DNA from: Oceanihabitans sediminis
Lineage (GTDB): Bacteria; Bacteroidota; Bacteroidia; Flavobacteriales; Flavobacteriaceae
Assembly (NCBI RefSeq): GCF_003337215.1
Contig: NZ_QPIG01000002.1
Span: 434,001-498,000 of the forward strand
Reading direction: 5' to 3'
DNA length: 64,000 nt
Shown: positions 1 through 64,000 of the stretch, in pieces
Position numbering within the stretch: position 1 is the stretch's first letter
Layout of the letters: each line of letters opens with the position of its first letter
The notes under the pieces: generated by a model
Seen by the model: only the letters and a program-made list of their open reading frames with translations
Databases searched by the model: none
What the model was told of the DNA's origin: nothing
Made by a program: the position numbers and the translations under genes

Positions 1-19
1 ACGAAAGAGGAATCTCATC

Positions 20-81
20 CCGTCAGTTCGAGTGATTTTGAGAAGAGAAGCGGAACAAAATTGTATCGAGAACTTGAATAA
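20..81. repeat. imperfect hairpin-like intergenic element
   Basis: This stretch carries AGTTCGAG near 25-32 and TCGAGAACT at 66-74, so the outer AGTTC and GAACT arms are complementary around an AT-rich middle. Elements with this wording recur between genes in flavobacterial chromosomes as I remember them; only the arms are seen here. The strand is also open in frame 1 from base 1 to a TAA at 79-81, so the tail of an upstream gene cannot be excluded. Confidence 0.3.
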
Positions 82-118
82 GTATAAAAAATGAAAAAAA
101 AAATAAGAAACACGAAGT

Positions 119-514
119 ATGGATGAACCAATTATCATAGAAAAAATAGAAATGAAAGCATATCTAGAAGCAGTTATTTTAAGTGAAAGCTTGATAGCCC
201 AGAAACTTAAAGATTTACTTCACAATAAAACCAAAAGTGATAGATACCTAGATAAAGATGTAACAAGTGTCATTAGTTCTATAAGTCGCTATTCTTGGGA
301 CCAAAGATTAGCCCCTTTTTTAAAAGAACAAGTTTTAGATTGGTGGAAACGCAGATGTACCTTGTTTCATAGTAAAGCTTATGTTTTAAATAGCCTAGAT
401 AAAAATCAAAAAAAACTAGAAGAACTTGCTATGGATGGTGCATATCTTAACGCACAATTAAATCATATTTTATTTACTTATAAAGAACCTAATGTGATTA
501 GAGTTTCAGTATAA
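119..514 (+). CDS. small HEPN-like protein, first gene of the putative defence operon
   Basis: A 131-residue, mostly helical protein of no family I recognise outright. It contains R79-C-T-L-F-H84, the R-x4-H pattern that forms the RNase site in HEPN-fold proteins, inside a helical context (WWKRRCTLFHSKAY), so a HEPN-like RNase or dimerising antitoxin partner is plausible. It starts 18 bases before the large ATPase gene and reads the same way, so the two are probably co-transcribed. No signal peptide or membrane segment is visible. The HEPN call is inference from one motif plus context; an uncharacterised adaptor protein is the alternative. Confidence 0.55.
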   Translation: MDEPIIIEKIEMKAYLEAVILSESLIAQKLKDLLHNKTKSDRYLDKDVTSVISSISRYSWDQRLAPFLKEQVLDWWKRRCTLFHSKAYVLNSLDKNQKKLEELAMDGAYLNAQLNHILFTYKEPNVIRVSV

Positions 515-532
515 ACATCTATTAAATAAAAT

Positions 533-3500
533 ATGACAGAGAAAGTAATTGACATACAAGACGAAATAGAAAACCTTATACATAAGAATGAGGAAACCTA
601 TAAGATAAACCCTAACAGAATCATTTCTGATTTTCGTGGCGAAAAACAAACCACCAACGATTATAGAGGGCGTCAATTACTGGAATTACTGCAAAATGCT
701 GATGATGCCAAAACAGATAAGGTTGGAATTCATTTAGACACCGTTAATAAAATATTACGTGTAGCTAATAATGGTGATAAATTTGATTTAAATGGTATTC
801 AATCCCTTTTAATTGCCAATTTAAGTTCTAAACATAAAAAAGAATTTATAGGTAATAAAGGTCTGGGCTTTAGATCTATCTTAAATTGGACTTCTGAAAT
901 TAATATAAAAACCAAAGATTTTACGCTTACCTTTTCACCAGCGTTAGCCAAACAAAGATTTCTGGAGTTTTTTCCAGATACACAAGTTAGAAAAACAATA
1001 CTAGAACAAAACCAAAAGTATTTAGATAAAGCCGAAGTGCCGTTTGCTATTCTGGCATTACCAGAACACAAGGATGGAAACAGCAATCAAAAATGGGAAA
1101 CCATTATTGAATTAAAGTACCACGAAAAATATGAGGATGAAATAATTAAGCAATTAGAAACCATAAGTCCTAAAATTTTACTCTTTCTCAATCACACCAA
1201 CGCTATTGAAATTTCTGGGATTGAACATTTAAACGCAAGCATTACCAGGCACTTTCTAAACGAAGATAAAAGTGAAATTAGGGTTAACGATACCACTTGG
1301 CATATATTCGATTCTGGGGAATTAAAATTCCCAGACAACGACGATAAGTTCTATCAATTTAAAATAGCTTGGCAAGACGATTTAAGTGATGAAGATTCAA
1401 CGTTCTTCTCCTATTTCCCCACCGAGGTAAATACACAATTACCGTTTTTAATTCACGCAACCTTTGAACTCAATCAATCTAGAAACGACTTATTAAAAGG
1501 CGATGTCAATCAATTTTTACTGGAGGAAATAGCAAAGGCAATTGGTGAAATTGCCTTAACAAGAATGAGAAATATGGGTAAAAGTGACTGGAAAGCCTTT
1601 CAGTTTTTGGAACCCTTAAATTACAACAGCAACCCCAAATTAAACGCTTTTTTTGAGAAGCTGTTACAATTACAAACGGAATTGGAAATATACCCTTGTG
1701 TAGATGGCTCGTATTGTATTTTGGAAGAAGCTGTTTTTTACAACGATGAGTTTTCAAATTGGGTTCGTCGCAACAAGGTGGAACAATCATTTGAAGATTT
1801 ATTAATCCCTTTAGAAGATAACGAATTACCAGATGAAGATTTCCGGTATTACACCTATGAAGGTTGGCTAGAAATAATAAATCAAATAAATAATAAAATA
1901 GAGAGCTTACACGAAAGAGCCCTATTGATAGGCTTACTCACCGGATATAAATTTCGCGAAATACATGGTTCAAAAGTTAAATTACCATTACTTCTTGATA
2001 AAAACGGTGATACTATTTCTGAATACACACAAGTATTTACCCTTACAAAAGCGCATATAGCACAATATAAAATTCCTGATTATGTAGATATTGCTTTTAT
2101 GTCTAGTGAGTTGTACGAAAAACTATTAGAGGTTTTAAAAGAGGAAGTAGATGATAAATGGAATGGTGCCGAAGATAAATCCAGACCATTAAAAAGAGTT
2201 ATTGGAGACGTTGTAAACATAGGATCTAACGACATTACAGAAGTAATTCGAAATATTGTGAGCACTTCCGATAGGGAAATGAAAGAAGCCGAAGGTGAAG
2301 CTAGAAATGATATAGCCATTGGTTTAGTAGAATCACTCTTTTCTATTTATCAAGTAAATCCAGACAGACGAAATAGCATCAATCTCAATATCACACTACT
2401 AAATAAAAATTTAGATTTATGTTCTGCCAGAGATTTATACTTGGGGTCAGAGTATGATTTAGGCACGACAACTTCAATAATTTTTAAAGATATTTTCACG
2501 GATAAGGATTTTGTAGCTGGTAATGAATTTTGGCAGTTAGAAGAAGGTGGTTATGAATATTTGGAGAACTTTTTTGGTTGGTTAGGAGTTAATAGACTGT
2601 CTAAAACAAACACAAAATCGCAATACCTAAATAGAGATCAAGAAGACGGTTATTCGAATTTTGTATTTAACAAAGTAGGTTGGCCAGATAATAATTCCCA
2701 TAAAGATTATACAGTTCTTGAATTATTGGATTTTACTAAAATAAGTTCAAGTCCCAATTTTAGATTGGAAAACTTAATTGCCTGGGTGATTTCTGATCCA
2801 AAAATATGGAGTCAACTAGATTTTGATAATAGCGATAGTTTCAGTCATTCCTATCACAATAAAGTAACACCCGTTAATTACAAGCCTTCATATATTTATT
2901 ATCAATTAAAAGAGCTTTACCTTAATAAACAAAATACCAAAATAATAGTCGATCTTGATTTTGCTACCGAATTAGGGCATAATGCCATAGATTTCGAACA
3001 TCCTATTTTTAAAGAATTGGGTATTGACGAGCACGATATTATTGAAGTCCTAGACCAACTAGATATCAGCATATCATTTAACGATTTAGAGCCAGAAGAA
3101 GTCTATGATTTAATTCAAGATTTGTCGAGCGTAGATATAGAAGGTAAAAATGCACGAAAATTATACAATCTAGCTTTTAATTACTTTAGAACGAAAACAG
3201 AAGTCGATTTTTCTCAATATTCAAAAAAGCATAAGCTATTTGCAAAAAGGAAGGGTAAAAAAGAATACATTGCGGTTGATGAGGTGTATTATAGTGATAA
3301 TGCCACATTACCCTCAAAAATTGCAGAAGAATTTTGGATGTTCGATTTCCCTAAAAGAATGGGAGAAAGTCAGATATCTAAATTTTTTGGAGTAAAAACC
3401 TTCAAGGATGTTGAAATTAGGATTCAAGAAGACTCGATTAAAACCAGTAATGCTTATCAGGATTTTCAAGCCTGGTTTAAGCAAATAAAGCCTTACATAC

Positions 3501-5110
3501 TTACCTACAGGCTTCGTTCTATTAATAAATCGATAGAAAAAACGGAAGCTGACGAACTTAAGAAGGCTGAAATCACATTGGTTTCTTCATTAAAATATAC
3601 CATTAAAATAGGAGAAGAAAAATGGTTGTTACCAGGAGAGTTTTTACCTAAAGGGAATGCTAAAGGATTCTATTTATGCGTAGAAAATAACACCACATTA
3701 GATAGAATAAAAGATACGCCAAAGGTTTGCGAAGCATTTGCCGAAATTTTATGCACCATTTTTAAAGTAAATGACCATAAAGATGATTATAGAGCTATTT
3801 TTAAAGACAAGAATAGCTTAAAGGACACAAAGTATTTAATAGATGTCAAGTCCTTAAATGAGCTTTACAAAACAGCATTAAATTTATTAGGGATATCAAA
3901 TGAAGAAATCAGTTTTTGGTCAAAAATCTATGATTTTAAAGAGCTGACTTTACCCAACACTATAAAAGATACCAACGAGCTAAATAATTTAGTGCTTAAC
4001 GATTTGGGTTTTGATATATCCCAATATCAAACCAATATCGATTATCAAAGTTTAGACAATCAAGAGTCGGTTCAATTTTTAAAAGCGATTAAAAATGAAT
4101 TGGACGTACCGTTATCATTAATTTTTGAATCCAATTCTAACGGGTTATTACATTATCATCTTCTCACTTTTGAAACCATAATTTATGATCATAAAAAGTA
4201 CTTTAATTCAAGTTTATGGTCATACTTAAACGAGAATAAAAACAAACAAAAGCATCTTATTTCCTTCCAAGAAGATTATGAACTTTTAAGGGAGTCTCAA
4301 GAAATTCTAGATAAATTATACGAAAGCAGATTTCTTTTGGAAGTTGATTATTTAGAAATTCTAAAAAATGTGGTTAAAAAAGTTTTTGATTTTGAACTAA
4401 AAAAGGATGAAAGCAATAAAATAAGTATACAACCTGAATATATTAAATTACTTAAAGAAAATAATCTTTCAGAAGTTGATATTGAGGATGTTGAAATAAG
4501 GAGTTTACTATACTTTGAAGGCAACGAAGCTGTGCTAAAGGAGCGGTTAAAGATTGATGAACAGGATAGTTCTACAAAACCCGAGAAAACCCCTAAAGAA
4601 AAATTAACAGGAAAATTAATATTTAGCAACACAGAAAAGGTTGTGCCTAAATCATCTAAAAAATCAACTGGTAAACGAGGTAGTTGGAATCATGGAGATA
4701 AAGATGTAAAGCGTAATAAACAAGCTGGAAAAGAAGCTGAAGAACGGGTATATAATGCATTAAGGGACAGCGATGAGGTTATCAATGTCGAATGGGTATC
4801 TAGTTTTTCTAACACCTCTGATAAATCAGACACCAAACATTATGATATAAGGTATAAACCAGTGAATAGTAATAACTGGAAGTATTTAGAGGTAAAAGCA
4901 TTTAATGGATCATATTTTCATTTAAGTAAATCAGAGAAGGAAGAAGCGATCAAAAGAGGTAAAGATTTTGAAATAGCGTTAGTTATGGGTGAAGAGATTC
5001 ACATTTTAAGGGACTATTTTAAAAAGGAAATTGATTTTGATAATAATAACTTGTTTTATGCCTCACCTTCTGATTATATCATTACGCTAAAAATAACTAA
5101 AGAAAAGTAA
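533..5110 (+). CDS. sacsin-like GHKL ATPase with C-terminal DUF3883 (NO VEIN) domain
   Basis: A 1525-residue cytoplasmic protein. The N-terminus has the sacsin/Hsp90-type GHKL ATP-binding signature: ELLQNADDAK around residue 50 (N-box with the Mg-binding Asn) and GNKGLGFRSI around 107 (glycine lid). A long unrecognised middle follows. A lysine- and serine-rich linker (about 1360-1390) leads to a DUF3883-type domain with HYDIRY and EVKAF near 1440-1455, the D...ExK arrangement of PD-(D/E)XK nucleases. Proteins of this shape are common in defence islands of bacteria. The likely job is ATP-gated sensing or clamping with a nuclease at the end, but no substrate can be read from sequence. It lies between two HEPN-type genes. 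Confidence 0.85.
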   Translation: MTEKVIDIQDEIENLIHKNEETYKINPNRIISDFRGEKQTTNDYRGRQLLELLQNADDAKTDKVGIHLDTVNKILRVANNGDKFDLNGIQSLLIANLSSKHKKEFIGNKGLGFRSILNWTSEINIKTKDFTLTFSPALAKQRFLEFFPDTQVRKTILEQNQKYLDKAEVPFAILALPEHKDGNSNQKWETIIELKYHEKYEDEIIKQLETISPKILLFLNHTNAIEISGIEHLNASITRHFLNEDKSEIRVNDTTWHIFDSGELKFPDNDDKFYQFKIAWQDDLSDEDSTFFSYFPTEVNTQLPFLIHATFELNQSRNDLLKGDVNQFLLEEIAKAIGEIALTRMRNMGKSDWKAFQFLEPLNYNSNPKLNAFFEKLLQLQTELEIYPCVDGSYCILEEAVFYNDEFSNWVRRNKVEQSFEDLLIPLEDNELPDEDFRYYTYEGWLEIINQINNKIESLHERALLIGLLTGYKFREIHGSKVKLPLLLDKNGDTISEYTQVFTLTKAHIAQYKIPDYVDIAFMSSELYEKLLEVLKEEVDDKWNGAEDKSRPLKRVIGDVVNIGSNDITEVIRNIVSTSDREMKEAEGEARNDIAIGLVESLFSIYQVNPDRRNSINLNITLLNKNLDLCSARDLYLGSEYDLGTTTSIIFKDIFTDKDFVAGNEFWQLEEGGYEYLENFFGWLGVNRLSKTNTKSQYLNRDQEDGYSNFVFNKVGWPDNNSHKDYTVLELLDFTKISSSPNFRLENLIAWVISDPKIWSQLDFDNSDSFSHSYHNKVTPVNYKPSYIYYQLKELYLNKQNTKIIVDLDFATELGHNAIDFEHPIFKELGIDEHDIIEVLDQLDISISFNDLEPEEVYDLIQDLSSVDIEGKNARKLYNLAFNYFRTKTEVDFSQYSKKHKLFAKRKGKKEYIAVDEVYYSDNATLPSKIAEEFWMFDFPKRMGESQISKFFGVKTFKDVEIRIQEDSIKTSNAYQDFQAWFKQIKPYILTYRLRSINKSIEKTEADELKKAEITLVSSLKYTIKIGEEKWLLPGEFLPKGNAKGFYLCVENNTTLDRIKDTPKVCEAFAEILCTIFKVNDHKDDYRAIFKDKNSLKDTKYLIDVKSLNELYKTALNLLGISNEEISFWSKIYDFKELTLPNTIKDTNELNNLVLNDLGFDISQYQTNIDYQSLDNQESVQFLKAIKNELDVPLSLIFESNSNGLLHYHLLTFETIIYDHKKYFNSSLWSYLNENKNKQKHLISFQEDYELLRESQEILDKLYESRFLLEVDYLEILKNVVKKVFDFELKKDESNKISIQPEYIKLLKENNLSEVDIEDVEIRSLLYFEGNEAVLKERLKIDEQDSSTKPEKTPKEKLTGKLIFSNTEKVVPKSSKKSTGKRGSWNHGDKDVKRNKQAGKEAEERVYNALRDSDEVINVEWVSSFSNTSDKSDTKHYDIRYKPVNSNNWKYLEVKAFNGSYFHLSKSEKEEAIKRGKDFEIALVMGEEIHILRDYFKKEIDFDNNNLFYASPSDYIITLKITKEK

Positions 5111-5116
5111 TAACGT

Positions 5117-5209
5117 ATGCTACCATCACAACAAGCTTACGAGGTTGAGCAATCGATATTAGAATACTTAAAAGCAACCATTAATTTATATCTAGTCAAA
5201 ATTATTTAA
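5117..5209 (+). pseudogene. 30-codon relic of a large COG1205/DUF1998-type helicase start
   Basis: The gap between the ATPase and HEPN genes contains a 30-codon frame beginning ATG and ending TAA. Its first 21 residues, MLPSQQAYEV then EQSILEYLKAT, resemble the N-terminus of very large DEAD/DEAH helicases of the COG1205 class, which open with a short helix of this kind before the helicase core. After residue 22 the resemblance stops. The simplest reading is that a helicase gene of several kilobases was deleted from this operon, leaving its first codons. The match is from memory and needs an alignment. Confidence 0.5.
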
Positions 5210-5225
5210 GACTTAAAACTTAATC

Positions 5226-5900
5226 ATGAAAGAATCAGAACAACATATTGAACTAATAAAGGCTTCCCTTTTAAAGACGGAACTTAAAAAATTATATGGC
5301 AAAATAGATCAAAATGATGCCATTAGATTACATCGTGCCATTAGTTGGGTAAAATGTGCTGAAGATCACGAGAATAATCCAGACTTGAAATTTATTACGC
5401 TTTGGATAGCATTTAACGCCTGTTATGCAGATAATGATGCTCATGAGTATATCCTTTCAGAAAAAAAACGTTTTAAAGAGTTTATCAGTAAGTTGGTTCA
5501 GTGCGATAGTGAAGAAAGATTCTTTAAATTATTATGGTATAAATTTTCTGGCCCAGTAAGATTATTAATCGATAATAAATATGCTTACAAACAATTTTGG
5601 GATGCACAACGCGGTGAAAATATAGACTGGGAGCGATTGTTTAATCAATCCAAAATAGATTCTAGAAACTATTTAGCAAACCAACAGGTATCAAAATTAT
5701 TAGGATTGGTTTTAGATAGATTGTATACCGTGCGCAATCAATTAATACATGGCGGAGCAACTTATGAAAGTAATTTAAACCGATCTCAAGTTCAGGATGC
5801 AGGTCAGATTTTAGAATTTCTTATGCCTATTATCATAGATATAATGATTAACAACATTTTTGAAGATTGGGGTGTTATTAATTATCCGGTCATAGAATAA
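5226..5900 (+). CDS. HEPN domain protein
   Basis: A 224-residue helical protein. Near the C-terminus it carries R170-N-Q-L-I-H175-G-G-A, the classical R-x4-H HEPN motif in the sequence setting (VRNQLIHGGATY) typical of Apea-like and abortive-infection HEPN proteins. HEPN proteins are usually metal-independent RNases or nucleotide-modification targets in toxin and defence modules. A motif LWIAFNACYAD near 59-69 matches the first HEPN helix pair. It lies 18 bases before the nuclease gene on the same strand, consistent with one operon. I infer an RNA-cleaving effector or regulator; an inactive scaffold is possible. Confidence 0.8.
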   Translation: MKESEQHIELIKASLLKTELKKLYGKIDQNDAIRLHRAISWVKCAEDHENNPDLKFITLWIAFNACYADNDAHEYILSEKKRFKEFISKLVQCDSEERFFKLLWYKFSGPVRLLIDNKYAYKQFWDAQRGENIDWERLFNQSKIDSRNYLANQQVSKLLGLVLDRLYTVRNQLIHGGATYESNLNRSQVQDAGQILEFLMPIIIDIMINNIFEDWGVINYPVIE

Positions 5901-5918
5901 CTTATTAGATAAAAATAT

Positions 5919-7412
5919 ATGCAAAAACCAATCCTTTCAAAATCAACGTTTATAAGAGGTTTACAATGTGAAAAATCATTGTACCTCTATAAGCATCACT
6001 ATAAATTAAAGGATGAAACGCCGGCGCAATTACAAGCTATTTTCAATCAAGGTACCAATGTTGGGTTATTGGCTCAAGACTTGTTCCCAAATGGTATGGA
6101 TGCATCACCACCGGATCATTTTAAAATGCAAGAATCGGTTTTTAAAACCCAAGATTTTATTGCCAATGGAGAAACCATCATTTACGAAGCAACCTTTCAA
6201 TATAATGGTGTTTTAGCAGCTTTAGACATCCTTGTAAAAGAAGCTGATGGTTGGAAAGCCTATGAAGTTAAAAGTTCTACAAGTGTTTCAGATACCTATA
6301 TCTACGATGCGGCCATTCAATATTATACTATTGTGAACTCTGGTATCGATTTAAAAGATATTTCCATAGTATATATTAACAACCAATATGTAAAAAATGG
6401 CCATATTAGTATTAATGACCTTTTTACTATCGAATCTGTTTTTGAAAGGGTTCAAGAAATTTTACCAAACATTCCAAACCAGATTGAAAACTTAAAGCGA
6501 GTTATAAAGCAAGAGGAAATACCTAGTATTGATATTGGCGCACATTGTGATTCCCCCTACTCTTGCGATTTTAAAGGTCATTGCTGGAAACACATTCCCG
6601 AGTATTCCATCTTCGATATATCAAATTTATGGGCAAGCAAAAAGTTTCAGTTATACGAAAAAGGGATTACAACTTTTGATCAGATAGATTTAGACAATAA
6701 TCCTTTAAACTCAAATCAACTCTTACAAGTAACTAGCGAATTAAATAATACCAAGCATATTGATAAAAAGAATATCTCGGCATTTTTAAATGACCTAACC
6801 TATCCAATATATTTTCTCGATTTTGAAACCATGGGATCTGCCATTCCTGTTTACGATAATACGAGGCCATATCAACAATTTGTATTTCAATACTCGCTGC
6901 ATATACTACCCGAAGAAGATGGGGTTTTAAAGCATTATGAATATTTAGCAGAAACAACCACCAATACAGACCCAAGAATAGGCTTTGTAAAACAATTAAT
7001 AACCGATTGCGGTACTTCTGGCGATATTTTAGTCTACAATATAGGTTTTGAAAGAGGTAAGCTCAACGATTTAATAGAGTTATTTCCTCAATATACTAAT
7101 GAGATAAATAATATCATAAATCGCTTAAAAGATTTAATGATTCCCTTTCAAAAACGATGGTATTACACACCAGAAATGAAAGGCAGTTATTCTATAAAAT
7201 ATGTACTCCCTGCATTAGTGCCAGAGTTGTCATACCAAGATTTAGAAATCAAAGAAGGTGGAACGGCAAGTAACATATTTGCTGAAATGGTTAGTGGTAC
7301 GTTTACCGGCGACTACGAAAAAACAAGAAAAGATTTACTCGAGTATTGTAAATTAGATACCTATGCGATGGTAAAGATATATGAGGTGTTAACTAAAGTT
7401 TCTCAAGATTAA
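5919..7412 (+). CDS. Cas4-like nuclease fused to DUF2779 DEDD-type exonuclease
   Basis: A 497-residue protein with two nuclease parts. The N-terminal part is Cas4/RecB-like: C17 in LQCEKSLY, then YEVKSS near residue 116 as the ExK of a PD-(D/E)XK site, and a cysteine cluster at about 208-221 (HCDSPYSCDFKGHCW) that with C17 can bind an Fe-S cluster. The C-terminal half is DUF2779, an RNase H-fold exonuclease: FLDFETM near 299, YNIGFERGKL near 373 and YCKLDTYAM near 476 supply acidic residues of motifs I and III. Such fusions are known in bacteria but poorly characterised. Position between a HEPN gene and helicase genes suggests DNA-end processing in the system. Confidence 0.85.
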   Translation: MQKPILSKSTFIRGLQCEKSLYLYKHHYKLKDETPAQLQAIFNQGTNVGLLAQDLFPNGMDASPPDHFKMQESVFKTQDFIANGETIIYEATFQYNGVLAALDILVKEADGWKAYEVKSSTSVSDTYIYDAAIQYYTIVNSGIDLKDISIVYINNQYVKNGHISINDLFTIESVFERVQEILPNIPNQIENLKRVIKQEEIPSIDIGAHCDSPYSCDFKGHCWKHIPEYSIFDISNLWASKKFQLYEKGITTFDQIDLDNNPLNSNQLLQVTSELNNTKHIDKKNISAFLNDLTYPIYFLDFETMGSAIPVYDNTRPYQQFVFQYSLHILPEEDGVLKHYEYLAETTTNTDPRIGFVKQLITDCGTSGDILVYNIGFERGKLNDLIELFPQYTNEINNIINRLKDLMIPFQKRWYYTPEMKGSYSIKYVLPALVPELSYQDLEIKEGGTASNIFAEMVSGTFTGDYEKTRKDLLEYCKLDTYAMVKIYEVLTKVSQD

Positions 7413-7460
7413 TATGAAATAAAAAATGATGGAAGTTATAGTGCTTCTATAATAGTACAA

Positions 7461-10400
7461 ATGGACTTTAAAGAATTAGAAGAAAAATATAATTTAGATT
7501 TTAATAAGCTCGCTCAAATTTTAAAAAAACAGCATATCGTTTTAAAATTAGAGCATCTCAATGATATTCCAGTAGAATGGATTCCTATTATTGAAAAGTC
7601 TCTGGGTTTAGTGACTTCAAAAAAATCAATTGAAAAAGCAAAACCTCGCGGACTAGATCTGCTATTCGAACAACGAGAAAAGGAAACGACGGAAAAGCAA
7701 AATAAGGATGATATAAAACGGAAAGTATTTCGAGATTTCCAAGACCTTTCTCATCCAAACACTGTTGGGAAGATTGATTTAAACCCAACTAAAAAAAACA
7801 CCGAGAAACTTAAATTTTCTGAAACGTTAATAAAAGATGATACAGAAAATGAGGCAATTATATTCCCCGTTGAACAAATAAAAACGGAATATCAAAAACT
7901 TTCAGGCCCTCAAATTTCTAGTGAAAAAATTGACCTTTCTCAATTTAAAAAGCCAAAGAAAAAAAATAAGGATTTAAAGCATAACTCAAAATCAAAAAAA
8001 CACACAAGTGAAGGTTTCTATGCGTACGTAAAATATGTGGGGCCAGAATTTGACCATGCATTTATAAAACGTATCGATGATATCAACGCTATCGCTTCAT
8101 TAGATTTAAGAGCAAGAGATGATGCCGATTTCACACTAAAAGAAGATTGTACGACACTTCAACGTGGGCAAATCATACTTTGTGAGTTAAAATCAAATAA
8201 ATATCATTTAGCACAAATTATTTCTGAAACTTTTGAGGGAACCATTTCAAAGGTTGCACGTTCAGAGCAGTTTATTGATTGGCTATCTTTTCAAAATCCT
8301 GTTGTTTTAAATAACATAAGAACCTTTGGCTTTAGTGATGATGATGTATTTGTGACTACAACATTACATTTTTTTAGCGGCAGATTACGCTGTAAAAAAA
8401 CAGATATTGAGGCGAATAATACGCGCATTACTTCTAAAATGGAAGAAATTATTATTCCTATAATTTCAAAATCAGACATAGAAGAAAATGATATTCAATT
8501 TATAAAATTTTATAAATCAAATGTTGACAGTTCACTTTATGATAGCATTATAGCAGATCAATTTAAAAAGGATTTGAGTAATGAGCAAAATTTCTCAAAT
8601 GAATCAAATCTTTTAGCATTTTTCGCTAAATGGCGGTTACTTAAATTAGAGAATTTAGTTTTAAGCAATATTAAGCATACCGAACATTTAAACATGTATG
8701 TGAAGTTATGGTTGGACAAAAAAATAAATAAATCCTTTTGGGAAAATCACCTTATTGATGCACTAATTAATTACGAAATAAAAACATACGAAAACGCAGA
8801 GTCAAATCAATTATCGTTCCATGATAAGCTAATAGGCGCACACATTGAAGAAATTTCTTCAGCTATTGATACTTATTTTCAAGATGAATTGATTACCGAT
8901 TCTATAAAGGTGTTTAATATTTTAGAACGACTTATCGAAGTTTCAAATTGCCAAAATAAAGCGGCTTACAAAACACAATTAAAAAATAGTCTAGCTCCAG
9001 AATTAGCTTTTGATCTATGGTTGCAAGATGACCAAGTTACGTTTCCAAAAGAGTTGGCAATTGCAAAGTTTTCTACTTTAGAAACTGAAGTTCAAGATAG
9101 AATTATTGACTTAATTAATGATATTGAATTAAAAAATTTAATTCCAGAGCTTAAGGAAGTAACCAAAGTCGAGCATAAAAAACGGATAAATAGAATACTA
9201 CATGAACAAATAGCTGTAGTTTTTAATCCATTAAGCTTCGATTTAGAATCTGACACAAAAAACATCTACGAAATAGCTTGGAATGAAAATAAAGATTGGA
9301 AGTTTTATAATGACAAGGAATCTATTGATCAAGGGATTAGCTTATTTAAAAATAATATATCTCAAAATGATAATGTAGTTATTGGTCATAATATCTTAAG
9401 CTTTGATTTACCAATTCTAGAAAATTATAGTGTAGTAGTAAATAAGAAACAAATATGGGATACAATTCAAATTGAACCATTTTTAAGTCCAGAGTTCAAC
9501 AATTTAGCTTTAGCAACGTCACATTCTGCAAAAGAAGATGCACAACTAACTTTAAATTTATTTTTTAATCAAATATTTAGAATTCTTAAATCACCAAAAG
9601 AAGAACTAACATACATATTTGAGTATTTACCAAAACATATTACAGAAAAAATAGAAAAGTGCAAAGCCCAAATTCCAATAAAGCTTTTAGATAAAACCCT
9701 ATTAAAAGAAGAAGCTAAATCTTTTTATAGACCTCAAGCAAAACCTCATCCAATTTTAAAAAAATTAGAAAACGTATTAAAGGTTTCTAGTGCAGCAAAA
9801 ACAATCATTATTGGAGAAGAAAGCCTTCGTTTAGAGGTTAGTAAAGTATTGAATATTCAATTTTTTATAGAGACACAAACAGAAAATCGATATGCACTTC
9901 TTGATGGTGAAAAAATTGAAAATTCAGAGCTTTCCGATTGGTTAATTAATGTTCTTAAATCCTACTTAAGCTACACAAAAGTAAATAACCTTTCTCCTAT
10001 TTATGGAAATTTAGCACCATATATACGAAATAAAATTTCCGAAGAAATTAATGACGTGTCTGTGTTATTCAAAAGTGATCACACAGATGTATTAAAAAAT
10101 AAAAGAGTCTTATTTATTACTATAAATGATTTACTGAATCACTACGAAGATTTAAATAAACTAGATGAGATCGAACTAATAGTTCTGCAACCAGATTTTC
10201 TTGCTACATCTAATAAAATAAAATTAAAGGAACTCGATTTGCAAGATTTAACTGCTGCATCTCACAATATCAATCATTTATGGATGAAATTTTCTGGTGG
10301 TCAAAGTTACGTTCAACTGTCAAAGCAAGAATGTATCGCTTTAAATATTGATTGTTCTCCAGTTTTAACAAACTTTTGGATTGAAAAATATAAATATGCA

Positions 10401-11888
10401 AAATATATAGTATGGGGCAATTATAATTGGGAGAAACTCATAAATAAAATGTCTCCAAAAAAAGTGATCAATCTTGAACTCAACGAAGAATCTAAAGACC
10501 TCACCTATTTCACTAAAATAAACGCTACAGCTTCTTACTCCAATGATTCAATTAGGTTTAATCCTGAATCTATCTATAGATCGAGATATTGGGTATATCA
10601 AAAAGAACTAATTAATCAAATTTCATCGAATAATAATCCATCAATTTTGTTGGTTGAAAGAAATGATGAAATTGAAGTACTAGAAAACTATTTTAAAGAA
10701 CTTGGATACTTTGTTCCTGATAATACTATAAATATGGGAAGAAGACTCGAATTTATACATTTGAATAGTATCAAAAACAAGATTATTATTGACCATGTTG
10801 CCAATTTAAATAAAATCCTATCAAGCAATTATTTAGGTGCTTTAAATATCATAGTTGATAGTTTTAATCTGGCAGACAAATATTATATAGCACAAGAAAC
10901 TTCCCATTTTAATAAGTTATTTAAGGCACAGCAAAAGGAGTTAAATAGTGATAATAATAAGCAAACTATCGAAGATGAAGATTTCAATACACCTAAAAAA
11001 CCATTACTAAAAGACACCTTCTTTTTACTAAAATTACTCAAACCTATTATTTCAAATTACAGAGCCACTATTCACAATTACAATGCAGAGCATCAACTCT
11101 GGTTATTGGATTCTAGAATAGCCGATTTCCCCAACCTTGGTAATCTCTGGAATATTAAAAGTAGATCATTAAACGTATGGCATAGTAAAGAAGCTTACGA
11201 AGAAGATTTGAAATTAGCAGACTTGTGTATCCCTGGAGTAAAACCTCTAGAAAATTTACCTTTTTCTATTGAGGAAACAAAAACAATCTTAAGCAATGTC
11301 TTTTTAAATGGAGCCAAATGGTACGATTACCAGGAACCATATCTAGATTTAATAATTCCTGGTAAAACAGATTTATTAGTAACATTACCAACAGGTGGAG
11401 GTAAGTCTTTATTATTTCAAGCACCTGCGTTATTCAAAAGCTCGTTCACAAATAGATTAAGCATTGTTGTAACACCACTAAAAGCACTAATGGAAGACCA
11501 AGTTGATAAACTATGGCAAAATGGGTTTTATGGTAGTGTAGAGTACCTAAATTCAGATCGTAGTACAGACACCCAAATTATTTACAGAGCTATGGCAGGC
11601 GGTGAAATAGCATTACTATTTGTAACACCAGAAAGGTTTCGAAGTCGTTCTTTTAAAAATGCTTTAGAAGTGAGGATGCAATCCGATGGAGGTCTAGAAT
11701 ATATAATTTTTGATGAAGCACATTGTGTTTCTCAATGGGGCCATGAATTTAGACCAGATTACTTTAATTGTGCGAAAGAAGTGCAAAGAATGAAAATGAC
11801 AGCACAGGAAGACATACCATTATTGTTATTTTCTGCTACAGTTTCAGAAAAAATTTATCAAGATTTTATTCAAATATTCAATGATTAA
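7461..11888 (+). CDS. DEDD exonuclease and N-terminal half of a RecQ-type helicase
   Basis: A 1475-residue protein. The first 190 residues are charged and probably disordered. A DnaQ-like exonuclease lies near 590-700: SFDLES (motif I), GHNILSFDLP (motif II) and AKEDAQLT (motif III). After an unrecognised middle comes the first RecA lobe of a RecQ helicase: LPTGGGKSLLFQAP (Walker A, about 1310), TPLKALMEDQ (motif Ia), DEAHCVSQWGHEFRPDY (motif II and the RecQ aromatic loop, about 1416) and LLFSATV (motif III). The protein stops just after motif III, so it lacks the second helicase lobe, which opens the next gene. The overlap ATGATTAA joins the two genes. Confidence 0.85.
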   Translation: MDFKELEEKYNLDFNKLAQILKKQHIVLKLEHLNDIPVEWIPIIEKSLGLVTSKKSIEKAKPRGLDLLFEQREKETTEKQNKDDIKRKVFRDFQDLSHPNTVGKIDLNPTKKNTEKLKFSETLIKDDTENEAIIFPVEQIKTEYQKLSGPQISSEKIDLSQFKKPKKKNKDLKHNSKSKKHTSEGFYAYVKYVGPEFDHAFIKRIDDINAIASLDLRARDDADFTLKEDCTTLQRGQIILCELKSNKYHLAQIISETFEGTISKVARSEQFIDWLSFQNPVVLNNIRTFGFSDDDVFVTTTLHFFSGRLRCKKTDIEANNTRITSKMEEIIIPIISKSDIEENDIQFIKFYKSNVDSSLYDSIIADQFKKDLSNEQNFSNESNLLAFFAKWRLLKLENLVLSNIKHTEHLNMYVKLWLDKKINKSFWENHLIDALINYEIKTYENAESNQLSFHDKLIGAHIEEISSAIDTYFQDELITDSIKVFNILERLIEVSNCQNKAAYKTQLKNSLAPELAFDLWLQDDQVTFPKELAIAKFSTLETEVQDRIIDLINDIELKNLIPELKEVTKVEHKKRINRILHEQIAVVFNPLSFDLESDTKNIYEIAWNENKDWKFYNDKESIDQGISLFKNNISQNDNVVIGHNILSFDLPILENYSVVVNKKQIWDTIQIEPFLSPEFNNLALATSHSAKEDAQLTLNLFFNQIFRILKSPKEELTYIFEYLPKHITEKIEKCKAQIPIKLLDKTLLKEEAKSFYRPQAKPHPILKKLENVLKVSSAAKTIIIGEESLRLEVSKVLNIQFFIETQTENRYALLDGEKIENSELSDWLINVLKSYLSYTKVNNLSPIYGNLAPYIRNKISEEINDVSVLFKSDHTDVLKNKRVLFITINDLLNHYEDLNKLDEIELIVLQPDFLATSNKIKLKELDLQDLTAASHNINHLWMKFSGGQSYVQLSKQECIALNIDCSPVLTNFWIEKYKYAKYIVWGNYNWEKLINKMSPKKVINLELNEESKDLTYFTKINATASYSNDSIRFNPESIYRSRYWVYQKELINQISSNNNPSILLVERNDEIEVLENYFKELGYFVPDNTINMGRRLEFIHLNSIKNKIIIDHVANLNKILSSNYLGALNIIVDSFNLADKYYIAQETSHFNKLFKAQQKELNSDNNKQTIEDEDFNTPKKPLLKDTFFLLKLLKPIISNYRATIHNYNAEHQLWLLDSRIADFPNLGNLWNIKSRSLNVWHSKEAYEEDLKLADLCIPGVKPLENLPFSIEETKTILSNVFLNGAKWYDYQEPYLDLIIPGKTDLLVTLPTGGGKSLLFQAPALFKSSFTNRLSIVVTPLKALMEDQVDKLWQNGFYGSVEYLNSDRSTDTQIIYRAMAGGEIALLFVTPERFRSRSFKNALEVRMQSDGGLEYIIFDEAHCVSQWGHEFRPDYFNCAKEVQRMKMTAQEDIPLLLFSATVSEKIYQDFIQIFND

Positions 11889-14800
11889 ACGTCTAGAAAA
11901 AAATACAGTTTATAATCCTATAAGAGATCATATAAAAATGTCTTTTAATATTGTTGGTGATAAATCAGAAATGACATCTGGGGTAGCCGAGGATCTTAAA
12001 AGAAATAACTTCAATCCCGACAAAAGTAGAGTACTCATTTTTGTACAAACAAGAAAAGGAACTGAAGAGGCTGTTGAGGAATTAAAAAAAGAATTAACAA
12101 AAAATAAAGCGGAGTATGCTCAAAAGGTGGATTTTTATCATGCTGGTTTAGACGGTCAAGATAGAGAAGAAAAATATGAAGACTATAAAAATGGAAAACT
12201 TGTAATCCTAATAGCTACAAAAGCTTTTGGGATGGGAATGGACATTAAAAATATCCATTTTATTTATCATTTAGGGCCATCATCAACTTTCGAAGATTTT
12301 TTACAAGAAGTTGGTCGAGCAGGTCGCGATCCAGATATGTTGAAAGCAGCTGGTTATTCAAGTCAAAATCCTTTAAGGACAAAATGTCTTCTTACAAATA
12401 GAGATTTTCAAGATTTAAAAGATAAAAATCATCGTAATCGAATTGCTTGGGAAGAAATTGAGAACATTAGAAAGACGATTCTACAATATATATCAATGTT
12501 TAGACCATTGGCTCCAGATACAGACAATGCATTCCCATTACCTCTTGATTTACTAGATCAGTATCCCCAATTTGAGGAAATATATAATAGAGATACCTAT
12601 TTTCGAGTTATTTTATATTGGCTAGAAAAATTAGAAAGATTCAAATTAGGAGTTTTCACACCTACACATTTACCTATAAAAATTCATGAAGACCAAGAGG
12701 ATTTCAGATCAATTTCTAACAACGATGAAAGAAAACAACTAAAAAAACTACATACGGCTTTATTGTCATACCAGAATAAAAGTTTTAAAGACTTTAAAAG
12801 TGTAATGGTAAGCATGAATTTTCTGAAGGAAGCTGCACAAGAGAAAAGTAATCAGAAGGTATATAAATTATTATTTAAGGCGCAAAAAGCGAAACTATTA
12901 ACCATTGAAAGAGAAGTTAAACTTACGCCTACAAAATTGAGAACCCCTCAATTAAAAGAATGGAACGGTTATAAGTCTATTCCAACTATTGAAGCTTTAT
13001 TTGATTTATCAGAAAAAATAATGTTTGCTTCCAAACATGGAGATCAAACAGAATTTTTAGGAGATAAAGTAGATGAATTAATTAATGAGACTACTAACCA
13101 GATATTTATACCTCAAAATATTTTTTGGAAAGAATCAAAAATCTCCAACAACAATAATATAAATATTCCCAAAGAAGAAATTAATAAGTCACTTCTTGAT
13201 GATTTTAAAAATACTAGAGCAAAATTTTCTTTTAAAGCCATAAATTTTTTATCTAAAATTCAGCACAAATCAATTATTGAAATTGACAAGCATGATAACA
13301 AAGCAAAAACCATACAGTTAGTGTATAATGGTTTCACTTCATCTGATGAATGGCTAAACGATTTAAAACAATTTAAAACAGAATTAATTGAACTTATAAA
13401 ATATGTTTCAAATCAATATTTTAATAAAAATAAAGAAGTATTTAATATCGTAGACTTAATGATTCATCTAGGTCTAGAAGACAAAGGTGAAGACCATTTT
13501 CAAAAACTAATATTTATTTCTAAAGGACTAGGATTTTTAAAAGGTGGAGGCGATTTAGTGCCAATGGGTATTGAACTTTATATTCGTGATATTAAAGAAA
13601 TAGATACGTCCGATTCAAATTCAAAAGATTCTAACATTCGAAAAGAATTTGATGAAACAAATAAAATGAAGGAATTACGACTATTGGCATTAGAATGTTT
13701 GTCCGGTGCTTCAGAATCAGATTTCGATAACTTCATTAAAGGCTATTTTAAATGTGCAAGCCAAAGTGATTTAATTCAACTTCTTGAGGAATATTTTGGA
13801 AATAATCACACAAAACTTCGCGCTTTCAGGGAAGAAGCGCTTAAAGCTGAAAAAGAAAAACTAAATCCAGATCAAGAAAAAGTTTACAAGTCTCAATTAA
13901 ATAGAAACCTGCAAGTAATTGCGGGTCCTGGAAGTGGTAAAACGCATACGTTAACATTAAGAATTGCTAGATTAATTCAAGAAGAGGGAATCAATCCCCA
14001 GAATATATTGGTTTTAGCCTATAATAGAGCTGTTGTTATTGAGTTAAAGGAAAGATTGAGTAAATTATTTCGTGACCTAGGGTATTATAAACTAACCAAG
14101 AGTCTACAAGTTCACACTTTCCATAGTTATGCAAAAAAGATTCTTCAACTTGAAGGAGATAGTTTTCATGAATGGATAACATTATTTATTGCTGCATTAG
14201 AAAACAAAGAGCCATTAGTAAGGGAAAGAATTGGAACCGTTCGTTATATTTTTGTTGATGAATTTCAAGATATAACTTCTGAAAGGCTTAAATTTTTAAA
14301 GCTTATTTCTGAACCATCAAATGCTAAATTATGTGTTATTGGCGATCCCAATCAAAGCATTTATGGCTATGACAGATTGCGATTAGGCGATACAATGGAT
14401 CCAAAACCATTTTATGATGAGTTTAAGGAATTATATAAACCTCGCGAGCTGAATTTAACTATTAATTACCGTTCATTTCCAAATATTCTAGAACAAGCCG
14501 AAAAACTTTTAAATCTTAACGCTTCTAAATTCCAAATGCCCAAATTAGTTGCGTTTAATGATCCAAACACCAGTTTTAATTATTGCAACTTTTATAATTC
14601 AACACAAGAAACAATTAACTGGGCTGATAAATTAATTGAGTTATTAAATTATAGAGATCACCTAGGAGATAATTACAAGCAAATAGCAGTAATGTTCCGT
14701 TCAAATGATGAGGTTTTTAGAGCTTTCAATAAAATTCAAAGTCTTATGTTACCAAATACAAGCTTACGAATCCAAGGGGCTAAAGGTGCATTAAGTAAGA

Positions 14801-15771
14801 CGCGTGAGTTTTACTATTTTTTAAGTGCTTTAAAAGAAAAAAAATCACAAATACTGCCAAATAATTATATCGAAGAATTAAAACTATTAAAAAATCAAAA
14901 AGAAACAGAACATACAAATTGGGATAGTTATTTGATGAATGTATTCCTATGTTTAGTTATGGAATTTGATAGTGATAAAGAAGATGATGACACCTATGAA
15001 AATCTAATTCAGTTTATTTTAGAAGTGGGTTCTAAAGATGATGGCCAATTCGGAAAAATTTATGAAAATCATATAGAACAAATTACGGGTCAACAACAAT
15101 CTCAAGAGATTGTACTCACAACCATGCATAAAGTTAAAGGTCTTGAATTCGATGCCGTTTTAATACCACCTTCGGTAGCTAAATTAGCTATTAATGCTGG
15201 CGATAAAACAATGGAATATATTGAAGAAGAACGACGTCTCTACTATGTGGCTTATACAAGGGCAAAAAAAAGATTAGTAGTAATAAAGCATCATCGAGAA
15301 GTGGCTTTAGATAACGGTAGATCCTATGAATATCCAGAAGCTGCCATTAGAAATAGGTATGGTATTATGCTTAAGGAAGGAATTGATAAGTTCACAATGT
15401 ATTGGAGCGCAGGATCCTATGGAGGTAATTCATTTAACACAATTAAAAATGCTATAAAAATCGGTGACCCTATTATTCTAGGAAATGAACAAAGAGCAGG
15501 TTATATATTTTGGTATGCATATATAAACAATCAAAAGGTAGCTCAATTATCTAGAGATTTAGTAAATCAAATTAATCAATATATGAGTCTATCTGGTTTC
15601 GTAGTTTCTTCTGTTTATGTTCATACCTACGAAGAAACCATACGTTCTGATGAAAATCGCTTATTAGAAAACCGTAATGCCCAACAATATGCTACTAACT
15701 GGACTCAAGCTGCAATTGATAGAGGCTTTATTTATTTAATTGATTTTTCAGGATTTGGTAAACCAGAATAA
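11881..15771 (+). CDS. RecQ helicase second lobe fused to UvrD/Rep-type helicase
   Basis: A 1296-residue protein. Residues 1-170 are the second RecA lobe of RecQ: LIFVQTRKG, HAGLDGQDRE, ATKAFGMGMD and EVGRAGRD (motifs IV to VI). They complete the lobe that ends the preceding gene. After a helical middle comes a full superfamily-1A helicase: AGPGSGKTHT (Walker A, about 680), VDEFQD (about 791), GDPNQSIYGYDR, INYRSF, TTMHKVKGLEFD and YVAYTRAKKR (about 1122). The C-terminal 150 residues are unassigned. Translation could be coupled to the upstream gene because the start codon lies within its last codons. Either the pair works as a split helicase or one base was lost or gained from a single 2770-residue gene. 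Confidence 0.85.
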   Translation: MIKRLEKNTVYNPIRDHIKMSFNIVGDKSEMTSGVAEDLKRNNFNPDKSRVLIFVQTRKGTEEAVEELKKELTKNKAEYAQKVDFYHAGLDGQDREEKYEDYKNGKLVILIATKAFGMGMDIKNIHFIYHLGPSSTFEDFLQEVGRAGRDPDMLKAAGYSSQNPLRTKCLLTNRDFQDLKDKNHRNRIAWEEIENIRKTILQYISMFRPLAPDTDNAFPLPLDLLDQYPQFEEIYNRDTYFRVILYWLEKLERFKLGVFTPTHLPIKIHEDQEDFRSISNNDERKQLKKLHTALLSYQNKSFKDFKSVMVSMNFLKEAAQEKSNQKVYKLLFKAQKAKLLTIEREVKLTPTKLRTPQLKEWNGYKSIPTIEALFDLSEKIMFASKHGDQTEFLGDKVDELINETTNQIFIPQNIFWKESKISNNNNINIPKEEINKSLLDDFKNTRAKFSFKAINFLSKIQHKSIIEIDKHDNKAKTIQLVYNGFTSSDEWLNDLKQFKTELIELIKYVSNQYFNKNKEVFNIVDLMIHLGLEDKGEDHFQKLIFISKGLGFLKGGGDLVPMGIELYIRDIKEIDTSDSNSKDSNIRKEFDETNKMKELRLLALECLSGASESDFDNFIKGYFKCASQSDLIQLLEEYFGNNHTKLRAFREEALKAEKEKLNPDQEKVYKSQLNRNLQVIAGPGSGKTHTLTLRIARLIQEEGINPQNILVLAYNRAVVIELKERLSKLFRDLGYYKLTKSLQVHTFHSYAKKILQLEGDSFHEWITLFIAALENKEPLVRERIGTVRYIFVDEFQDITSERLKFLKLISEPSNAKLCVIGDPNQSIYGYDRLRLGDTMDPKPFYDEFKELYKPRELNLTINYRSFPNILEQAEKLLNLNASKFQMPKLVAFNDPNTSFNYCNFYNSTQETINWADKLIELLNYRDHLGDNYKQIAVMFRSNDEVFRAFNKIQSLMLPNTSLRIQGAKGALSKTREFYYFLSALKEKKSQILPNNYIEELKLLKNQKETEHTNWDSYLMNVFLCLVMEFDSDKEDDDTYENLIQFILEVGSKDDGQFGKIYENHIEQITGQQQSQEIVLTTMHKVKGLEFDAVLIPPSVAKLAINAGDKTMEYIEEERRLYYVAYTRAKKRLVVIKHHREVALDNGRSYEYPEAAIRNRYGIMLKEGIDKFTMYWSAGSYGGNSFNTIKNAIKIGDPIILGNEQRAGYIFWYAYINNQKVAQLSRDLVNQINQYMSLSGFVVSSVYVHTYEETIRSDENRLLENRNAQQYATNWTQAAIDRGFIYLIDFSGFGKPE

Positions 15772-15788
15772 ATGAAAATTAAATAATT

Positions 15789-15911
15789 CCCCACAACCCA
15801 AAACCCGGATCGAGCGTGTAGAATCTATCCAGTGGATAGATTTAGCGAAGAGGCCAGATGGCGCAGTGACATTTAAACTATTTTCTTTTAATCCCCCACA
15901 ACCCAAAACCC
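15789..15911 (+). repeat. 18-bp direct repeat pair
   Basis: CCCCACAACCCAAAACCC occurs at 15789-15806 and again, identical, at 15894-15911. The copies flank the hairpin at 15822-15842, with 87 bases between them. Such short exact repeats around a unique block can come from insertion or template slippage. Confidence 0.85.
15822..15842. repeat. perfect 9-bp hairpin
   Basis: AATCTATCC and GGATAGATT form a perfect 9-bp stem with a 3-base loop AGT. There is no T-run after it, so it is not a standard terminator, although it lies 50 bases after the stop of the helicase gene. Confidence 0.75.
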
Positions 15912-16097
15912 AGTTTATTGCTATCGCAATAACCCTCTGTCTTTTGTGTTGTTCCGCTTACCTTACAAGTTTAGCGTTTTTTTGGTCTTCAAGGTAATAG
16001 CACAATGCAGTTTTGGTTTTCATAAAATCAAACCAAAATACAATAAGCTATTCCTCTATTATGGTATCATAAAAACCCTAAACTTCCCCAAGCTATG

Positions 16098-16189
16098 TTA
16101 CATAATACAAGTTATAATACTTCCCTTTTTTGGTTGCCCTATCGGGCGTTTTATTATTTCGGGCGATAGTTATAACTGGTATTATGTAA
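16098..16189. repeat. 92-nt imperfect palindrome with nested stem
   Basis: TTACATAATACAAGTTATAA at 16098-16117 is complementary to 16170-16189 with 19 of 20 positions matching. The 52-nt spacer contains a second stem, GCCC-TATC-GGGC at 16136-16147. Size and layout recall the folded single-strand recombination sites (attC) of integron cassettes, but no integrase is present and standard attC core bases are not obvious. A MITE or phage regulatory structure would look similar. Confidence 0.7.
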
Positions 16190-16294
16190 AATATCGGCTA
16201 GCCTTTACGCACAATTTTGTACAAAAAACACAATTAGCCGATATTCACGAGTACATTCATTTTAAATAGAAAAGGCACGAGCTAAATATCGGCT
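16190..16294. repeat. AATATCGGCT repeats, direct and inverted
   Basis: AATATCGGCTA at 16190-16200 is inverted perfectly at 16235-16245 and repeated directly as AATATCGGCT at 16285-16294. The direct copies are followed by related sequence (GCC then ACGC and CAATTT / CAAATTT), so they are diverged copies of one unit about 95 bases apart. The first copy touches the end of the 92-nt palindrome. Confidence 0.7.
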
Positions 16295-16596
16295 TGCCTA
16301 CGCTCAAATTTGAACTTAAACATAAACTTTTCGTTTCTTTGAAATTATAAAACCACTTTTCCCCACCACCCAAGTCAGTGGTTATAAAAAAATAGGCATA
16401 CAAAATGTATTTATACGCCATAGCACATTACTTTTTTCGTTCCTTAAAAAGCAATAAGCTATTGTCTAAAAGTCCTGTATAAGTAGCTTGTTTAAATGCT
16501 GTTTTATCAAACAACTATTTAAAACGCTACCCATACAAACGCTTCATCCAACGCTCAAATACGACCTGAAACCTATTTTTTTAAGTGTTAATTCCC

Positions 16597-16929
16597 CTAA
16601 AAGTGTTTCCCTTTTTTAATTAAATAATCAGATGCTTGTTTTTCAATATCATCCTGTGTCCATATTTTATTTTCCAACACCCAACTATTTATCGTTTCCT
16701 TATCAAAATAAAGCCTTTTACCTCTTTTAGAATGCGGTATAGTATGACTACTTGTTAGTTTATATATTTGCGATTTTGATAAACCTAAATAATTTGAAAG
16801 CTGTTCAATATCCATAATTTTAGAAGTAATAATATTGGTTTCTTTTGTACCAATATTTGAATAGATGTTTTCAAGTAAGTTTTCAATTCTCTCTAATCTT
16901 TCGTTAATAATTTCAAAAGGATTTTCCAT
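16597..16929 (-). CDS. excisionase-like HTH DNA-binding protein
   Basis: A 110-residue protein with a MerR/excisionase-type helix-turn-helix (HTH_17): MDIEQLSNYLGLSKSQIYKL followed by a wing with RGKRLYFDKETINSWV. The N-terminal 35 residues look like a coiled coil (ERLERIENLLENIYSN). Proteins of this form direct excision or transcription in Bacteroidota mobilisable elements. I use the ATG at 16929; the frame also opens with a TTG three codons earlier. No recombinase gene lies next to it. Confidence 0.8.
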   Translation of the reverse strand: MENPFEIINERLERIENLLENIYSNIGTKETNIITSKIMDIEQLSNYLGLSKSQIYKLTSSHTIPHSKRGKRLYFDKETINSWVLENKIWTQDDIEKQASDYLIKKGKHF

Positions 16930-17251
16930 AATAATCAAGTTTATATTAGAGTATGAAAATAAAAAAAGGCAGCAAATATAGGTAGCTTCCTTCTGCCAGC
17001 TCCCAATGCTATAAAGGTCAAGCCCTACGGGTTTTGAATAAAACTTTTTTCAAATAAACTCTAAATGTCAGATTCAAGGTTTTAGTATAAAAAACTTTTA
17101 TCCAAAAACCTTGACAGCATCACCCACGCTACCTTAACATCAGCTTTCTTTTTTCTTTTCTTTTAAAAAATTAATGGCAAAAGAAAAAGTCCAATCGAAA
17201 TGACCGGACTTTGTATAATTCAGTAAAGGTTACCTATCAAAACTGAATATT
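16930..17251. other. non-coding gap with one inverted repeat
   Basis: Nothing coding is seen. CAAGGTTTT at 17075-17083 and AAAACCTTG at 17105-17113 form a 9-bp inverted repeat with a 21-nt AT-rich loop. The remainder is AT-rich and unremarkable. Confidence 0.5.
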
Positions 17252-17425
17252 CTATTTTTTAGATTTTGTTAACCATTTTAAGAAAAGAGATACAGCGAAA
17301 CTAACCGAAGCACCAACGACTGCTAAAATAACAGTTTTTAAAATATCTTCCGAAAAAATATTCGGCACAATGCTCAAAAGTGTTCCAGAAGTAGTGCCTA
17401 CTTTAAGTGAAATATCTGTTTTCAT
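17252..17425 (-). CDS. 57-residue membrane protein of a phage-like cassette
   Basis: An uninterrupted 58-codon frame starts ATG at 17425 and ends TAG at 17252-17254. The product begins MKTDISLKVG and has one hydrophobic segment near residues 31-50 (KTVILAVVGASVSFAVSLFL) followed by a basic tail WLTKSKK. It is the last gene of a minus-strand group and starts 4 bases after the stop of the 80-residue membrane protein gene. Size and layout suit a small holin-like protein, but nothing proves that role. Confidence 0.65.
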   Translation of the reverse strand: MKTDISLKVGTTSGTLLSIVPNIFSEDILKTVILAVVGASVSFAVSLFLKWLTKSKK

Positions 17426-17429
17426 GGTT

Positions 17430-17672
17430 CTATTTTACTTCGCCATCTTTTTGGATCTCATTTTTTACCTGATCATCAACTGTAACTTGACTAACAGCAG
17501 ATAAAACGCCTCCTGCAACCGCTACATAACCGGCGATGGTTACGATGCTTGCAGGTAAGGCAATCGGAGCAGCAATAATACTACCGCTAACAGCTAATAA
17601 TGATAATCCGATGGTCCTCAAAATTCTAAAAAATTTAGGTGTGGGAGCTTTAGCTCGTTCTTTTAAATTCAT
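17430..17672 (-). CDS. 80-residue two-helix membrane protein
   Basis: A small protein with a basic N-terminus (MNLKERAKAPTPKFFRILR) and two adjacent hydrophobic stretches between residues 20 and 62 rich in Ala, Gly, Ile and Val, ending in a charged tail. It is packed between the DUF5675 gene and a second tiny membrane protein. Such pairs next to a phage-type enzyme suggest holin-like function; this is inference from context only. Confidence 0.65.
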   Translation of the reverse strand: MNLKERAKAPTPKFFRILRTIGLSLLAVSGSIIAAPIALPASIVTIAGYVAVAGGVLSAVSQVTVDDQVKNEIQKDGEVK

Positions 17673-17700
17673 AACATATATTTTTAAGATGAAACGTCTT

Positions 17701-18099
17701 TTAAGCAGAGGTAATTAACAATTCCACTTCCGTATTCTTGTCTAACAGTGGAAAAACCAAATCAGTCAATTTTTTGAGTGCTTTTCTTGAATAATTACCC
17801 TTACCTATTCCAGTGCAATTAGATACTGGTGCAATGCAACCTAACAGTTCTTTTTTGGCATCATTTGCAGGATGAATTAATATGAATTGTCTTCCTGGTA
17901 CATCAATGAGATGTATATGCCAACCAAACTTTTTACTAAATCGCTTTTTTAGAATGTACTTCCCTTCAGGAATACAAGACACCATGCGCCTGTTATTTAA
18001 CCAGGGCAATTCAATGGTATAACAAATATTATCGCCATCTTTTTGCAATAGCCCTAGTGTACCTTCAGGGAAATAGATTCTATGTAATACTAAAAGCAT
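17701..18099 (-). CDS. DUF5675 family protein
   Basis: A 132-residue protein matching the DUF5675 pattern: an opening LVLHRIYFPEGTLGLL, then YTIELPWLNNRR, IPEGKYIL, and IHLIDVPGRQFILIHPAN followed by GCI.P. The Pro-Glu-Gly-x-Tyr and His-Pro-Ala-Asn motifs are the family's best conserved parts. The family is frequent in phages and phage-like regions of Bacteroidota and its chemistry is not established to my knowledge. Its start codon overlaps the stop of the preceding gene by one base (TAATG), so translation is probably coupled. Confidence 0.75.
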   Translation of the reverse strand: MLLVLHRIYFPEGTLGLLQKDGDNICYTIELPWLNNRRMVSCIPEGKYILKKRFSKKFGWHIHLIDVPGRQFILIHPANDAKKELLGCIAPVSNCTGIGKGNYSRKALKKLTDLVFPLLDKNTEVELLITSA

Positions 18100-18857
18100 T
18101 ACACACCACTATCCACTTTTACAATAGATAATGGATTGTAAGCGCCATTTTTAAGCGGATACATTTGGCCATTAACCTCTTGATAAAACTCAATACCTAG
18201 TGCTAAAAACAAAGGGTTTGTACTGTTAGCAGTAACAGCATTACTCAAATTGATAGCTGCAGTTGCAGTGGTATCCCATGGAAATATGGTTGTTTCTGAA
18301 GTAGCAACAACAAAAGTTTCTGCTTCAAAGTCCACTTCAGCACCACCAGAAACCATTTTAAAATGAGTCGTACCACTTGGAGCTGCAATCATATTCGATG
18401 GAATAAAAGACGCTAAATCTGCATCCAAAGTACCAGCTACACGATCAATCGTTGCTGTAAATGGAGCAAATAAACTCGTTCCTAATTTCCCTCGAATATT
18501 AAATTCAAATCCAAATAATAATTCAGCTTCACCATCAATCACGTTTCGTAATCCACGTACACTAGTCGTGTCCGCTTGAATCACTTTTACCATAGATTGG
18601 GTTAATCTGCTTACCATTCTGCTATCTGCAGAATTTAAGAGCAATGGACGTAATGCAGTTCTTAAAAGTTTACCTGCCTTCCCTGCTCTACCAAACTCCG
18701 ACCCATTTTCACGCGTTCTTTGAAACGCAGGATCATTTGCAATTCTATTTGCATCAATACCACCTTTTTCGCGAGCTAAATGTCCGTCTTGGGTTTTATA
18801 AAAGGTAATATCTCCAATAGTACCTTTTAATTTAATTATGCCTGTTTGCTTTGCCAT
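18099..18857 (-). CDS. conserved 252-residue protein of a phage-like cassette
   Basis: I recognise the wording but not a function. It opens with MAKQTGIIKLKGTIGDITFY, then KTQDGHLAREKGG and DPAFQRTREN, a start that I have seen repeated in flavobacterial genomes beside DUF5675 genes. The N-terminal 90 residues look like the capsid- or tail-tube-associated start of a structural protein, and the C-terminal half is beta-rich. There is no signal peptide. It is the first gene of a four-gene minus-strand group and has its own upstream gap of 300 bases. Confidence 0.65.
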   Translation of the reverse strand: MAKQTGIIKLKGTIGDITFYKTQDGHLAREKGGIDANRIANDPAFQRTRENGSEFGRAGKAGKLLRTALRPLLLNSADSRMVSRLTQSMVKVIQADTTSVRGLRNVIDGEAELLFGFEFNIRGKLGTSLFAPFTATIDRVAGTLDADLASFIPSNMIAAPSGTTHFKMVSGGAEVDFEAETFVVATSETTIFPWDTTATAAINLSNAVTANSTNPLFLALGIEFYQEVNGQMYPLKNGAYNPLSIVKVDSGV

Positions 18858-19158
18858 AATTTTAAATATTTAGTTAAACATTCCGTTTAAATCTTTAAGA
18901 TGTTGCAACAAACTTGATAGATTTTAAAACAAATATGACGTGACTAAATCAATAATAAAAGCAAGCTCGATTCCATATGTCACTATCTGCTACAGATGGC
19001 AGAAAACAACATAAATAACCTCTAAAAAGGCGTGAAAGTTGAGGTATCTTTCTAAAAGAAGAATTAAATTAAAAAAATAGTATTTTTATTCAGGCTTAAA
19101 GTAGAATCATTTAGTAAGCTAATGTATATCAAAGCCTAATCAAAAGTATAGATAGTAT
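18858..19158. other. non-coding gap between divergent cassette genes
   Basis: This 301-base gap separates the minus-strand cassette from the plus-strand regulator, so promoters for both should lie here. I see short palindromes (ATCTG-CTA-CAGAT near 18986) but no clear TAnnTTTG element and no gene. Confidence 0.4.
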
Positions 19159-19362
19159 ATGAAAAATGACATGCAAAGAGTATGCATCTATCCAAAAGAC
19201 GTTCAGCTAATCACAGGAAAGAGTTATCGTCAAAGTGTTAGACTCGTACGGAAAATTAAAGAAGAGCTCAATAAAACCACCAATGAGTTCCTAACCATTG
19301 ATGAGTTTTGTTCTTATGCTGGCATAAAATATGAACAAGTCTCTCACTTGATTTTAGGATAG
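19159..19362 (+). CDS. small putative DNA-binding protein
   Basis: A 67-residue protein with the look of a phage or element regulator: YPKDVQLITGKSYRQSVRLVRKIKEEL is a helix-turn-helix-like stretch and LTIDEFCSYAGIKYEQVSHLI a second helical pair. It diverges from the phage-like cassette and probably controls it. The assignment rests on size, composition and position. Confidence 0.55.
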   Translation: MKNDMQRVCIYPKDVQLITGKSYRQSVRLVRKIKEELNKTTNEFLTIDEFCSYAGIKYEQVSHLILG

Positions 19363-19604
19363 TAAATCCATTTGGTAATTGAGGAGATAATTCATCAACA
19401 AAAACAATCTACGCCCTATTAATACTAGTTCAAATTTTAGTATTCTATATCTAAAAACCCTTGTATTTATTGACTTAATTCACTATTTTTACAATACACA
19501 ATTTAGTGGTATCTAGTACGTTAAAAAAGGAGTCCAAATCGGTTACCTTAATTGATAATAAAATTATAAGCAACTGATTTATAACAGCATAGAACGAGGA
19601 ATAA

Positions 19605-19621
19605 AATCCCTCTTTCTCCGC
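19605..19621 (+). other. 3' end of a tRNA-Ser-like gene, probable attachment site
   Basis: AATCCCTCTTTCTCCGC is the sequence of a T-loop 3' arm plus acceptor 3' strand as found in bacterial tRNA-Ser genes (5' partner GGAGAAAG). Upstream bases do not supply the matching acceptor strand or a cloverleaf, and the T stem is degenerate (GAGG with AATAAAATC between). A tRNA 3' end without its 5' part is the usual mark of integration by a tyrosine recombinase. Confidence 0.6.
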
Positions 19622-19644
19622 TTAGAGATTAACAAATCTCACCA

Positions 19645-19677
19645 AAAGCCGATAAACACTATGTTTATCGGCTTTTT
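19645..19677 (+). terminator. rho-independent terminator
   Basis: AAAGCCGATAAAC at 19645-19657 pairs with GTTTATCGGCTTT at 19663-19675, loop 5 bases, followed by a T-run to 19677. It follows the tRNA-like remnant as a native tRNA terminator would. Confidence 0.85.
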
Positions 19678-19722
19678 CATTTCTACACTTTATCAAATAA
19701 AACCATCTAAAACCATAGGCAT

Positions 19723-19769
19723 CGGTTCACTATTCGGTTCACTATTTGTAAAATTCCAATAGTGAACCG
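19723..19769. repeat. three copies of CGGTTCACTATT, arm-type sites
   Basis: CGGTTCACTATT occurs at 19723-19734 and immediately again at 19735-19746, and its exact complement AATAGTGAACCG at 19758-19769. Tandem plus inverted 12-mers about 100 bases from a tRNA end match the arm-type binding sites of tyrosine integrases. Confidence 0.75.
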
Positions 19770-20094
19770 AATGAACTATGAAAAGATAATTAGATTCAAA
19801 CAAAAGAAATATCCCCACATTATCCCCACTTAACAAAGTTTTACTCCCACCTTAATGACAAAGTGAATTATTTATTTCTAAAATGGTAAAAGATAATCTA
19901 CAACAGCATTTCATCTGACAAACAATCAGTTACGTTTAACCATCCTGGATCCTGCTTTTAAAATCACAAAAGCAAATTCTCACAATTAGTATTATTTCAC
20001 TAAATTACAAACGCGAAAAACTTAAAACCTATAACTAGAAGGGTGTAAATTAAAGGAATAGTATTCCTGTATTTAACCCTTTATCTAGAACATT

Positions 20095-20640
20095 ATGAAA
20101 AAAATATTATCAATAATCTCATTATTTCTAATCATTAGCTGCTCAAGCTCTCAAAAAGTAGTTAAGGAAGCAAAATGTCCGAAAATATATAAGAATAAGT
20201 ATACCGAAATATTATCTGAAAAATATGAAACTATCTATAATAATGACACAATATCATTTAACGAAATAAGATTTGAATGTGTCTTTTCAGCATTTTACTC
20301 ACATAAGGTTATGTTTGATAAATTCGGAAAGTGGGACAAAACAATTTATCCAAGTAATAAGAAGCATCCGATTTTAGTTTGGGAAAAAGTAGAGTTATTC
20401 TCAAATGGTGAAAAATATAATGTATACACAAACGGAATGGAGGAATGGAAACACATTTATGCGTCTGTCATGGTATTTGACGAAAACAACAAAGATTTAC
20501 TCTCTAATGAATCAACTCAAAAAGAAAGACTTACAAACTATTTTGCAGATTTAATTAAGAATCATAAAACGGAGAAAAGAGATTTTTATGAAGCTTACTG
20601 GACAACGGTTGACCCAGAACATTGGGAAAACATAAAATGA
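20095..20640 (+). CDS. hypothetical lipoprotein
   Basis: A 181-residue protein with a lipoprotein signal peptide: MKKILSIISLFLIISCSSSQ, with the lipobox ending at C16. The mature part is polar, with no family I recognise. It is probably anchored to a membrane facing the periplasm or the surface. It lies alone, after the att-like junction, and may be the first gene of the chromosome proper or part of the element. Confidence 0.7.
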   Translation: MKKILSIISLFLIISCSSSQKVVKEAKCPKIYKNKYTEILSEKYETIYNNDTISFNEIRFECVFSAFYSHKVMFDKFGKWDKTIYPSNKKHPILVWEKVELFSNGEKYNVYTNGMEEWKHIYASVMVFDENNKDLLSNESTQKERLTNYFADLIKNHKTEKRDFYEAYWTTVDPEHWENIK

Positions 20641-20643
20641 TAA

Positions 20644-20781
20644 AAATATTTCCTAGGCTATAAAACCATAGAAGACTATGGCTCCGAAGACTTTTATTGT
20701 TTCGATGATCTAGACGTAGAACCTACCGAAAGAAACTACAGAAAATCCTGTAACGTCATTGATGTAATCTTCTTATCCTGA
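20644..20781 (+). pseudogene. C-terminal gene fragment
   Basis: From a TAA at 20641 the frame is open to TGA at 20779-20781 without a start codon. It reads LGYKTIEDYGSEDFYCFDDL and continues with VEPTERNYRKSCNVIDV. This is protein-like rather than random and looks like the last 45 residues of an enzyme, possibly an acetyltransferase tail (G-Y/F-K-T-I-E). The body of the gene is gone. Confidence 0.45.
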
Positions 20782-20866
20782 TACCAACACCATATAATCG
20801 ACACATTATTTTTCACACCAAAAACATTAGCTTGTTTTGAATATAGGGAATATTAGCTTAACTTAT

Positions 20867-20874
20867 TACTTTTG
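20867..20874 (+). promoter_or_regulatory. -7 element TACTTTTG before the GNAT frame
   Basis: TACTTTTG fits the Bacteroidota -7 consensus TAnnTTTG and lies about 50 bases before the GNAT frame. A matching -33 TTTG at the ideal 19-base spacing is not visible. Confidence 0.4.
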
Positions 20875-20925
20875 CTAATAGCATCCTAAAACAGTATAAG
20901 TAAGTAGTAATTAAACACACACAAT

Positions 20926-21243
20926 ATAAAAACCGAATATATCGACATTCCACTAGTAAAAAACGAAGAAAAAAAACGCTTCGAAATTAATATTGATGGT
21001 CATTTTGCCTTTATAAATTATGGGGAATTTGGTAACCAAATAGCATTAGTTCATACGGAAGCCGAACCTGAATTAGCTGGAAAAGGTGCCGCAAGTGCTG
21101 TAGTTGAGAAAACCTTACAATATCTTGATGAGAATAATATCTCATTACTTCCTTTTTGCCCTTATGTTTTTGCTTATATAAAAAAGCATCCTGAATGGAA
21201 GCGTATAGTTAGTCCGAAGTTTAAAGGTTATGATAAACTTTAA
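20926..21243 (+). CDS. GNAT acetyltransferase (COG2388/NATD1 type) with ATA in place of a start codon
   Basis: An intact 105-codon frame encodes a short GNAT of the COG2388 class: FAFINYGEFGNQIALVHTEA, ELAGKGAASAVVEK (acetyl-CoA binding loop) and LLPFCPYVFAYIKKHPEW, the family's diagnostic Cys-Pro-Tyr and HPEW end. The frame has no ATG, GTG or TTG between the upstream stop at 20908-20910 and TAA at 21241-21243. The position where homologues should start (KTEYIDIP) is preceded by ATA at 20926-20928. Either the gene starts at a rare AUA codon or it lost its start by one base change and is newly silent. The rest of the reading frame is undamaged. Confidence 0.7.
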   Translation: MKTEYIDIPLVKNEEKKRFEINIDGHFAFINYGEFGNQIALVHTEAEPELAGKGAASAVVEKTLQYLDENNISLLPFCPYVFAYIKKHPEWKRIVSPKFKGYDKL

Positions 21244-21336
21244 TAAGCTAATTAACATCTTCTAAAAAAGGCAACTTAGCTTTTCAAGTTAAAAACATCT
21301 AGAAATTAGACTTTTAAAATTAAAATTCATAAACTC

Positions 21337-22227
21337 ATGTCAAACGTCAAACTTATTATAGAAGAACGTGCTGCTGATATCGGTAATTTTATGGTAGGCC
21401 GTTTATTACCATTTCGTCAAAAACGCATGGTAGGTCCCTTTATATTTATAGATCATATGGGCCCTGCACAATTAGGTCCAAATGAAAATATGGATGTAGA
21501 TATGCACCCACATATTGGCTTATCTACCTTAACATTTTTATTTGAAGGATCTGTATTTCACAGGGACAGCTTAGGTACTGCAATCGAAATAAAACCAGGT
21601 GCCGTAAATTGGATGACAGCAGGAAAAGGTGTAGTTCATACGGAACGTACGCCAGAGTATCTTCGAAACCAAGAGAAAAAATTACACGGATTACAAATAT
21701 GGGTGGCTCTACCTAAAGAAGACGAGCAGTGCGAACCTTCCTTTACACATATAAACGCAAATGACTTACCAGCTTGGGAGGAGGATGAAGTGAAATACAA
21801 ACTCATTGCAGGGGAAGTTTTTGGCAAAAAATCACCCGTTCCGGTTTATAGTCCGTTGTATTTAATAGAGATTAAAACAGAAAAAGCAAAGACAATAAAT
21901 ATTGGAGAACATCTATTTGGCGAAAGTGCCTTATATATTTTAGAAGGGGAAGTTAAATCAGACGGAAATAGCTTTGGACCTAAGCAAATATTAGTAGCCA
22001 AAGACAGTTCCTTATGTGCTTTTGAAATGGAAGCAAACACCTCTGTTTATATATTTGGTGGAGAGGCATTTCCTGAAGAACGATTTATCGAATGGAACTT
22101 TGTGTCCTCTAAAAAAGAATTAATTGAGAAGGCGAAAAAAGATTGGAATAACGATGCCTTTCCTAAGGTTCCAAACGAAACTGTACGAGTTCCTTTACCG
22201 CAACCTAAATCCTTTAAATCTAAATAA
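21337..22227 (+). CDS. pirin family protein
   Basis: A 296-residue bicupin. The N-terminal cupin has the pirin metal-site signature: HPHIGLSTLTFLFEGSVFHRDS, then GAVNWMTAGKGVVHTER, which supplies three His and one Glu for Fe(II). The second cupin is less conserved, as is usual. Members act as quercetin dioxygenase-like enzymes or redox-sensing regulators in the cytoplasm. The OsmC gene follows 5 bases later, suggesting a small stress operon. Confidence 0.9.
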   Translation: MSNVKLIIEERAADIGNFMVGRLLPFRQKRMVGPFIFIDHMGPAQLGPNENMDVDMHPHIGLSTLTFLFEGSVFHRDSLGTAIEIKPGAVNWMTAGKGVVHTERTPEYLRNQEKKLHGLQIWVALPKEDEQCEPSFTHINANDLPAWEEDEVKYKLIAGEVFGKKSPVPVYSPLYLIEIKTEKAKTINIGEHLFGESALYILEGEVKSDGNSFGPKQILVAKDSSLCAFEMEANTSVYIFGGEAFPEERFIEWNFVSSKKELIEKAKKDWNNDAFPKVPNETVRVPLPQPKSFKSK

Positions 22228-22232
22228 AAACA

Positions 22233-22625
22233 ATGAAAAAAGTAAAAGCGAGCATTGGCTCACAAAAATATAAAACAGAAATTCAAGCCAAAAATCACAT
22301 CATCACAGCAGATGAACCAGTAGAAGTTGGCGGTCAAAATTTAGGCTTCACTCCTACCGAATTATTAGAGTCTTCTTTAGCAACATGTACTGCAATGACT
22401 TTAAGAATGTATGCCGATAGAAAAGAATGGGAATTAAAAGAAGCTAAAGTAAATGTAAGTTTTAAACGAAATATTAAAACGCACGAAATTAAATTTAGAA
22501 AAGAAATAGAGCTTTTTGGAAACCTTACTGATGAGCAACGTGAGAAGTTATTAGAAATGGGAAAAAAATGTCCGATTGAGAAAATATTAAAAGGAGATAT
22601 TACAGTTGATTCTAAGCTTCTATAG
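22233..22625 (+). CDS. OsmC family peroxidase-like protein
   Basis: A 130-residue OsmC/YhfA-type protein. EPVEVGGQNLGFTPTELLES places the catalytic-side Glu, LATCTAMTLRMYA carries the first cysteine and KKCPIEKILKG the second, the two-Cys pair that reduces organic hydroperoxides. It follows the pirin gene by 5 bases and is closed by a hairpin terminator. Function in oxidant detoxification follows from the family. Confidence 0.9.
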   Translation: MKKVKASIGSQKYKTEIQAKNHIITADEPVEVGGQNLGFTPTELLESSLATCTAMTLRMYADRKEWELKEAKVNVSFKRNIKTHEIKFRKEIELFGNLTDEQREKLLEMGKKCPIEKILKGDITVDSKLL

Positions 22626-22657
22626 ATTTTTACATTGAAATATTCAGCAAAATAACC

Positions 22658-22688
22658 ATAGCCTATAAACATAATATTTATAGGCTAT
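22658..22688 (+). terminator. hairpin terminator after OsmC
   Basis: ATAGCCTATAAA at 22658-22669 pairs with TTTATAGGCTAT at 22677-22688 (12 bp, loop 7). A short interrupted T-run follows. Confidence 0.75.
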
Positions 22689-22827
22689 TTCATTTTAACA
22701 ATTTTTGTCTTAAATTTCAAAAAACGAAAATTAGTTTTTTCATTGGAGAAGTAATAAAGCCCATGTTTATTATTTACTTTATCTACTCATACAGAAAACA
22801 CAAACCCTGATAATCAAAATATTTTTA

Positions 22828-23517
22828 ATGAATCAGAAACATCACATCGTATTCTTCACAGGAGCCGGCATAAGTCAAGAAAGTGGAATTGAAACCTTTA
22901 GAGATACAAATGGGCTTTGGCATAATAATAAGATAGAAGACATAGCATCTAAAGAAGGTTTTGAAAAAAAACCTCAAAAAGTATTAGACTTTTATAACGA
23001 AAGAAGAATAAAAGTAGAAAAAGTACAACCAAACTTAGCGCACGAACTAATAGCTTCGTTAGAAGACCGATATAAAGTTTCTGTAATTACACAAAATGTA
23101 GATGATTTACATGAAAGAGCAGGTTCTTCAAATGTTTTACACTTACATGGAGAACTAAACAAATGTAGAAGTAGCAAAGATGCTTCGTTTATATATCCTT
23201 GCACAAAACCTATTCAGGTTGGTGATTTGGCAGAAGATGCTAGTCAACTTCGCCCACATATCGTTTGGTTTGGAGAAGAGGTTACCGAAATAGAAAAAGC
23301 AATTGAAATAACGCAAACTGCCGACTTGTTTATAATTATTGGAACTTCAATGGTTGTGCAACCTGCAGGATCTTTATTATTATCTGTACCAGTAGATGCG
23401 CAAACAGTATATATTGATACAAACCCTGATGTAGAAGAAGGAATCAATTTATTAGTTCTTAAAGAAAAAGCTACAGATGGAATGAAGCAATTAGTAGAAG
23501 ATTATTTACCTTACTAA
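22828..23517 (+). CDS. cobB: Sir2-type NAD-dependent deacylase
   Basis: A 229-residue sirtuin. FFTGAGISQESGIETFRD is the NAD-binding opening, TQNVDDLHERAG and LHLHGEL contain the catalytic His, and IIGTSMVVQPAG closes the Rossmann fold. FYNERR near residue 54 supplies the Tyr and Arg that in E. coli CobB and SIRT5 favour succinyl- and malonyl-lysine, so desuccinylase activity is likely. The zinc loop is short, with only two cysteines (NKCRSS, YPC), as in some bacterial class III members. It stands alone in its own transcript. Confidence 0.9.
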   Translation: MNQKHHIVFFTGAGISQESGIETFRDTNGLWHNNKIEDIASKEGFEKKPQKVLDFYNERRIKVEKVQPNLAHELIASLEDRYKVSVITQNVDDLHERAGSSNVLHLHGELNKCRSSKDASFIYPCTKPIQVGDLAEDASQLRPHIVWFGEEVTEIEKAIEITQTADLFIIIGTSMVVQPAGSLLLSVPVDAQTVYIDTNPDVEEGINLLVLKEKATDGMKQLVEDYLPY

Positions 23518-23553
23518 ATTAGTATGTATCACTAATTCTTAAAAACCAATAAA

Positions 23554-23724
23554 TTGAAAAAAAATCTCCCATTTATCATAATTTTACTGAGCTCCGTTTT
23601 ATTAATTAGAGAAATTATATTTTTAAAAGAAGAAAATACAGGTTTTTGGCTAAGTATTTCAACTAGTATATTATTAATAATCGCAATGATTTTACTAATT
23701 AGAGAGAACAAAAAACAAGATTAA
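23554..23724 (+). CDS. 56-residue membrane protein, TTG start
   Basis: A 57-codon frame opens with TTG at 23554 (KKNLPFIIILLSSVLLIREI follows) and ends TAA at 23722-23724. Two hydrophobic segments (about 6-22 and 34-48) are joined by a charged turn (FLKEENTGFW), giving a small hairpin membrane protein. It ends 8 bases before the DUF1810 gene, so they may be co-transcribed. No family is recognised. Confidence 0.55.
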   Translation: MKKNLPFIIILLSSVLLIREIIFLKEENTGFWLSISTSILLIIAMILLIRENKKQD

Positions 23725-23732
23725 GAGAACAT

Positions 23733-24155
23733 ATGAATGACGAATTTAATTTAGAAAGGTTTATTGAAGCTCAAAAATCAGATTACGATAGGGCTTTAGA
23801 AGAAATTAAAAACGGTAAAAAGCATAGCCATTGGATGTGGTATATCTTCCCACAATATAAAAACTTAGGAATAAGTGAAATTTCAAAAAGATATGCTATA
23901 CAAAGTAAAGAAGAAGCACTAAGCTACTTCAACCATCCTATTTTAGGCAAAAGACTGCATGAAATAACATTGACATTTCTTTCTACAGAAAACAAATCGG
24001 CATTCGAAATCTTAGGAAGTCCAGATCATTTTAAAATGAAGTCTTGTATGACTCTTTTTCATCTAGCACAAAATGAAACTGATCTTTTTAAAAAAGTGAT
24101 AGATGTCTTTTATAAAGGAAGTTTATGCGATAAAACAAAGAAAAACTTAAATTAA
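23733..24155 (+). CDS. DUF1810 family protein
   Basis: A 140-residue protein of the DUF1810 family, recognised by NLERFIEAQKSDYDRALEEI near the start, then GKKHSHWMWYIFPQ and YAIQSKEEALSYFNHPILG. The HWMWYIFPQ motif is diagnostic. Cytoplasmic; no biochemical role is established that I know of, although related folds bind nucleotides or calpastatin-like partners in annotation. Confidence 0.9.
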   Translation: MNDEFNLERFIEAQKSDYDRALEEIKNGKKHSHWMWYIFPQYKNLGISEISKRYAIQSKEEALSYFNHPILGKRLHEITLTFLSTENKSAFEILGSPDHFKMKSCMTLFHLAQNETDLFKKVIDVFYKGSLCDKTKKNLN

Positions 24156-24222
24156 AATAAAAGCGAAGCATAAAGGGAATTTAATTGTAAATTAAGCATA
24201 CAAAAGTTATACGAATCCGATT

Positions 24223-24783
24223 ATGAAAACATACTTCGCTACCTTTCTATTTTTGCTCATAAGCGCTTCAGTATTTGCGCAAAACATTCCCTTCAATCAA
24301 AACCCAAAATACACTTCAAGCGTTAATCCTAATTATAATTCTAGAATAAATCCTGAATATACTTCAGATATAAACCCTAGGTACAATACAGAGATTAACC
24401 CAAAATATAACGCGAAAATTAACCCTACATTCAATTCGAGTATAAACCCAAAATATCTATCTAAACTAAACCCAACTTACAACTCTAAAATAAATCCTAA
24501 ATACAACAATAACCTTAACCCTTTATATACTTTTACAGATAAAAAGTATCTTTTCAATGAAGCCTCTGAAGCTATTGGAGTACTGATTTACGCTAACTCT
24601 GATGTATATTTATATTACGATATGAACAACGAATGGATTGGCTATTTTATACGGGCTAATACCAATTACAATCTTTTTAGTTTAGATAGTGAATGGACAA
24701 ACAAATATTTGTGCTCCGATTTACAGAATGGTTATAATTTATTTGAATCTAATGGAGAATGGACAGGAAATCACGTTAAATAA
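24223..24783 (+). CDS. secreted protein with ten 8-residue NPxY repeats
   Basis: A 186-residue protein. The signal peptide (KTYFATFLFLLISASVFAQ) ends at about residue 20. Residues 27-104 are nine complete 8-residue repeats with consensus N-P-x-Y-N-S-x-I plus a tenth partial one. The C-terminal 80 residues contain three looser repeats around Y-N-L-F and EWTG. The protein is exported to periplasm or surface; the repeats may form an elongated beta structure or a binding surface. No known family. It appears to be a single-gene unit. Confidence 0.75.
   Translation: MKTYFATFLFLLISASVFAQNIPFNQNPKYTSSVNPNYNSRINPEYTSDINPRYNTEINPKYNAKINPTFNSSINPKYLSKLNPTYNSKINPKYNNNLNPLYTFTDKKYLFNEASEAIGVLIYANSDVYLYYDMNNEWIGYFIRANTNYNLFSLDSEWTNKYLCSDLQNGYNLFESNGEWTGNHVK
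24301..24534 (+). repeat. tandem 24-bp coding repeats
   Basis: Nine 24-base units run without gaps from 24301 to 24516 with a partial tenth to 24534. Each encodes NPxYxSxI-like octets. DNA copies are diverged while the Asn-Pro and aromatic positions are kept, which points to selection on the protein. Confidence 0.85.
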
Positions 24784-24897
24784 CAAAAAATAATATTTCA
24801 CTTTTTTACTGTATATTAAGCGGTTAATAAGATATAATTTCTCACTTTTACTTTTCAGAAAACAAAACAAGCTTCAAAATATTACAATTCAAATAAC

Positions 24898-25701
24898 ATG
24901 AAAAACTTACAAGGAAAAACAGTATTAATCACCGGTGGCGCATCTGGTATTGGTAAAATAATGACTCGTTTAATGCTTGAACGTCAAGCCAAAGTGATTA
25001 TATGGGATATTAACGAAACCAACATCAACGAAACGCTTAAAGATTTCTCTAAGTATTCTTCCCTTTTCAGTTTTAAAGTAGATGTTTCAAATTTTGAGGA
25101 AGTAAAAGAAACTGCTGCAAAAGTAAAGCAGGAAATAGGAATTGTAGATGTTGTTATAAATAACGCAGGTATTGTTGTTGGTAAATATTTCAACGAGCAT
25201 AGTGTAAAAGAAATAGATGCTACCATGCAAATTAACAGCCTTGCTCCTATGTATATCACAAAAGTATTCCTGGATGATATGCTAGCTCAAAACTCTGGCC
25301 ATATATGTAATATTGCTTCTTCTGGCGGACTAATTTCAAACCCTAAAATGTCGGTTTATGCTTCTAGTAAATGGGCGCTTATAGGATGGTCTGATAGTTT
25401 GCGACTAGAAATGATGCAGATGAAAAAGAACATTCATATTACTACCATAATGCCTTATTATATATATACTGGCATGTTTGATGGGGTGAGATCGAAAATT
25501 CCAATTTTAGAACCTGAAGCTGCCTCATTAACTATTATAAAAGCTATTGAAGGGAATAAAAGAATGGTAACAATTCCGGGATACATATATAGATTTACAA
25601 GATTTGGTCAAGCAATCATGTCTATAGATGTTTTTGATTGGTTTACAGGAAAAGTACTAGGTATTTACAAAACAATGGAGCACTTCGTAGGAAGAAAATA
25701 A
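24898..25701 (+). CDS. short-chain dehydrogenase/reductase
   Basis: A 267-residue classical SDR. TGGASGIGK near residue 11 binds the cofactor, NNAGIV is present near 88, a Ser lies in NIASSGG and the catalytic pair is Y-x-x-x-K in YASSKWALIGW. The C-terminal region has a longer hydrophobic tail than minimal SDRs, resembling the membrane-associated ketoreductase type (SDR family similar to DHRS). Substrate cannot be told. Confidence 0.9.
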   Translation: MKNLQGKTVLITGGASGIGKIMTRLMLERQAKVIIWDINETNINETLKDFSKYSSLFSFKVDVSNFEEVKETAAKVKQEIGIVDVVINNAGIVVGKYFNEHSVKEIDATMQINSLAPMYITKVFLDDMLAQNSGHICNIASSGGLISNPKMSVYASSKWALIGWSDSLRLEMMQMKKNIHITTIMPYYIYTGMFDGVRSKIPILEPEAASLTIIKAIEGNKRMVTIPGYIYRFTRFGQAIMSIDVFDWFTGKVLGIYKTMEHFVGRK

Positions 25702-25836
25702 TAAAAAGTTTTTAGCAAAACGGAAGCTTTTAAATAGAAATCGATATTTTTAATGTCATGATAATACACATATTGTTATATTAACCTTCCTTAATTTTAA
25801 TAAAGCACCCAAATAACCATAATAAATCTGTAACTT

Positions 25837-26898
25837 TTGAAAAACACCTTACTTAACTTTTTATTATTCATATTTTCTTTAAGTCTATATGCGCAGGTAC
25901 CTGCTTATTATAGCGAAATAGATTTTTCACAAGACAGCGATAATTTAAAACAACAATTATCCATTTTAATAACCAATACGCATACAACCCTACTTCCATA
26001 TACAAGTTCGTATACAGACACTTGGGACGTATTAAAGCAGTCGGATATAGAGATCATTAATTCTGATAATATTTATCTTGTATACGGATATAATGATAGG
26101 GATACAGACGTTTCTAACGATAAATTAAGAGACAAAAGTCTTTCTTGTCATAGTAACTCCTGCTACGGTTTATGGAATAGAGAGCATGTGTTTCCAAAAT
26201 CTTTGGCAAACCCAAGATTAGACACTAGTTACCCTAGCGCAGGAACAGATGCTCATAATTTAAGACCTGCAGATTCTCAAATGAACTCTTCAAGAAGTAA
26301 TCGTGTGTTTGCTTTAGGATCAGAAAACTCTAATATAACGCCACAGGGTCATTTTTTTCCTGGTGAAGAATGGAAAGGTGATATTGCACGTATTATCATG
26401 TATATGTACCTACGCTACCCTCCACAATGTAAGCCTAACGATGTAGCTTACAGTACAAACAATTACCATACAGATATGCCTGATATCTTTTTAGAATGGA
26501 ATGTAGAAGACCCTGTGTCTGAATTTGAAACACATAGAAATAAAACTATTGCTAGTTATCAAGGAAACAGAAATCCTTTTATTGATAACCCATATTTAGC
26601 AACGCTAATTTGGGGAGGAACTGCTGCAATAGATTCTTGGGAGACTTTAAGTGTAGAAGAAAAAGTAAATAATAAAGAAAAAATAAGTGTGTACCCTAAC
26701 CCTACTTCTTCTACTTTAAATCTCAAAAACAATAGCAATTCAGATATTGAAACCAAAATTTATACAATAGACTGTAAACTAATAGAAACTAAAAGGAGTA
26801 ACAATAAAATAGATGTTAGCAAATTAGAGAGTGGTCTTTATTTCCTAAATATCAAACAAGACAATCAAACACAGACTATCCCCTTTATTAAAAATTAG
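25837..26898 (+). CDS. secreted endonuclease I with type IX sorting domain, TTG start
   Basis: A 353-residue protein. The start is TTG at 25837, giving a signal peptide (KNTLLNFLLFIFSLSLYAQ). The central region is endonuclease I (EndA/Vvn type, His-Me finger): LWNREHVFPKSLA with the catalytic His, then GTDAHNLRPAD and MNSSRSN for Mg binding. The last 80 residues are a type A T9SS sorting domain: ISVYPNPTSSTLNLKNNS, then DVSKLESGLYFLNI. It degrades extracellular DNA, probably for nutrients or biofilm release. Confidence 0.9.
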   Translation: MKNTLLNFLLFIFSLSLYAQVPAYYSEIDFSQDSDNLKQQLSILITNTHTTLLPYTSSYTDTWDVLKQSDIEIINSDNIYLVYGYNDRDTDVSNDKLRDKSLSCHSNSCYGLWNREHVFPKSLANPRLDTSYPSAGTDAHNLRPADSQMNSSRSNRVFALGSENSNITPQGHFFPGEEWKGDIARIIMYMYLRYPPQCKPNDVAYSTNNYHTDMPDIFLEWNVEDPVSEFETHRNKTIASYQGNRNPFIDNPYLATLIWGGTAAIDSWETLSVEEKVNNKEKISVYPNPTSSTLNLKNNSNSDIETKIYTIDCKLIETKRSNNKIDVSKLESGLYFLNIKQDNQTQTIPFIKN

Positions 26899-26915
26899 TT
26901 TGGTTTAAATAAAAA

Positions 26916-26950
26916 AATTCGGTGCTTCACTAATAATAAAACACCGAATT
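26916..26950. terminator. convergent terminator
   Basis: AATTCGGTG at 26916-26924 pairs with CACCGAATT at 26942-26950. Seven A bases precede it, giving a U-tract for the minus-strand transcript of the universal stress gene; it lies between convergent genes. Confidence 0.75.
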
Positions 26951-26979
26951 CATAAAATAAATACACTAATACTATTTTA

Positions 26980-27798
26980 TTACATTTTAAAAGTAATTAC
27001 CGGACGTCTTGAGTGGTTTGCTACGTCTTCAGAAACACTACCTTTAATAAAGTGATTTAATCCTTTTCTTGCATTCGTTATTACAGCAATTAAATCTGCA
27101 TCTACCATATCTGCATATTGAATAATACCATCTTCAATAGTATAACCAGCTATAAACTCTACCTGATCAGACCCTCCTGCAGCTGTAAATTCTTTTACTT
27201 TTTTATTGAAAACTTTAGAGCTTATAAACCTTTTGTTTGGTCCATTAACATAAACTAGTTTTACGCTACTACCAAGTTTTGAAAGTAGGCTTGCTGCTTT
27301 CTTATACGTATCGATACTTTCTATACTAAGGTCTGTTGCTAAAACAACATCTTTAAGTGTAAAGTCTATTGGCTCTGTTTTTACAATTAACACAGGAGTG
27401 CTGCTGTTTCTAACCATTTTTTCTGCGTTAGAACCAGCAAATATACCGTCTTGAAGTGTAAGACCTTGAGATCCCATGATAATTAAATCTGCTTGTAACT
27501 CTTTAGCTACAGCATCAACTTCACTATAAACTTTGTGTTTTTTAATTACAGGTACTACTTCAATTCCTTTCAAATAATCTTTATCTAAAAAAGCTTCAAA
27601 TTTCTTTCTTGCTAAAGCAAGCATGAACATCATTTCGTTTTGGGTATCTGAACTAGAAATAGAAATTATAGAATCTGATAACTCTAACATATGCAAAACA
27701 TGTAAGGTTGCCCCATGCTTTTTTGCTAGTATAGCTCCTGTTTGTAATGCGTATTCAGATTGTTGAGAGAAATCAACTGGAATGATAATGTTTTTCAT
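26980..27798 (-). CDS. universal stress protein, tandem UspA
   Basis: A 272-residue protein with two UspA domains. Domain 1 runs from MKNIIIPVDFSQQSEYALQ to about 145 and has the ATP-binding G-x2-G-x9-G-S/T form in MGSQGLTLQDGIFAGSNAEK with SSTPVLIVK. Domain 2 ends NHFIKGSVSEDVANHSRRPV, a degenerate copy of the same loop. It is downstream of the MscS gene on the same strand (53-base gap), so both may be co-expressed under stress. Confidence 0.9.
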   Translation of the reverse strand: MKNIIIPVDFSQQSEYALQTGAILAKKHGATLHVLHMLELSDSIISISSSDTQNEMMFMLALARKKFEAFLDKDYLKGIEVVPVIKKHKVYSEVDAVAKELQADLIIMGSQGLTLQDGIFAGSNAEKMVRNSSTPVLIVKTEPIDFTLKDVVLATDLSIESIDTYKKAASLLSKLGSSVKLVYVNGPNKRFISSKVFNKKVKEFTAAGGSDQVEFIAGYTIEDGIIQYADMVDADLIAVITNARKGLNHFIKGSVSEDVANHSRRPVITFKM

Positions 27799-27851
27799 AA
27801 TAAATTGGTTTTGCCTAAATATATTAAGAATTATTTAATTGTAAGCAGAGT

Positions 27852-28952
27852 TTAGTTTTCTTTAGCTTTTTCTGTTTCATTTTTAATATAAACAGTTCTA
27901 GTAGGAAATGCTAAACCGACACCTTCTGCATCAAATCGCTTTTTTGTACTCTCAAAAACATCACATTTTAAAGTAAAAGCATTTCCAAAAGTTTCCGCCC
28001 AAGCCCAAGCTCTAATGGTTACAGATGAATCATTAAATCTCGTTAAAGCTGTTTTTACCATTGGTAAACCATCTTTCTTATCAGCCTCTGTTCTGTTATC
28101 AAAAATAAATGGATGTTTCTCACATTCTTCTCGAAGTATTTTCTTTGCTAGCTCAACATTACTGTCGTAGGTAATTCCCAATTCAATATGTTCACAGCAT
28201 TTCTTTTCTCCAAGGTCGTAGTTAATTAACTTCTCTTTGTTTATAATCGCATTAGGAATTACAATCATTTTATTCTCAAAGTTTCTAATAACAGTATGAC
28301 GCAAAGTAATATCTGTTACAGTTCCAACCATTGTATCGGTTACCTTAATGACATCGCCAATTTTAAAAGGTTTAAATGAAATGATAAACACCCCTCCTAC
28401 AAGGTTAGATAATGCTTCTTGAGATGCAACACCCGCAATAATAGCAATAACTCCTGCTCCACCTAAAGCTGTTTGTGCAACACTTTTCATAGAAGGAAAA
28501 GCCATTAACCCAACAAGAACTCCTATAAAACAAATAGTAAAAACAGCTACGTAACGTAAAAACCTATAGCTTGTTGCATCATAATCTAAAGAAACTTTCT
28601 CTTCTATTTTCTGCTTAAACCATACATTACAACCAGTAGCTAATATGATGGTAATAACCGCTACAAAACCTAAATAACTAATTAGCTTAAAATAACCTAC
28701 AAGTACAATGTCTGTTTCGCGATCTACAAAAACAAAAGATACAGCTATAAAAGCAAGCAATAACCAAAGAGTATTTAAGACCTTTTTCATTATGGTTAAA
28801 GATCTTCCTGAAGAGTGTGAAAACTGCTCTGACTTTTTCTTTAATAACCACTTATGAAGAACATTTGTCAACATACGAAGTAGCATAAATGCTACTAAAA
28901 CTATAGCTATATAGATAAGATGTGACTTGTATGCTTCTAATAATTCTGTCAT
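27852..28952 (-). CDS. MscS-type mechanosensitive ion channel
   Basis: A 366-residue protein with about four N-terminal membrane helices and the MscS pore helix and vestibule: GGAGVIAIIAGVASQEALSN is the glycine/alanine-packed TM3, followed by GVFIISFKPFKIGDVIKV and VIPNAIINKEKLINYD in the beta domain. The C-terminal alpha/beta domain is present. It releases solutes on hypo-osmotic shock at the inner membrane. It precedes the universal stress gene. Confidence 0.9.
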   Translation of the reverse strand: MTELLEAYKSHLIYIAIVLVAFMLLRMLTNVLHKWLLKKKSEQFSHSSGRSLTIMKKVLNTLWLLLAFIAVSFVFVDRETDIVLVGYFKLISYLGFVAVITIILATGCNVWFKQKIEEKVSLDYDATSYRFLRYVAVFTICFIGVLVGLMAFPSMKSVAQTALGGAGVIAIIAGVASQEALSNLVGGVFIISFKPFKIGDVIKVTDTMVGTVTDITLRHTVIRNFENKMIVIPNAIINKEKLINYDLGEKKCCEHIELGITYDSNVELAKKILREECEKHPFIFDNRTEADKKDGLPMVKTALTRFNDSSVTIRAWAWAETFGNAFTLKCDVFESTKKRFDAEGVGLAFPTRTVYIKNETEKAKEN

Positions 28953-29021
28953 TTTATTTCAATAGGTTTTAAAACTACTTATTTCATTTACTAAAGATAA
29001 ACAAAGTAATGCTATTATACA

Positions 29022-30428
29022 TTACTTCCACCCACCTCCAAGTGCTTGATATAAATCAATAATAGCTTGTAACTGACTGTTTTTTGCAGTAACTAATCCT
29101 AAACTTGAATTAAGTGCATTTTCTTCTGCTCTTAATACTTCTAAATAATTAGCTAAACCGTTGTTTAATAATTCTTCTGAATAATCTGTAGCTACATCGT
29201 AGGCATCAAATTCTTTTTGTTTGATTTCGATTTTTTCTGAAGCTGCATTATACGCATACATTGCATCAGAAACTTCTTTTGAAGCTACTAATAAAGATTG
29301 TACAAAGTTTAAACGAGCTTGTTCTTGTCTAGCTTCTGAAACCTCGTATTGCGTTTTAATTTTTCTTCCATTTAAAATTGGTTGTGCTATTCCTCCAATA
29401 ACATTTGCAAACAGAGAGTTAGCGCTAAACAAATCTTCTAATTCTAAGCTTTGTAATCCTCCATTTGCTGATAAAGATAAAGAAGGATAAAAGTTAGTAC
29501 GTGCAACGTTAGTCAGTTCAAAGGCATTTCTTAAATTATATTCAGCTGCAATAACATCTGGCCTATTACTTAATAATTGCGCAGGAACACCGTGCGTAAG
29601 TTCTGTATCAATTTTCTGCTCCGCTAAAGTTCCTCTTTCTATTTCTTTTGGCATGTCTCCTAAAAGAATAGATAAGGTATTTTCTAAAATATGCGATTGC
29701 TGTTTTAAATCAACTAAAAGAGCTTGCGCTGTATAAAGCTGTGCTTCGGTTTGCTTTACACCAACTTCTGTTACACTTCCAGCTTCTTTTAAAGCTTTAG
29801 AAGTTTCTAATCCATTCTCTCTAGTTTTAATAGTTTGCTCTGTAATTTTGATTTGCTCATCTACAGCAAGCAATTGATAATAAACGGAAGCAATATTTGC
29901 TATTAAACGAGTTTTAACGGCTTTATGTGCTGCTACTGTTTGCAAATAACTTGCTTGAAAAGCGCGCTCATTAGATCTAATTTTACCCCAAATATCTGCC
30001 TCCCATGATAAAGCTCCAGAGAGTTCATATTGGTCTAAAGAACTACCAAATGCTCCCATCTGACTGTTTTTAGACATTTCTTGATGTGTATATTTTGCAT
30101 TTGCAGATAAAGTTGGATAATATCCAGCTTTACCTTGTTTGAAATAAGCTTCAGAAGCTACGATTTGCTGTAAAGCTACACGGATGTCGATATTATTTGC
30201 TAATCCTTTCTCTATGTGCTTCGTAAGAACAGGATCGGTAAATATTTCTTTCCAAGAAACATCTGCTATAGTCAAGCTATCTTCAGCAATGTTATCTGTT
30301 CTAAACTTCGCTTCGTCTATATTTAATTCTGTTAATTCTGGTTGCGTATATTCTTTCGCTACAAAACAAGATTGAAGCGTTAGCATTAAAGCAATAAACG
30401 AACTGAATTTTATAATTGTATTTTTCAT
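29022..30428 (-). CDS. RND efflux outer membrane factor (TolC/NodT family)
   Basis: A 468-residue outer-membrane lipoprotein. The signal peptide ends at the lipobox LTLQSC (C21). Two repeats of the OEP domain follow, with coiled-coil-forming helices (for example KQTEAQLYTAQALLVDLKQQ) and the family phrase LLSNRPDVIAAEYNLRNA. It forms the exit duct for the RND pump encoded just upstream with a 27-base gap. Last gene of the efflux operon. Confidence 0.92.
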   Translation of the reverse strand: MKNTIIKFSSFIALMLTLQSCFVAKEYTQPELTELNIDEAKFRTDNIAEDSLTIADVSWKEIFTDPVLTKHIEKGLANNIDIRVALQQIVASEAYFKQGKAGYYPTLSANAKYTHQEMSKNSQMGAFGSSLDQYELSGALSWEADIWGKIRSNERAFQASYLQTVAAHKAVKTRLIANIASVYYQLLAVDEQIKITEQTIKTRENGLETSKALKEAGSVTEVGVKQTEAQLYTAQALLVDLKQQSHILENTLSILLGDMPKEIERGTLAEQKIDTELTHGVPAQLLSNRPDVIAAEYNLRNAFELTNVARTNFYPSLSLSANGGLQSLELEDLFSANSLFANVIGGIAQPILNGRKIKTQYEVSEARQEQARLNFVQSLLVASKEVSDAMYAYNAASEKIEIKQKEFDAYDVATDYSEELLNNGLANYLEVLRAEENALNSSLGLVTAKNSQLQAIIDLYQALGGGWK

Positions 30429-30455
30429 TTCTTTAAAATTTTCAAAAATTAATGC

Positions 30456-33400
30456 TTAAGCTTCTTCTGTTACTACTGCTGGTTTTGTACTCACTTTTTC
30501 GTGTAACCATTGGAATAATATATACAGAATAGGAATAATAAATAAACCTAAAATAGTACCAATTACCATTCCTCCTACAGCTCCAGTACCAATTGCACGG
30601 TTTCCTTCTGCTCCAACTCCTGTTGCAATTACTAATGGTGTTAAACCGAAGATAAATGCAAGAGATGTCATTAAAATTGGTCTTAAACGTGCTTTAGCTC
30701 CTTCAAATGCTGCATCAGCAATACTTAATCCTTGACGTCTTCTTTGAATAGCAAACTCCACAATTAGAATCGCGTTTTTCGCTAATAAACCAATTAACAT
30801 GACCAGTGCAATTTGGAAATAAATATTGTTCTCTAATCCAGACAACTTGGTAGTTATAAATGCTCCAAAGATTCCTAACGGTAATGATAAAATAACTGCA
30901 AACGGAATTAAGTAACTCTCATATTGCGCTGCTAATAAGAAGTACACGAATACAACAACTAATATTAAAATCATAGTTGTTTGGTTTCCTGCTGCTAACT
31001 CCTCACGAGTTAAACCGGAATATACCGTTGTATAATTACTTGGTAAAGAAGCAGCAACTTCTTCTACAGCTGCAATACCATCTCCAGTACTAAATCCAGG
31101 ATTTAAAGCTCCTGTAATAGATGTAGAGTTAAATAAGTTGAAACGAGTTACCGATTGTGGTCCAAAATCACGTTCTAAGGTTACGAATTGTGTAATTGGC
31201 GCCATTTCTCCAGAACCAGTTTTTACATACAAGTTATTTAAGGCTTGCTTATCTGCTCTATCTTCTGGTTTTGCTTGAATATAAACTCTAAACTGTTTAC
31301 CGAAACGAGAGAAATCTGCAGCATAAACACTACCTATATAACCTTGCATAGTATTAAAAATACTATTGATATTTACACCATATTCCTTTGCAAGTGGCAC
31401 ATTGATATCTAACTTATACTGTGGATATCTTGTACTAAATGAAGAGTTTGCATATTGAAACTCAGGTCTCATACTTAAGTTTCTAATAAACTCTTGGTTA
31501 GCAGCATCTAAATCTGTAAAACTTCCTCCAGAACGATCTAATAAGTTCACTTCTACACCAGCAGAATTTCCGAATCCTGGAATACTTGGTGGAGAGAAGA
31601 ATATAATCTTAGCTTCTGGAATTGTAGCGGCCATACCAAATAACTGACCAATAATAGCTTTTGCTGAAGTAGCTTCAGTAGTACGTTCTTCCCAGTTTTT
31701 AAGTTTAATAAATCCTAAACCGTAGTTACTACCTTCACCACTAATTAAACTTCTACCATTTACCAAAGTAACAGCTTCAACTCCTTCAATTTGTCTAATC
31801 TTTTTGCTTAACATTTCGTTTACCTCAGCAGTTCTATCTACAGATGCTCCTGTTGGTAATTCGATATTTGTAAAGATAATTCCTCTATCCTCATCTGGAA
31901 CGAAACCAGTTGGTGTTGTATTTGCAGCATACCAAATTCCTACTACTGCTCCTACAAGAATAACAACATTGATCCATTTGTGTCTATATAAGAAACCTAA
32001 TGACTGACCGTATTTTCTAGTCATTGCACTAAAACCTCTGTTAAATGCATCATAGAAACGCTGTAACATAGATTTCTTTTTATCTTCTTCGGAATGTGGT
32101 TTTAAGAAAATAGCACATAAAGCAGGACTCAGTGTTAATGCGTTTACTGCAGAAATCATAATAGCTACAATAAGTGTAACACCAAATTGTTCATAGAAAA
32201 CTCCTGTTGGACCTGTGATAAATGTTACCGGAACGAATACCGCTGCCATTACTAAAGTAATAGAAACAATTGCTCCAGAAATTTCACTCATCGCTGTTAT
32301 TGTTGCTTTCTGCACATCTTTTGCTCCTTCATCAATCTTAGCATGTACGGCTTCTACCACAACAATGGCATCATCTACCACAATACCAATGGCAAGCAGT
32401 AAGGCGAATAAGGTTAATAAGTTAATAGAGTAACCGAATAAATTCAGGAAAAAGAAAGTACCAACAATAGATACCGGAACCGCAATTGCCGGAATTAATG
32501 TGGATCTGAAATCTTGTAAAAACAAGAATACAACTAAGAAAACTAATATAAAGGCTTCAATTAAAGTAGAAACTACCTTATTTACCGAAGCATTTAAGAA
32601 TTCATTTGTGTCATACGGAATCAGGTAATTAATTCCTTTTGGGAAATCTTTCTCTAAACTAGCTAATTCTGTTTTTACTTCTTCAATAATTGCTTGTGCA
32701 TCGGAACCTTTTGTTTGAAAAACCCCTAAAGCAACAGCTGGATTACCATTTGTTTTTGCACTAGAAGCGTAAGACAAGGCATCTAATTCAATTTCAGCTA
32801 CATCTTTTAATCTTAAGAATTCACCATTACCTAAAGATTTAATGATAATATTCTCATACTGTTCTTGGTTATTAAAACGTCCATCGTAAGTAATTACATA
32901 CGAAAAAGATTCTCCACTGTTTTCACCTAGTGTACCTGCAGCTACTTCCTGACTCTGCTCATTAATAGCAGCAGAAATATCTGAAGGAGCTAAACCGTAT
33001 GCCGCTAACTTATCTGGCTTAATCCAAATACGCATTGCGTAGTCTTTACCACCAAAAATAGATACATTACCAACCCCTTTTACACGTTGGAAAGCTGGTA
33101 CTACGTTAATCTTTAAGTAGTTTTGAAGATAAGTATCGTTATAAGCTTCGTTTTCACTAAAGAAACTAATAAACATTAACGCACTAGTTTGTTGTTTTTG
33201 CGTTAAAACTCCTGTTTGTCTAACAGCAGCAGGTAATAATGGATTTGCACGTGCTACACGGTTTTGAACGTTTACAGCTGCAATATCTGGATCAACATCT
33301 TGATCAAAATACACAGTGATACTTGCCGTACCTGAGTTTGTTGCAGTAGAAGTAATATATGTCATTCCTTCTACCCCATTAATTTGTTCTTCAATAGGAA

Positions 33401-33587
33401 TAATAACACTCTCTAATACTGTTGCAGCAGTTGCTCCTGGATAGGATGCTGAAACTTGAATGGTTGGAGGTGCAATATCTGGATATTGGGTTACAGAAAG
33501 GGATTGCAACCCTAAAATTCCCAATATTACTATAATGATGGAGATTACTGTAGAAAGTACAGGTCTCGTTATAAATGTTTTTAACAT
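30456..33587 (-). CDS. RND multidrug efflux permease, HAE1 family (AcrB-like)
   Basis: A 1043-residue inner-membrane proton antiporter with the normal AcrB length and duplicated 6-TM layout. TM1 is VLSTVISIIIVILGILGLQS; TM4 carries the proton-relay aspartates in GIVVDDAIVVVEAV; TM10 region has the Lys of LLAKNAILIVEFAIQRR. Large periplasmic loops between TM1-2 and TM7-8 are intact. It works with the adaptor and TolC partner on either side to expel hydrophobic drugs, detergents or bile-like compounds. Substrates are not predictable. Confidence 0.95.
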   Translation of the reverse strand: MLKTFITRPVLSTVISIIIVILGILGLQSLSVTQYPDIAPPTIQVSASYPGATAATVLESVIIPIEEQINGVEGMTYITSTATNSGTASITVYFDQDVDPDIAAVNVQNRVARANPLLPAAVRQTGVLTQKQQTSALMFISFFSENEAYNDTYLQNYLKINVVPAFQRVKGVGNVSIFGGKDYAMRIWIKPDKLAAYGLAPSDISAAINEQSQEVAAGTLGENSGESFSYVITYDGRFNNQEQYENIIIKSLGNGEFLRLKDVAEIELDALSYASSAKTNGNPAVALGVFQTKGSDAQAIIEEVKTELASLEKDFPKGINYLIPYDTNEFLNASVNKVVSTLIEAFILVFLVVFLFLQDFRSTLIPAIAVPVSIVGTFFFLNLFGYSINLLTLFALLLAIGIVVDDAIVVVEAVHAKIDEGAKDVQKATITAMSEISGAIVSITLVMAAVFVPVTFITGPTGVFYEQFGVTLIVAIMISAVNALTLSPALCAIFLKPHSEEDKKKSMLQRFYDAFNRGFSAMTRKYGQSLGFLYRHKWINVVILVGAVVGIWYAANTTPTGFVPDEDRGIIFTNIELPTGASVDRTAEVNEMLSKKIRQIEGVEAVTLVNGRSLISGEGSNYGLGFIKLKNWEERTTEATSAKAIIGQLFGMAATIPEAKIIFFSPPSIPGFGNSAGVEVNLLDRSGGSFTDLDAANQEFIRNLSMRPEFQYANSSFSTRYPQYKLDINVPLAKEYGVNINSIFNTMQGYIGSVYAADFSRFGKQFRVYIQAKPEDRADKQALNNLYVKTGSGEMAPITQFVTLERDFGPQSVTRFNLFNSTSITGALNPGFSTGDGIAAVEEVAASLPSNYTTVYSGLTREELAAGNQTTMILILVVVFVYFLLAAQYESYLIPFAVILSLPLGIFGAFITTKLSGLENNIYFQIALVMLIGLLAKNAILIVEFAIQRRRQGLSIADAAFEGAKARLRPILMTSLAFIFGLTPLVIATGVGAEGNRAIGTGAVGGMVIGTILGLFIIPILYILFQWLHEKVSTKPAVVTEEA

Positions 33588-33626
33588 GATTGCTTATGTT
33601 TTGATTTCGTTATGAAACACTAAAAT

Positions 33627-34769
33627 TTATTGAAACTCTGCTTTGATAGGTTCTGTTACGCTATCAAAATCTGTTTTTTGAGGCTCTACTGGTGTACCAT
33701 CACGAAGTTTACCAATACCAGTAACAATAACAGCTTCTCCTTTTTCTAGACCTGATTCAACAATAAATAAATTATCTGTTTTACCTTTAATTTTAATCGC
33801 TTTTGCTAATGCAAGCATTGCATTACTAGAGTCCTTTTTAACTGTATAAACAAATCTGCTATTTTGGTTTTCAAAAGTTGCCGATTGTGGAATCACTAAA
33901 ACATCTTCAAAAACAGTTGGTACTTTTAAGGTTCCACTATTTCCGTTGTTTAAAATTCCGCTTGCATTATCAAACAAAGCTCTAAAAGAAATAGTACCTG
34001 TTTGTTTGTTTACTTGTGAGTTGATGGTTTCAATTTTTCCTTTTGAAGCATATTCGCTTCCGTTTGCTAAAACTAAAGTTACTTTGTCAAGATTTTTGAT
34101 CTTTTCATCTTTTGTTTCTCCTTTAGCATTCTGAATAAAATCAATATACTCACTTTCGTTCATAGAAAAATAAGCAAATACATTACTAATATCTGAAACG
34201 GTAGTTAAAGGCATTTGATTTGAAGGACTAACTAACGACCCTTTTCTTAATCTTATTTCACCAACATAACCATCTACTGGACTTTTTATAGTACCATAAC
34301 CAATATTAGAAGCAATACTGTTATAACTACTTTTAGCTTGTTCTAACTTAGCTTTAGCAGTTTCTAATTGTACAGCACTAATAATATTTTTTTCTACTAA
34401 TGGTTTTAATTTATTCACCTCCACTTGAGCAGCATTTACATTAGCCCTTGCTGCTGCAGCATCTTGGTTCATAGATTGGGTTTCTAGTTTGAATAAGGTT
34501 TGACCTTTACGAACTTTCTGCCCTTCATCAACTAATACATCTGTGATATAACCTGTGATTTTAGCTCTAACTTCACTATTTACAACACCTTCAATACGGG
34601 TCGGGTATTCTTTATAAGTTGTAACTGTTTTAGTTGGCACTTCTATTACTGGTAATGGCATTGCTCTTTGCTGTGCAGCCATTGGGTTTTGAGATGCTTT
34701 ATCATCTCCGCAAGAAGTTGCTAAAAATAGCAACGAAATAGATAAAATGGATTTAGTGATTGTATTCAT
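33627..34769 (-). CDS. RND efflux periplasmic adaptor (membrane fusion protein)
   Basis: A 380-residue lipoprotein: signal peptide with lipobox LATSCGDD (C20). The HlyD/AcrA order is visible: beta-barrel start EGVVNSEVRAKITGYI, lipoyl half VDEGQKVRKGQTLFKLE, hairpin helices near 105-150, second lipoyl half TIKSPVDGYVGEIRLRKGSL, then the MFP barrel. It bridges the pump and the outer membrane channel. It starts 13 bases after the regulator gene. Confidence 0.93.
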   Translation of the reverse strand: MNTITKSILSISLLFLATSCGDDKASQNPMAAQQRAMPLPVIEVPTKTVTTYKEYPTRIEGVVNSEVRAKITGYITDVLVDEGQKVRKGQTLFKLETQSMNQDAAAARANVNAAQVEVNKLKPLVEKNIISAVQLETAKAKLEQAKSSYNSIASNIGYGTIKSPVDGYVGEIRLRKGSLVSPSNQMPLTTVSDISNVFAYFSMNESEYIDFIQNAKGETKDEKIKNLDKVTLVLANGSEYASKGKIETINSQVNKQTGTISFRALFDNASGILNNGNSGTLKVPTVFEDVLVIPQSATFENQNSRFVYTVKKDSSNAMLALAKAIKIKGKTDNLFIVESGLEKGEAVIVTGIGKLRDGTPVEPQKTDFDSVTEPIKAEFQ

Positions 34770-34782
34770 TTTTTGGTAGTGT

Positions 34783-35283
34783 TTATTTGCTTGTTTCTTT
34801 TAATTTTTCAAATTGTATTAAGGTGTCGTTCAATTTTGTTAATTGATCATGTAACAAGTCCTTGTATAAAGTGCCTATTGCTTTTTCAACTTCAAATTTA
34901 TTAGGATTATTATTTTCATTAAAATCATTTACCTTTTGGATAATTTTAAGCGACTTCTCTATAAGATGCGCCTGTTGTTCCATGGTGTTTTTAAGATAAT
35001 AATCCGATGTTCTAAAATATCTTTTCCGATCACCAGGCTTTGTGTAGTACTCTATATAATGTAATTGTAAAAGCACATTAACATTATTAGACACCGAGCT
35101 TTTACTTGCTTGCATGGCGCAAACAATGTTTTCAAAACTCATTCCTTCGCGAGAAGACAGAATTAGTAGCGCGTAAATTCTAGAAGCTAAAGGCGAAAGT
35201 CCTGCCCGCTCTTCTAAATACACCCCTACTTCTTCAATAAGTTGTTGCTTTTGGTTTGACAACTCCATTTTCTTAACTATCAT
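34783..35283 (-). CDS. GbsR/MarR-type transcriptional regulator of the efflux operon
   Basis: A 166-residue winged-helix protein: GLSPLASRIYALLILSSREG, then SFENIVCAMQASKSSVSNNV as the recognition helix-turn-helix, and a wing RKRYFRTSDYY. It has the GbsR-like layout with a long C-terminal helical dimerisation part. It is the first gene of the efflux operon and sits behind a perfect palindrome over its own promoter, so autoregulation is likely, with ligand binding releasing repression. Confidence 0.9.
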   Translation of the reverse strand: MIVKKMELSNQKQQLIEEVGVYLEERAGLSPLASRIYALLILSSREGMSFENIVCAMQASKSSVSNNVNVLLQLHYIEYYTKPGDRKRYFRTSDYYLKNTMEQQAHLIEKSLKIIQKVNDFNENNNPNKFEVEKAIGTLYKDLLHDQLTKLNDTLIQFEKLKETSK

Positions 35284-35297
35284 TTAAATTAACTTTG

Positions 35298-35333
35298 CAA
35301 AGATAGCTTTAGTTCGTTTACTTACGAACTAAA
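35298..35333 (-). promoter_or_regulatory. efflux operon promoter with palindromic operator
   Basis: On the minus strand the -7 element TATCTTTG (35305-35298) is preceded after two bases by the perfect palindrome TTTAGTTCGT-N6-ACGAACTAAA (35308-35333 on the plus strand). The -33 position (TTCG) falls in the far arm, so a bound regulator would cover the core promoter. ATG of the regulator is about 15 bases after the -7. Confidence 0.8.
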
Positions 35334-35384
35334 CAACGTTAAGTGTTTGTTAAAAATTTAATAGGTAAGATTGGAGATAAAAAA

Positions 35385-35423
35385 AACTAACTAAAAGACT
35401 GCCAATCAACCTTTTAATTAGTT
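35385..35423 (-). terminator. terminator of nhaA
   Basis: AACTAACTAAAAG (35385-35397) pairs with CTTTTAATTAGTT (35411-35423) with one mismatch; the preceding A-run is a U-tract on the minus strand. It lies 28 bases after the nhaA stop. Confidence 0.7.
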
Positions 35424-35450
35424 CATGTATTATTTGAGTAAGCTTATTAG

Positions 35451-36770
35451 TTAGGAAAGCTTTGCTTCCGATTTTTTCTTGTTAAAGTCTATTCGTAGAA
35501 TAGTGTATCCTATAATTGCGGAAATAAAGGATCCAATTAATATTCCGATTTTAGCGGAATCTATATATTCTGGATGGGTTGCAAATGCTAAACTAGCAAT
35601 AAAAATAGCCATAGTAAAGCCGATTCCTGCTAAGAATGAAACCCCAATAATTTCTTTAGTTTTAATGTCTGAAGGAACTTCAATTAACTTCACTTTTTTA
35701 GCAATCCATACAATTGAAGAAATTCCTACACTCTTACCTACTACTAAACAAACAATAATATTAACTACTAATACAGTATCTAGGTTTTCTGAACCAGCAA
35801 TTAAAACTCCTGCATTAGCTAATGCAAATACCGGAATAATAAAATAGGCCACAATGCTGTGTAAGTTATGTTCTAAGTTTTGTAATGGTGATTGGAATTT
35901 AGAAGACCAATCGTTTAAATCATCCATATAACGAAGCTGTTCATGTGAAAGAATAGGTTTCTGTAAAACACTCGCATTCTTAATGTTATTATACACATTA
36001 GACAGTTGAGATAAGAACTCTGTACTCTCTATTTTTTGTCTAATAGGGACTGCAAAGGCCATTAAAATACCTGCTACTGTAGGGTGTATTCCTGAATTTA
36101 AGAATAAGAACCAAATAATAATTCCGAAGAATAAATATACGTAAGTATTGTAAGCACCTTTACTAGAGTACCAATATAAAATTCCTAATAACGCTAAAGC
36201 AATTAACAAAGAGCTAATAACAATACTACCACTATAAAACAATGCAATTACTAAAACTGCACCTATATCATCTACTATTGCAAAAGCCGTTAAGAATACT
36301 TTTAAACTTAATGGTACACGGGAACCTAAAGCATTTAAAATAGCCAAAGAAAAGGCTATATCTGTAGCCATAGGAATACCCCAACCTTTTACTGTTTCTG
36401 GATTTTGATTAATTAACAAGTAAAACATTACAGGAATTAACATCCCTCCTAGAGCCCCCACTAAAGGAAAAGCTATTTTTCTTGCAGAATTAAGCTCTCC
36501 AATTAAAAGCTCTCGTTTAATTTCTAAACCAATTAGAAAGAAGAAAATTGCCATTAATCCATCATTAACCCATAAGATTAAAGGCATTTTAAATTCGAAA
36601 GATTCTGTAACAATTCCTAAATCATACTGCCATATATCCCTATACAAATCTCCAAAGCCTGAATTAGCCCAAGCTAAAGCTACCATAGTTGCGAGTAAAA
36701 GTAAAATACCACTAGAACTTTGTAGTTGAAAAAACTTTCTAAAAGGAGACAGGAATACTTTCTTTATCAT
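35451..36770 (-). CDS. nhaA: Na+/H+ antiporter NhaA
   Basis: A 439-residue inner-membrane antiporter with the family's 12-helix pattern: WVNDGLMAIFFFLIGLEIKR, MATDIAFSLAILNALGSR and AIVDDIGAVLVIALFYS, the last giving the paired aspartates (D163/D164 in E. coli) for Na+/H+ exchange. Length is slightly above E. coli NhaA (388) owing to a loop near 255-300. It provides sodium and pH homeostasis, fitting a marine organism. It is a single-gene transcript with its own terminator. Confidence 0.95.
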   Translation of the reverse strand: MIKKVFLSPFRKFFQLQSSSGILLLLATMVALAWANSGFGDLYRDIWQYDLGIVTESFEFKMPLILWVNDGLMAIFFFLIGLEIKRELLIGELNSARKIAFPLVGALGGMLIPVMFYLLINQNPETVKGWGIPMATDIAFSLAILNALGSRVPLSLKVFLTAFAIVDDIGAVLVIALFYSGSIVISSLLIALALLGILYWYSSKGAYNTYVYLFFGIIIWFLFLNSGIHPTVAGILMAFAVPIRQKIESTEFLSQLSNVYNNIKNASVLQKPILSHEQLRYMDDLNDWSSKFQSPLQNLEHNLHSIVAYFIIPVFALANAGVLIAGSENLDTVLVVNIIVCLVVGKSVGISSIVWIAKKVKLIEVPSDIKTKEIIGVSFLAGIGFTMAIFIASLAFATHPEYIDSAKIGILIGSFISAIIGYTILRIDFNKKKSEAKLS

Positions 36771-37135
36771 ATAATTAGATTTGTTACTGCGAAAATAAAT
36801 TCAAAGATAAGATTTCAATATTAGAAATTTTAATATTAAATCTTCATTTTAGAATTTTTAACTAAAAAACAATATACGAAATTCAGCAAGGTTTCAAAAA
36901 ATCGACGCTTGTTTTTTAAGAATATTCTTTAACAAACATCACATTAAACACTAAAAATCAAAATCTTATAAAAACACTTTAAAACTCTTCCTGTTCCTTC
37001 CTAAATCAAATCCAAGCAGTTTTAAGCTAAAAGAGAAGTTTATAATCTTAACAGACAATTAACATTGAAAAGGTATTTTGAAATAGAAAAATCAAGATAA
37101 AACCGGATTAAATAAACTAAAACAGATCTTGTTTT
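36771..37135. other. non-coding gap holding the nhaA promoter
   Basis: These 365 bases separate cls from nhaA, both on the minus strand. On the minus strand TATCTTTG (36809-36802) is a good -7 element 32 bases before the nhaA start. The remainder is AT-rich and shows no frame or strong hairpin. Confidence 0.55.
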
Positions 37136-38590
37136 TTATAAAAATGGAGACAGTAGTCGCACAAATTTTTCCCATAACTTGACATATTTTGGTCGACTAA
37201 GCCAAGCTTCAGCATCAATTTGCTCGGAGTCTTTTAAATCGTTCTCGAAGGCTTCTGCTAGTTGTTTATTTAGGTTTTTACTATACAACATGGCATTTAC
37301 TTCAAAATTAAGATCGAAGCTTCTATAGTCCATATTAGCAGAGCCTATAATAGCTAAATCATCATCTATCACCATTGTTTTAGCATGTACAAATCCTTTA
37401 TCGTATTTATAAATTTTCGCACCGTACTGAAGTAATTCGGTATAATAAGAACTAGCTGCAATATTTACCGTTTTAGAATCTGAAACTCCTGGAACTAAAA
37501 GCTTAACATCCAATCCGCTTTGAATTGCTATAATTAAAGCATCCATTAAACTCTCTCCTGGAATAAAATAAGGACTTGTAATATAAATTCTATTTTTAGC
37601 AGAATTAATAGCTTCTAATAGGGAGTAAAAAATTACCGGTTGCGGACTATCGGGTCCGGATGCTGCTATTTGCACTACTTCATGCTCTATAGTTTCTTGC
37701 TTAAGAAAATCTGGAAAATAATTTTGTGTGTACTCTAATTTATTTTTACTACAAAAATTCCAATCACACATAAACAGGTATTGCAGGTATGAAACCGCTT
37801 GCCCCCTTAACAAGACATGTGTATCACGCCAATAAATATGTTTTTCTATATGTAAATCATTTCGGTATTTATCACTCATATTAATGCCTCCAACAAAACC
37901 AACATTGCCATCTATAACCACTATCTTTCTATGGTTTCTGTAGTTGATTCGGTTTGCAAAAGCGTACCAGGTGATTTTATAAAAAGGAGCCGTTTCTATA
38001 CCTGCATCGTTTAACTTTTGAATAAAACTTTGTCCTAATCCATGACTTCCATAGTCGTCATACAAAAAACGAACCTCAACACCTTCTCTAGCCTTTTTAA
38101 TTAAAACGTCTGCAACTTGATTTCCAGTGATATCATTTTGATATACATAATATTCGATATGTATATGAGAAGTTGCTTTTTCTAAAGCTTTTAATAATTC
38201 CGGAAACTTCTCCTCGCCATTAATAAGTAGTTTTACTTCATTGTTCGCTGTTAATGGACTTGTTCCTGATCTCCGAAGATATTCGGTTAAATTTGCACGT
38301 TTACTTGACACTAATCCGGAATCTCTAACAGATTCTGAATAACGTTTCATCTTTTCCTTAATTCGGTTTCGGAAAGGTTCGTCATGGGAGATTTTCTTGG
38401 TGTAGAGCTTTCTTTTTCGATAGTTAATTCCGAAAGAAAAATAAAAAATCACTCCTATCAACGGAAAAAACACAATAAACAATATATATGCAAGTGCCTT
38501 TGTACTACTTCTTGTATCGTGTAATACTCTAAGAATAGCGAATACTACAATTAAAACATAAACTAATTGCCCAAGTAAAAACCAACTCAT
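37136..38590 (-). CDS. cls: cardiolipin synthase, phospholipase D type
   Basis: A 484-residue membrane enzyme. Two N-terminal helices (residues 5-55) anchor it, followed by two PLD domains with HKD motifs: NHRKIVVIDGNVGFVGG and VHAKTMVIDDDLAIIGSAN. It condenses two phosphatidylglycerol molecules, or PG with PE, to make cardiolipin at the inner membrane. The length matches bacterial ClsA (about 480-500). No partner gene is adjacent. Confidence 0.93.
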   Translation of the reverse strand: MSWFLLGQLVYVLIVVFAILRVLHDTRSSTKALAYILFIVFFPLIGVIFYFSFGINYRKRKLYTKKISHDEPFRNRIKEKMKRYSESVRDSGLVSSKRANLTEYLRRSGTSPLTANNEVKLLINGEEKFPELLKALEKATSHIHIEYYVYQNDITGNQVADVLIKKAREGVEVRFLYDDYGSHGLGQSFIQKLNDAGIETAPFYKITWYAFANRINYRNHRKIVVIDGNVGFVGGINMSDKYRNDLHIEKHIYWRDTHVLLRGQAVSYLQYLFMCDWNFCSKNKLEYTQNYFPDFLKQETIEHEVVQIAASGPDSPQPVIFYSLLEAINSAKNRIYITSPYFIPGESLMDALIIAIQSGLDVKLLVPGVSDSKTVNIAASSYYTELLQYGAKIYKYDKGFVHAKTMVIDDDLAIIGSANMDYRSFDLNFEVNAMLYSKNLNKQLAEAFENDLKDSEQIDAEAWLSRPKYVKLWEKFVRLLSPFL

Positions 38591-38655
38591 AAAATAGATT
38601 TAAATATGAGGTTAAATTAAGATAGTTTTTTGAAACAGCCCATTTAATCTATAAA

Positions 38656-38689
38656 AAAACCTCATAAGCTTTAACACTTATGAGGTTTT
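38656..38689. terminator. bidirectional terminator between cls and tmm
   Basis: AAAACCTCATAAG (38656-38668) pairs perfectly with CTTATGAGGTTTT (38677-38689). Runs of A before and T after allow it to work in both directions; here it closes the monooxygenase transcript on the minus strand. Confidence 0.8.
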
Positions 38690-38727
38690 ATGATTAAGAG
38701 ATTTTAGTTCTTAATTATAAAAAAACT

Positions 38728-40188
<1,461 letters not shown>

Positions 40189-40419
40189 TTAATATTTAAT
40201 AATTCATTTTTAAAAGCTGCGATTTTGCAGCAAAGGAAATAATAAGTCCATGTAAACTATAGTAAGTACTACTATGTAAAATCGAATTTACAATGGAAAA
40301 ATATTTATTATTTCAAACGCGGAGAATATAAGCATTCCTTTAGGTCTTTACAAGCCAGGAACAACACTTAACAAAACATTAGCAAATCCTTTAAATTTGA
40401 GGATTTCCTTCTTTCTTAA

Positions 40420-41322
40420 TTAGGAACGAGGAACAAGCTTCGGGTTCTTCCTTTTTTCTCTAATAAGATAAATTCCTATTAAAATTAAAACGCCTCCTAA
40501 AATATACCAAAAGGTAAATTTCTCGCCATCTATCACACCCCAAATTACAGCTACTATAGGCAATAAGTAACTTACCGAACTTGCAAATACAGCCGAAGTA
40601 TTCTGAATTAATTTATAATATAAAAGCATCGCTATGGCAGTACCAAAAGTGGTTAGAAAAAGTAAGTAAATAAAAGGCTCTACATACGCGTCTTGCATTT
40701 CGAAGTTTTGCACAAAACCAGTAGCATATAAAATCACTAAGGAAGGAACTGCCCAAACGGTATATATAGCTGCAGTTAATTCCACAGCCTTCACCTCTGC
40801 TGTTTTTTGTTTTATTAGAACCGCATTAACACCATAAGATGCTCCTGCAAGCACAATTAACATAGCGTAAGCAAATTGAGATGTTTCGGAATTTGCTTCT
40901 GAAAAATAGATAAGGCTAGTTGCTCCTATAAAACCTATAATAGCACCAAGTATCTGTGATTTTTCACTTTTTATTTTGAAGAATATATAGCCGAAAATCA
41001 ACACAAATATTGGCACTAAAGAATCTAAAATACCCGCTAATGAACTACTAACTCTTGTTTGTGCTATAGGAAATAAGAACATTGGTAAAAAGTTTCCGAA
41101 GAAACCTACAATCGTTACCCAAAGCAAAGTACTTCTAGACATTTTTCTAATTGCTGGAATTCCTATAAAAGCTAATAACAATCCAGAACCAACAACACGA
41201 ATAGCTCCAATTTCATAAGGAGTAAACGCCACAAGGGTTTTCTTTATAAGCATAAAAGAGCTCCCCCAAGTTAATGTGATAATCAACAATAAAAACCAAC
41301 GATTATTAAAAACCTTGCCCAT
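40420..41322 (-). CDS. EamA/DMT family transporter
   Basis: A 300-residue inner-membrane protein with ten predicted helices in two EamA repeats: LITLTWGSSFMLIKKTL opens repeat one, and VLAGASYGVNAVLIKQK opens repeat two. The family exports or imports metabolites, amino acids or nucleosides. It lies next to tmm on the same strand with a 297-base gap, which shows no clear promoter or hairpin. Substrate unknown. Confidence 0.9.
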   Translation of the reverse strand: MGKVFNNRWFLLLIITLTWGSSFMLIKKTLVAFTPYEIGAIRVVGSGLLLAFIGIPAIRKMSRSTLLWVTIVGFFGNFLPMFLFPIAQTRVSSSLAGILDSLVPIFVLIFGYIFFKIKSEKSQILGAIIGFIGATSLIYFSEANSETSQFAYAMLIVLAGASYGVNAVLIKQKTAEVKAVELTAAIYTVWAVPSLVILYATGFVQNFEMQDAYVEPFIYLLFLTTFGTAIAMLLYYKLIQNTSAVFASSVSYLLPIVAVIWGVIDGEKFTFWYILGGVLILIGIYLIREKRKNPKLVPRS

Positions 41323-41399
41323 AACACAAAAGATTAAAGCAGCTATTTTTACATAACTGCTTTATTAAAAACTAAAACTAACGAAAATTCTAAAGAATC

Positions 41400-41433
41400 T
41401 AGCGGAGTTTTTTCATTTTAAATTACTCCGCTA
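41400..41433 (-). terminator. hairpin after the SDR gene
   Basis: TAGCGGAGT (41400-41408) pairs with ACTCCGCTA (41425-41433), loop 16 bases. It follows the SDR stop on the minus strand by 12 bases; the U-tract is weak. Confidence 0.55.
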
Positions 41434-41444
41434 TACTCTTATTT

Positions 41445-42191
41445 TTATCGTAACTTAATATCACCACCATCTGCCATAAGTGTTTGTCCTGTCATATACT
41501 GGCTGTCATCACTTAATAAAAAGGCTACGATTGGTGCTACATCTTTTTGTGGATCTCCAAAACGTCCTAGCGGATTTTTACTAATAATTTCCTCATATTG
41601 CTCTGGAAAATGCTCTTTCCATTGCTTTACACCTTCGGTAAGTGCTAAGGGACAAACAACATTTACTCTAATACCATCTTCTGCCCATTCATTTGCTACC
41701 ACACGAGACAAGCCTCTAATTGCTTCCTTTGCTGCAGCATAACTTCCTTGGTTTTTTTGACCAAGTAAACCTGCTCCGGAACCAAAGTTTACAATAGATC
41801 CTTTTGTTTTTTTAAGTTCTGGGTAGGCTGCTTTCATAAAGTTTAATGTTCCTTTTAAACCTGTATTCATAGATAGCTCCCAATCTGCATCGGTAAGTTC
41901 CAGTATTGGTTTTTGACGAGATGCATGTGCATTATTCACCACACTTGTTAATTTTCCGAATTTAGAAACAGCTAATGCTACAGCTTCTTTTGCAACAGCT
42001 TCTTTGGATATATCTCCTTTTATAAATGCAATTTGTTCTGGATTTGATGCTACTTTCTCTTTTCCTGCTTCTTCATTCAAATCTACTGCAACCACACAAG
42101 CTCCTCTTTCGGTTAGTTCTGTTGTCATTGCTCCACCAATTCCTGCAGCTCCTCCTGTGATGATTATCACTTTGTCTTTTAAATTTTTCAT
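41445..42191 (-). CDS. short-chain dehydrogenase/reductase
   Basis: A 248-residue classical SDR: TGGAAGIGGAM (cofactor), NNAHAS, a Ser in NFGSGAGLLG and Y-x-x-x-K in SYAAAKEAIRG; the end MTGQTLMADGG is the standard family close. FabG-like size and order, but the substrate is not predictable. It starts 43 bases after the GNAT gene and probably shares its transcript. Confidence 0.92.
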   Translation of the reverse strand: MKNLKDKVIIITGGAAGIGGAMTTELTERGACVVAVDLNEEAGKEKVASNPEQIAFIKGDISKEAVAKEAVALAVSKFGKLTSVVNNAHASRQKPILELTDADWELSMNTGLKGTLNFMKAAYPELKKTKGSIVNFGSGAGLLGQKNQGSYAAAKEAIRGLSRVVANEWAEDGIRVNVVCPLALTEGVKQWKEHFPEQYEEIISKNPLGRFGDPQKDVAPIVAFLLSDDSQYMTGQTLMADGGDIKLR

Positions 42192-42234
42192 AATATTTAT
42201 GTATTTTAATTTAATTAGAGAATTCTTTTCTTTT

Positions 42235-42681
42235 TTAGTTAACAGCTAAAGTCATAACAATACGCGCTTCATTATCTAAAAAATAGTTGTTTAAAACCGG
42301 ACTTCCTTCAAAACCTAAATCCTTATAAATTTTTATAGCTGCTTTATTTTCTGGAAATACTGTCAAAGCAATTTCTTTAAGATCTTCCGTTTTTAAAACT
42401 TCAATCAATTGTTCTGTTAATTGCTTACCTAAGCCTCTACCTCTAGCCTTTTCTGATACACCGAGAGATAAAACCCATGCCTGCTTTTGTTTAGTATTAA
42501 CCGCCCCTAAAGCATAACCTAAAATCTGATTATCTTCTTCTGCTACTATAAAATAATGCCCTGAAACATCAAAAAGTTGCCTTACTACAAATGCCGGATA
42601 ACTACCAGAGCCAAAAATTTTCTTTTCTATTGCAATGATGCTTTCTAGGTCTGTTAACGCTGCTTTTCTAAAGTTTACCAT
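42235..42681 (-). CDS. GNAT N-acetyltransferase (RimI-like)
   Basis: A 148-residue GNAT with the acetyl-CoA loop R/Q-x-x-G-x-G/A in ARGRGLGKQL (about residue 84-93), the preceding beta strand ALGAVNTKQKQAWVLSLGVS and the C-terminal NKAAIKIYKDLGFEG. It resembles RimI and similar protein-N-terminal acetyltransferases. The SDR gene follows. No substrate is evident. Confidence 0.88.
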   Translation of the reverse strand: MVNFRKAALTDLESIIAIEKKIFGSGSYPAFVVRQLFDVSGHYFIVAEEDNQILGYALGAVNTKQKQAWVLSLGVSEKARGRGLGKQLTEQLIEVLKTEDLKEIALTVFPENKAAIKIYKDLGFEGSPVLNNYFLDNEARIVMTLAVN

Positions 42682-42748
42682 TTAAACTATATTTAGATTT
42701 TACTTATTCTTAATTAACTACAACTGATTGCTTAAAAACACGTTATTC

Positions 42749-43585
42749 TTAGTGCATGTAAATAGCTTCAAAAACTGCTAAAGGTGCTCTTCTGCCAACA
42801 TTTAAAGATAATACATCTCCATCTATAATATAGTTATCTGCAATTTCGAAAATCTTTAAAAATTCTGCTTCGTTAAAATCAACATCTGGACAAGCCTTTA
42901 AAGTTGTTGCCATGTTTGTAAAACGAATTCTGTTTCCTTCTTCTAAAACATATACTCCTTGCATAATATTACAACCTGCAAATCCGGTAACGCTGTTATT
43001 ATGTCCTTTTAAAGTGAAATAAACTTCTCGCTCTTGGTTGTCTGTCATGCTAACTTCTTTCCCTTCTAGAGTTTTAAGTTTCCAGTATTTTTCAACAATA
43101 GGTTCGTTTGAAACTACAGCTTTTTTAAACACTGCTAAAGGTGCTCGCTTCGCTTTGTTTAAAGAAAGAGTTCCATCTGAAACAGTAAAATTATCGGCAA
43201 GCTCAAAAACACTTAAAACTTCCGCTTCATTAATTTTTAGATCTGGACACATCATTCGTGTAGATCCTAATTCAGAAAACGAAATACGATTTCCTTCCTC
43301 TATAGTATATGTCCCCATAAAGGTATTACATCCTGATTTTCCGCTTACACGATTCGTTTCAGCATCTAAAATGAAATATATTTCTTGTTCCCCTGTAAGG
43401 TCTTGCCCTTCCAAGGAACTGATAAGCCATTTTGTGTTTTCAATGCTTTTTTCTACTGTAGTCATTGTTTTCTCTGTAGATGTTTCCGGATTTGCTTCAA
43501 TAGCTTTCTCTCCTTTTTTCTTGTCTGAATTACAGCTTACCATAGACAATGTTATAACTGCAATTAATAATGCTTTCGTTTTCAA
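42749..43585 (-). CDS. double META (HslJ-like) domain lipoprotein, TTG start
   Basis: A lipoprotein with two META domains. I start at TTG 43585, giving KTKALLIAVITLSMVSC with the lipobox Cys at residue 18; a TTG 13 codons further upstream falls on the -7 promoter element and cannot be used. Each META copy has the family core GKSGCNTFMGTY / GFAGCNIMQGVY and RMMCPDL / LKACPDV, then S.NKAKRAPLAVF / S.NVGRRAPLAVF. HslJ-type proteins are linked to heat shock and novobiocin resistance in E. coli. Its promoter carries the efflux regulator's palindrome. Confidence 0.85.
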   Translation of the reverse strand: MKTKALLIAVITLSMVSCNSDKKKGEKAIEANPETSTEKTMTTVEKSIENTKWLISSLEGQDLTGEQEIYFILDAETNRVSGKSGCNTFMGTYTIEEGNRISFSELGSTRMMCPDLKINEAEVLSVFELADNFTVSDGTLSLNKAKRAPLAVFKKAVVSNEPIVEKYWKLKTLEGKEVSMTDNQEREVYFTLKGHNNSVTGFAGCNIMQGVYVLEEGNRIRFTNMATTLKACPDVDFNEAEFLKIFEIADNYIIDGDVLSLNVGRRAPLAVFEAIYMH

Positions 43586-43621
43586 TAGTATGTTATTTAG
43601 TTTTTCAATAATTAATTTACA

Positions 43622-43657
43622 CAAAAGTACGTTTAGTTCGTTACGTTGCGAACTAAA
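43622..43657 (-). promoter_or_regulatory. META gene promoter with the same operator
   Basis: On the minus strand TACTTTTG (43629-43622) is the -7 element, two bases from a palindrome TTTAGTTCGT-N6-GCGAACTAAA (43632-43657 on the plus strand), 9 of 10 pairs. Sequence, spacing and placement equal those at 35298-35333. Confidence 0.8.
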
Positions 43658-43750
43658 ATCACTTAAGATATTGTTAAAGTTGTATTTTAAGTACTTAAAC
43701 TAAAAAAAGAATAAAGGTAGCGCCTAAAAATAAAATAGTTAATCTCCAAC

Positions 43751-45961
43751 TTAAAACTTAGCTGTAATCTTGATCATTTTTTCGCTTATAGAAAACAACC
43801 AATATAATTGCTCCCAAACTAAATGTGCTTCTTTATGGTTACGTTCGTCATTGCTTTGCAGAATTGCTTCATAAGTAATTCGGCTAGCAGGAAATTCAAA
43901 TTTTTCTGTTTTCAGCGTAACATCTTTTACATGGGCTTTCGGAAGTTCAAAATCAACAGATTTTAAATTTTCGCAAACTATATCTAAATTATCAGAAATT
44001 TTATTAGATATAACCTTAAAGTCTTCTGAAGCTTCCGTTGTTTGATGGTTTTGAATATAGGTATTCAAAGAAGACAATGAAGATAAGAAACTATGGTTTA
44101 ACACCACCAACTCATAAATATCTTCGATGTGGTTTTGTTTAGATTCAGGTTCTTGCGCCATTCGTTGAAAAGCAGAACTTAAGTTAGAGGTTTGTAAAAA
44201 GGCTTCTTTTCTTTTTACTTTCAAGGAAGTAGGCACTTTTCCTTTGATTTGATAATAATTGCTAATGGCATTAAAAAATTCGGCATTCGCTTTTAAACTA
44301 TCTTTTAGGTTGGAACCAATTTCCATAAAAGACCAGGCTGGCCATAACCAAAGCATAGCAATAAAGGATAGCACAGAACCAATCACGGTATCTAATACTC
44401 TAAAACCAATTACCTCTATAATATTAGGTTGGAGAATAGCATATATGAAAATAACACTCAGTGTAATAAAAACTGCAGATGCTTTAAAATTCTTCTGAAC
44501 CATCGAAAAGGCTACCACTAAAGTGATTACCCCTAAAGCTCCATAAACGTATGGATTCTGAATTAAAAACACCAAACCACTTGCTAAAACCGCACCAATA
44601 AGTGTTCCTATAATCCTATCTTTAGAACGCGTTTTTGTAAGTCCGTAACTTGGTCGCATGATTATAATAATGGTAAGCATGATCCAGTACGGATTTTGTA
44701 AATGGAAAAATACTCCTATTCCATAACCTAGCATCATGGTTACCGACAAACGCAATGAGTGCTTAAAAATAGTAGATCGGAAACTTAAACTTCTAAGCAA
44801 TAACTTAGGGTTATAATCTGGCGAATTTATAAAGTTTTTAAGAATATCTTTCTTTATATAATCTTCAGAACTCAGGTTTGGGTTACCTAACAACCATTTT
44901 ATCTTATTGAGTTTATTGTATTGTTTTTTCTGATATTCAAAGTAATTCTGAAGCATTAAATAATGTTCATAATCTTCTGGATTATCTCTTTCCTTTAACT
45001 CTAAAATATCCTGTTCTAGAGTTTTAAAAGCTTCAGAAAACTTTTTATTAACAGTTATGGTTTTCGATTTACCAATTTGCTCAGCAATCCATCGTAAATG
45101 CGTAGAAAGCTCTAAAAGAATATCCTGAAAATCGGTTTTAAACTTTGGATGTTTTTCAAAAAGCGCATCCATTTTTTTATAATTAACCGGATTTGCAACA
45201 GCTGTTTCTAAAAACTCAATAAGCTGAATAAAAACCAACAAACGCTTTCCTTGGTAATTAGATTTACCTGAACTACGTCTAGAAGTAAGAAGTATTTCAC
45301 GCAAAGTATCATGACGCTCCATCAAATCACTTTGAATAGTCATAAGTTTGGTTTGCAAGGCTTCTCTATCTGGCTGCTCACCTATTAACTGTCTTCTGGT
45401 ATCTAAAAAATCTGCAGTAAGCGTAAAGGTTTCTATAAAGGTTTCTTCGGTATGTGCCTTTGGATTTATATAATGTAAAATAGTAGATAGCAATAAATAC
45501 CAAATCCCACCAAGACCAACAAGTAAAGCATATTCATAAATTTCTAAGGTTTTAGAATCATAGGCAAAACTCAAAACAAGTGCCAATAAGCCCGAAAAAC
45601 TAATTAACGAAGCTCTAAACCCATAAATAGAAATAAAAGCAATACTAAAAGTTAGTATTCCTAAAACAGGAAATAAAATAATATTTGAAACATCTAAATA
45701 ACCTCCTACAAAACTGATAACAGCTACCAATATAGCGGAAATAAGAATTCCTATTTGTTTGTGCTTTAAACTTCCCGGTACATCACTTGGCGAACACCAA
45801 AATGCACCAAAACAAATGGCTAAACCAACATCTAAATGTTCATAAACTATACCTAAAACAACAGGAATAGTAACCGCTAACCCTATTAAAATGGATTTTG
45901 AAAAGTTGGTGCTTTTAAAGAATTCTAATAATTCCCTAAGGTTATTTGATAAGAATTTAAT
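43751..45961 (-). CDS. FUSC family transporter, apparent ATT start
   Basis: A 736-residue inner-membrane protein of the YccS/YhfK class. Two blocks of hydrophobic helices (residues about 22-150 and 410-540) alternate with cytoplasmic regions; the FUSC core reads PSYGLTKTRSKDRIIGTLIGA. The first 77 residues, including FSKSILIGLAVTIPVVLGIV and CSPSDVPGSLKHK, belong to the family but lie before the only standard start (TTG 45730). The frame upstream opens after a TAA with GTT-ATC-ATT-AAA; ATT at 45961 fits homologues' start (MIK..). A -7 element lies 28 bases before it. Likely exports aromatic acids or similar compounds. Confidence 0.85.
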   Translation of the reverse strand: MKFLSNNLRELLEFFKSTNFSKSILIGLAVTIPVVLGIVYEHLDVGLAICFGAFWCSPSDVPGSLKHKQIGILISAILVAVISFVGGYLDVSNIILFPVLGILTFSIAFISIYGFRASLISFSGLLALVLSFAYDSKTLEIYEYALLVGLGGIWYLLLSTILHYINPKAHTEETFIETFTLTADFLDTRRQLIGEQPDREALQTKLMTIQSDLMERHDTLREILLTSRRSSGKSNYQGKRLLVFIQLIEFLETAVANPVNYKKMDALFEKHPKFKTDFQDILLELSTHLRWIAEQIGKSKTITVNKKFSEAFKTLEQDILELKERDNPEDYEHYLMLQNYFEYQKKQYNKLNKIKWLLGNPNLSSEDYIKKDILKNFINSPDYNPKLLLRSLSFRSTIFKHSLRLSVTMMLGYGIGVFFHLQNPYWIMLTIIIIMRPSYGLTKTRSKDRIIGTLIGAVLASGLVFLIQNPYVYGALGVITLVVAFSMVQKNFKASAVFITLSVIFIYAILQPNIIEVIGFRVLDTVIGSVLSFIAMLWLWPAWSFMEIGSNLKDSLKANAEFFNAISNYYQIKGKVPTSLKVKRKEAFLQTSNLSSAFQRMAQEPESKQNHIEDIYELVVLNHSFLSSLSSLNTYIQNHQTTEASEDFKVISNKISDNLDIVCENLKSVDFELPKAHVKDVTLKTEKFEFPASRITYEAILQSNDERNHKEAHLVWEQLYWLFSISEKMIKITAKF

Positions 45962-45988
45962 GATAACTTACAGTTTAAATTTCCTTTA

Positions 45989-45996
45989 CAAAGGTA
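45989..45996 (-). promoter_or_regulatory. -7 element of the FUSC gene
   Basis: TACCTTTG on the minus strand (45996-45989) fits TAnnTTTG. The predicted transcript begins near 45982, leaving about 20 bases of leader before ATT 45961 and no ATG in frame. Confidence 0.55.
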
Positions 45997-46154
45997 CAAT
46001 TTGATTAAAGATGAAGACAATTTAAAACATATTTATTAATCAAAAAAACGAGCTGTTTTTCTAAAACCTTTAGCTAAAAATTTTAAGACAGATTTACAGT
46101 TTAGATTTATAATATGATTTATCTTTATATTTTAATATAGAAAGATACTAGCTT

Positions 46155-46616
46155 ATGCTTACTTGGAAAAACATTATAAATTTCACTGTAAAAGGAAATC
46201 CTACTCCAGACAAACGAGTAGAAAAAACCGAAACCCAATGGAGAGAATTACTTACTCCAGAACAATATAGAATTACTAGACAAAAAGGAACCGAAGCTCC
46301 TAACAGTGGCGCTTTATGCACCACTTATGATGACGGACAATACAACTGTATTTGTTGCGATACTCCTTTGTTTGATTCTACCATAAAATTCAGTTCCGGA
46401 TCTGGTTGGCCAAGCTTTACACAACCTATCAAGGAAAATGCTATCAAGTATGAAAAAGACACTGCTTTTGGAATGATACGCGTAGAAGTTATGTGCAATA
46501 CTTGCGATGCGCATTTAGGACATGTTTTCCCTGACGGACCAGAACCAAGCGGATTACGTTATTGTATAAACTCTGCTTCCATGCAACTACACAAAGAAGA
46601 AACCAATGACCAATAA
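46155..46616 (+). CDS. msrB: peptide-methionine (R)-S-oxide reductase
   Basis: A 153-residue MsrB. Zinc cysteines are in CICCDTP and MCNTCDAH, the substrate motif in [11 protein letters not shown], and the catalytic Cys in [10 protein letters not shown]. It reduces R-methionine sulfoxide in damaged proteins with thioredoxin. No signal peptide is clear, so it is cytoplasmic. It overlaps msrA by 11 bases, making one oxidative-repair operon. Confidence 0.95.
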
Positions 46617-47145
46617 AAATATGCAAATTGCTACCCTTGGCGGTGGTTGCTTTTGGTGTACCGAAGCTGTTTTTCAAGAAGTAAAAGGAGTAGAAAAGGT
46701 TGTTTCTGGATATGCTGGAGGAACAGTACCGGGCCACCCAACCTACAGAGAAATTTGTTCTGGATTAACTGGTCATGCTGAAGTTATTCAAATCACATTC
46801 GATGCAAACATTATTTCTTATGAGGATATTTTAGTTGTTTTTATGACTACTCACGATCCTACAACTCTAAACCAACAAGGAGCCGATAAAGGAACCCAAT
46901 ATAGGTCTGTAATTTTTTACCATAACGAAGAACAAAAAAACATTGCAGAGGTGGTAATAAAAGAAGTCGCTAAGTTCTACGAAAAACCAATCGTTACAGA
47001 GATAAGTCCCTTAGAAACTTTTTACGAAGCCGAAAAAGAACATCAAAATTATTACAGAAACAACCCAACACAAGGTTATTGTAGTTTTGTAATTAGTCCG
47101 AAGTTAACAAGACTCAGAAAGCTACATGCAGAAAAATTAAAATAG
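46606..47145 (+). CDS. msrA: peptide-methionine (S)-S-oxide reductase
   Basis: A 179-residue MsrA with the catalytic GGGCFWC (C15) near the N-terminus, then [11 protein letters not shown] and [12 protein letters not shown]. Acts on S-methionine sulfoxide, complementing the overlapping msrB. A C-terminal Cys in [10 protein letters not shown] can serve as resolving thiol. Confidence 0.95.
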
Positions 47146-47249
47146 CCATTGAAACGCACCATTATTATAAATATTCTAAATATATATTAGGTTAAATGCT
47201 TCGGCATAATTCATGCTCTATTCTTATATATTTGAAAATTATAAACTTT

Positions 47250-48035
47250 ATGAAAAAAATAGTTTTAGTACTTTCTTTACTTGTCAGCATTGCTTCCATA
47301 GCACAAAACAATGCCTTTCAAGCTGGTGAAAAATTAGTTTTCACTGCGGCCTATAATATGTCTGGTGTTTTAACCGAACTCGCCGAAGTGCGTATGGAAA
47401 CAAGCGAAGTAAAAACTTCAAAAGCTACCTTAATGCGTTTAAAATGTACCGCTACAACTTATAGTAAGTGGGATAACTTTTTTAAGATTCGTGATATATA
47501 CGAGAGTTACGTAAACCCGAAAACGCTTACCCCTTACTTATATCAAAGAGATATTGATGAAGGCGGACATGATAAATTTGTAAAGTATACCTTCAACCAT
47601 AAAACAAATACGGTTAAAAGCCTTATTAGAAAGAAAAGTAAAAACTTCCCCTCTGGTTTTTGGGATAGGAACAATAACGTTTCCATAAATCCTGGAACAA
47701 AAGATTTGGTAACTACTTTATACTATATTCGAACTTTAGATATTCATAAAGCTGCTATTGGAAGTACCGATACTTTTACTGTTTTATTTGACAATAAAGA
47801 AACTAAAGTTTCCTTCAAACTTTTGGCAAAAGAAAGCATACAAACGAATATAGGTAAAAAAGAGTGCTATAAACTTGCTATTAATGTAATAGGTAGCGAT
47901 GTTTTAAAAGGTAATAACGATAATCTTATTTGGCTAACTGCCGACGAAAACAAAATACCAGTTTATGCTAAATTTAAAATTCCGGTAGGAAACGGAGAGC
48001 TTAGAATTAAATCGGTAACAGGACTAAAAAACTAA
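47250..48035 (+). CDS. DUF3108 periplasmic protein
   Basis: A 261-residue protein from the ATG at 47250, which gives a normal signal peptide (KKIVLVLSLLVSIASIAQ); an upstream ATG adds 18 residues without a role. The mature protein has the DUF3108 order: FQAGEKLVFTAAYNMSGVLT at the start, FKIRDIYESYVN, LVTTLYYIRTLD and the end WLTADENKIPVYAKFKIPVG. It is a beta-rich periplasmic or outer-membrane-associated protein of unknown role. A 114-residue membrane protein follows 9 bases later. Confidence 0.85.
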   Translation: MKKIVLVLSLLVSIASIAQNNAFQAGEKLVFTAAYNMSGVLTELAEVRMETSEVKTSKATLMRLKCTATTYSKWDNFFKIRDIYESYVNPKTLTPYLYQRDIDEGGHDKFVKYTFNHKTNTVKSLIRKKSKNFPSGFWDRNNNVSINPGTKDLVTTLYYIRTLDIHKAAIGSTDTFTVLFDNKETKVSFKLLAKESIQTNIGKKECYKLAINVIGSDVLKGNNDNLIWLTADENKIPVYAKFKIPVGNGELRIKSVTGLKN

Positions 48036-48044
48036 ACATATATT

Positions 48045-48389
48045 ATGAGAAAAATTTCTATCATTTTAGGCTTAATCACAGCAATAGCCGCAATTATCTT
48101 ATCTACGCTACCGCTTTCAAATATGGCATTTATTCCTGCAATTGCTTCTTTAGTTTTTGGTTTATTGGCTTTCTTTTTATCTAAGCAACAAAACGAATCT
48201 AATAAAATAGTACAGCTTATATTCTTACTAACTATAATTGCTTTAGGACTTTCTACATACAAAGCTATTTTTGATAAAACAGAAGTTGGCGATACACAAG
48301 AGCTAGAGGAACGAGTAAATAAAGCAGAAGAAAATGCTATGGAAGAATTAGAAGGTCTTGATCTAGAAGATATAGATCTTTCAGAATAG
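48045..48389 (+). CDS. small membrane protein with acidic tail
   Basis: A 114-residue protein with three hydrophobic segments (about 5-22, 28-46, 55-73) and a very acidic, helical C-terminus (ELEERVNKAEENAMEELEGL). No family recognised. It directly follows the DUF3108 gene and precedes a strong terminator, so it ends that two-gene transcript. Confidence 0.7.
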   Translation: MRKISIILGLITAIAAIILSTLPLSNMAFIPAIASLVFGLLAFFLSKQQNESNKIVQLIFLLTIIALGLSTYKAIFDKTEVGDTQELEERVNKAEENAMEELEGLDLEDIDLSE

Positions 48390-48440
48390 TCTCTTTTAAA
48401 AAAAACCAAGCTTTAAAACACAATTGTTAAAGCTTTAATA

Positions 48441-48479
48441 AAACAAAGGTGTTATGTTAGATAATACCTTTGTTTTTTT
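48441..48479 (+). terminator. rho-independent terminator
   Basis: AAACAAAGGT (48441-48450) pairs with ACCTTTGTTT (48466-48475) and runs into a T-tract. A second inverted repeat, AAGCTTTAA / TTAAAGCTT, lies just before it at 48408-48436. Confidence 0.85.
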
Positions 48480-48543
48480 GTATTATAGTAGCTTCATATT
48501 TCTTATAAAATAAAATTACATCAATACTTAAAAATTTATTCTT

Positions 48544-50106
48544 ATGAAAAAATTCCTATTCCTTATAGGTATATCAACAGCTTTAGTCGCTTGTGGTTCT
48601 TCTCAAAAAAAGAATACAACAAGTAACAATACTATTATTTCAGAAAAATCAGATGCTACCACCTATGCAAATAGCATTACGGAAGCAGAATTAAAAGAAA
48701 TGCTCTATACCTATGCTTCCGATGAATTTGAAGGAAGAGAAACAGGACAACCAGGCCAAAAGAAAGCTGTAGAATATTTAAAAAACCATTATATCGATTT
48801 AGGTGTAGCATCGGCTTTAGCAAATGACAAATACTTTCAAACGGTTCCTTTACAAACATTAAAAACACCAAGCGTAAGTTTAACAGTAAACGGAAAAAAC
48901 TACGAAGGATTAGAAGATTTCGTTTCTGTAAACCTAAGTCCTGACGGAAAAATAAACACAGAAGATATTGTTTATGTAGCTTACGGAATTGACGATGAAA
49001 AATATTCTAACTACGAAGGATTAGATGTAAAAGGCAAAGTAGTTTTAATTAAAGCTGGCGAACCAAAAAATACCGATGGTGAATACATCATTTCAGGTTC
49101 TTCAACAACTTCTAAATGGTCTAACTTCAGACAAGAATTTGCAGCAAAACGAGATGCAGCAAAAAACAACGGAGCAAAAGCTGTTTTATTCTACAACCCA
49201 GAAAACTTCCATTTTGCTGTAAGACGCTATGGTAGCCCAAGCGGAAGAATGGATTTAATAGAAACCAAAGGAGACTTTTACTATTTCATGATTACCAATG
49301 AGCTAGCCAAAGCAATACATAGCGATATTGAAAAATCTGATGAAACAAAAACACTAGCAGCTTCTATAGCTATAGATTATAAAAATGACGGAGAAATTTT
49401 TGATTCTGAAAACGTTGTAGCTTTTATTGAAGGAAGCGAAAAACCAGAAGAATACATTGTAATATCTGCTCACTTAGACCACGAAGGTATAAAAGATGGC
49501 GAAGTTTATAACGGAGCAGACGATGATGGTTCTGGAACAGTTGCTATTTTAGAAATTGCAGAAGCATTTAAAAAGGCCGTAAAAGATGGCAAAGGACCAA
49601 AGCGTTCGGTAGTATTTTTACATGTAACTGCAGAAGAAAAAGGCTTACTAGGCTCTAGATACTACACAGATGTAGACCCAATTTTCCCTTTAGAAAAAAC
49701 GGTTGCAAACCTTAATATAGATATGATTGGTCGTACAGACCCTAAGAGAAAGAAAACCAACAGAAACTACCTATACTTAATAGGAAGTGATAAATTAAGC
49801 ACAGAACTTCATGAGATTTCTGAAGCCGTAAACAGCAAGTATTGTAATATAGATTTAGACTATACTTTTAATGCCGATAATGACCCAAATCGTTTTTACT
49901 ACAGAAGCGATCATTACAACTTTGCTAAAAACAATATTCCAGTAATTTTCTATTTTAACGGTACTCATGAGGACTATCACAAACCAGGAGATACTCCAGA
50001 TAAAATTCAGTATGATTTATTAGAAAACAGAACTCGTTTAATTTTTCATACCGCTTGGGAACTAGCTAATCGTGATAAAAAAATTATAGTAGACAAAGCT
50101 AAATAA
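48544..50106 (+). CDS. M28 family zinc aminopeptidase, lipoprotein
   Basis: A 520-residue lipoprotein (lipobox ALVACGSS, C17). After a PA-like insert it has the M28 zinc site: ISAHLDHEG (His, Asp region), GADDDGSGTVAI (bridging Asp), TAEEKGLLGS (Glu-Glu), NLNIDMIGR (Asp) and the final His in FNGTHEDYHKPGDTPD. It trims peptides in the periplasm or at the cell surface. Conserved residues are all present, so it should be active. Stands alone. Confidence 0.92.
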   Translation: MKKFLFLIGISTALVACGSSQKKNTTSNNTIISEKSDATTYANSITEAELKEMLYTYASDEFEGRETGQPGQKKAVEYLKNHYIDLGVASALANDKYFQTVPLQTLKTPSVSLTVNGKNYEGLEDFVSVNLSPDGKINTEDIVYVAYGIDDEKYSNYEGLDVKGKVVLIKAGEPKNTDGEYIISGSSTTSKWSNFRQEFAAKRDAAKNNGAKAVLFYNPENFHFAVRRYGSPSGRMDLIETKGDFYYFMITNELAKAIHSDIEKSDETKTLAASIAIDYKNDGEIFDSENVVAFIEGSEKPEEYIVISAHLDHEGIKDGEVYNGADDDGSGTVAILEIAEAFKKAVKDGKGPKRSVVFLHVTAEEKGLLGSRYYTDVDPIFPLEKTVANLNIDMIGRTDPKRKKTNRNYLYLIGSDKLSTELHEISEAVNSKYCNIDLDYTFNADNDPNRFYYRSDHYNFAKNNIPVIFYFNGTHEDYHKPGDTPDKIQYDLLENRTRLIFHTAWELANRDKKIIVDKAK

Positions 50107-50128
50107 CACATAAGAGTAATGTATATGA

Positions 50129-50204
50129 GGGCGTTACCTAAAGGTCGCGCTCTCACTACTCGCTCTCTGCGAGGAGCTCAAACAAACCGTTCCATCGCTA
50201 ACGC
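50129..50204 (+). repeat. common flavobacterial intergenic element
   Basis: The run starting GGGCGTTACC, with GGTCGCGCTCTC in the middle and ending CCATCGCTAACGC, has the wording of an intergenic element I recall from many Flavobacteriaceae genomes, locally much richer in G+C than its surroundings. No role is known to me; a degenerate insertion or structured RNA is possible. Confidence 0.45.
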
Positions 50205-50208
50205 AAAA

Positions 50209-50242
50209 AATGCTTCCAATCGAAATTTGGAAGCATTTTTTT
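50209..50242 (+). terminator. rho-independent terminator
   Basis: AATGCTTCCAA (50209-50219) pairs with TTGGAAGCATT (50227-50237), followed by seven T bases. Ends the peptidase transcript. Confidence 0.85.
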
Positions 50243-50301
50243 ATTTCTAATTCCAACAGAAAAATAAATGCAAAAAAATCTAAAAAATTTTCAAAAAAGT
50301 C

Positions 50302-50332
50302 TTTGTAATAATCCTTAAATAATATACATTTG
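50302..50332 (+). promoter_or_regulatory. tRNA-His promoter
   Basis: TTTG (50302-50305), 19-base spacer, TACATTTG (50325-50332): an exact match to the Bacteroidota sigma-70 consensus. TTGCACTCG occurs twice (50330 and 50349) just downstream, without known meaning. Confidence 0.85.
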
Positions 50333-50418
50333 CACTCGCAATAACTATTGCACTCGAATGCAGATTTATCTAACGGATAAACTAAACATTTGAGAAACTT
50401 TTTCGAAAGTTTGACATG

Positions 50419-50492
50419 GTGGTTGTAGCTCAGCTGGTTAGAGCATCGGTTTGTGGTACCGAGGGTCGCGGGTTCGAATCCCGTCTTCCACC
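50419..50492 (+). tRNA. tRNA-His (GTG)
   Basis: The cloverleaf reads D stem GCTC-GAGC, anticodon stem TCGGT-ACCGA with loop TTGTGGT (anticodon GTG at 50453-50455), and T arm CGGGTTCGAATCCCG. G at 50418 can serve as the extra G-1 of tRNA-His opposite C73. In the acceptor stem positions 5-68 and 6-67 both read T opposite T, while the rest pair. A terminator follows at once and an ideal promoter precedes it, so this is a monocistronic tRNA unit. Confidence 0.95.
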
Positions 50493-50500
50493 CAAAAGCA

Positions 50501-50531
50501 AAAGCTTCTCTATTTTAGAGAAGCTTTTTTT
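50501..50531 (+). terminator. tRNA-His terminator
   Basis: AAAGCTTCTCTA pairs perfectly with TAGAGAAGCTTT across a TTT loop and is followed by a T-run. Confidence 0.9.
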
Positions 50532-50625
50532 GTTTCTAATGTTTTGTGATTGAATTGTATAACTATTACACCTGGAGCAAACCAACTATATTAACTTGAA
50601 AAACAAACTTCATATATTTTTCTAC

Positions 50626-52224
50626 TTATTCATTATCTGAAACCTTGACAATCTTTTTATCTATTTGGTTTCCGTGTTTATCGTAGGTGTATAAATATAT
50701 TTCTTCGTTTTTGATAATTGGCAACTGGTACTGCATCCCACTTTTTAAAATAGAAGTATAATACGGGACCTTATTATGGTAATCGAATTTATGTTTGATT
50801 TCGCTTCCATAAAACAAAACTACCTGAACGTCAGATGGTGAATTATTTGTATATAAAAATGAAGAAGCACTTTCCATATCAGCAATACTTTTATTGTTAA
50901 GCATAAAATAATCTACGGAATTGAACTTATCATTTTCCAATATTTCACTGCTTATCAATCCGTAAGTAGCCTTAATTTCTGAACGATAAGAGTTTAAATG
51001 TGTCTGACTCATGGTAAGAGGATCCATCTTATATTTATTTTTAAAAATAGAGGCCATCCATTCCTTACCACTGAAACTTGGTTTTTCGAGAATATGATCA
51101 ATTCCTGCTAGTACCAATACTTTACTTTCAGGGTTTATCTTGAAGGTTTTATTATATAAATTTTCTGCTTGCCCCTGTTCTCTGTTTTTATTTGCATCGT
51201 TGTTTTCATAAGCAACAAATTCATATCCTAGATGCTTTGCTTTTCTAATTAGATTGCTAAAATGCTGCTCTGAAGTATAAAAACCCGTCTTTAAAGCTGG
51301 ATAAGAACCCTCTAAGTTTAGCAAACTATCTTGTTTAACATCTAATGCTTCTATTGCTATATGTGTATAGCCAATTTCTTTTAATTCCTCTAACAAATCT
51401 AAGACTAGTAACCTATGATTGGGATAGAAATGATTTTCGTTAATCATTACAATTTTATGCTTTTCAGCTTCTTTTAAAATTGTATTTATTGCTTCTGAAT
51501 CTCTTAAAAAATTCTCTTTTATCGTTTTTGAAATTATATTGTTAGGCTTAAACCTAGACTCGAGCAGTTTTAAAGATTCTTTATAAAATGTATTATCCCC
51601 AAGAAAAGAAGAAAAAGTTAACTGCATTTGAAGCTTTACCCATTCTTCTTGTTTATCATAGGCAGGAAATTCATTGATTTCTTTTAGTGCAGCCAAAAAC
51701 TTATTTGAGTTTTGATGTTTTTTTACAACATCCATAACCGTACTAATATCTTTTCTATAAGTAGCTCCTACCTCCAAACTAGAAAACATATTATGCAAAT
51801 CTGGCTCTAAAGATTTTCTAGAATTTTCAGCTAAAGGCTTACCAATAAATTGAATATTTAAGCTTCCAACTACGGTATCTAAAACGATAAGTTTTTTTGG
51901 ATACTCTTTTTTCGCACCTTTAGATACGGTTACAAAATATTCATAAGGAGGATCATTGGTTCTTCCATAAACTAAAACTTTATCTTTTAGCTTAAAACCT
52001 GCATTTTGAATAGCATTTTTTAGTTCTTCACTTTCTGTTATATAGTTTATATCTGCTGGTGATTTAAAATATAATTGTAATGAATCATTTATAATATGAA
52101 CACTGTAATTTCGTATGTAATTATTGTGTTCGAAGTGCTTACTTATCTTTGGGGAGTATGCAGAAGAAACCAATATCAGGAATAAAAATATTAGTCTGCT
52201 TGTTTTAATGAACCCCAACACCAC
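50626..52224 (-). CDS. exported protein with a ChaN/erythromycin-esterase-like region
   Basis: A 532-residue protein with an N-terminal signal or anchor helix (GFIKTSRLIFLFLILVSSAY). The middle (about 255-390) reads KIVMINENHFYPNHRLLVLD, THIAIEALD and KVLVLAGIDHILE, the pattern of EreA/ChaN-fold proteins with an Asn-Glu-x-His core. No precise family is recognised. It precedes bshB1 by 8 bases in gene order on the minus strand, being the downstream gene, and may be co-transcribed with it. Role unknown; a periplasmic hydrolase is the best guess. Confidence 0.6.
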   Translation of the reverse strand: MVLGFIKTSRLIFLFLILVSSAYSPKISKHFEHNNYIRNYSVHIINDSLQLYFKSPADINYITESEELKNAIQNAGFKLKDKVLVYGRTNDPPYEYFVTVSKGAKKEYPKKLIVLDTVVGSLNIQFIGKPLAENSRKSLEPDLHNMFSSLEVGATYRKDISTVMDVVKKHQNSNKFLAALKEINEFPAYDKQEEWVKLQMQLTFSSFLGDNTFYKESLKLLESRFKPNNIISKTIKENFLRDSEAINTILKEAEKHKIVMINENHFYPNHRLLVLDLLEELKEIGYTHIAIEALDVKQDSLLNLEGSYPALKTGFYTSEQHFSNLIRKAKHLGYEFVAYENNDANKNREQGQAENLYNKTFKINPESKVLVLAGIDHILEKPSFSGKEWMASIFKNKYKMDPLTMSQTHLNSYRSEIKATYGLISSEILENDKFNSVDYFMLNNKSIADMESASSFLYTNNSPSDVQVVLFYGSEIKHKFDYHNKVPYYTSILKSGMQYQLPIIKNEEIYLYTYDKHGNQIDKKIVKVSDNE

Positions 52225-52231
52225 ACTTTAA

Positions 52232-52948
52232 TTATTTCAAATCAAATAAACTATCAACAGTAACATAGCGACTTGTAGTAAAGCCTTCTGCATACTCAAC
52301 TCCTACTAGCCTACCTAAGTCTCTTGCTCTATACTCTATACTATCGGTAAAGTTTTTACTTGAAATAGGCGTTTCTGGCTCCTTACTTGAAGGATCAAAG
52401 AATTGGGTTTTATAAGCAAATACAGATTTCATTTTAGCTTCTATATCTTCTGAAATGTCCACAATAAAATCAGGCTCTATGTTTTTCCATTGTATGTAGT
52501 GGTAAACTTGTTTTGGTCTCCAAGCATTTTGCTGCTTCCCTTCTATTTCCGTTTCAATTTTTATTAAACCACTTAAAAAACAAGCATCGGCAACCAACTT
52601 ACTTCCCTTTGCATGATCAATATGCCTGTCTTCAATAGCATTACAAAGCACTATTTCTGGTTGATACTTACGTATCATTTTAATTACCTCTAACTGGTGC
52701 TTTTTATCGTTAACAAAAAAACCATCTGCAAAACCAAGGTTTTCTCGTACAGTAACTCCCAATGCTTTTGCTGCATTTGCAGCCTCTTCATCTCTAGTTT
52801 CTGCCGTTCCTCGGGTTCCAAGTTCTCCACGTGTTAAATCAATTATTCCAACTGTTTTACCTTTTTTTATTTCTCTTGCAATGGTTCCACCACAACCTAA
52901 TTCTACATCATCTGGGTGTGCTCCAAAAGCTAATATATCTAATTTCAT
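52232..52948 (-). CDS. bshB1: bacillithiol biosynthesis deacetylase
   Basis: A 238-residue LmbE-type deacetylase: AFGAHPDDVELGCGG supplies His-Pro-Asp-Asp, DEEAANAAKALGV and HIDHAKGSK the remaining zinc ligands, and the C-terminal IEYRARDLGRLVGVEYAEGF is typical of BshB1. It removes the acetyl group from GlcNAc-malate in bacillithiol synthesis, the main low-molecular-weight thiol route of many Bacteroidota. No bshA or bshC is in this window. Confidence 0.95.
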   Translation of the reverse strand: MKLDILAFGAHPDDVELGCGGTIAREIKKGKTVGIIDLTRGELGTRGTAETRDEEAANAAKALGVTVRENLGFADGFFVNDKKHQLEVIKMIRKYQPEIVLCNAIEDRHIDHAKGSKLVADACFLSGLIKIETEIEGKQQNAWRPKQVYHYIQWKNIEPDFIVDISEDIEAKMKSVFAYKTQFFDPSSKEPETPISSKNFTDSIEYRARDLGRLVGVEYAEGFTTSRYVTVDSLFDLK

Positions 52949-53049
52949 AAAGTTTGTGTTTTATGTATTTATACCCCAAAAACTACAGGGATGATCTAAT
53001 TTTTAATAGATTACGAATTTACAATTATTTTTTAGCTTGTTAGCTAAAC

Positions 53050-53940
53050 CTAGCTTAGCCAATCTTGCTGTTCTTTTTTACTTAAAAAGGTCCAAGCTAC
53101 TACTCTACTTATTTTATTTCCCAACTTCATTTGTATCACTTTAACTTGGGTAGCTCCGAGTTTTTTTAAGGATTTCTGCATAGACTTTACTAGGTCTTTA
53201 TTAGAAACCAAACTCGTGTACCAAAAACAATTGGTTTTAAACAAAGAGCTCTCATACAAGTAACTGTGCAAAAATGCCTTTTCTCCGCCTGAAAACCAAA
53301 GCTCACTCGCTGTACCACTAAAATTTCTAGTAACAGAACTCACATCCTTACCTAAGCCTTTTAATTTTCGTTTTGTAGCTTCTAAAGCTTCTGCTTCATT
53401 TTTATAAAATGGCGGATTACACATACTTAAAGTAAAAGCATCAGATTGTTTTAAAACACCTTGTAGAATCTGCGATTTATCATTTTGTAATCGAAGTTCT
53501 ATATTTTCTGATAAAGCATTTTTATCTATTATTTTCTGTGCATTTTTCAAAGAATCCTTATCAACATCTGAAGTAACAAAATTCCAATTATAAACTGCAT
53601 TTCCTAGTAAAGGATAAATACAAGTTGCCCCTGTACCAATATCTAAAACCTGAATTTCTTTTTGAAAAGAATAGCCTTGTAACAAATCGGCTAAATGATG
53701 AATATAATCTACTCTTCCCGGAATTGGCGGACATAAATGTGCATCATCAAACTCCCAATAAGATATGTTATAATACGTATTTAACAACGCTTTATTGAGT
53801 GTTTTTACAGCATCCGGATTAGCAAAATCAATGGTTTGGGTATTATAGCTATTGGTGAAAACAAAAGGTTTTAAATCTGGATACTCCTTTATTAGAGTTT
53901 CAAATTCGTAACCTTTTAAATGCTTATTATTTTTATGCAA
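53050..53940 (-). CDS. rlmF: 23S rRNA (adenine-1618-N6)-methyltransferase
   Basis: A 296-residue SAM-dependent methyltransferase: LDIGTGATCIYPLLG binds SAM and the catalytic NPPF lies in SMCNPPFYKNEAEA. The start NKHLKGYEFETLIKEYPDL and the phrase WEFDDAHLCPPIPGRVDYIH are specific to RlmF. It modifies A1618 of 23S rRNA. Confidence 0.95.
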   Translation of the reverse strand: MHKNNKHLKGYEFETLIKEYPDLKPFVFTNSYNTQTIDFANPDAVKTLNKALLNTYYNISYWEFDDAHLCPPIPGRVDYIHHLADLLQGYSFQKEIQVLDIGTGATCIYPLLGNAVYNWNFVTSDVDKDSLKNAQKIIDKNALSENIELRLQNDKSQILQGVLKQSDAFTLSMCNPPFYKNEAEALEATKRKLKGLGKDVSSVTRNFSGTASELWFSGGEKAFLHSYLYESSLFKTNCFWYTSLVSNKDLVKSMQKSLKKLGATQVKVIQMKLGNKISRVVAWTFLSKKEQQDWLS

Positions 53941-53975
53941 AATATCGATAATTATGTTTTGAAAAGAAAAATAAA

Positions 53976-54131
53976 TTATTGAGCACCTTCTTCTTTTGCT
54001 CGTTTTACTATTTCTTTTAATCTTTCTTTTCGCAAAGCTTTTTCAGCTTTCTGTTTATTCACCTTTCTAGCCATTAGCTTTGAGTGCTTGGTTTTGTTTT
54101 TAGTGTTTTTCTGTGCTCCTTTTTTCGACAT
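53976..54131 (-). CDS. small lysine-rich protein
   Basis: From the ATG at 54131 the frame encodes 51 residues, over a third Lys/Arg (KGAQKNTKNKTKHSKLMARK), highly basic and helical. An upstream ATG would add 16 hydrophobic residues unlike the rest. Small basic proteins of this type are conserved in flavobacteria and may bind nucleic acid or the ribosome. No family is assigned. Confidence 0.6.
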   Translation of the reverse strand: MSKKGAQKNTKNKTKHSKLMARKVNKQKAEKALRKERLKEIVKRAKEEGAQ

Positions 54132-54227
54132 AAGTAAATGTAAAATATTTTTTAGTTTTACTATATAAAACACGGACACTTTTTAAATAAAGTGTGTAAT
54201 TTGCTACAATTAGAAAAGATAAACAAT

Positions 54228-54809
54228 TTGAGTAACACCATAAAACATCATCATTTTATACTTCATAAACCTTATGGTTATTTGAGTCAGCTAATAAACA
54301 ACCAAAACAAAAGAAGAAACAAACGTTTATTAGGGGAATTGTTCGACTTTCCAGAAGGGACCATGGCTATAGGTAGGCTGGATGAAAACTCGGAAGGATT
54401 ACTTCTCTTAACTACAAACGGAAAAGTTAGCGAAGAAATACGAAGTGCCAAGTATGAAAAAGAATATTACGCACAAGTAGATGGTATTATTAACCCGGAA
54501 GCAATAAAACAATTACAGGAAGGAGTTGAAATAGGAATTAACGGAAAGAAGTATAAAACAAAACCATGTAAAGCTAAAAGTATTACAAATCTTGATCATA
54601 TACCTTTAGCAGATAGAAAGGTAAGAGACGAACGTCACGGACCTACCTCATGGCTTAGCATCACACTAACCGAAGGAAAGTTTAGACAAGTAAGAAAAAT
54701 GACAGCTGCAGTTGGCTTTCCAACCTTAAGGCTTGTTAGGGTTAGGATAGCAAATATAAAGTTAAACTGCAGTGTTGGAGAGGTATACGAAGTGAATAAT
54801 CTTCATTAG
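54228..54809 (+). CDS. rRNA pseudouridine synthase, RluE/RsuA family, TTG start
   Basis: A 193-residue enzyme of the RsuA/RluB/E class without the S4 domain, which is the RluE form. HHFILHKPYGYLSQ opens it and GRLDENSEGLLLLTTNG contains the catalytic Asp; KFRQVRKMTAAVGFPTLRL ends the family core. The frame is open from a GTG at 54192 but a TAATTTG promoter-like sequence lies there, and the TTG at 54228 puts the start where RluE homologues begin. Probably modifies 23S rRNA U2457. Confidence 0.85.
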   Translation: MSNTIKHHHFILHKPYGYLSQLINNQNKRRNKRLLGELFDFPEGTMAIGRLDENSEGLLLLTTNGKVSEEIRSAKYEKEYYAQVDGIINPEAIKQLQEGVEIGINGKKYKTKPCKAKSITNLDHIPLADRKVRDERHGPTSWLSITLTEGKFRQVRKMTAAVGFPTLRLVRVRIANIKLNCSVGEVYEVNNLH

Positions 54810-54876
54810 CAAAATCACAACTAATTGATTTTTAATTCGATAGGTTTTGATTGAAAATTTTTGTATCTTTCGAATT

Positions 54877-55257
54877 ATGATAACAACAGATAAAAAAGAA
54901 AACTTAGAGTTTTTAAAAGAAAGCATTTCCTATTTAGAAAACAAAGGCTACAGCAACATTAAAGCAGATGTTGAAGGCTACGAAAAACCAAAGTCTTACA
55001 TTAAAAAAGGAAAAGACAGTGAATCTTCAATCACACCAAACATTGTCGCTGAAAAAGCTGGAAGAAAACACTATTTTGAAATAGGTTTAAAAAGTGAAGA
55101 GCCTACGCTGTTAAAGTCTAAATGGCGTTTTTTAGATGTACTTACAAGAATGCGTGACGACAGATTTAAAATTATTACTCGTCGTGGTCATTACAAGTTT
55201 ACACAGGATATGCTAGATGATTTAAATTTGGACAAAGAGCCAATTAAACTCACTTAG
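54877..55257 (+). CDS. hypothetical protein, possibly PD-(D/E)XK-like
   Basis: A 126-residue protein from the ATG at 54877; TATCTTTC at 54864-54871, a near match to the -7 consensus, shows that an earlier in-frame start is unlikely. NIVAEKAGRKHYFEIGLKSE followed by WRFLDVLTRM and KIITRRGHYKFT recalls the E-x-K strand of restriction-like folds, although a preceding acidic residue is replaced by Asn. Its TAG overlaps the stop of the convergent mscL gene by four bases (TTAG). No function is assigned. Confidence 0.65.
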   Translation: MITTDKKENLEFLKESISYLENKGYSNIKADVEGYEKPKSYIKKGKDSESSITPNIVAEKAGRKHYFEIGLKSEEPTLLKSKWRFLDVLTRMRDDRFKIITRRGHYKFTQDMLDDLNLDKEPIKLT

Positions 55258-55700
55258 TTTTTAGAATTTTTCATTAATTTATTTTGCTCCTCCATTAATT
55301 CGGTAAGCTTTGCTAAAAGCTCGATATCTTTTGGAGTAGCAACTGTTTTGTCTTTTTCGTCGTGAGCCTTTTTACGTAATCGGTTCATTGCTTTTACTAC
55401 CAAAAACACCGTTACACCAACAATAAGAAAGTCTATAAAAGCTTCAATAAGCGCTCCGTATTCTAGAGCTAAAGATTGTTTAATTACTTCACCATCCTCA
55501 TTTAAAATAGCTTCTCGTATTATATACTTTTGATCCTTAAAGTCAATAGTATCTGTAAGTAAGGATAATGGTGGCATCATAACCTTTTTAACCAATACAT
55601 CTATCACTCTATTGAAAGATGCACCAATTATGATACCAATAGCCATGTCCATCATATTACCTTTTACGGCAAACTCCTTGAACTCCTTAATAAACTTCAT
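55254..55700 (-). CDS. mscL: large-conductance mechanosensitive channel
   Basis: A 148-residue MscL: FKEFAVKGNMMDMAIGIIIG begins the family, TM1 follows with GASFNRVIDVLVKKVMMPPL, and TM2 is IEAFIDFLIVGVTVFLVVKA. It opens at high membrane tension during hypo-osmotic shock. The C-terminal helix is slightly short. Convergent with the preceding gene. Confidence 0.95.
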   Translation of the reverse strand: MKFIKEFKEFAVKGNMMDMAIGIIIGASFNRVIDVLVKKVMMPPLSLLTDTIDFKDQKYIIREAILNEDGEVIKQSLALEYGALIEAFIDFLIVGVTVFLVVKAMNRLRKKAHDEKDKTVATPKDIELLAKLTELMEEQNKLMKNSKN

Positions 55701-55719
55701 TGGTAAAAGTAGTTAGGTT

Positions 55720-58700
55720 TTATTTTTTATAGAACTTCAAGTACTTTCTGTATGCAAAACCTCCTAGCATTGCTACTACAGCGCAGCAGATTCCTATAAT
55801 TTTAACACTCATTACTTGGTCTCCACTTGCATAAGAATGTAATCCTGCTAAGTAGAAGTTTACTCCAAAGTATGTCATCATAATACTTGCAAAAGCAATA
55901 ATAGAAGCTAAATTATAAGCAAAAAGACCACGTAAACCAGGAACTAATCGCATATGAATAACAAACGCATATACCATAATACTAATTAAAGCCCAAGTTT
56001 CTTTAGGGTCCCATCCCCAGTATCTTCCCCAACTTTCATTCGCCCACATTCCTCCAAGGAAGTTTCCTATGGTAAGCATTACTAATCCAACCGTAAGAGC
56101 CATTTCGTTAATAATAGTTAGTTCTCTGATGTTGATTAACATCTTCTTTTTGTTTTTCTCTGTAGTTGAAATCATAAGGAAAAGTGAAACTACTCCTAAG
56201 ATTAAACCTAGAACAAATGGTCCGTAACTTGCAACAATTACCGAAACGTGAATCATTAACCAGTAACTATTTAATACAGGTTGCAGGTTAGCAATAGCTG
56301 GATCTAACCAGTTTTGATGTGCAAAGAATAAGATGATAGATGCAACAAAAGCTGTAGATGCTACTGTTAAATCACTCTTCTTAATAAATATTAACCCGAA
56401 TAAAACGGCAGACCATGCTACATAAAGCATTGTTTCATACGTATCACTCCACGGTGCGTGACCTGATATATACCAACGAACTATAAGTCCAAGGGTATGA
56501 ATAGCAAATAGGGCAACAATAAAACATTTACTTATATTAACAGATACATTAATCCATTTTTTATTGCTGTTTAATATCTGAATAATTAAAAATACAAACA
56601 TTAAAACACCCGCCAATAAGTAATATCTGTACAGTTTCTTGAAAATATTGTACTTATTATAACTAATCTCAGCATCAATTTTATTGTCGCTAAGCATTAC
56701 AGCACTACCGTATTTATGTTGTGTTTTACTAAAAGACTCTAAAAGTTTTTCAGCTTCAGTATAATCACCTGTTTGCTTGGCTTGATTTAAAGTAAATAAA
56801 TAAGCTGAAAAACCAGAGTTTATAAAGTTTCCGTAAAGGGAATCTGAAATCTTTTCTCTGTAGTTTTCTTTTCTATATTCTAAAGGAGAAATCCATTTGT
56901 TATTTTCATCATCTGGAACAGGGAATATCTTTAAAGTTAACCCTTCAATAGCATTAGATAAAATAGAAGCACGTTGATCTGCTAATTTAATTTCCTTTTG
57001 GTATCCGTTAGGCGACTGCGCTTTATACGCGTCTTCTAGGTACGGATTTAATTTATAATTTAAATTATCATCAAAGAAATCTACAATAGTTGCGTATTTC
57101 TGTTCCTTCGGAATACCTAAAATAGACTTTAATGAGTCTGTTTGCATAGGCTTCATATAAATGATTGGCACATTGTACCAAAGCAAAGGACTTTCGCTTA
57201 TAGAAAGTAAAATTTGATTCGGACTTAATCCAGCGTATGTTTCATCGTGATGGATTTTTCTTACTAACTCTGATGCATATGTATTCATTGGCATCATACG
57301 CCCGCTTAAATCTTGAATAACTAATCTACCAAACTTATCGGCATGCGCTTTAGGCGTTTTATTAGCTACTAAAATAGAATCTATTTGTTCTGGAGTTGGA
57401 GCTTGATGATCTCCTTCGTGTTGCTCTTGTGAGAATGTTTGTAGTGCAAAACAGAAAAACACTAGAGAAAGCAACTTCGCTTTTTTCGTCTTAATTTTAT
57501 TAAGCTGTCTACGTAAGTCTCCAAACCTTGTTCCTTTTGCAATTAAAATTGCTATCATACCAATATAAAGTAAAATGTATCCTATATATGTAATCCAAGT
57601 TCCCCAGAAATCGTGGTTTACAGAGAGAATGGTTCCTTTTTCGTCTGGATCAAAATTCGATTGAAAGAATTTATAGCCACCATGATCTAGAATATTATTC
57701 ATATAAATTCTATAATCAAAATCACCTTTTTCTTTATCAAAAACAGTCACTTCACTCGCGTAAGAAGAATAACTTTTTTCTGTACCAGGGTAACGTTCTG
57801 CAATAAAATCGTTTAGTTTAATATCAAAAGGTAACTCAAGAATCTGAGCTCCATAACGGAATGCAAAATCTAAGCCCCCAATTTTAACTTGTTTAAAAGC
57901 ATTGTTTTTATATTGACCGCCTAGTAAACCTACTTTTTTAGTTTCACCATTTGCAGTAACATTTAGAATTAATCCATTTTCATCTCCTTGTAGCAGTTCT
58001 GATTTTTTTACGATACCAAAAACACCTTTAGTTACAGGCTTAGGAAATACCATTTGCATCCCACCAATAATATAACGAGAACGTAAGATTAAAGGTTGAA
58101 TACTATCTTTTTCTAGCTTACCAGTAGCACCTGTTGCCATGGTCATATATTCTCCTTCAAATGGCGACTCTATAGTAAGGTTGTCACCGTCTTTAGTGAT
58201 ATTTACAGCTCCTTTAGTTGGTTTGTTTAAAGCAAATAAAACATTATGCAAACTCTGAACTTCTCCGGATTTTAAAAAGTGATTATGAGGTCCTGCTCCA
58301 CCAGATTCTACAATCTTTAAATATTCTTCTCCACTTTCATCTGGAATAATATCTTCCTCTGCTCCACCAATATAATCTTCTAAAACGATACTAACTGGTT
58401 GGTTATTATAATCTGTATGAACTTCAAAATTGTTTTTCATACGAGGAGAAAAATCTACTTCCTTCTCTATTGGCAAACGTTGCGGCACACCATCAATTTC
58501 ATAGTCACCATCTATATATGCAATTAAATATGTTTTCTGTGATAAGAATTTATTTTCGGTTTCTCCTTCACGAATAGCCATTACACCTTCGTAACTAATA
58601 TACCTTGTAACAAAAGCTCCAACAAGTATTAAAATAAAAGATAAATGCAGAACTAAAGTTGCCCATTTTTCCTTTTTATGTAATCTATATCGAAATATAT

Positions 58701-58902
58701 TTCCAACAAAATTGATAACAAAAAACACCATAACAGCTTCAAACCACCATGTGTTGTATATTAAGTTTCTACTATAAGGAGTTGGAGAAGTATCCATTCC
58801 AGCATCTAGAAAAGTACCAACACCCATCGCTACAGCGAAAACAACAAAAAGTATAGCCGTTAGCCTTGTTGAGAACAGAATATTAGAAATTTTTTTTTGC
58901 AT
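55720..58902 (-). CDS. cytochrome c synthetase CcsBA (ResB-ResC fusion)
   Basis: A 1060-residue inner-membrane protein. The N-terminal half is ResB/CcsB-like: four helices around ILFSTRLTAILFVVFAVAMG and a long periplasmic region with the ResB fold, ending in the helix TWITYIGYILLYIGMIAILI near 440. The C-terminal half is CcsA/ResC with the tryptophan-rich haem motif WANESWGRYWGWDPKETWA (about 960) between helices. It carries haem across the membrane and attaches it to apocytochrome c. The fused arrangement is normal for Bacteroidota and epsilonproteobacteria. Confidence 0.95.
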   Translation of the reverse strand: MQKKISNILFSTRLTAILFVVFAVAMGVGTFLDAGMDTSPTPYSRNLIYNTWWFEAVMVFFVINFVGNIFRYRLHKKEKWATLVLHLSFILILVGAFVTRYISYEGVMAIREGETENKFLSQKTYLIAYIDGDYEIDGVPQRLPIEKEVDFSPRMKNNFEVHTDYNNQPVSIVLEDYIGGAEEDIIPDESGEEYLKIVESGGAGPHNHFLKSGEVQSLHNVLFALNKPTKGAVNITKDGDNLTIESPFEGEYMTMATGATGKLEKDSIQPLILRSRYIIGGMQMVFPKPVTKGVFGIVKKSELLQGDENGLILNVTANGETKKVGLLGGQYKNNAFKQVKIGGLDFAFRYGAQILELPFDIKLNDFIAERYPGTEKSYSSYASEVTVFDKEKGDFDYRIYMNNILDHGGYKFFQSNFDPDEKGTILSVNHDFWGTWITYIGYILLYIGMIAILIAKGTRFGDLRRQLNKIKTKKAKLLSLVFFCFALQTFSQEQHEGDHQAPTPEQIDSILVANKTPKAHADKFGRLVIQDLSGRMMPMNTYASELVRKIHHDETYAGLSPNQILLSISESPLLWYNVPIIYMKPMQTDSLKSILGIPKEQKYATIVDFFDDNLNYKLNPYLEDAYKAQSPNGYQKEIKLADQRASILSNAIEGLTLKIFPVPDDENNKWISPLEYRKENYREKISDSLYGNFINSGFSAYLFTLNQAKQTGDYTEAEKLLESFSKTQHKYGSAVMLSDNKIDAEISYNKYNIFKKLYRYYLLAGVLMFVFLIIQILNSNKKWINVSVNISKCFIVALFAIHTLGLIVRWYISGHAPWSDTYETMLYVAWSAVLFGLIFIKKSDLTVASTAFVASIILFFAHQNWLDPAIANLQPVLNSYWLMIHVSVIVASYGPFVLGLILGVVSLFLMISTTEKNKKKMLINIRELTIINEMALTVGLVMLTIGNFLGGMWANESWGRYWGWDPKETWALISIMVYAFVIHMRLVPGLRGLFAYNLASIIAFASIMMTYFGVNFYLAGLHSYASGDQVMSVKIIGICCAVVAMLGGFAYRKYLKFYKK

Positions 58903-58993
58903 AATAAAATAGCTTTTTTTTGCTCGTGCAAATTTAAGGATTTTTGTTTGTTAAAAACCGTTAAAACCCAAAAGAGTTTTTTATATAAAAGAA

Positions 58994-59021
58994 AACTGCA
59001 AATAGACATCTAAATGCAGTT
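58994..59021 (-). terminator. terminator of the haemoglobin gene pair
   Basis: AACTGCA (58994-59000) pairs with TGCAGTT (59015-59021); on the minus strand a U-rich run follows. It lies 30 bases after the haemoglobin stop. Confidence 0.6.
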
Positions 59022-59050
59022 ATATAATTAATTATAAATGGGAATTTATG

Positions 59051-59455
59051 CTACTTTTCACCTCTAGCAGCAAAAATATTCATAAACATAAATGTTCCCA
59101 TTTTCCGAGCTCTTCTCTTTGCGTTTTCAGCGACTTCTCCTTCAAAAAGCTCATCAAGAGTTTCAAACCATAAGTTTAACCATAAACCAAAATGTGTATT
59201 GGTTATAGAGTGGTTAAATCTCCTATCTACCTCAACATGTGCAGCTAATGGGTTACCGTAGTACTTTTTATCTAACTTTTTTGTCATAAAAAGACTGGTT
59301 TCCCAGAAAGTAGTTAAACGGTCTAGGTGCTCGTCCCAATCTTTAATAACCTTATTAAAAATAGGTCCTAAAGTTTCGTCTACTCGTATTTTTTTATAAA
59401 AACTATTTACTAAAGCGGAAACATCCTCTCGGTTTTGAATATCTTTTTTATTCAT
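59051..59455 (-). CDS. group III truncated haemoglobin
   Basis: A 134-residue globin of the TrHb3/YjbI type: VNSFYKKIRVDETLGPIFNK is helix B, ETSLFMTKKLDKKYYGNPLAAH the E-helix region with the distal pocket, and HFGLWLNLWFETLDE places the proximal His and Trp in helix F-G. Group III globins bind O2 and NO and are common with Crp/Fnr regulators. It directly follows a 97-residue membrane protein in the same transcript (the genes abut). Confidence 0.9.
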   Translation of the reverse strand: MNKKDIQNREDVSALVNSFYKKIRVDETLGPIFNKVIKDWDEHLDRLTTFWETSLFMTKKLDKKYYGNPLAAHVEVDRRFNHSITNTHFGLWLNLWFETLDELFEGEVAENAKRRARKMGTFMFMNIFAARGEK

Positions 59456-59749
59456 TTATAATAACAGGTATACGTTTAAAGCCACTAATATAATGTTTAT
59501 GATTATAGAAGCCAGCAATAAATTAAAAGTTAACTTATAATTAAGTTGCGCCATAACTGCTGCATTAAATGCCATAGTTATAATTACACATAAACTTAAT
59601 TGAAGAAAAGGGAAAGAATCAGCACTAGCATTTGTTAAAATATATAAAGCCGCTACAGAACCCAGGCAACTTTGAAAAATTATGCTTAAGGGTATAAACA
59701 TAATGTAGTTGTTTTTAAAATCTTCTAAACTATTTTTATAAAGTCTCAT
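59456..59749 (-). CDS. three-helix membrane protein next to haemoglobin
   Basis: A 97-residue protein with hydrophobic segments near 17-35, 46-65 and 75-95. No family recognised. It is first in the minus-strand pair, abutting the truncated haemoglobin gene, and diverges from the Crp/Fnr regulator across an intergenic palindrome, suggesting shared control and a role in respiration or NO response. Confidence 0.7.
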   Translation of the reverse strand: MRLYKNSLEDFKNNYIMFIPLSIIFQSCLGSVAALYILTNASADSFPFLQLSLCVIITMAFNAAVMAQLNYKLTFNLLLASIIINIILVALNVYLLL

Positions 59750-59789
59750 TTTTGATATGTTTTAAATTCATAAACAAAATTCTAAAAGT

Positions 59790-59821
59790 TATCTTTGTTT
59801 ATTTATGATTCAAATCATAAA
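59790..59821 (+). promoter_or_regulatory. promoter with Crp/Fnr-type palindrome
   Basis: TATCTTTG (59790-59797) is the -7 element for the Crp/Fnr gene. Immediately after it, TTTATGAT-TCAA-ATCATAAA (59802-59821) is a perfect 20-bp palindrome in the Crp/Fnr site format (TGAT-N4-ATCA). TCATAAACAA also occurs twice, at 59768 and 59815. The site straddles the expected start of transcription, so repression of the regulator by itself is likely; it also lies 53 bases from the divergent gene's start. Confidence 0.7.
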
Positions 59822-59826
59822 CAAGC

Positions 59827-60414
59827 ATGATTCCTACAGAAATTCTTAACGATTTTAAGGCCGTAATAAAGTCTTATGCAAAGGACCAACTTATATTCAA
59901 CGAGTTAGATCCTGCGAATTTTTATTTCCAAATTTTAAAGGGGCATGTAAAAATGTTTAATCAAACAGAAGATGGTAAAGAATTTGTACAAGGTTTTTTT
60001 AAAGATGGAAAATCTTTTGGAGAGCCTCCTCTATTTTCCGATTCGAACTACCCTGCTTCTGCTGTGTGTTTAGAAGACTCTGAAATATTTGTCCTACCCA
60101 AGAAAGCTTTCTTTAATCTTCTAAAAATGCATGAGAATATTCATTTAGGCTTTACAAAGTTAATATGTAAGAGAATGCTTTATAAGGCAAAAATCATACA
60201 GGAGGTTTCTATACATCCACCTGATCATCGGATTTTAACCTTATTGAATCATTTAAAAGAAAATTCTAAATCTGAAGGTTTATACGAAGTAACCTTAACT
60301 AGGCAACAAATTTCTGACCTTACTGGATTACGAGTAGAAACAGTAATTCGCACCATTAAACAATTAGAAAAATCAAATAAATTAAGCATCAAACAGCATA
60401 AGGTTTATTTATAA
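59827..60414 (+). CDS. Crp/Fnr family transcription regulator
   Basis: A 195-residue protein: cyclic-nucleotide-binding-type domain with the family fold (EDGKEFVQGFFKDGKSFGEP), then a C-terminal winged helix VTLTRQQISDLTGLRVETVI. No N-terminal Cys cluster for an Fe-S centre is seen, so it is more Crp- or Dnr-like than Fnr. It diverges from the haemoglobin pair, whose regulation it probably provides. Confidence 0.9.
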   Translation: MIPTEILNDFKAVIKSYAKDQLIFNELDPANFYFQILKGHVKMFNQTEDGKEFVQGFFKDGKSFGEPPLFSDSNYPASAVCLEDSEIFVLPKKAFFNLLKMHENIHLGFTKLICKRMLYKAKIIQEVSIHPPDHRILTLLNHLKENSKSEGLYEVTLTRQQISDLTGLRVETVIRTIKQLEKSNKLSIKQHKVYL

Positions 60415-60433
60415 TAATATTTATTTTAGCAAA

Positions 60434-61195
60434 ATGATTCACGTAGTATTACTAGGCGCAGGAAATGTAGCAACGCATTTATATAAAGCTTTTGAAAAAT
60501 CGGGAGAAGTTACCGTTAAACAATGGTATAACAGAAACCTAAAAACTATTGAAACCTATAAAAACCAAGTTACAATCACCAATGATTTAAGCAAACTAGT
60601 GGAAGCCGATATTTATATTTTGGCTGTAAGCGATGATGCTGTTTCAGAAATTTCTGCTAAACTTCCGTTTGAAAACAGATTGGTAGTGCACACTTCTGGA
60701 AGCGTTAGTGTTTATGATATTGATATGAAGCACAAACGCGGTGTTTTCTATCCTTTACAAACATTTAGCAAAGGAGCTTCCATTGATTTTTCTCAAATTC
60801 CTCTTTGTGTTGAAGCGATCAAAAGCAAGGAAGACTTACCTATCTTAAAGAAGTTAGCTAAAGCGATAGGTAGCAAACCACATAGAGTGAATAGCGACCA
60901 ACGTGCGTCTTTGCATTTGGCAGCCGTTTATGTAAATAATTTCACTAATCAGATATATAGGATTGCGCATGAGATTACAGAATCTACCGGTGCTGATTTT
61001 GAAATTTTAAAACCTTTAATTAAAGAAACTGCAAGAAAACTAGACGACCTTACTCCCTATCTTGCTCAAACCGGACCTGCCAAACGAAACGACAAAAAAA
61101 CTATTAAAAAACATAAAAAGGCACTTACAGACCCAATTCATAAAGAGGTGTACCAACTTTTAACAAAGTCTATTCAAAAAACACACGGAATATAA
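60434..61195 (+). CDS. Rossmann-fold DUF2520 protein (ProC/F420-reductase-like)
   Basis: A 253-residue protein: HVVLLGAGNVATHLYKAF is a Rossmann nucleotide-binding start, ADIYILAVSDDAV follows, and the C-terminal DUF2520 has GSKPHRVNSDQRASLHLAAV and LIKETARKLDDLTPYLAQTG. The fold resembles pyrroline-5-carboxylate reductase and F420-NADP oxidoreductase; a redox enzyme of unknown substrate. First of a plus-strand run of five genes including kdsC. Confidence 0.9.
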   Translation: MIHVVLLGAGNVATHLYKAFEKSGEVTVKQWYNRNLKTIETYKNQVTITNDLSKLVEADIYILAVSDDAVSEISAKLPFENRLVVHTSGSVSVYDIDMKHKRGVFYPLQTFSKGASIDFSQIPLCVEAIKSKEDLPILKKLAKAIGSKPHRVNSDQRASLHLAAVYVNNFTNQIYRIAHEITESTGADFEILKPLIKETARKLDDLTPYLAQTGPAKRNDKKTIKKHKKALTDPIHKEVYQLLTKSIQKTHGI

Positions 61196-61232
61196 AACAA
61201 ACCTGTAAGCAAGACTAAAAAAGAAAATTAAA

Positions 61233-61763
61233 ATGGAAGAGAAAAGCTATAAAGAATACCTAAACCAAATTACTACACTAATATTTGATGTAGATGGTGT
61301 TTTAACAGATGGAACTGTTACTGTTACAACTTCAGGAGAAATGCTAAGACGCATGAATATTAAAGATGGTTACGCCTTAAAAACTGCTGTAGATAAAGGC
61401 TATAATATTTGTATTATTTCTGGAGGAAGCAACGAAGGTGTTCGAAAAAGATTAGAAGGCTTAGGGCTAACAGATATTTACCTTGGTGCTCATAACAAGA
61501 TAGAGCAACTAGAAGAATATTTAAATAAAATGAATGTAAAAACAGAAAATGTTTTATACATGGGAGATGATATTCCTGATTATCCTGTAATGAAATTAGT
61601 CGCTTTACCTTGTTGCCCACAAGACGCCGCTCCAGAAATCAAATCTATTTCCAAATATGTTTCACATAAAAATGGAGGAAAAGGAGCTGCTCGCGATGTT
61701 GTTGAACAAGTACTAAAAGTACAAGGAAAATGGAATGGCAGCTTTGATGCAAAATATGATTAA
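61233..61763 (+). CDS. kdsC: KdsC family HAD phosphatase
   Basis: A 176-residue HAD of the C0 type: LIFDVDGVLTDGTVTVT gives the nucleophile Asp, ISGGSN motif II and MGDDIPDYPVMKLVAL motif IV. It hydrolyses Kdo-8-phosphate in lipopolysaccharide core synthesis; related HADs of the same size can act on other sugar phosphates. 37 bases after the DUF2520 gene. Confidence 0.88.
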   Translation: MEEKSYKEYLNQITTLIFDVDGVLTDGTVTVTTSGEMLRRMNIKDGYALKTAVDKGYNICIISGGSNEGVRKRLEGLGLTDIYLGAHNKIEQLEEYLNKMNVKTENVLYMGDDIPDYPVMKLVALPCCPQDAAPEIKSISKYVSHKNGGKGAARDVVEQVLKVQGKWNGSFDAKYD

Positions 61764-61823
61764 TCACAGATTCATCTACTTGTAACCCCTTTATAAATCT
61801 TTATTCTATACTATTAATTTTAA

Positions 61824-62738
61824 ATGTACAGCTTTCTTAACCTTATTCGTTGGAAAAACTTATTACTTATAGCCTTAGTCCAGGTTTTAATAAAATATGC
61901 TTTATTCGAGCCTTTTTATATTGATACTTCACTAGATGCCTTTACATTTCCTATATTAATGGCTGCTACACTATTTCTTGCTGCAGCTGGAAACATCATT
62001 AATGATATCTACGATATAGAAACCGATACGGTAAACAAACCGGATCGAGTGGTTGTTGGTAAATCTATTTCAGAAAAAGTTGCTTACAACCTGTTTTTTG
62101 TTTTTAATATTATTGGTGTGGCGCTAGGATTTTATATTTCACATCACGTGGGGAAGAGTCCGTTTTTTGCATTATTTGTATTAGTTTCAGCATCCTTATA
62201 TATATATGCTTCTTATTTAAAGCAACTTCCTTTTATAGGTAATTTAATAATATCTGCTTTAGTTGCATTGAGTTTAATTATTGTTCCAATTTTCGATTTA
62301 CTTCCAGCGATAACGCCTTTTAACAGAGCGACACAAATCACTTTTTTTAAGATTTTATTAGACTATGCATTTTTCGCTTTCATCATCAACCTTATTCGTG
62401 AAATGGTAAAAGACATGGAGGATATTGATGGAGATTATAAAGCCGGAATGAATACGATACCTATCGCGATTGGAAGATACCGAGCAGGTAGAATTATTTT
62501 CCTTCTATCTATAATTCCGTTGTTTGCAGTTATAAATTATGTTCTACTCTATTTATACAAACAAGAAGTTGCAGTAATTTATTTCTTACTATTTATTGTT
62601 GCTCCCCTTATTTACATTAGCATCAAACTATTTACAGCAAAAACTAAAAAAGACTATACACATGTTAGTATAGTATTAAAATTAGTAATGCTATTTGGTA
62701 TGCTTTCTATGTTACTATATCCGTTTATTTTAAAATAA
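61824..62738 (+). CDS. UbiA family prenyltransferase
   Basis: A 304-residue membrane enzyme with about eight or nine helices. NDIYDIETDTVNKPDR is the first Asp-rich motif (prenyl diphosphate, Mg) and DMEDIDGDYKAGMNTIP the second. Wording is nearest to geranylgeranylglycerol-phosphate or similar UbiA members annotated in flavobacteria rather than MenA; acceptor unknown. Lies between kdsC and maf. Confidence 0.88.
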   Translation: MYSFLNLIRWKNLLLIALVQVLIKYALFEPFYIDTSLDAFTFPILMAATLFLAAAGNIINDIYDIETDTVNKPDRVVVGKSISEKVAYNLFFVFNIIGVALGFYISHHVGKSPFFALFVLVSASLYIYASYLKQLPFIGNLIISALVALSLIIVPIFDLLPAITPFNRATQITFFKILLDYAFFAFIINLIREMVKDMEDIDGDYKAGMNTIPIAIGRYRAGRIIFLLSIIPLFAVINYVLLYLYKQEVAVIYFLLFIVAPLIYISIKLFTAKTKKDYTHVSIVLKLVMLFGMLSMLLYPFILK

Positions 62739-62747
62739 AAAAAGAAC

Positions 62748-63335
62748 ATGTTACAAGAGAAATTAAAAAATCATTATATCATTTTAGCTTCCGCTTCCCC
62801 TAGAAGACAAAAGTTTTTTTCTGAATTAGGTATAGATTTCGATATTCAATTGAAACCTGTAAAAGAAGAATATCCGGAAAGACTACGTCATTTTGAAATA
62901 ACCGATTATTTAGCGCAACTAAAATCACTTCCTTTTAAAGTAGACTTAAAAGACAAAGACATTCTTGTTACTAGTGATACCATTGTTTGGCATAAGGATA
63001 AAGCATTAGGAAAACCAAGAGATAAAGAGGAAGCATTTCAAATACTTACTTCTTTAAGCAATACTACCCATGAAGTGATAACCTCTGTTTGTTTTACCAC
63101 AAAAACAACTCAAAAAACCGTTAGCGCGGTTACCAAAGTAACTTTTAAAGAATTAACTTCGGATGAAATTAACTACTATATAGACAACTACAAACCTTTT
63201 GATAAAGCTGGTGCTTACGGTATTCAAGAATGGATTGGATATATTGCTGTTACAAAGATTGAAGGCTCTCATTATAATGTTATAGGGCTGCCTGTTCATT
63301 TAGTTTATCAGACACTTTTAGAATTAGTAAACTAA
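62748..63335 (+). CDS. maf: Maf-type nucleoside triphosphate pyrophosphatase
   Basis: A 195-residue Maf/YhdE protein: ILASASPRRQKFFSELGIDF at the start, TSDTIVWHKDKALGKPRDKE in the middle (catalytic Asp) and KAGAYGIQEWIGYIAVTKIE near the end. It hydrolyses dTTP, UTP and modified nucleotides to clean the nucleotide pool and slow division. It starts 9 bases after the UbiA gene, a clear operon link. Confidence 0.93.
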   Translation: MLQEKLKNHYIILASASPRRQKFFSELGIDFDIQLKPVKEEYPERLRHFEITDYLAQLKSLPFKVDLKDKDILVTSDTIVWHKDKALGKPRDKEEAFQILTSLSNTTHEVITSVCFTTKTTQKTVSAVTKVTFKELTSDEINYYIDNYKPFDKAGAYGIQEWIGYIAVTKIEGSHYNVIGLPVHLVYQTLLELVN

Positions 63336-63370
63336 AGTACATAACTATATTTTTTGAATAAAATCTAGAG

Positions 63371-63378
63371 TATCTTTG
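63371..63378 (+). promoter_or_regulatory. -7 element before the small MscS gene
   Basis: TATCTTTG fits TAnnTTTG exactly and lies 15 bases before the ATG, leaving a very short leader. No well-spaced -33 TTTG. Confidence 0.6.
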
Positions 63379-63393
63379 CACTTTATTTAAGCT

Positions 63394-63939
63394 ATGACAA
63401 ATTTTATAGACACCTATCAAAACCAAATTTTCAACTCCCTTATTATTCTTGGGGTTTTCTTTGCTATTTTGATGATTCTAAAAATTTCTATTAGAAAAAT
63501 AGGGAAGAAATCCGGAATTAACGATGCTAGAATTCATTTAATTATAAGATATACAACCGTATCTTTATTTCTACTTTCCTTACTTGTTTTAGCCTTTATT
63601 TTTGGCGCACAATTTGAAGATCTTGCTTTGGTATTTTCCTCTGTTTTTGCAGTAATCGGAATTGCACTATTTGCTATTTGGTCTATCTTAAGTAATATCA
63701 CTTCGGGAGTAATCATGTTCTTCTCCTTTCCTTATAAAGTTGGAGATAAAATTCAAATTCATGATAAAGATTATCCTATTGAAGCGATTATTGAAGATAT
63801 TAGAGCTTTCCAATTACACTTACGCCTAGACAACGGAAACTTAATAACTTACCCAAATAACCTAATCCTACAAAAACCTGTAACACTAGTACAAAAAGAC
63901 GCTATAGAGGATTTTGAAAATGGCACCGATTTAATTTAA
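63394..63939 (+). CDS. small MscS-type channel protein
   Basis: A 181-residue protein, half the size of the MscS at 27852-28952. Three helices precede the MscS beta domain (VGDKIQIHDKDYPIEAIIED and NLITYPNNLILQKPVTL); there is no C-terminal alpha/beta vestibule. Short MscS-like proteins of this length are common in Bacteroidota. The sequence ends normally at TAA 63937-63939. Confidence 0.88.
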   Translation: MTNFIDTYQNQIFNSLIILGVFFAILMILKISIRKIGKKSGINDARIHLIIRYTTVSLFLLSLLVLAFIFGAQFEDLALVFSSVFAVIGIALFAIWSILSNITSGVIMFFSFPYKVGDKIQIHDKDYPIEAIIEDIRAFQLHLRLDNGNLITYPNNLILQKPVTLVQKDAIEDFENGTDLI

Positions 63940-63990
63940 TTTTATACGTTAAATTATTTCTAAAACTATTAGTTTCCATAGTTACTTTTC

Positions 63991-63998
63991 TATATTTG
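63991..63998 (+). promoter_or_regulatory. -7 element of a gene beyond the window
   Basis: TATATTTG at the very end fits TAnnTTTG; TTAG 18 bases before can serve as -33. A plus-strand gene should start just outside. Confidence 0.5.
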
Positions 63999-64000
63999 AC

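Follow-up and report, generated by a model that had tools for sequence, protein, structure and literature searches.

A GbsR-type regulator and its predicted operators at an RND efflux operon and a META lipoprotein gene of Oceanihabitans sediminis

Does a single regulator govern both the RND efflux operon that its own gene heads and a separate gene for a META lipoprotein? Both transcription units lie in the window (the whole stretch of 64,000 nucleotides of O. sediminis DNA analysed here), and their promoters carry closely similar palindromes (Table 1). We hold with good confidence that a GbsR-type autorepressor controls its own RND operon and the META lipoprotein via these two sites.

Two palindromes and their promoter positions

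As described in the original prediction, a perfect copy of the palindrome TTTAGTTCGT-N6-ACGAACTAAA is present at the regulator promoter (operator 1, TTTAGTTCGTTTACTTACGAACTAAA, no mismatch) and a one-mismatch copy at the META promoter (operator 2, TTTAGTTCGTTACGTTGCGAACTAAA), each two bases from a TAnnTTTG motif (TATCTTTG and TACTTTTG, respectively) that we take to be a -7-like promoter element. Read on the minus strand, the two-base gap between palindrome and TAnnTTTG is GC at operator 1 and CG at operator 2. The interval originally reported opens with the TAnnTTTG next to operator 1, and the palindrome itself starts at 35308. With up to three mismatches allowed, the genome scan proposed with that prediction (2.91 Mb in 20 contigs, 97% complete) returned operators 1 and 2 and no other site, and no site for the reversed control. 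Shuffled versions of the window are expected to contain 0.01 sites of this kind, and none of 100 reached two, bearing out the claim that the double match is not due to chance.

Table 1. Features of the two transcription units and their promoters (window positions).
Feature	Position	Strand	Remarks
Universal stress protein (Usp)	26980..27798	-	53 bp behind MscS
MscS-type mechanosensitive channel	27852..28952	-	69 bp behind OMF
Outer membrane efflux protein (OMF)	29022..30428	-	TIGR01845 298 bits, cut-off 210
RND permease, AcrB type	30456..33587	-	TIGR00915 1117 bits, cut-off 940
RND periplasmic adaptor (MFP)	33627..34769	-	TIGR01730 219 bits, cut-off 94.9
GbsR/MarR-type regulator, 166 aa ORF	34783..35283	-	probable start second ATG 35268, 161 aa
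-7-like promoter element (TAnnTTTG)	35298..35305	-	two bases after operator 1
Operator 1, perfect palindrome	35308..35333	.	regulator/RND promoter
TTAACAA element	35347..35353	-	upstream of operator 1
SDR-like ORF (name by eye)	41445..42191	-	43 bp behind GNAT-like ORF
GNAT-like ORF (name by eye)	42235..42681	-	67 bp behind META
Lipoprotein with two META domains	42749..43585	-	PF03724 in two stretches, probable TTG start 43585
-7-like promoter element (TAnnTTTG)	43622..43629	-	two bases after operator 2
Operator 2, one mismatch	43632..43657	.	META promoter
TTAACAA element	43671..43677	-	upstream of operator 2

The regulator and the genes behind the operators

PDB profile and modelled fold agree in placing the regulator among the GbsR-type proteins of the MarR superfamily, in line with its original GbsR/MarR-type assignment and with the targets predicted for it. 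Against Mj223 (1ku9), which serves the GbsR family as structural template, phmmer gave 7.7e-06 and a profile 3.3e-08 over positions 4-142. An AlphaFold model built from three sequences (pLDDT 85, pTM 0.68) contains an N-terminal winged helix and a C-terminal helical dimerisation part, and its best Foldseek matches were 4nb5 and 1ku9, at a TM of about 0.5 that leaves the domain orientation of the model uncertain. The protein scored under the Pfam cut-offs for MarR (21.2 vs 24.6) and MarR_2 (21.3 vs 27); it also fell under the NCBIfam CudC cut-off (25.6 vs 218), although the CudC model matched 34 of 35 homologues at E <=1e-3, and we therefore name it GbsR-type rather than CudC. The 166 residues originally given for it correspond to the length of the ORF, but a product of 161 residues is more likely, because the first ATG (35283) would give a leader of only ~8-10 nt (transcription start assumed) and because the orthologues of genome G209 and Winogradskyella epiphytica start, in the alignment, where the second ATG lies. 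Searches at E <=1e-3 found one family member each in the window genome, W. epiphytica and genome G220; a second member in the window genome was accordingly rejected, and the one present most likely serves both operators.

Behind the regulator, MFP, RND and OMF genes occur together, each above its curated cut-off, as a tripartite RND operon with gaps of 39 and 27 bp. The MscS gene probably shares this transcript, which possibly extends to the Usp gene. MscS and Usp are part of the operon in some relatives, not all, and among the loci compared their order is found in the window only. In the lipoprotein, the META domain scored 151.6 bits (cut-off 24), and the TTG start aligns with an ATG in G209. 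With 54.1 bits the protein stays under the HslJ equivalog cut-off of 168, so we refer to it as a META protein and not as HslJ proper; the GNAT-like and SDR-like ORFs behind it are possibly co-transcribed with it.

Conservation in relatives and a second upstream element

Scans of 397 family genomes were noisy: in a relaxed one-mismatch scan the reversed control matched about equally often in many genomes, and the matches of a <=3-mismatch scan, in at least 116 of the 397, mix real and chance sites. We therefore counted anew at the regulator genes, using fetched loci that leave out ~22 of the weakest search matches. Here 117 of 124 regulator homologues are preceded by an operator with <=2 mismatches, as expected if the regulator's own pump operon is a target; the reversed pattern precedes 0 of 124, and the operator precedes 25 of 1330 other ORFs. 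An exact TAnnTTTG follows the operator at 114 of these 117 loci, as opposed to 2.5% of shuffled tails. Loci taken by search rank carried the operator at 59 of 60 regulator homologues, and an order-wide search found it at 14 of 14 loci checked (two of the 14 come from genomes already counted). The gene after the regulator on the same strand encodes an MFP in 119 of the 124 Flavobacteriaceae loci examined. The palindrome thus tracks the regulator family across genera.

For comparisons within single genomes only sites with 0-1 mismatch were used, since two-mismatch sites were at noise level (forward about equal to reversed control). Such strict sites occur at the regulator and META genes and nowhere else in the window genome, G209 and W. 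epiphytica, the pair of targets originally predicted. The META operator is not universal: with <=2 mismatches it was found in only 6 of 15 genomes that have a META homologue at E <=1e-50, and we reject the notion that every META gene has it. Two features had escaped the original prediction, namely that many META homologues are without the operator, and that the META operator of several relatives is associated with a paralogous sister regulator, which is absent from the window genome. META genes with operator lie beside a sister-clade regulator in G306, G080 and G373, and beside or near one in G279. The sister regulators adjoining META have a good operator (<=2 mismatches) at their own gene in 3 of 8 cases, one of the eight being cut by a contig end. 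In G220, whose regulator is ~70% identical to that of the window, the operator is degraded at the regulator gene, and none was found at META.

The window regulator might then control its own RND operon only, with the META site left over from a sister regulator since lost and now bound weakly if at all. The association with a sister regulator in G306, G080 and G373 speaks for such a relic, as do the many META homologues that lack the operator, for instance in G220 with its one regulator; however, the META site differs from the window's perfect palindrome at one base only, and it is intact in the window genome, G209 and W. epiphytica, where our searches found no sister paralogous regulator. We consider this explanation unlikely.

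A second conserved element upstream of the palindrome, TTAACAA, had also been missed. Among the fetched loci it lies 47-50 nt before TAnnTTTG at 68 of 108 operator promoters but at only 7 of 335 other promoter-like sites (five degraded operators or META promoters and two at other ORFs, split by eye), and it was rejected as a general promoter element. In the window genome the TTAACAA composite has 14 matches vs 4 for the reversed control; it is thus common to some other promoters too. A conserved element at fixed distance upstream, together with the existence of activators in the MarR superfamily (PMC6207618), would suit a regulator that binds both sites and acts as an activator, or as activator and repressor. 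We regard this as very unlikely, as the site fills the space between -33 and -7, so that a protein bound there ought to deny polymerase access, and as all four GbsR-type proteins characterised up to 2018 are repressors (PMC6207618). That the palindrome is instead the site of another factor, an RNA hairpin or a chance match is scarcely credible, given that it tracks the regulator family, that the hairpin reading was rejected because the palindrome lies upstream of the -7 element and so should be left out of transcripts from these promoters, and that shuffles and reversed control rule out chance.

Predicted mechanism and known systems

According to the autorepressor reading, the GbsR-type protein, a putative dimer, would bind the 26-bp palindrome at both promoters, where its position between the -33 and -7 regions would keep RNA polymerase off. 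One target would be its own operon (regulator, MFP, RND, OMF, probably MscS and possibly Usp), and the other would be the gene for the META lipoprotein, to which the two ORFs that follow may belong as well. Release of the repressor by an inducer, possibly a substrate of the pump or a membrane-active compound, would raise pump, channel and lipoprotein together. Judged from gene content, a cell-envelope stress response is plausible.

More tentatively, and with rather less than even confidence, we propose that a Flavobacteriales branch of GbsR proteins is dedicated to RND efflux via one ancient operator; that in one lineage a duplicated regulator ran a separate envelope regulon of META (and HdeD or MscS); that the window lineage lost this paralogue, whose operator passed to the pump regulator; and that META works alongside efflux as its partner in the envelope, with TTAACAA, fixed ~48 nt ahead of the -7 element, marking a second partner factor. 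If true, this would be regulon merging traceable in living relatives, and the pattern of paralogues is one in which small regulons may be watched as they split and merge. The operator would be a testable one for many flavobacterial efflux pumps, and a META lipoprotein of unknown function would be tied to efflux.

MexR (of mexAB-oprM) and MepR (of mepA) are MarR-type repressors of efflux pumps, and comparable local control of a drug pump is predicted here. Both are among the fold matches of the window regulator, which is closer to Mj223 and 4nb5 in sequence and fold. META as a second target sets it apart from MexR and MepR; we know of no precedent for it, and in the open-access literature neither the operator nor the META link was found. 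In common with GbsR, OpcR, OpuAR and CydE, the window regulator is a winged-helix MarR-type protein related to Mj223 and is predicted to repress locally through an A/T-rich palindrome, but its gene heads an RND operon, whereas the studied members serve osmolyte uptake or synthesis or cydAB, and TTTAGTTCG-N8-CGAACTAAA is not among the operators described for the family in the available part of the survey (PMC6207618). This 2018 survey restricts the aromatic cage for choline or betaine to the osmostress sub-group, and reports that GbsR-type genes of Bacteroidetes lack a consistent neighbourhood (PMC6207618); in the Flavobacteriaceae loci examined one appears, the regulator preceding an MFP gene behind a conserved operator. 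As predicted here, Bacillus subtilis OpcR and GbsR repress two or more operons through inverted repeats, although the sequences and spacers of those operators differ from the window palindrome; OpcR covering the -35 region is a further resemblance, whereas GbsR forms a roadblock beyond the start site, as opposed to the window site between -33 and -7 (PMC7396694). Finally, HslJ/META proteins offer a parallel in combining a META domain with an envelope location and a connection to stress, but the Acinetobacter META/HslJ gene is under OxyR (PMC11724541), and the gene in the window encodes a lipoprotein with two META domains.

Operator sites in the genome

The palindrome is perfect at the promoter of the regulator and pump genes and has one mismatch at that of the META lipoprotein gene, and at both it lies two bases from a TAnnTTTG element (which we take to be the Bacteroidota -7 element), as the original prediction had described. 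The claim that such double agreement is unlikely by chance is borne out, as window shuffles gave an expectation of 0.01 sites with up to three mismatches. The genome scan that had been proposed returned, at this threshold, the two window sites and no others in 2.91 Mb, and none for the reversed control pattern. On the minus strand the regulator is followed by the genes of the tripartite pump (MFP, RND, OMF), MscS and Usp, with gaps of 13, 39, 27, 69 and 53 bp; an EamA-like ORF sits between this operon and META, and behind META come two ORFs that resemble GNAT and SDR proteins (both named by eye).

Features of the predicted regulon and additional operator copies (L-numbers are fetched loci of relatives)
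Feature	Position	Strand	Remark
Regulator, 166 aa	34783-35283	minus	heads pump operon
Operator 1, perfect palindrome	35308-35333		regulator/pump promoter
TTAACAA	35347-35353	minus	5' of operator 1
Lipoprotein, two META domains	42749-43585	minus	~8 kb from pump operon
Operator 2, one mismatch	43632-43657		META promoter
TTAACAA	43671-43677	minus	5' of operator 2
Extra operator copies in relatives	L081:10310, L242:8321, L115:9586, L079:12017, L087:8202		HdeD-/PepSY-/SdiA-regulated-/MFS-like genes
186-aa ORF	24223-24783		signal-like start, ~10 8-residue repeats of type NPxYNSxI (by eye)

Conservation at regulator homologues

A search of 397 sampled family genomes (E up to 1e-15) returned relatives of the regulator in 136. 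For 124 regulator ORFs (fetched loci, two named loci and the window) we scored the best match to TNRGTTCG-N8-CGAACYNA within 250 bp upstream, which had no mismatch in 70, one in 32, two in 15 and three to six in 7; some of these ORFs had been chosen after the palindrome had already shown there in an earlier scan, and the operator was present in 59 of the 60 loci chosen by search rank alone. With up to two mismatches, the reversed pattern occurred at none of the 124, and the operator at 25 of 1330 other ORFs (at least 150 aa), including neighbours sharing the intergenic region. Five of the seven exceptions are META-linked regulators of a sister clade (one truncated at a contig end); in G266 the start was placed too far upstream and the palindrome is present just 5' of the gene, and G105 is the remaining case. 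All 14 loci checked from an order-wide search, two of them from another family (f7) and G174 and G349 being duplicate genomes counted before, had the operator with at most two mismatches. The f7 loci (L309, L310) retain a core GTTC-N10-GAAC, farther from TAnnTTTG.

The surroundings of the operator are likewise conserved. A same-strand MFP gene lies downstream of 119 of the 124 regulators, and an exact TAnnTTTG begins 2-8 nt past the 24-mer core in 114 of 117 operators (298/11700 shuffled tails), at exactly 3 nt (2 nt past the 26-mer) in 84 of the 117. Of 133 promoters, 84 have a second element, TTAACAA, in the 50 nt upstream of the operator (2.3 on average, and at most 6, in shuffles); in 79 of those 84 its start lies 20-22 nt ahead of the 24-mer. 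It accompanies 12 of 14 non-regulator targets. At matching distance it was found at 68/108 operator promoters versus 7/335 other promoter-like sites; the TTAACAA composite has 14 matches in the window genome (reversed control, 4), where a few other promoters also carry the element. A long-branch regulator in G336 (L110:9031-9340), with operator GTTCT-N8-AGAAC, precedes MscS and an RND set that is not the same one and is only distantly related (27% identity).

The window, G373, G296, Winogradskyella epiphytica and a Bizionia MAG, all of the window's clade, have MscS after OMF; no MscS was seen downstream of the pump genes over the stretches fetched for G209 and G080, and the one for G220 stops at OMF. 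Among the loci compared, Usp follows MscS in the window only, and G209 has a Usp homologue ~3 kb behind META. Further operators precede HdeD-like genes (G373, G296), a PepSY-like gene (G093), an SdiA-regulated-like lipoprotein (G242) and an MFS-like gene (G010), all named by eye, which fits, and does not prove, an envelope or efflux theme.

The META operator and its probable history

The META operator recurs in part of the relatives. In G209 (another genus) and W. epiphytica, whose regulators are each 72% identical to that of the window, the META operator occupies the same place before TAnnTTTG, and these two genomes and the window genome (G000) each contain exactly two sites with 0-1 mismatch to the strict pattern, at the regulator and META (in none of the ten genomes scanned do two-mismatch sites rise above noise). 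Close META homologues (E up to 1e-50; 18 matches) occur in 15 genomes, six of which have the operator with at most two mismatches (G000, G209, G306, G080, G373, G296); the match is doubtful in G273, G053 and G093 (three mismatches at best), and among the 15 the operator is absent in G395, G013, G220, G244, G257 and G251. Among 14 META homologues with weaker scores, no operator with up to two mismatches was seen. The operator-bearing META adjoins a second regulator in G306, G080 and G373 and lies ~1.8 kb from one in G279; G296 has two META homologues, one with and one without operator, and in the Bizionia MAG the operator precedes a META-looking gene start truncated at a contig end.

A regulator of the window's 16-row clade is present in all six genomes with a META operator and, among the other nine, in G220 alone (G251 could not be placed). 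By our own arithmetic, omitting G251, 6/7 against 0/7 corresponds to 7/3003, ~0.002 one-sided; a Fisher value of 0.0004 is biased, as it also counts cases that had been reached via the regulator (G279, W. epiphytica and the Bizionia MAG). Overall, comparison with relatives strongly supports the predicted two-target regulon.

In the tree of the 124 regulators, the window protein groups with G209, W. epiphytica and G220 (support 100/99), nested in eight pump-linked rows (99/88) whose sister is an eight-row clade (100/99; all 16 rows, 100/93) of regulators that adjoin META or MscS or stand beside a pump-linked regulator. The whole set forms a single run in G373, ordered as pump operon, regulator, EamA-like gene, META, second regulator. 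A search at E up to 1e-3 yields a single family member in each of G000, G220 and W. epiphytica, and in G209 one plus a distant match (4.8e-8); the META proteins of the window, W. epiphytica, G220, G209 and G306 cluster with moderate support (92/84). The simplest account would be that the window lineage lost the META-linked regulator and kept the operator. At the pump locus (30456-35283 versus L153 and L112/L113), the RND proteins of the window and W. epiphytica share 92% identity; in the two genomes of the window's genus identities are ~36% for the regulator and 71-72% for RND. This pattern may reflect horizontal transfer or the loss of different pump-operon paralogues in different lineages.

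Regulator family and likely mode of action

The GbsR/MarR-type identity originally assigned to the regulator agrees with profile and fold comparisons. The protein scores just under the cut-off of Pfam MarR models. The family profile matched two PDB sequences, 4nb5 and Mj223 (1ku9), which were also the best matches (TM ~0.5) of an AlphaFold model built from three input sequences (pLDDT 85, pTM 0.68); next came 5jbr, an uncharacterised protein, and MepR, while MexR ranked 18th. CudC, a GbsR-type model, matches 34 of 35 homologues, all under its cut-off, and the MsvR model matches all 35, weakly. Because of the PDB profile, the fold matches and the sub-cut-off CudC matches, GbsR-type is the best label.

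A survey counts four GbsR-type proteins studied by 2018, all repressors, and found no consistent neighbourhood for the Bacteroidetes genes (PMC6207618). We infer that the regulator, as a GbsR-type protein, represses the adjacent efflux genes and has a second, conserved target. In Bacillus subtilis, according to PMC7396694, OpcR sits over the -35 region and GbsR acts as a roadblock, whereas the window operator spans the gap from the -33 to the -7 region, a position that makes occlusion of RNA polymerase by regulator bound at the palindrome the likely mechanism.
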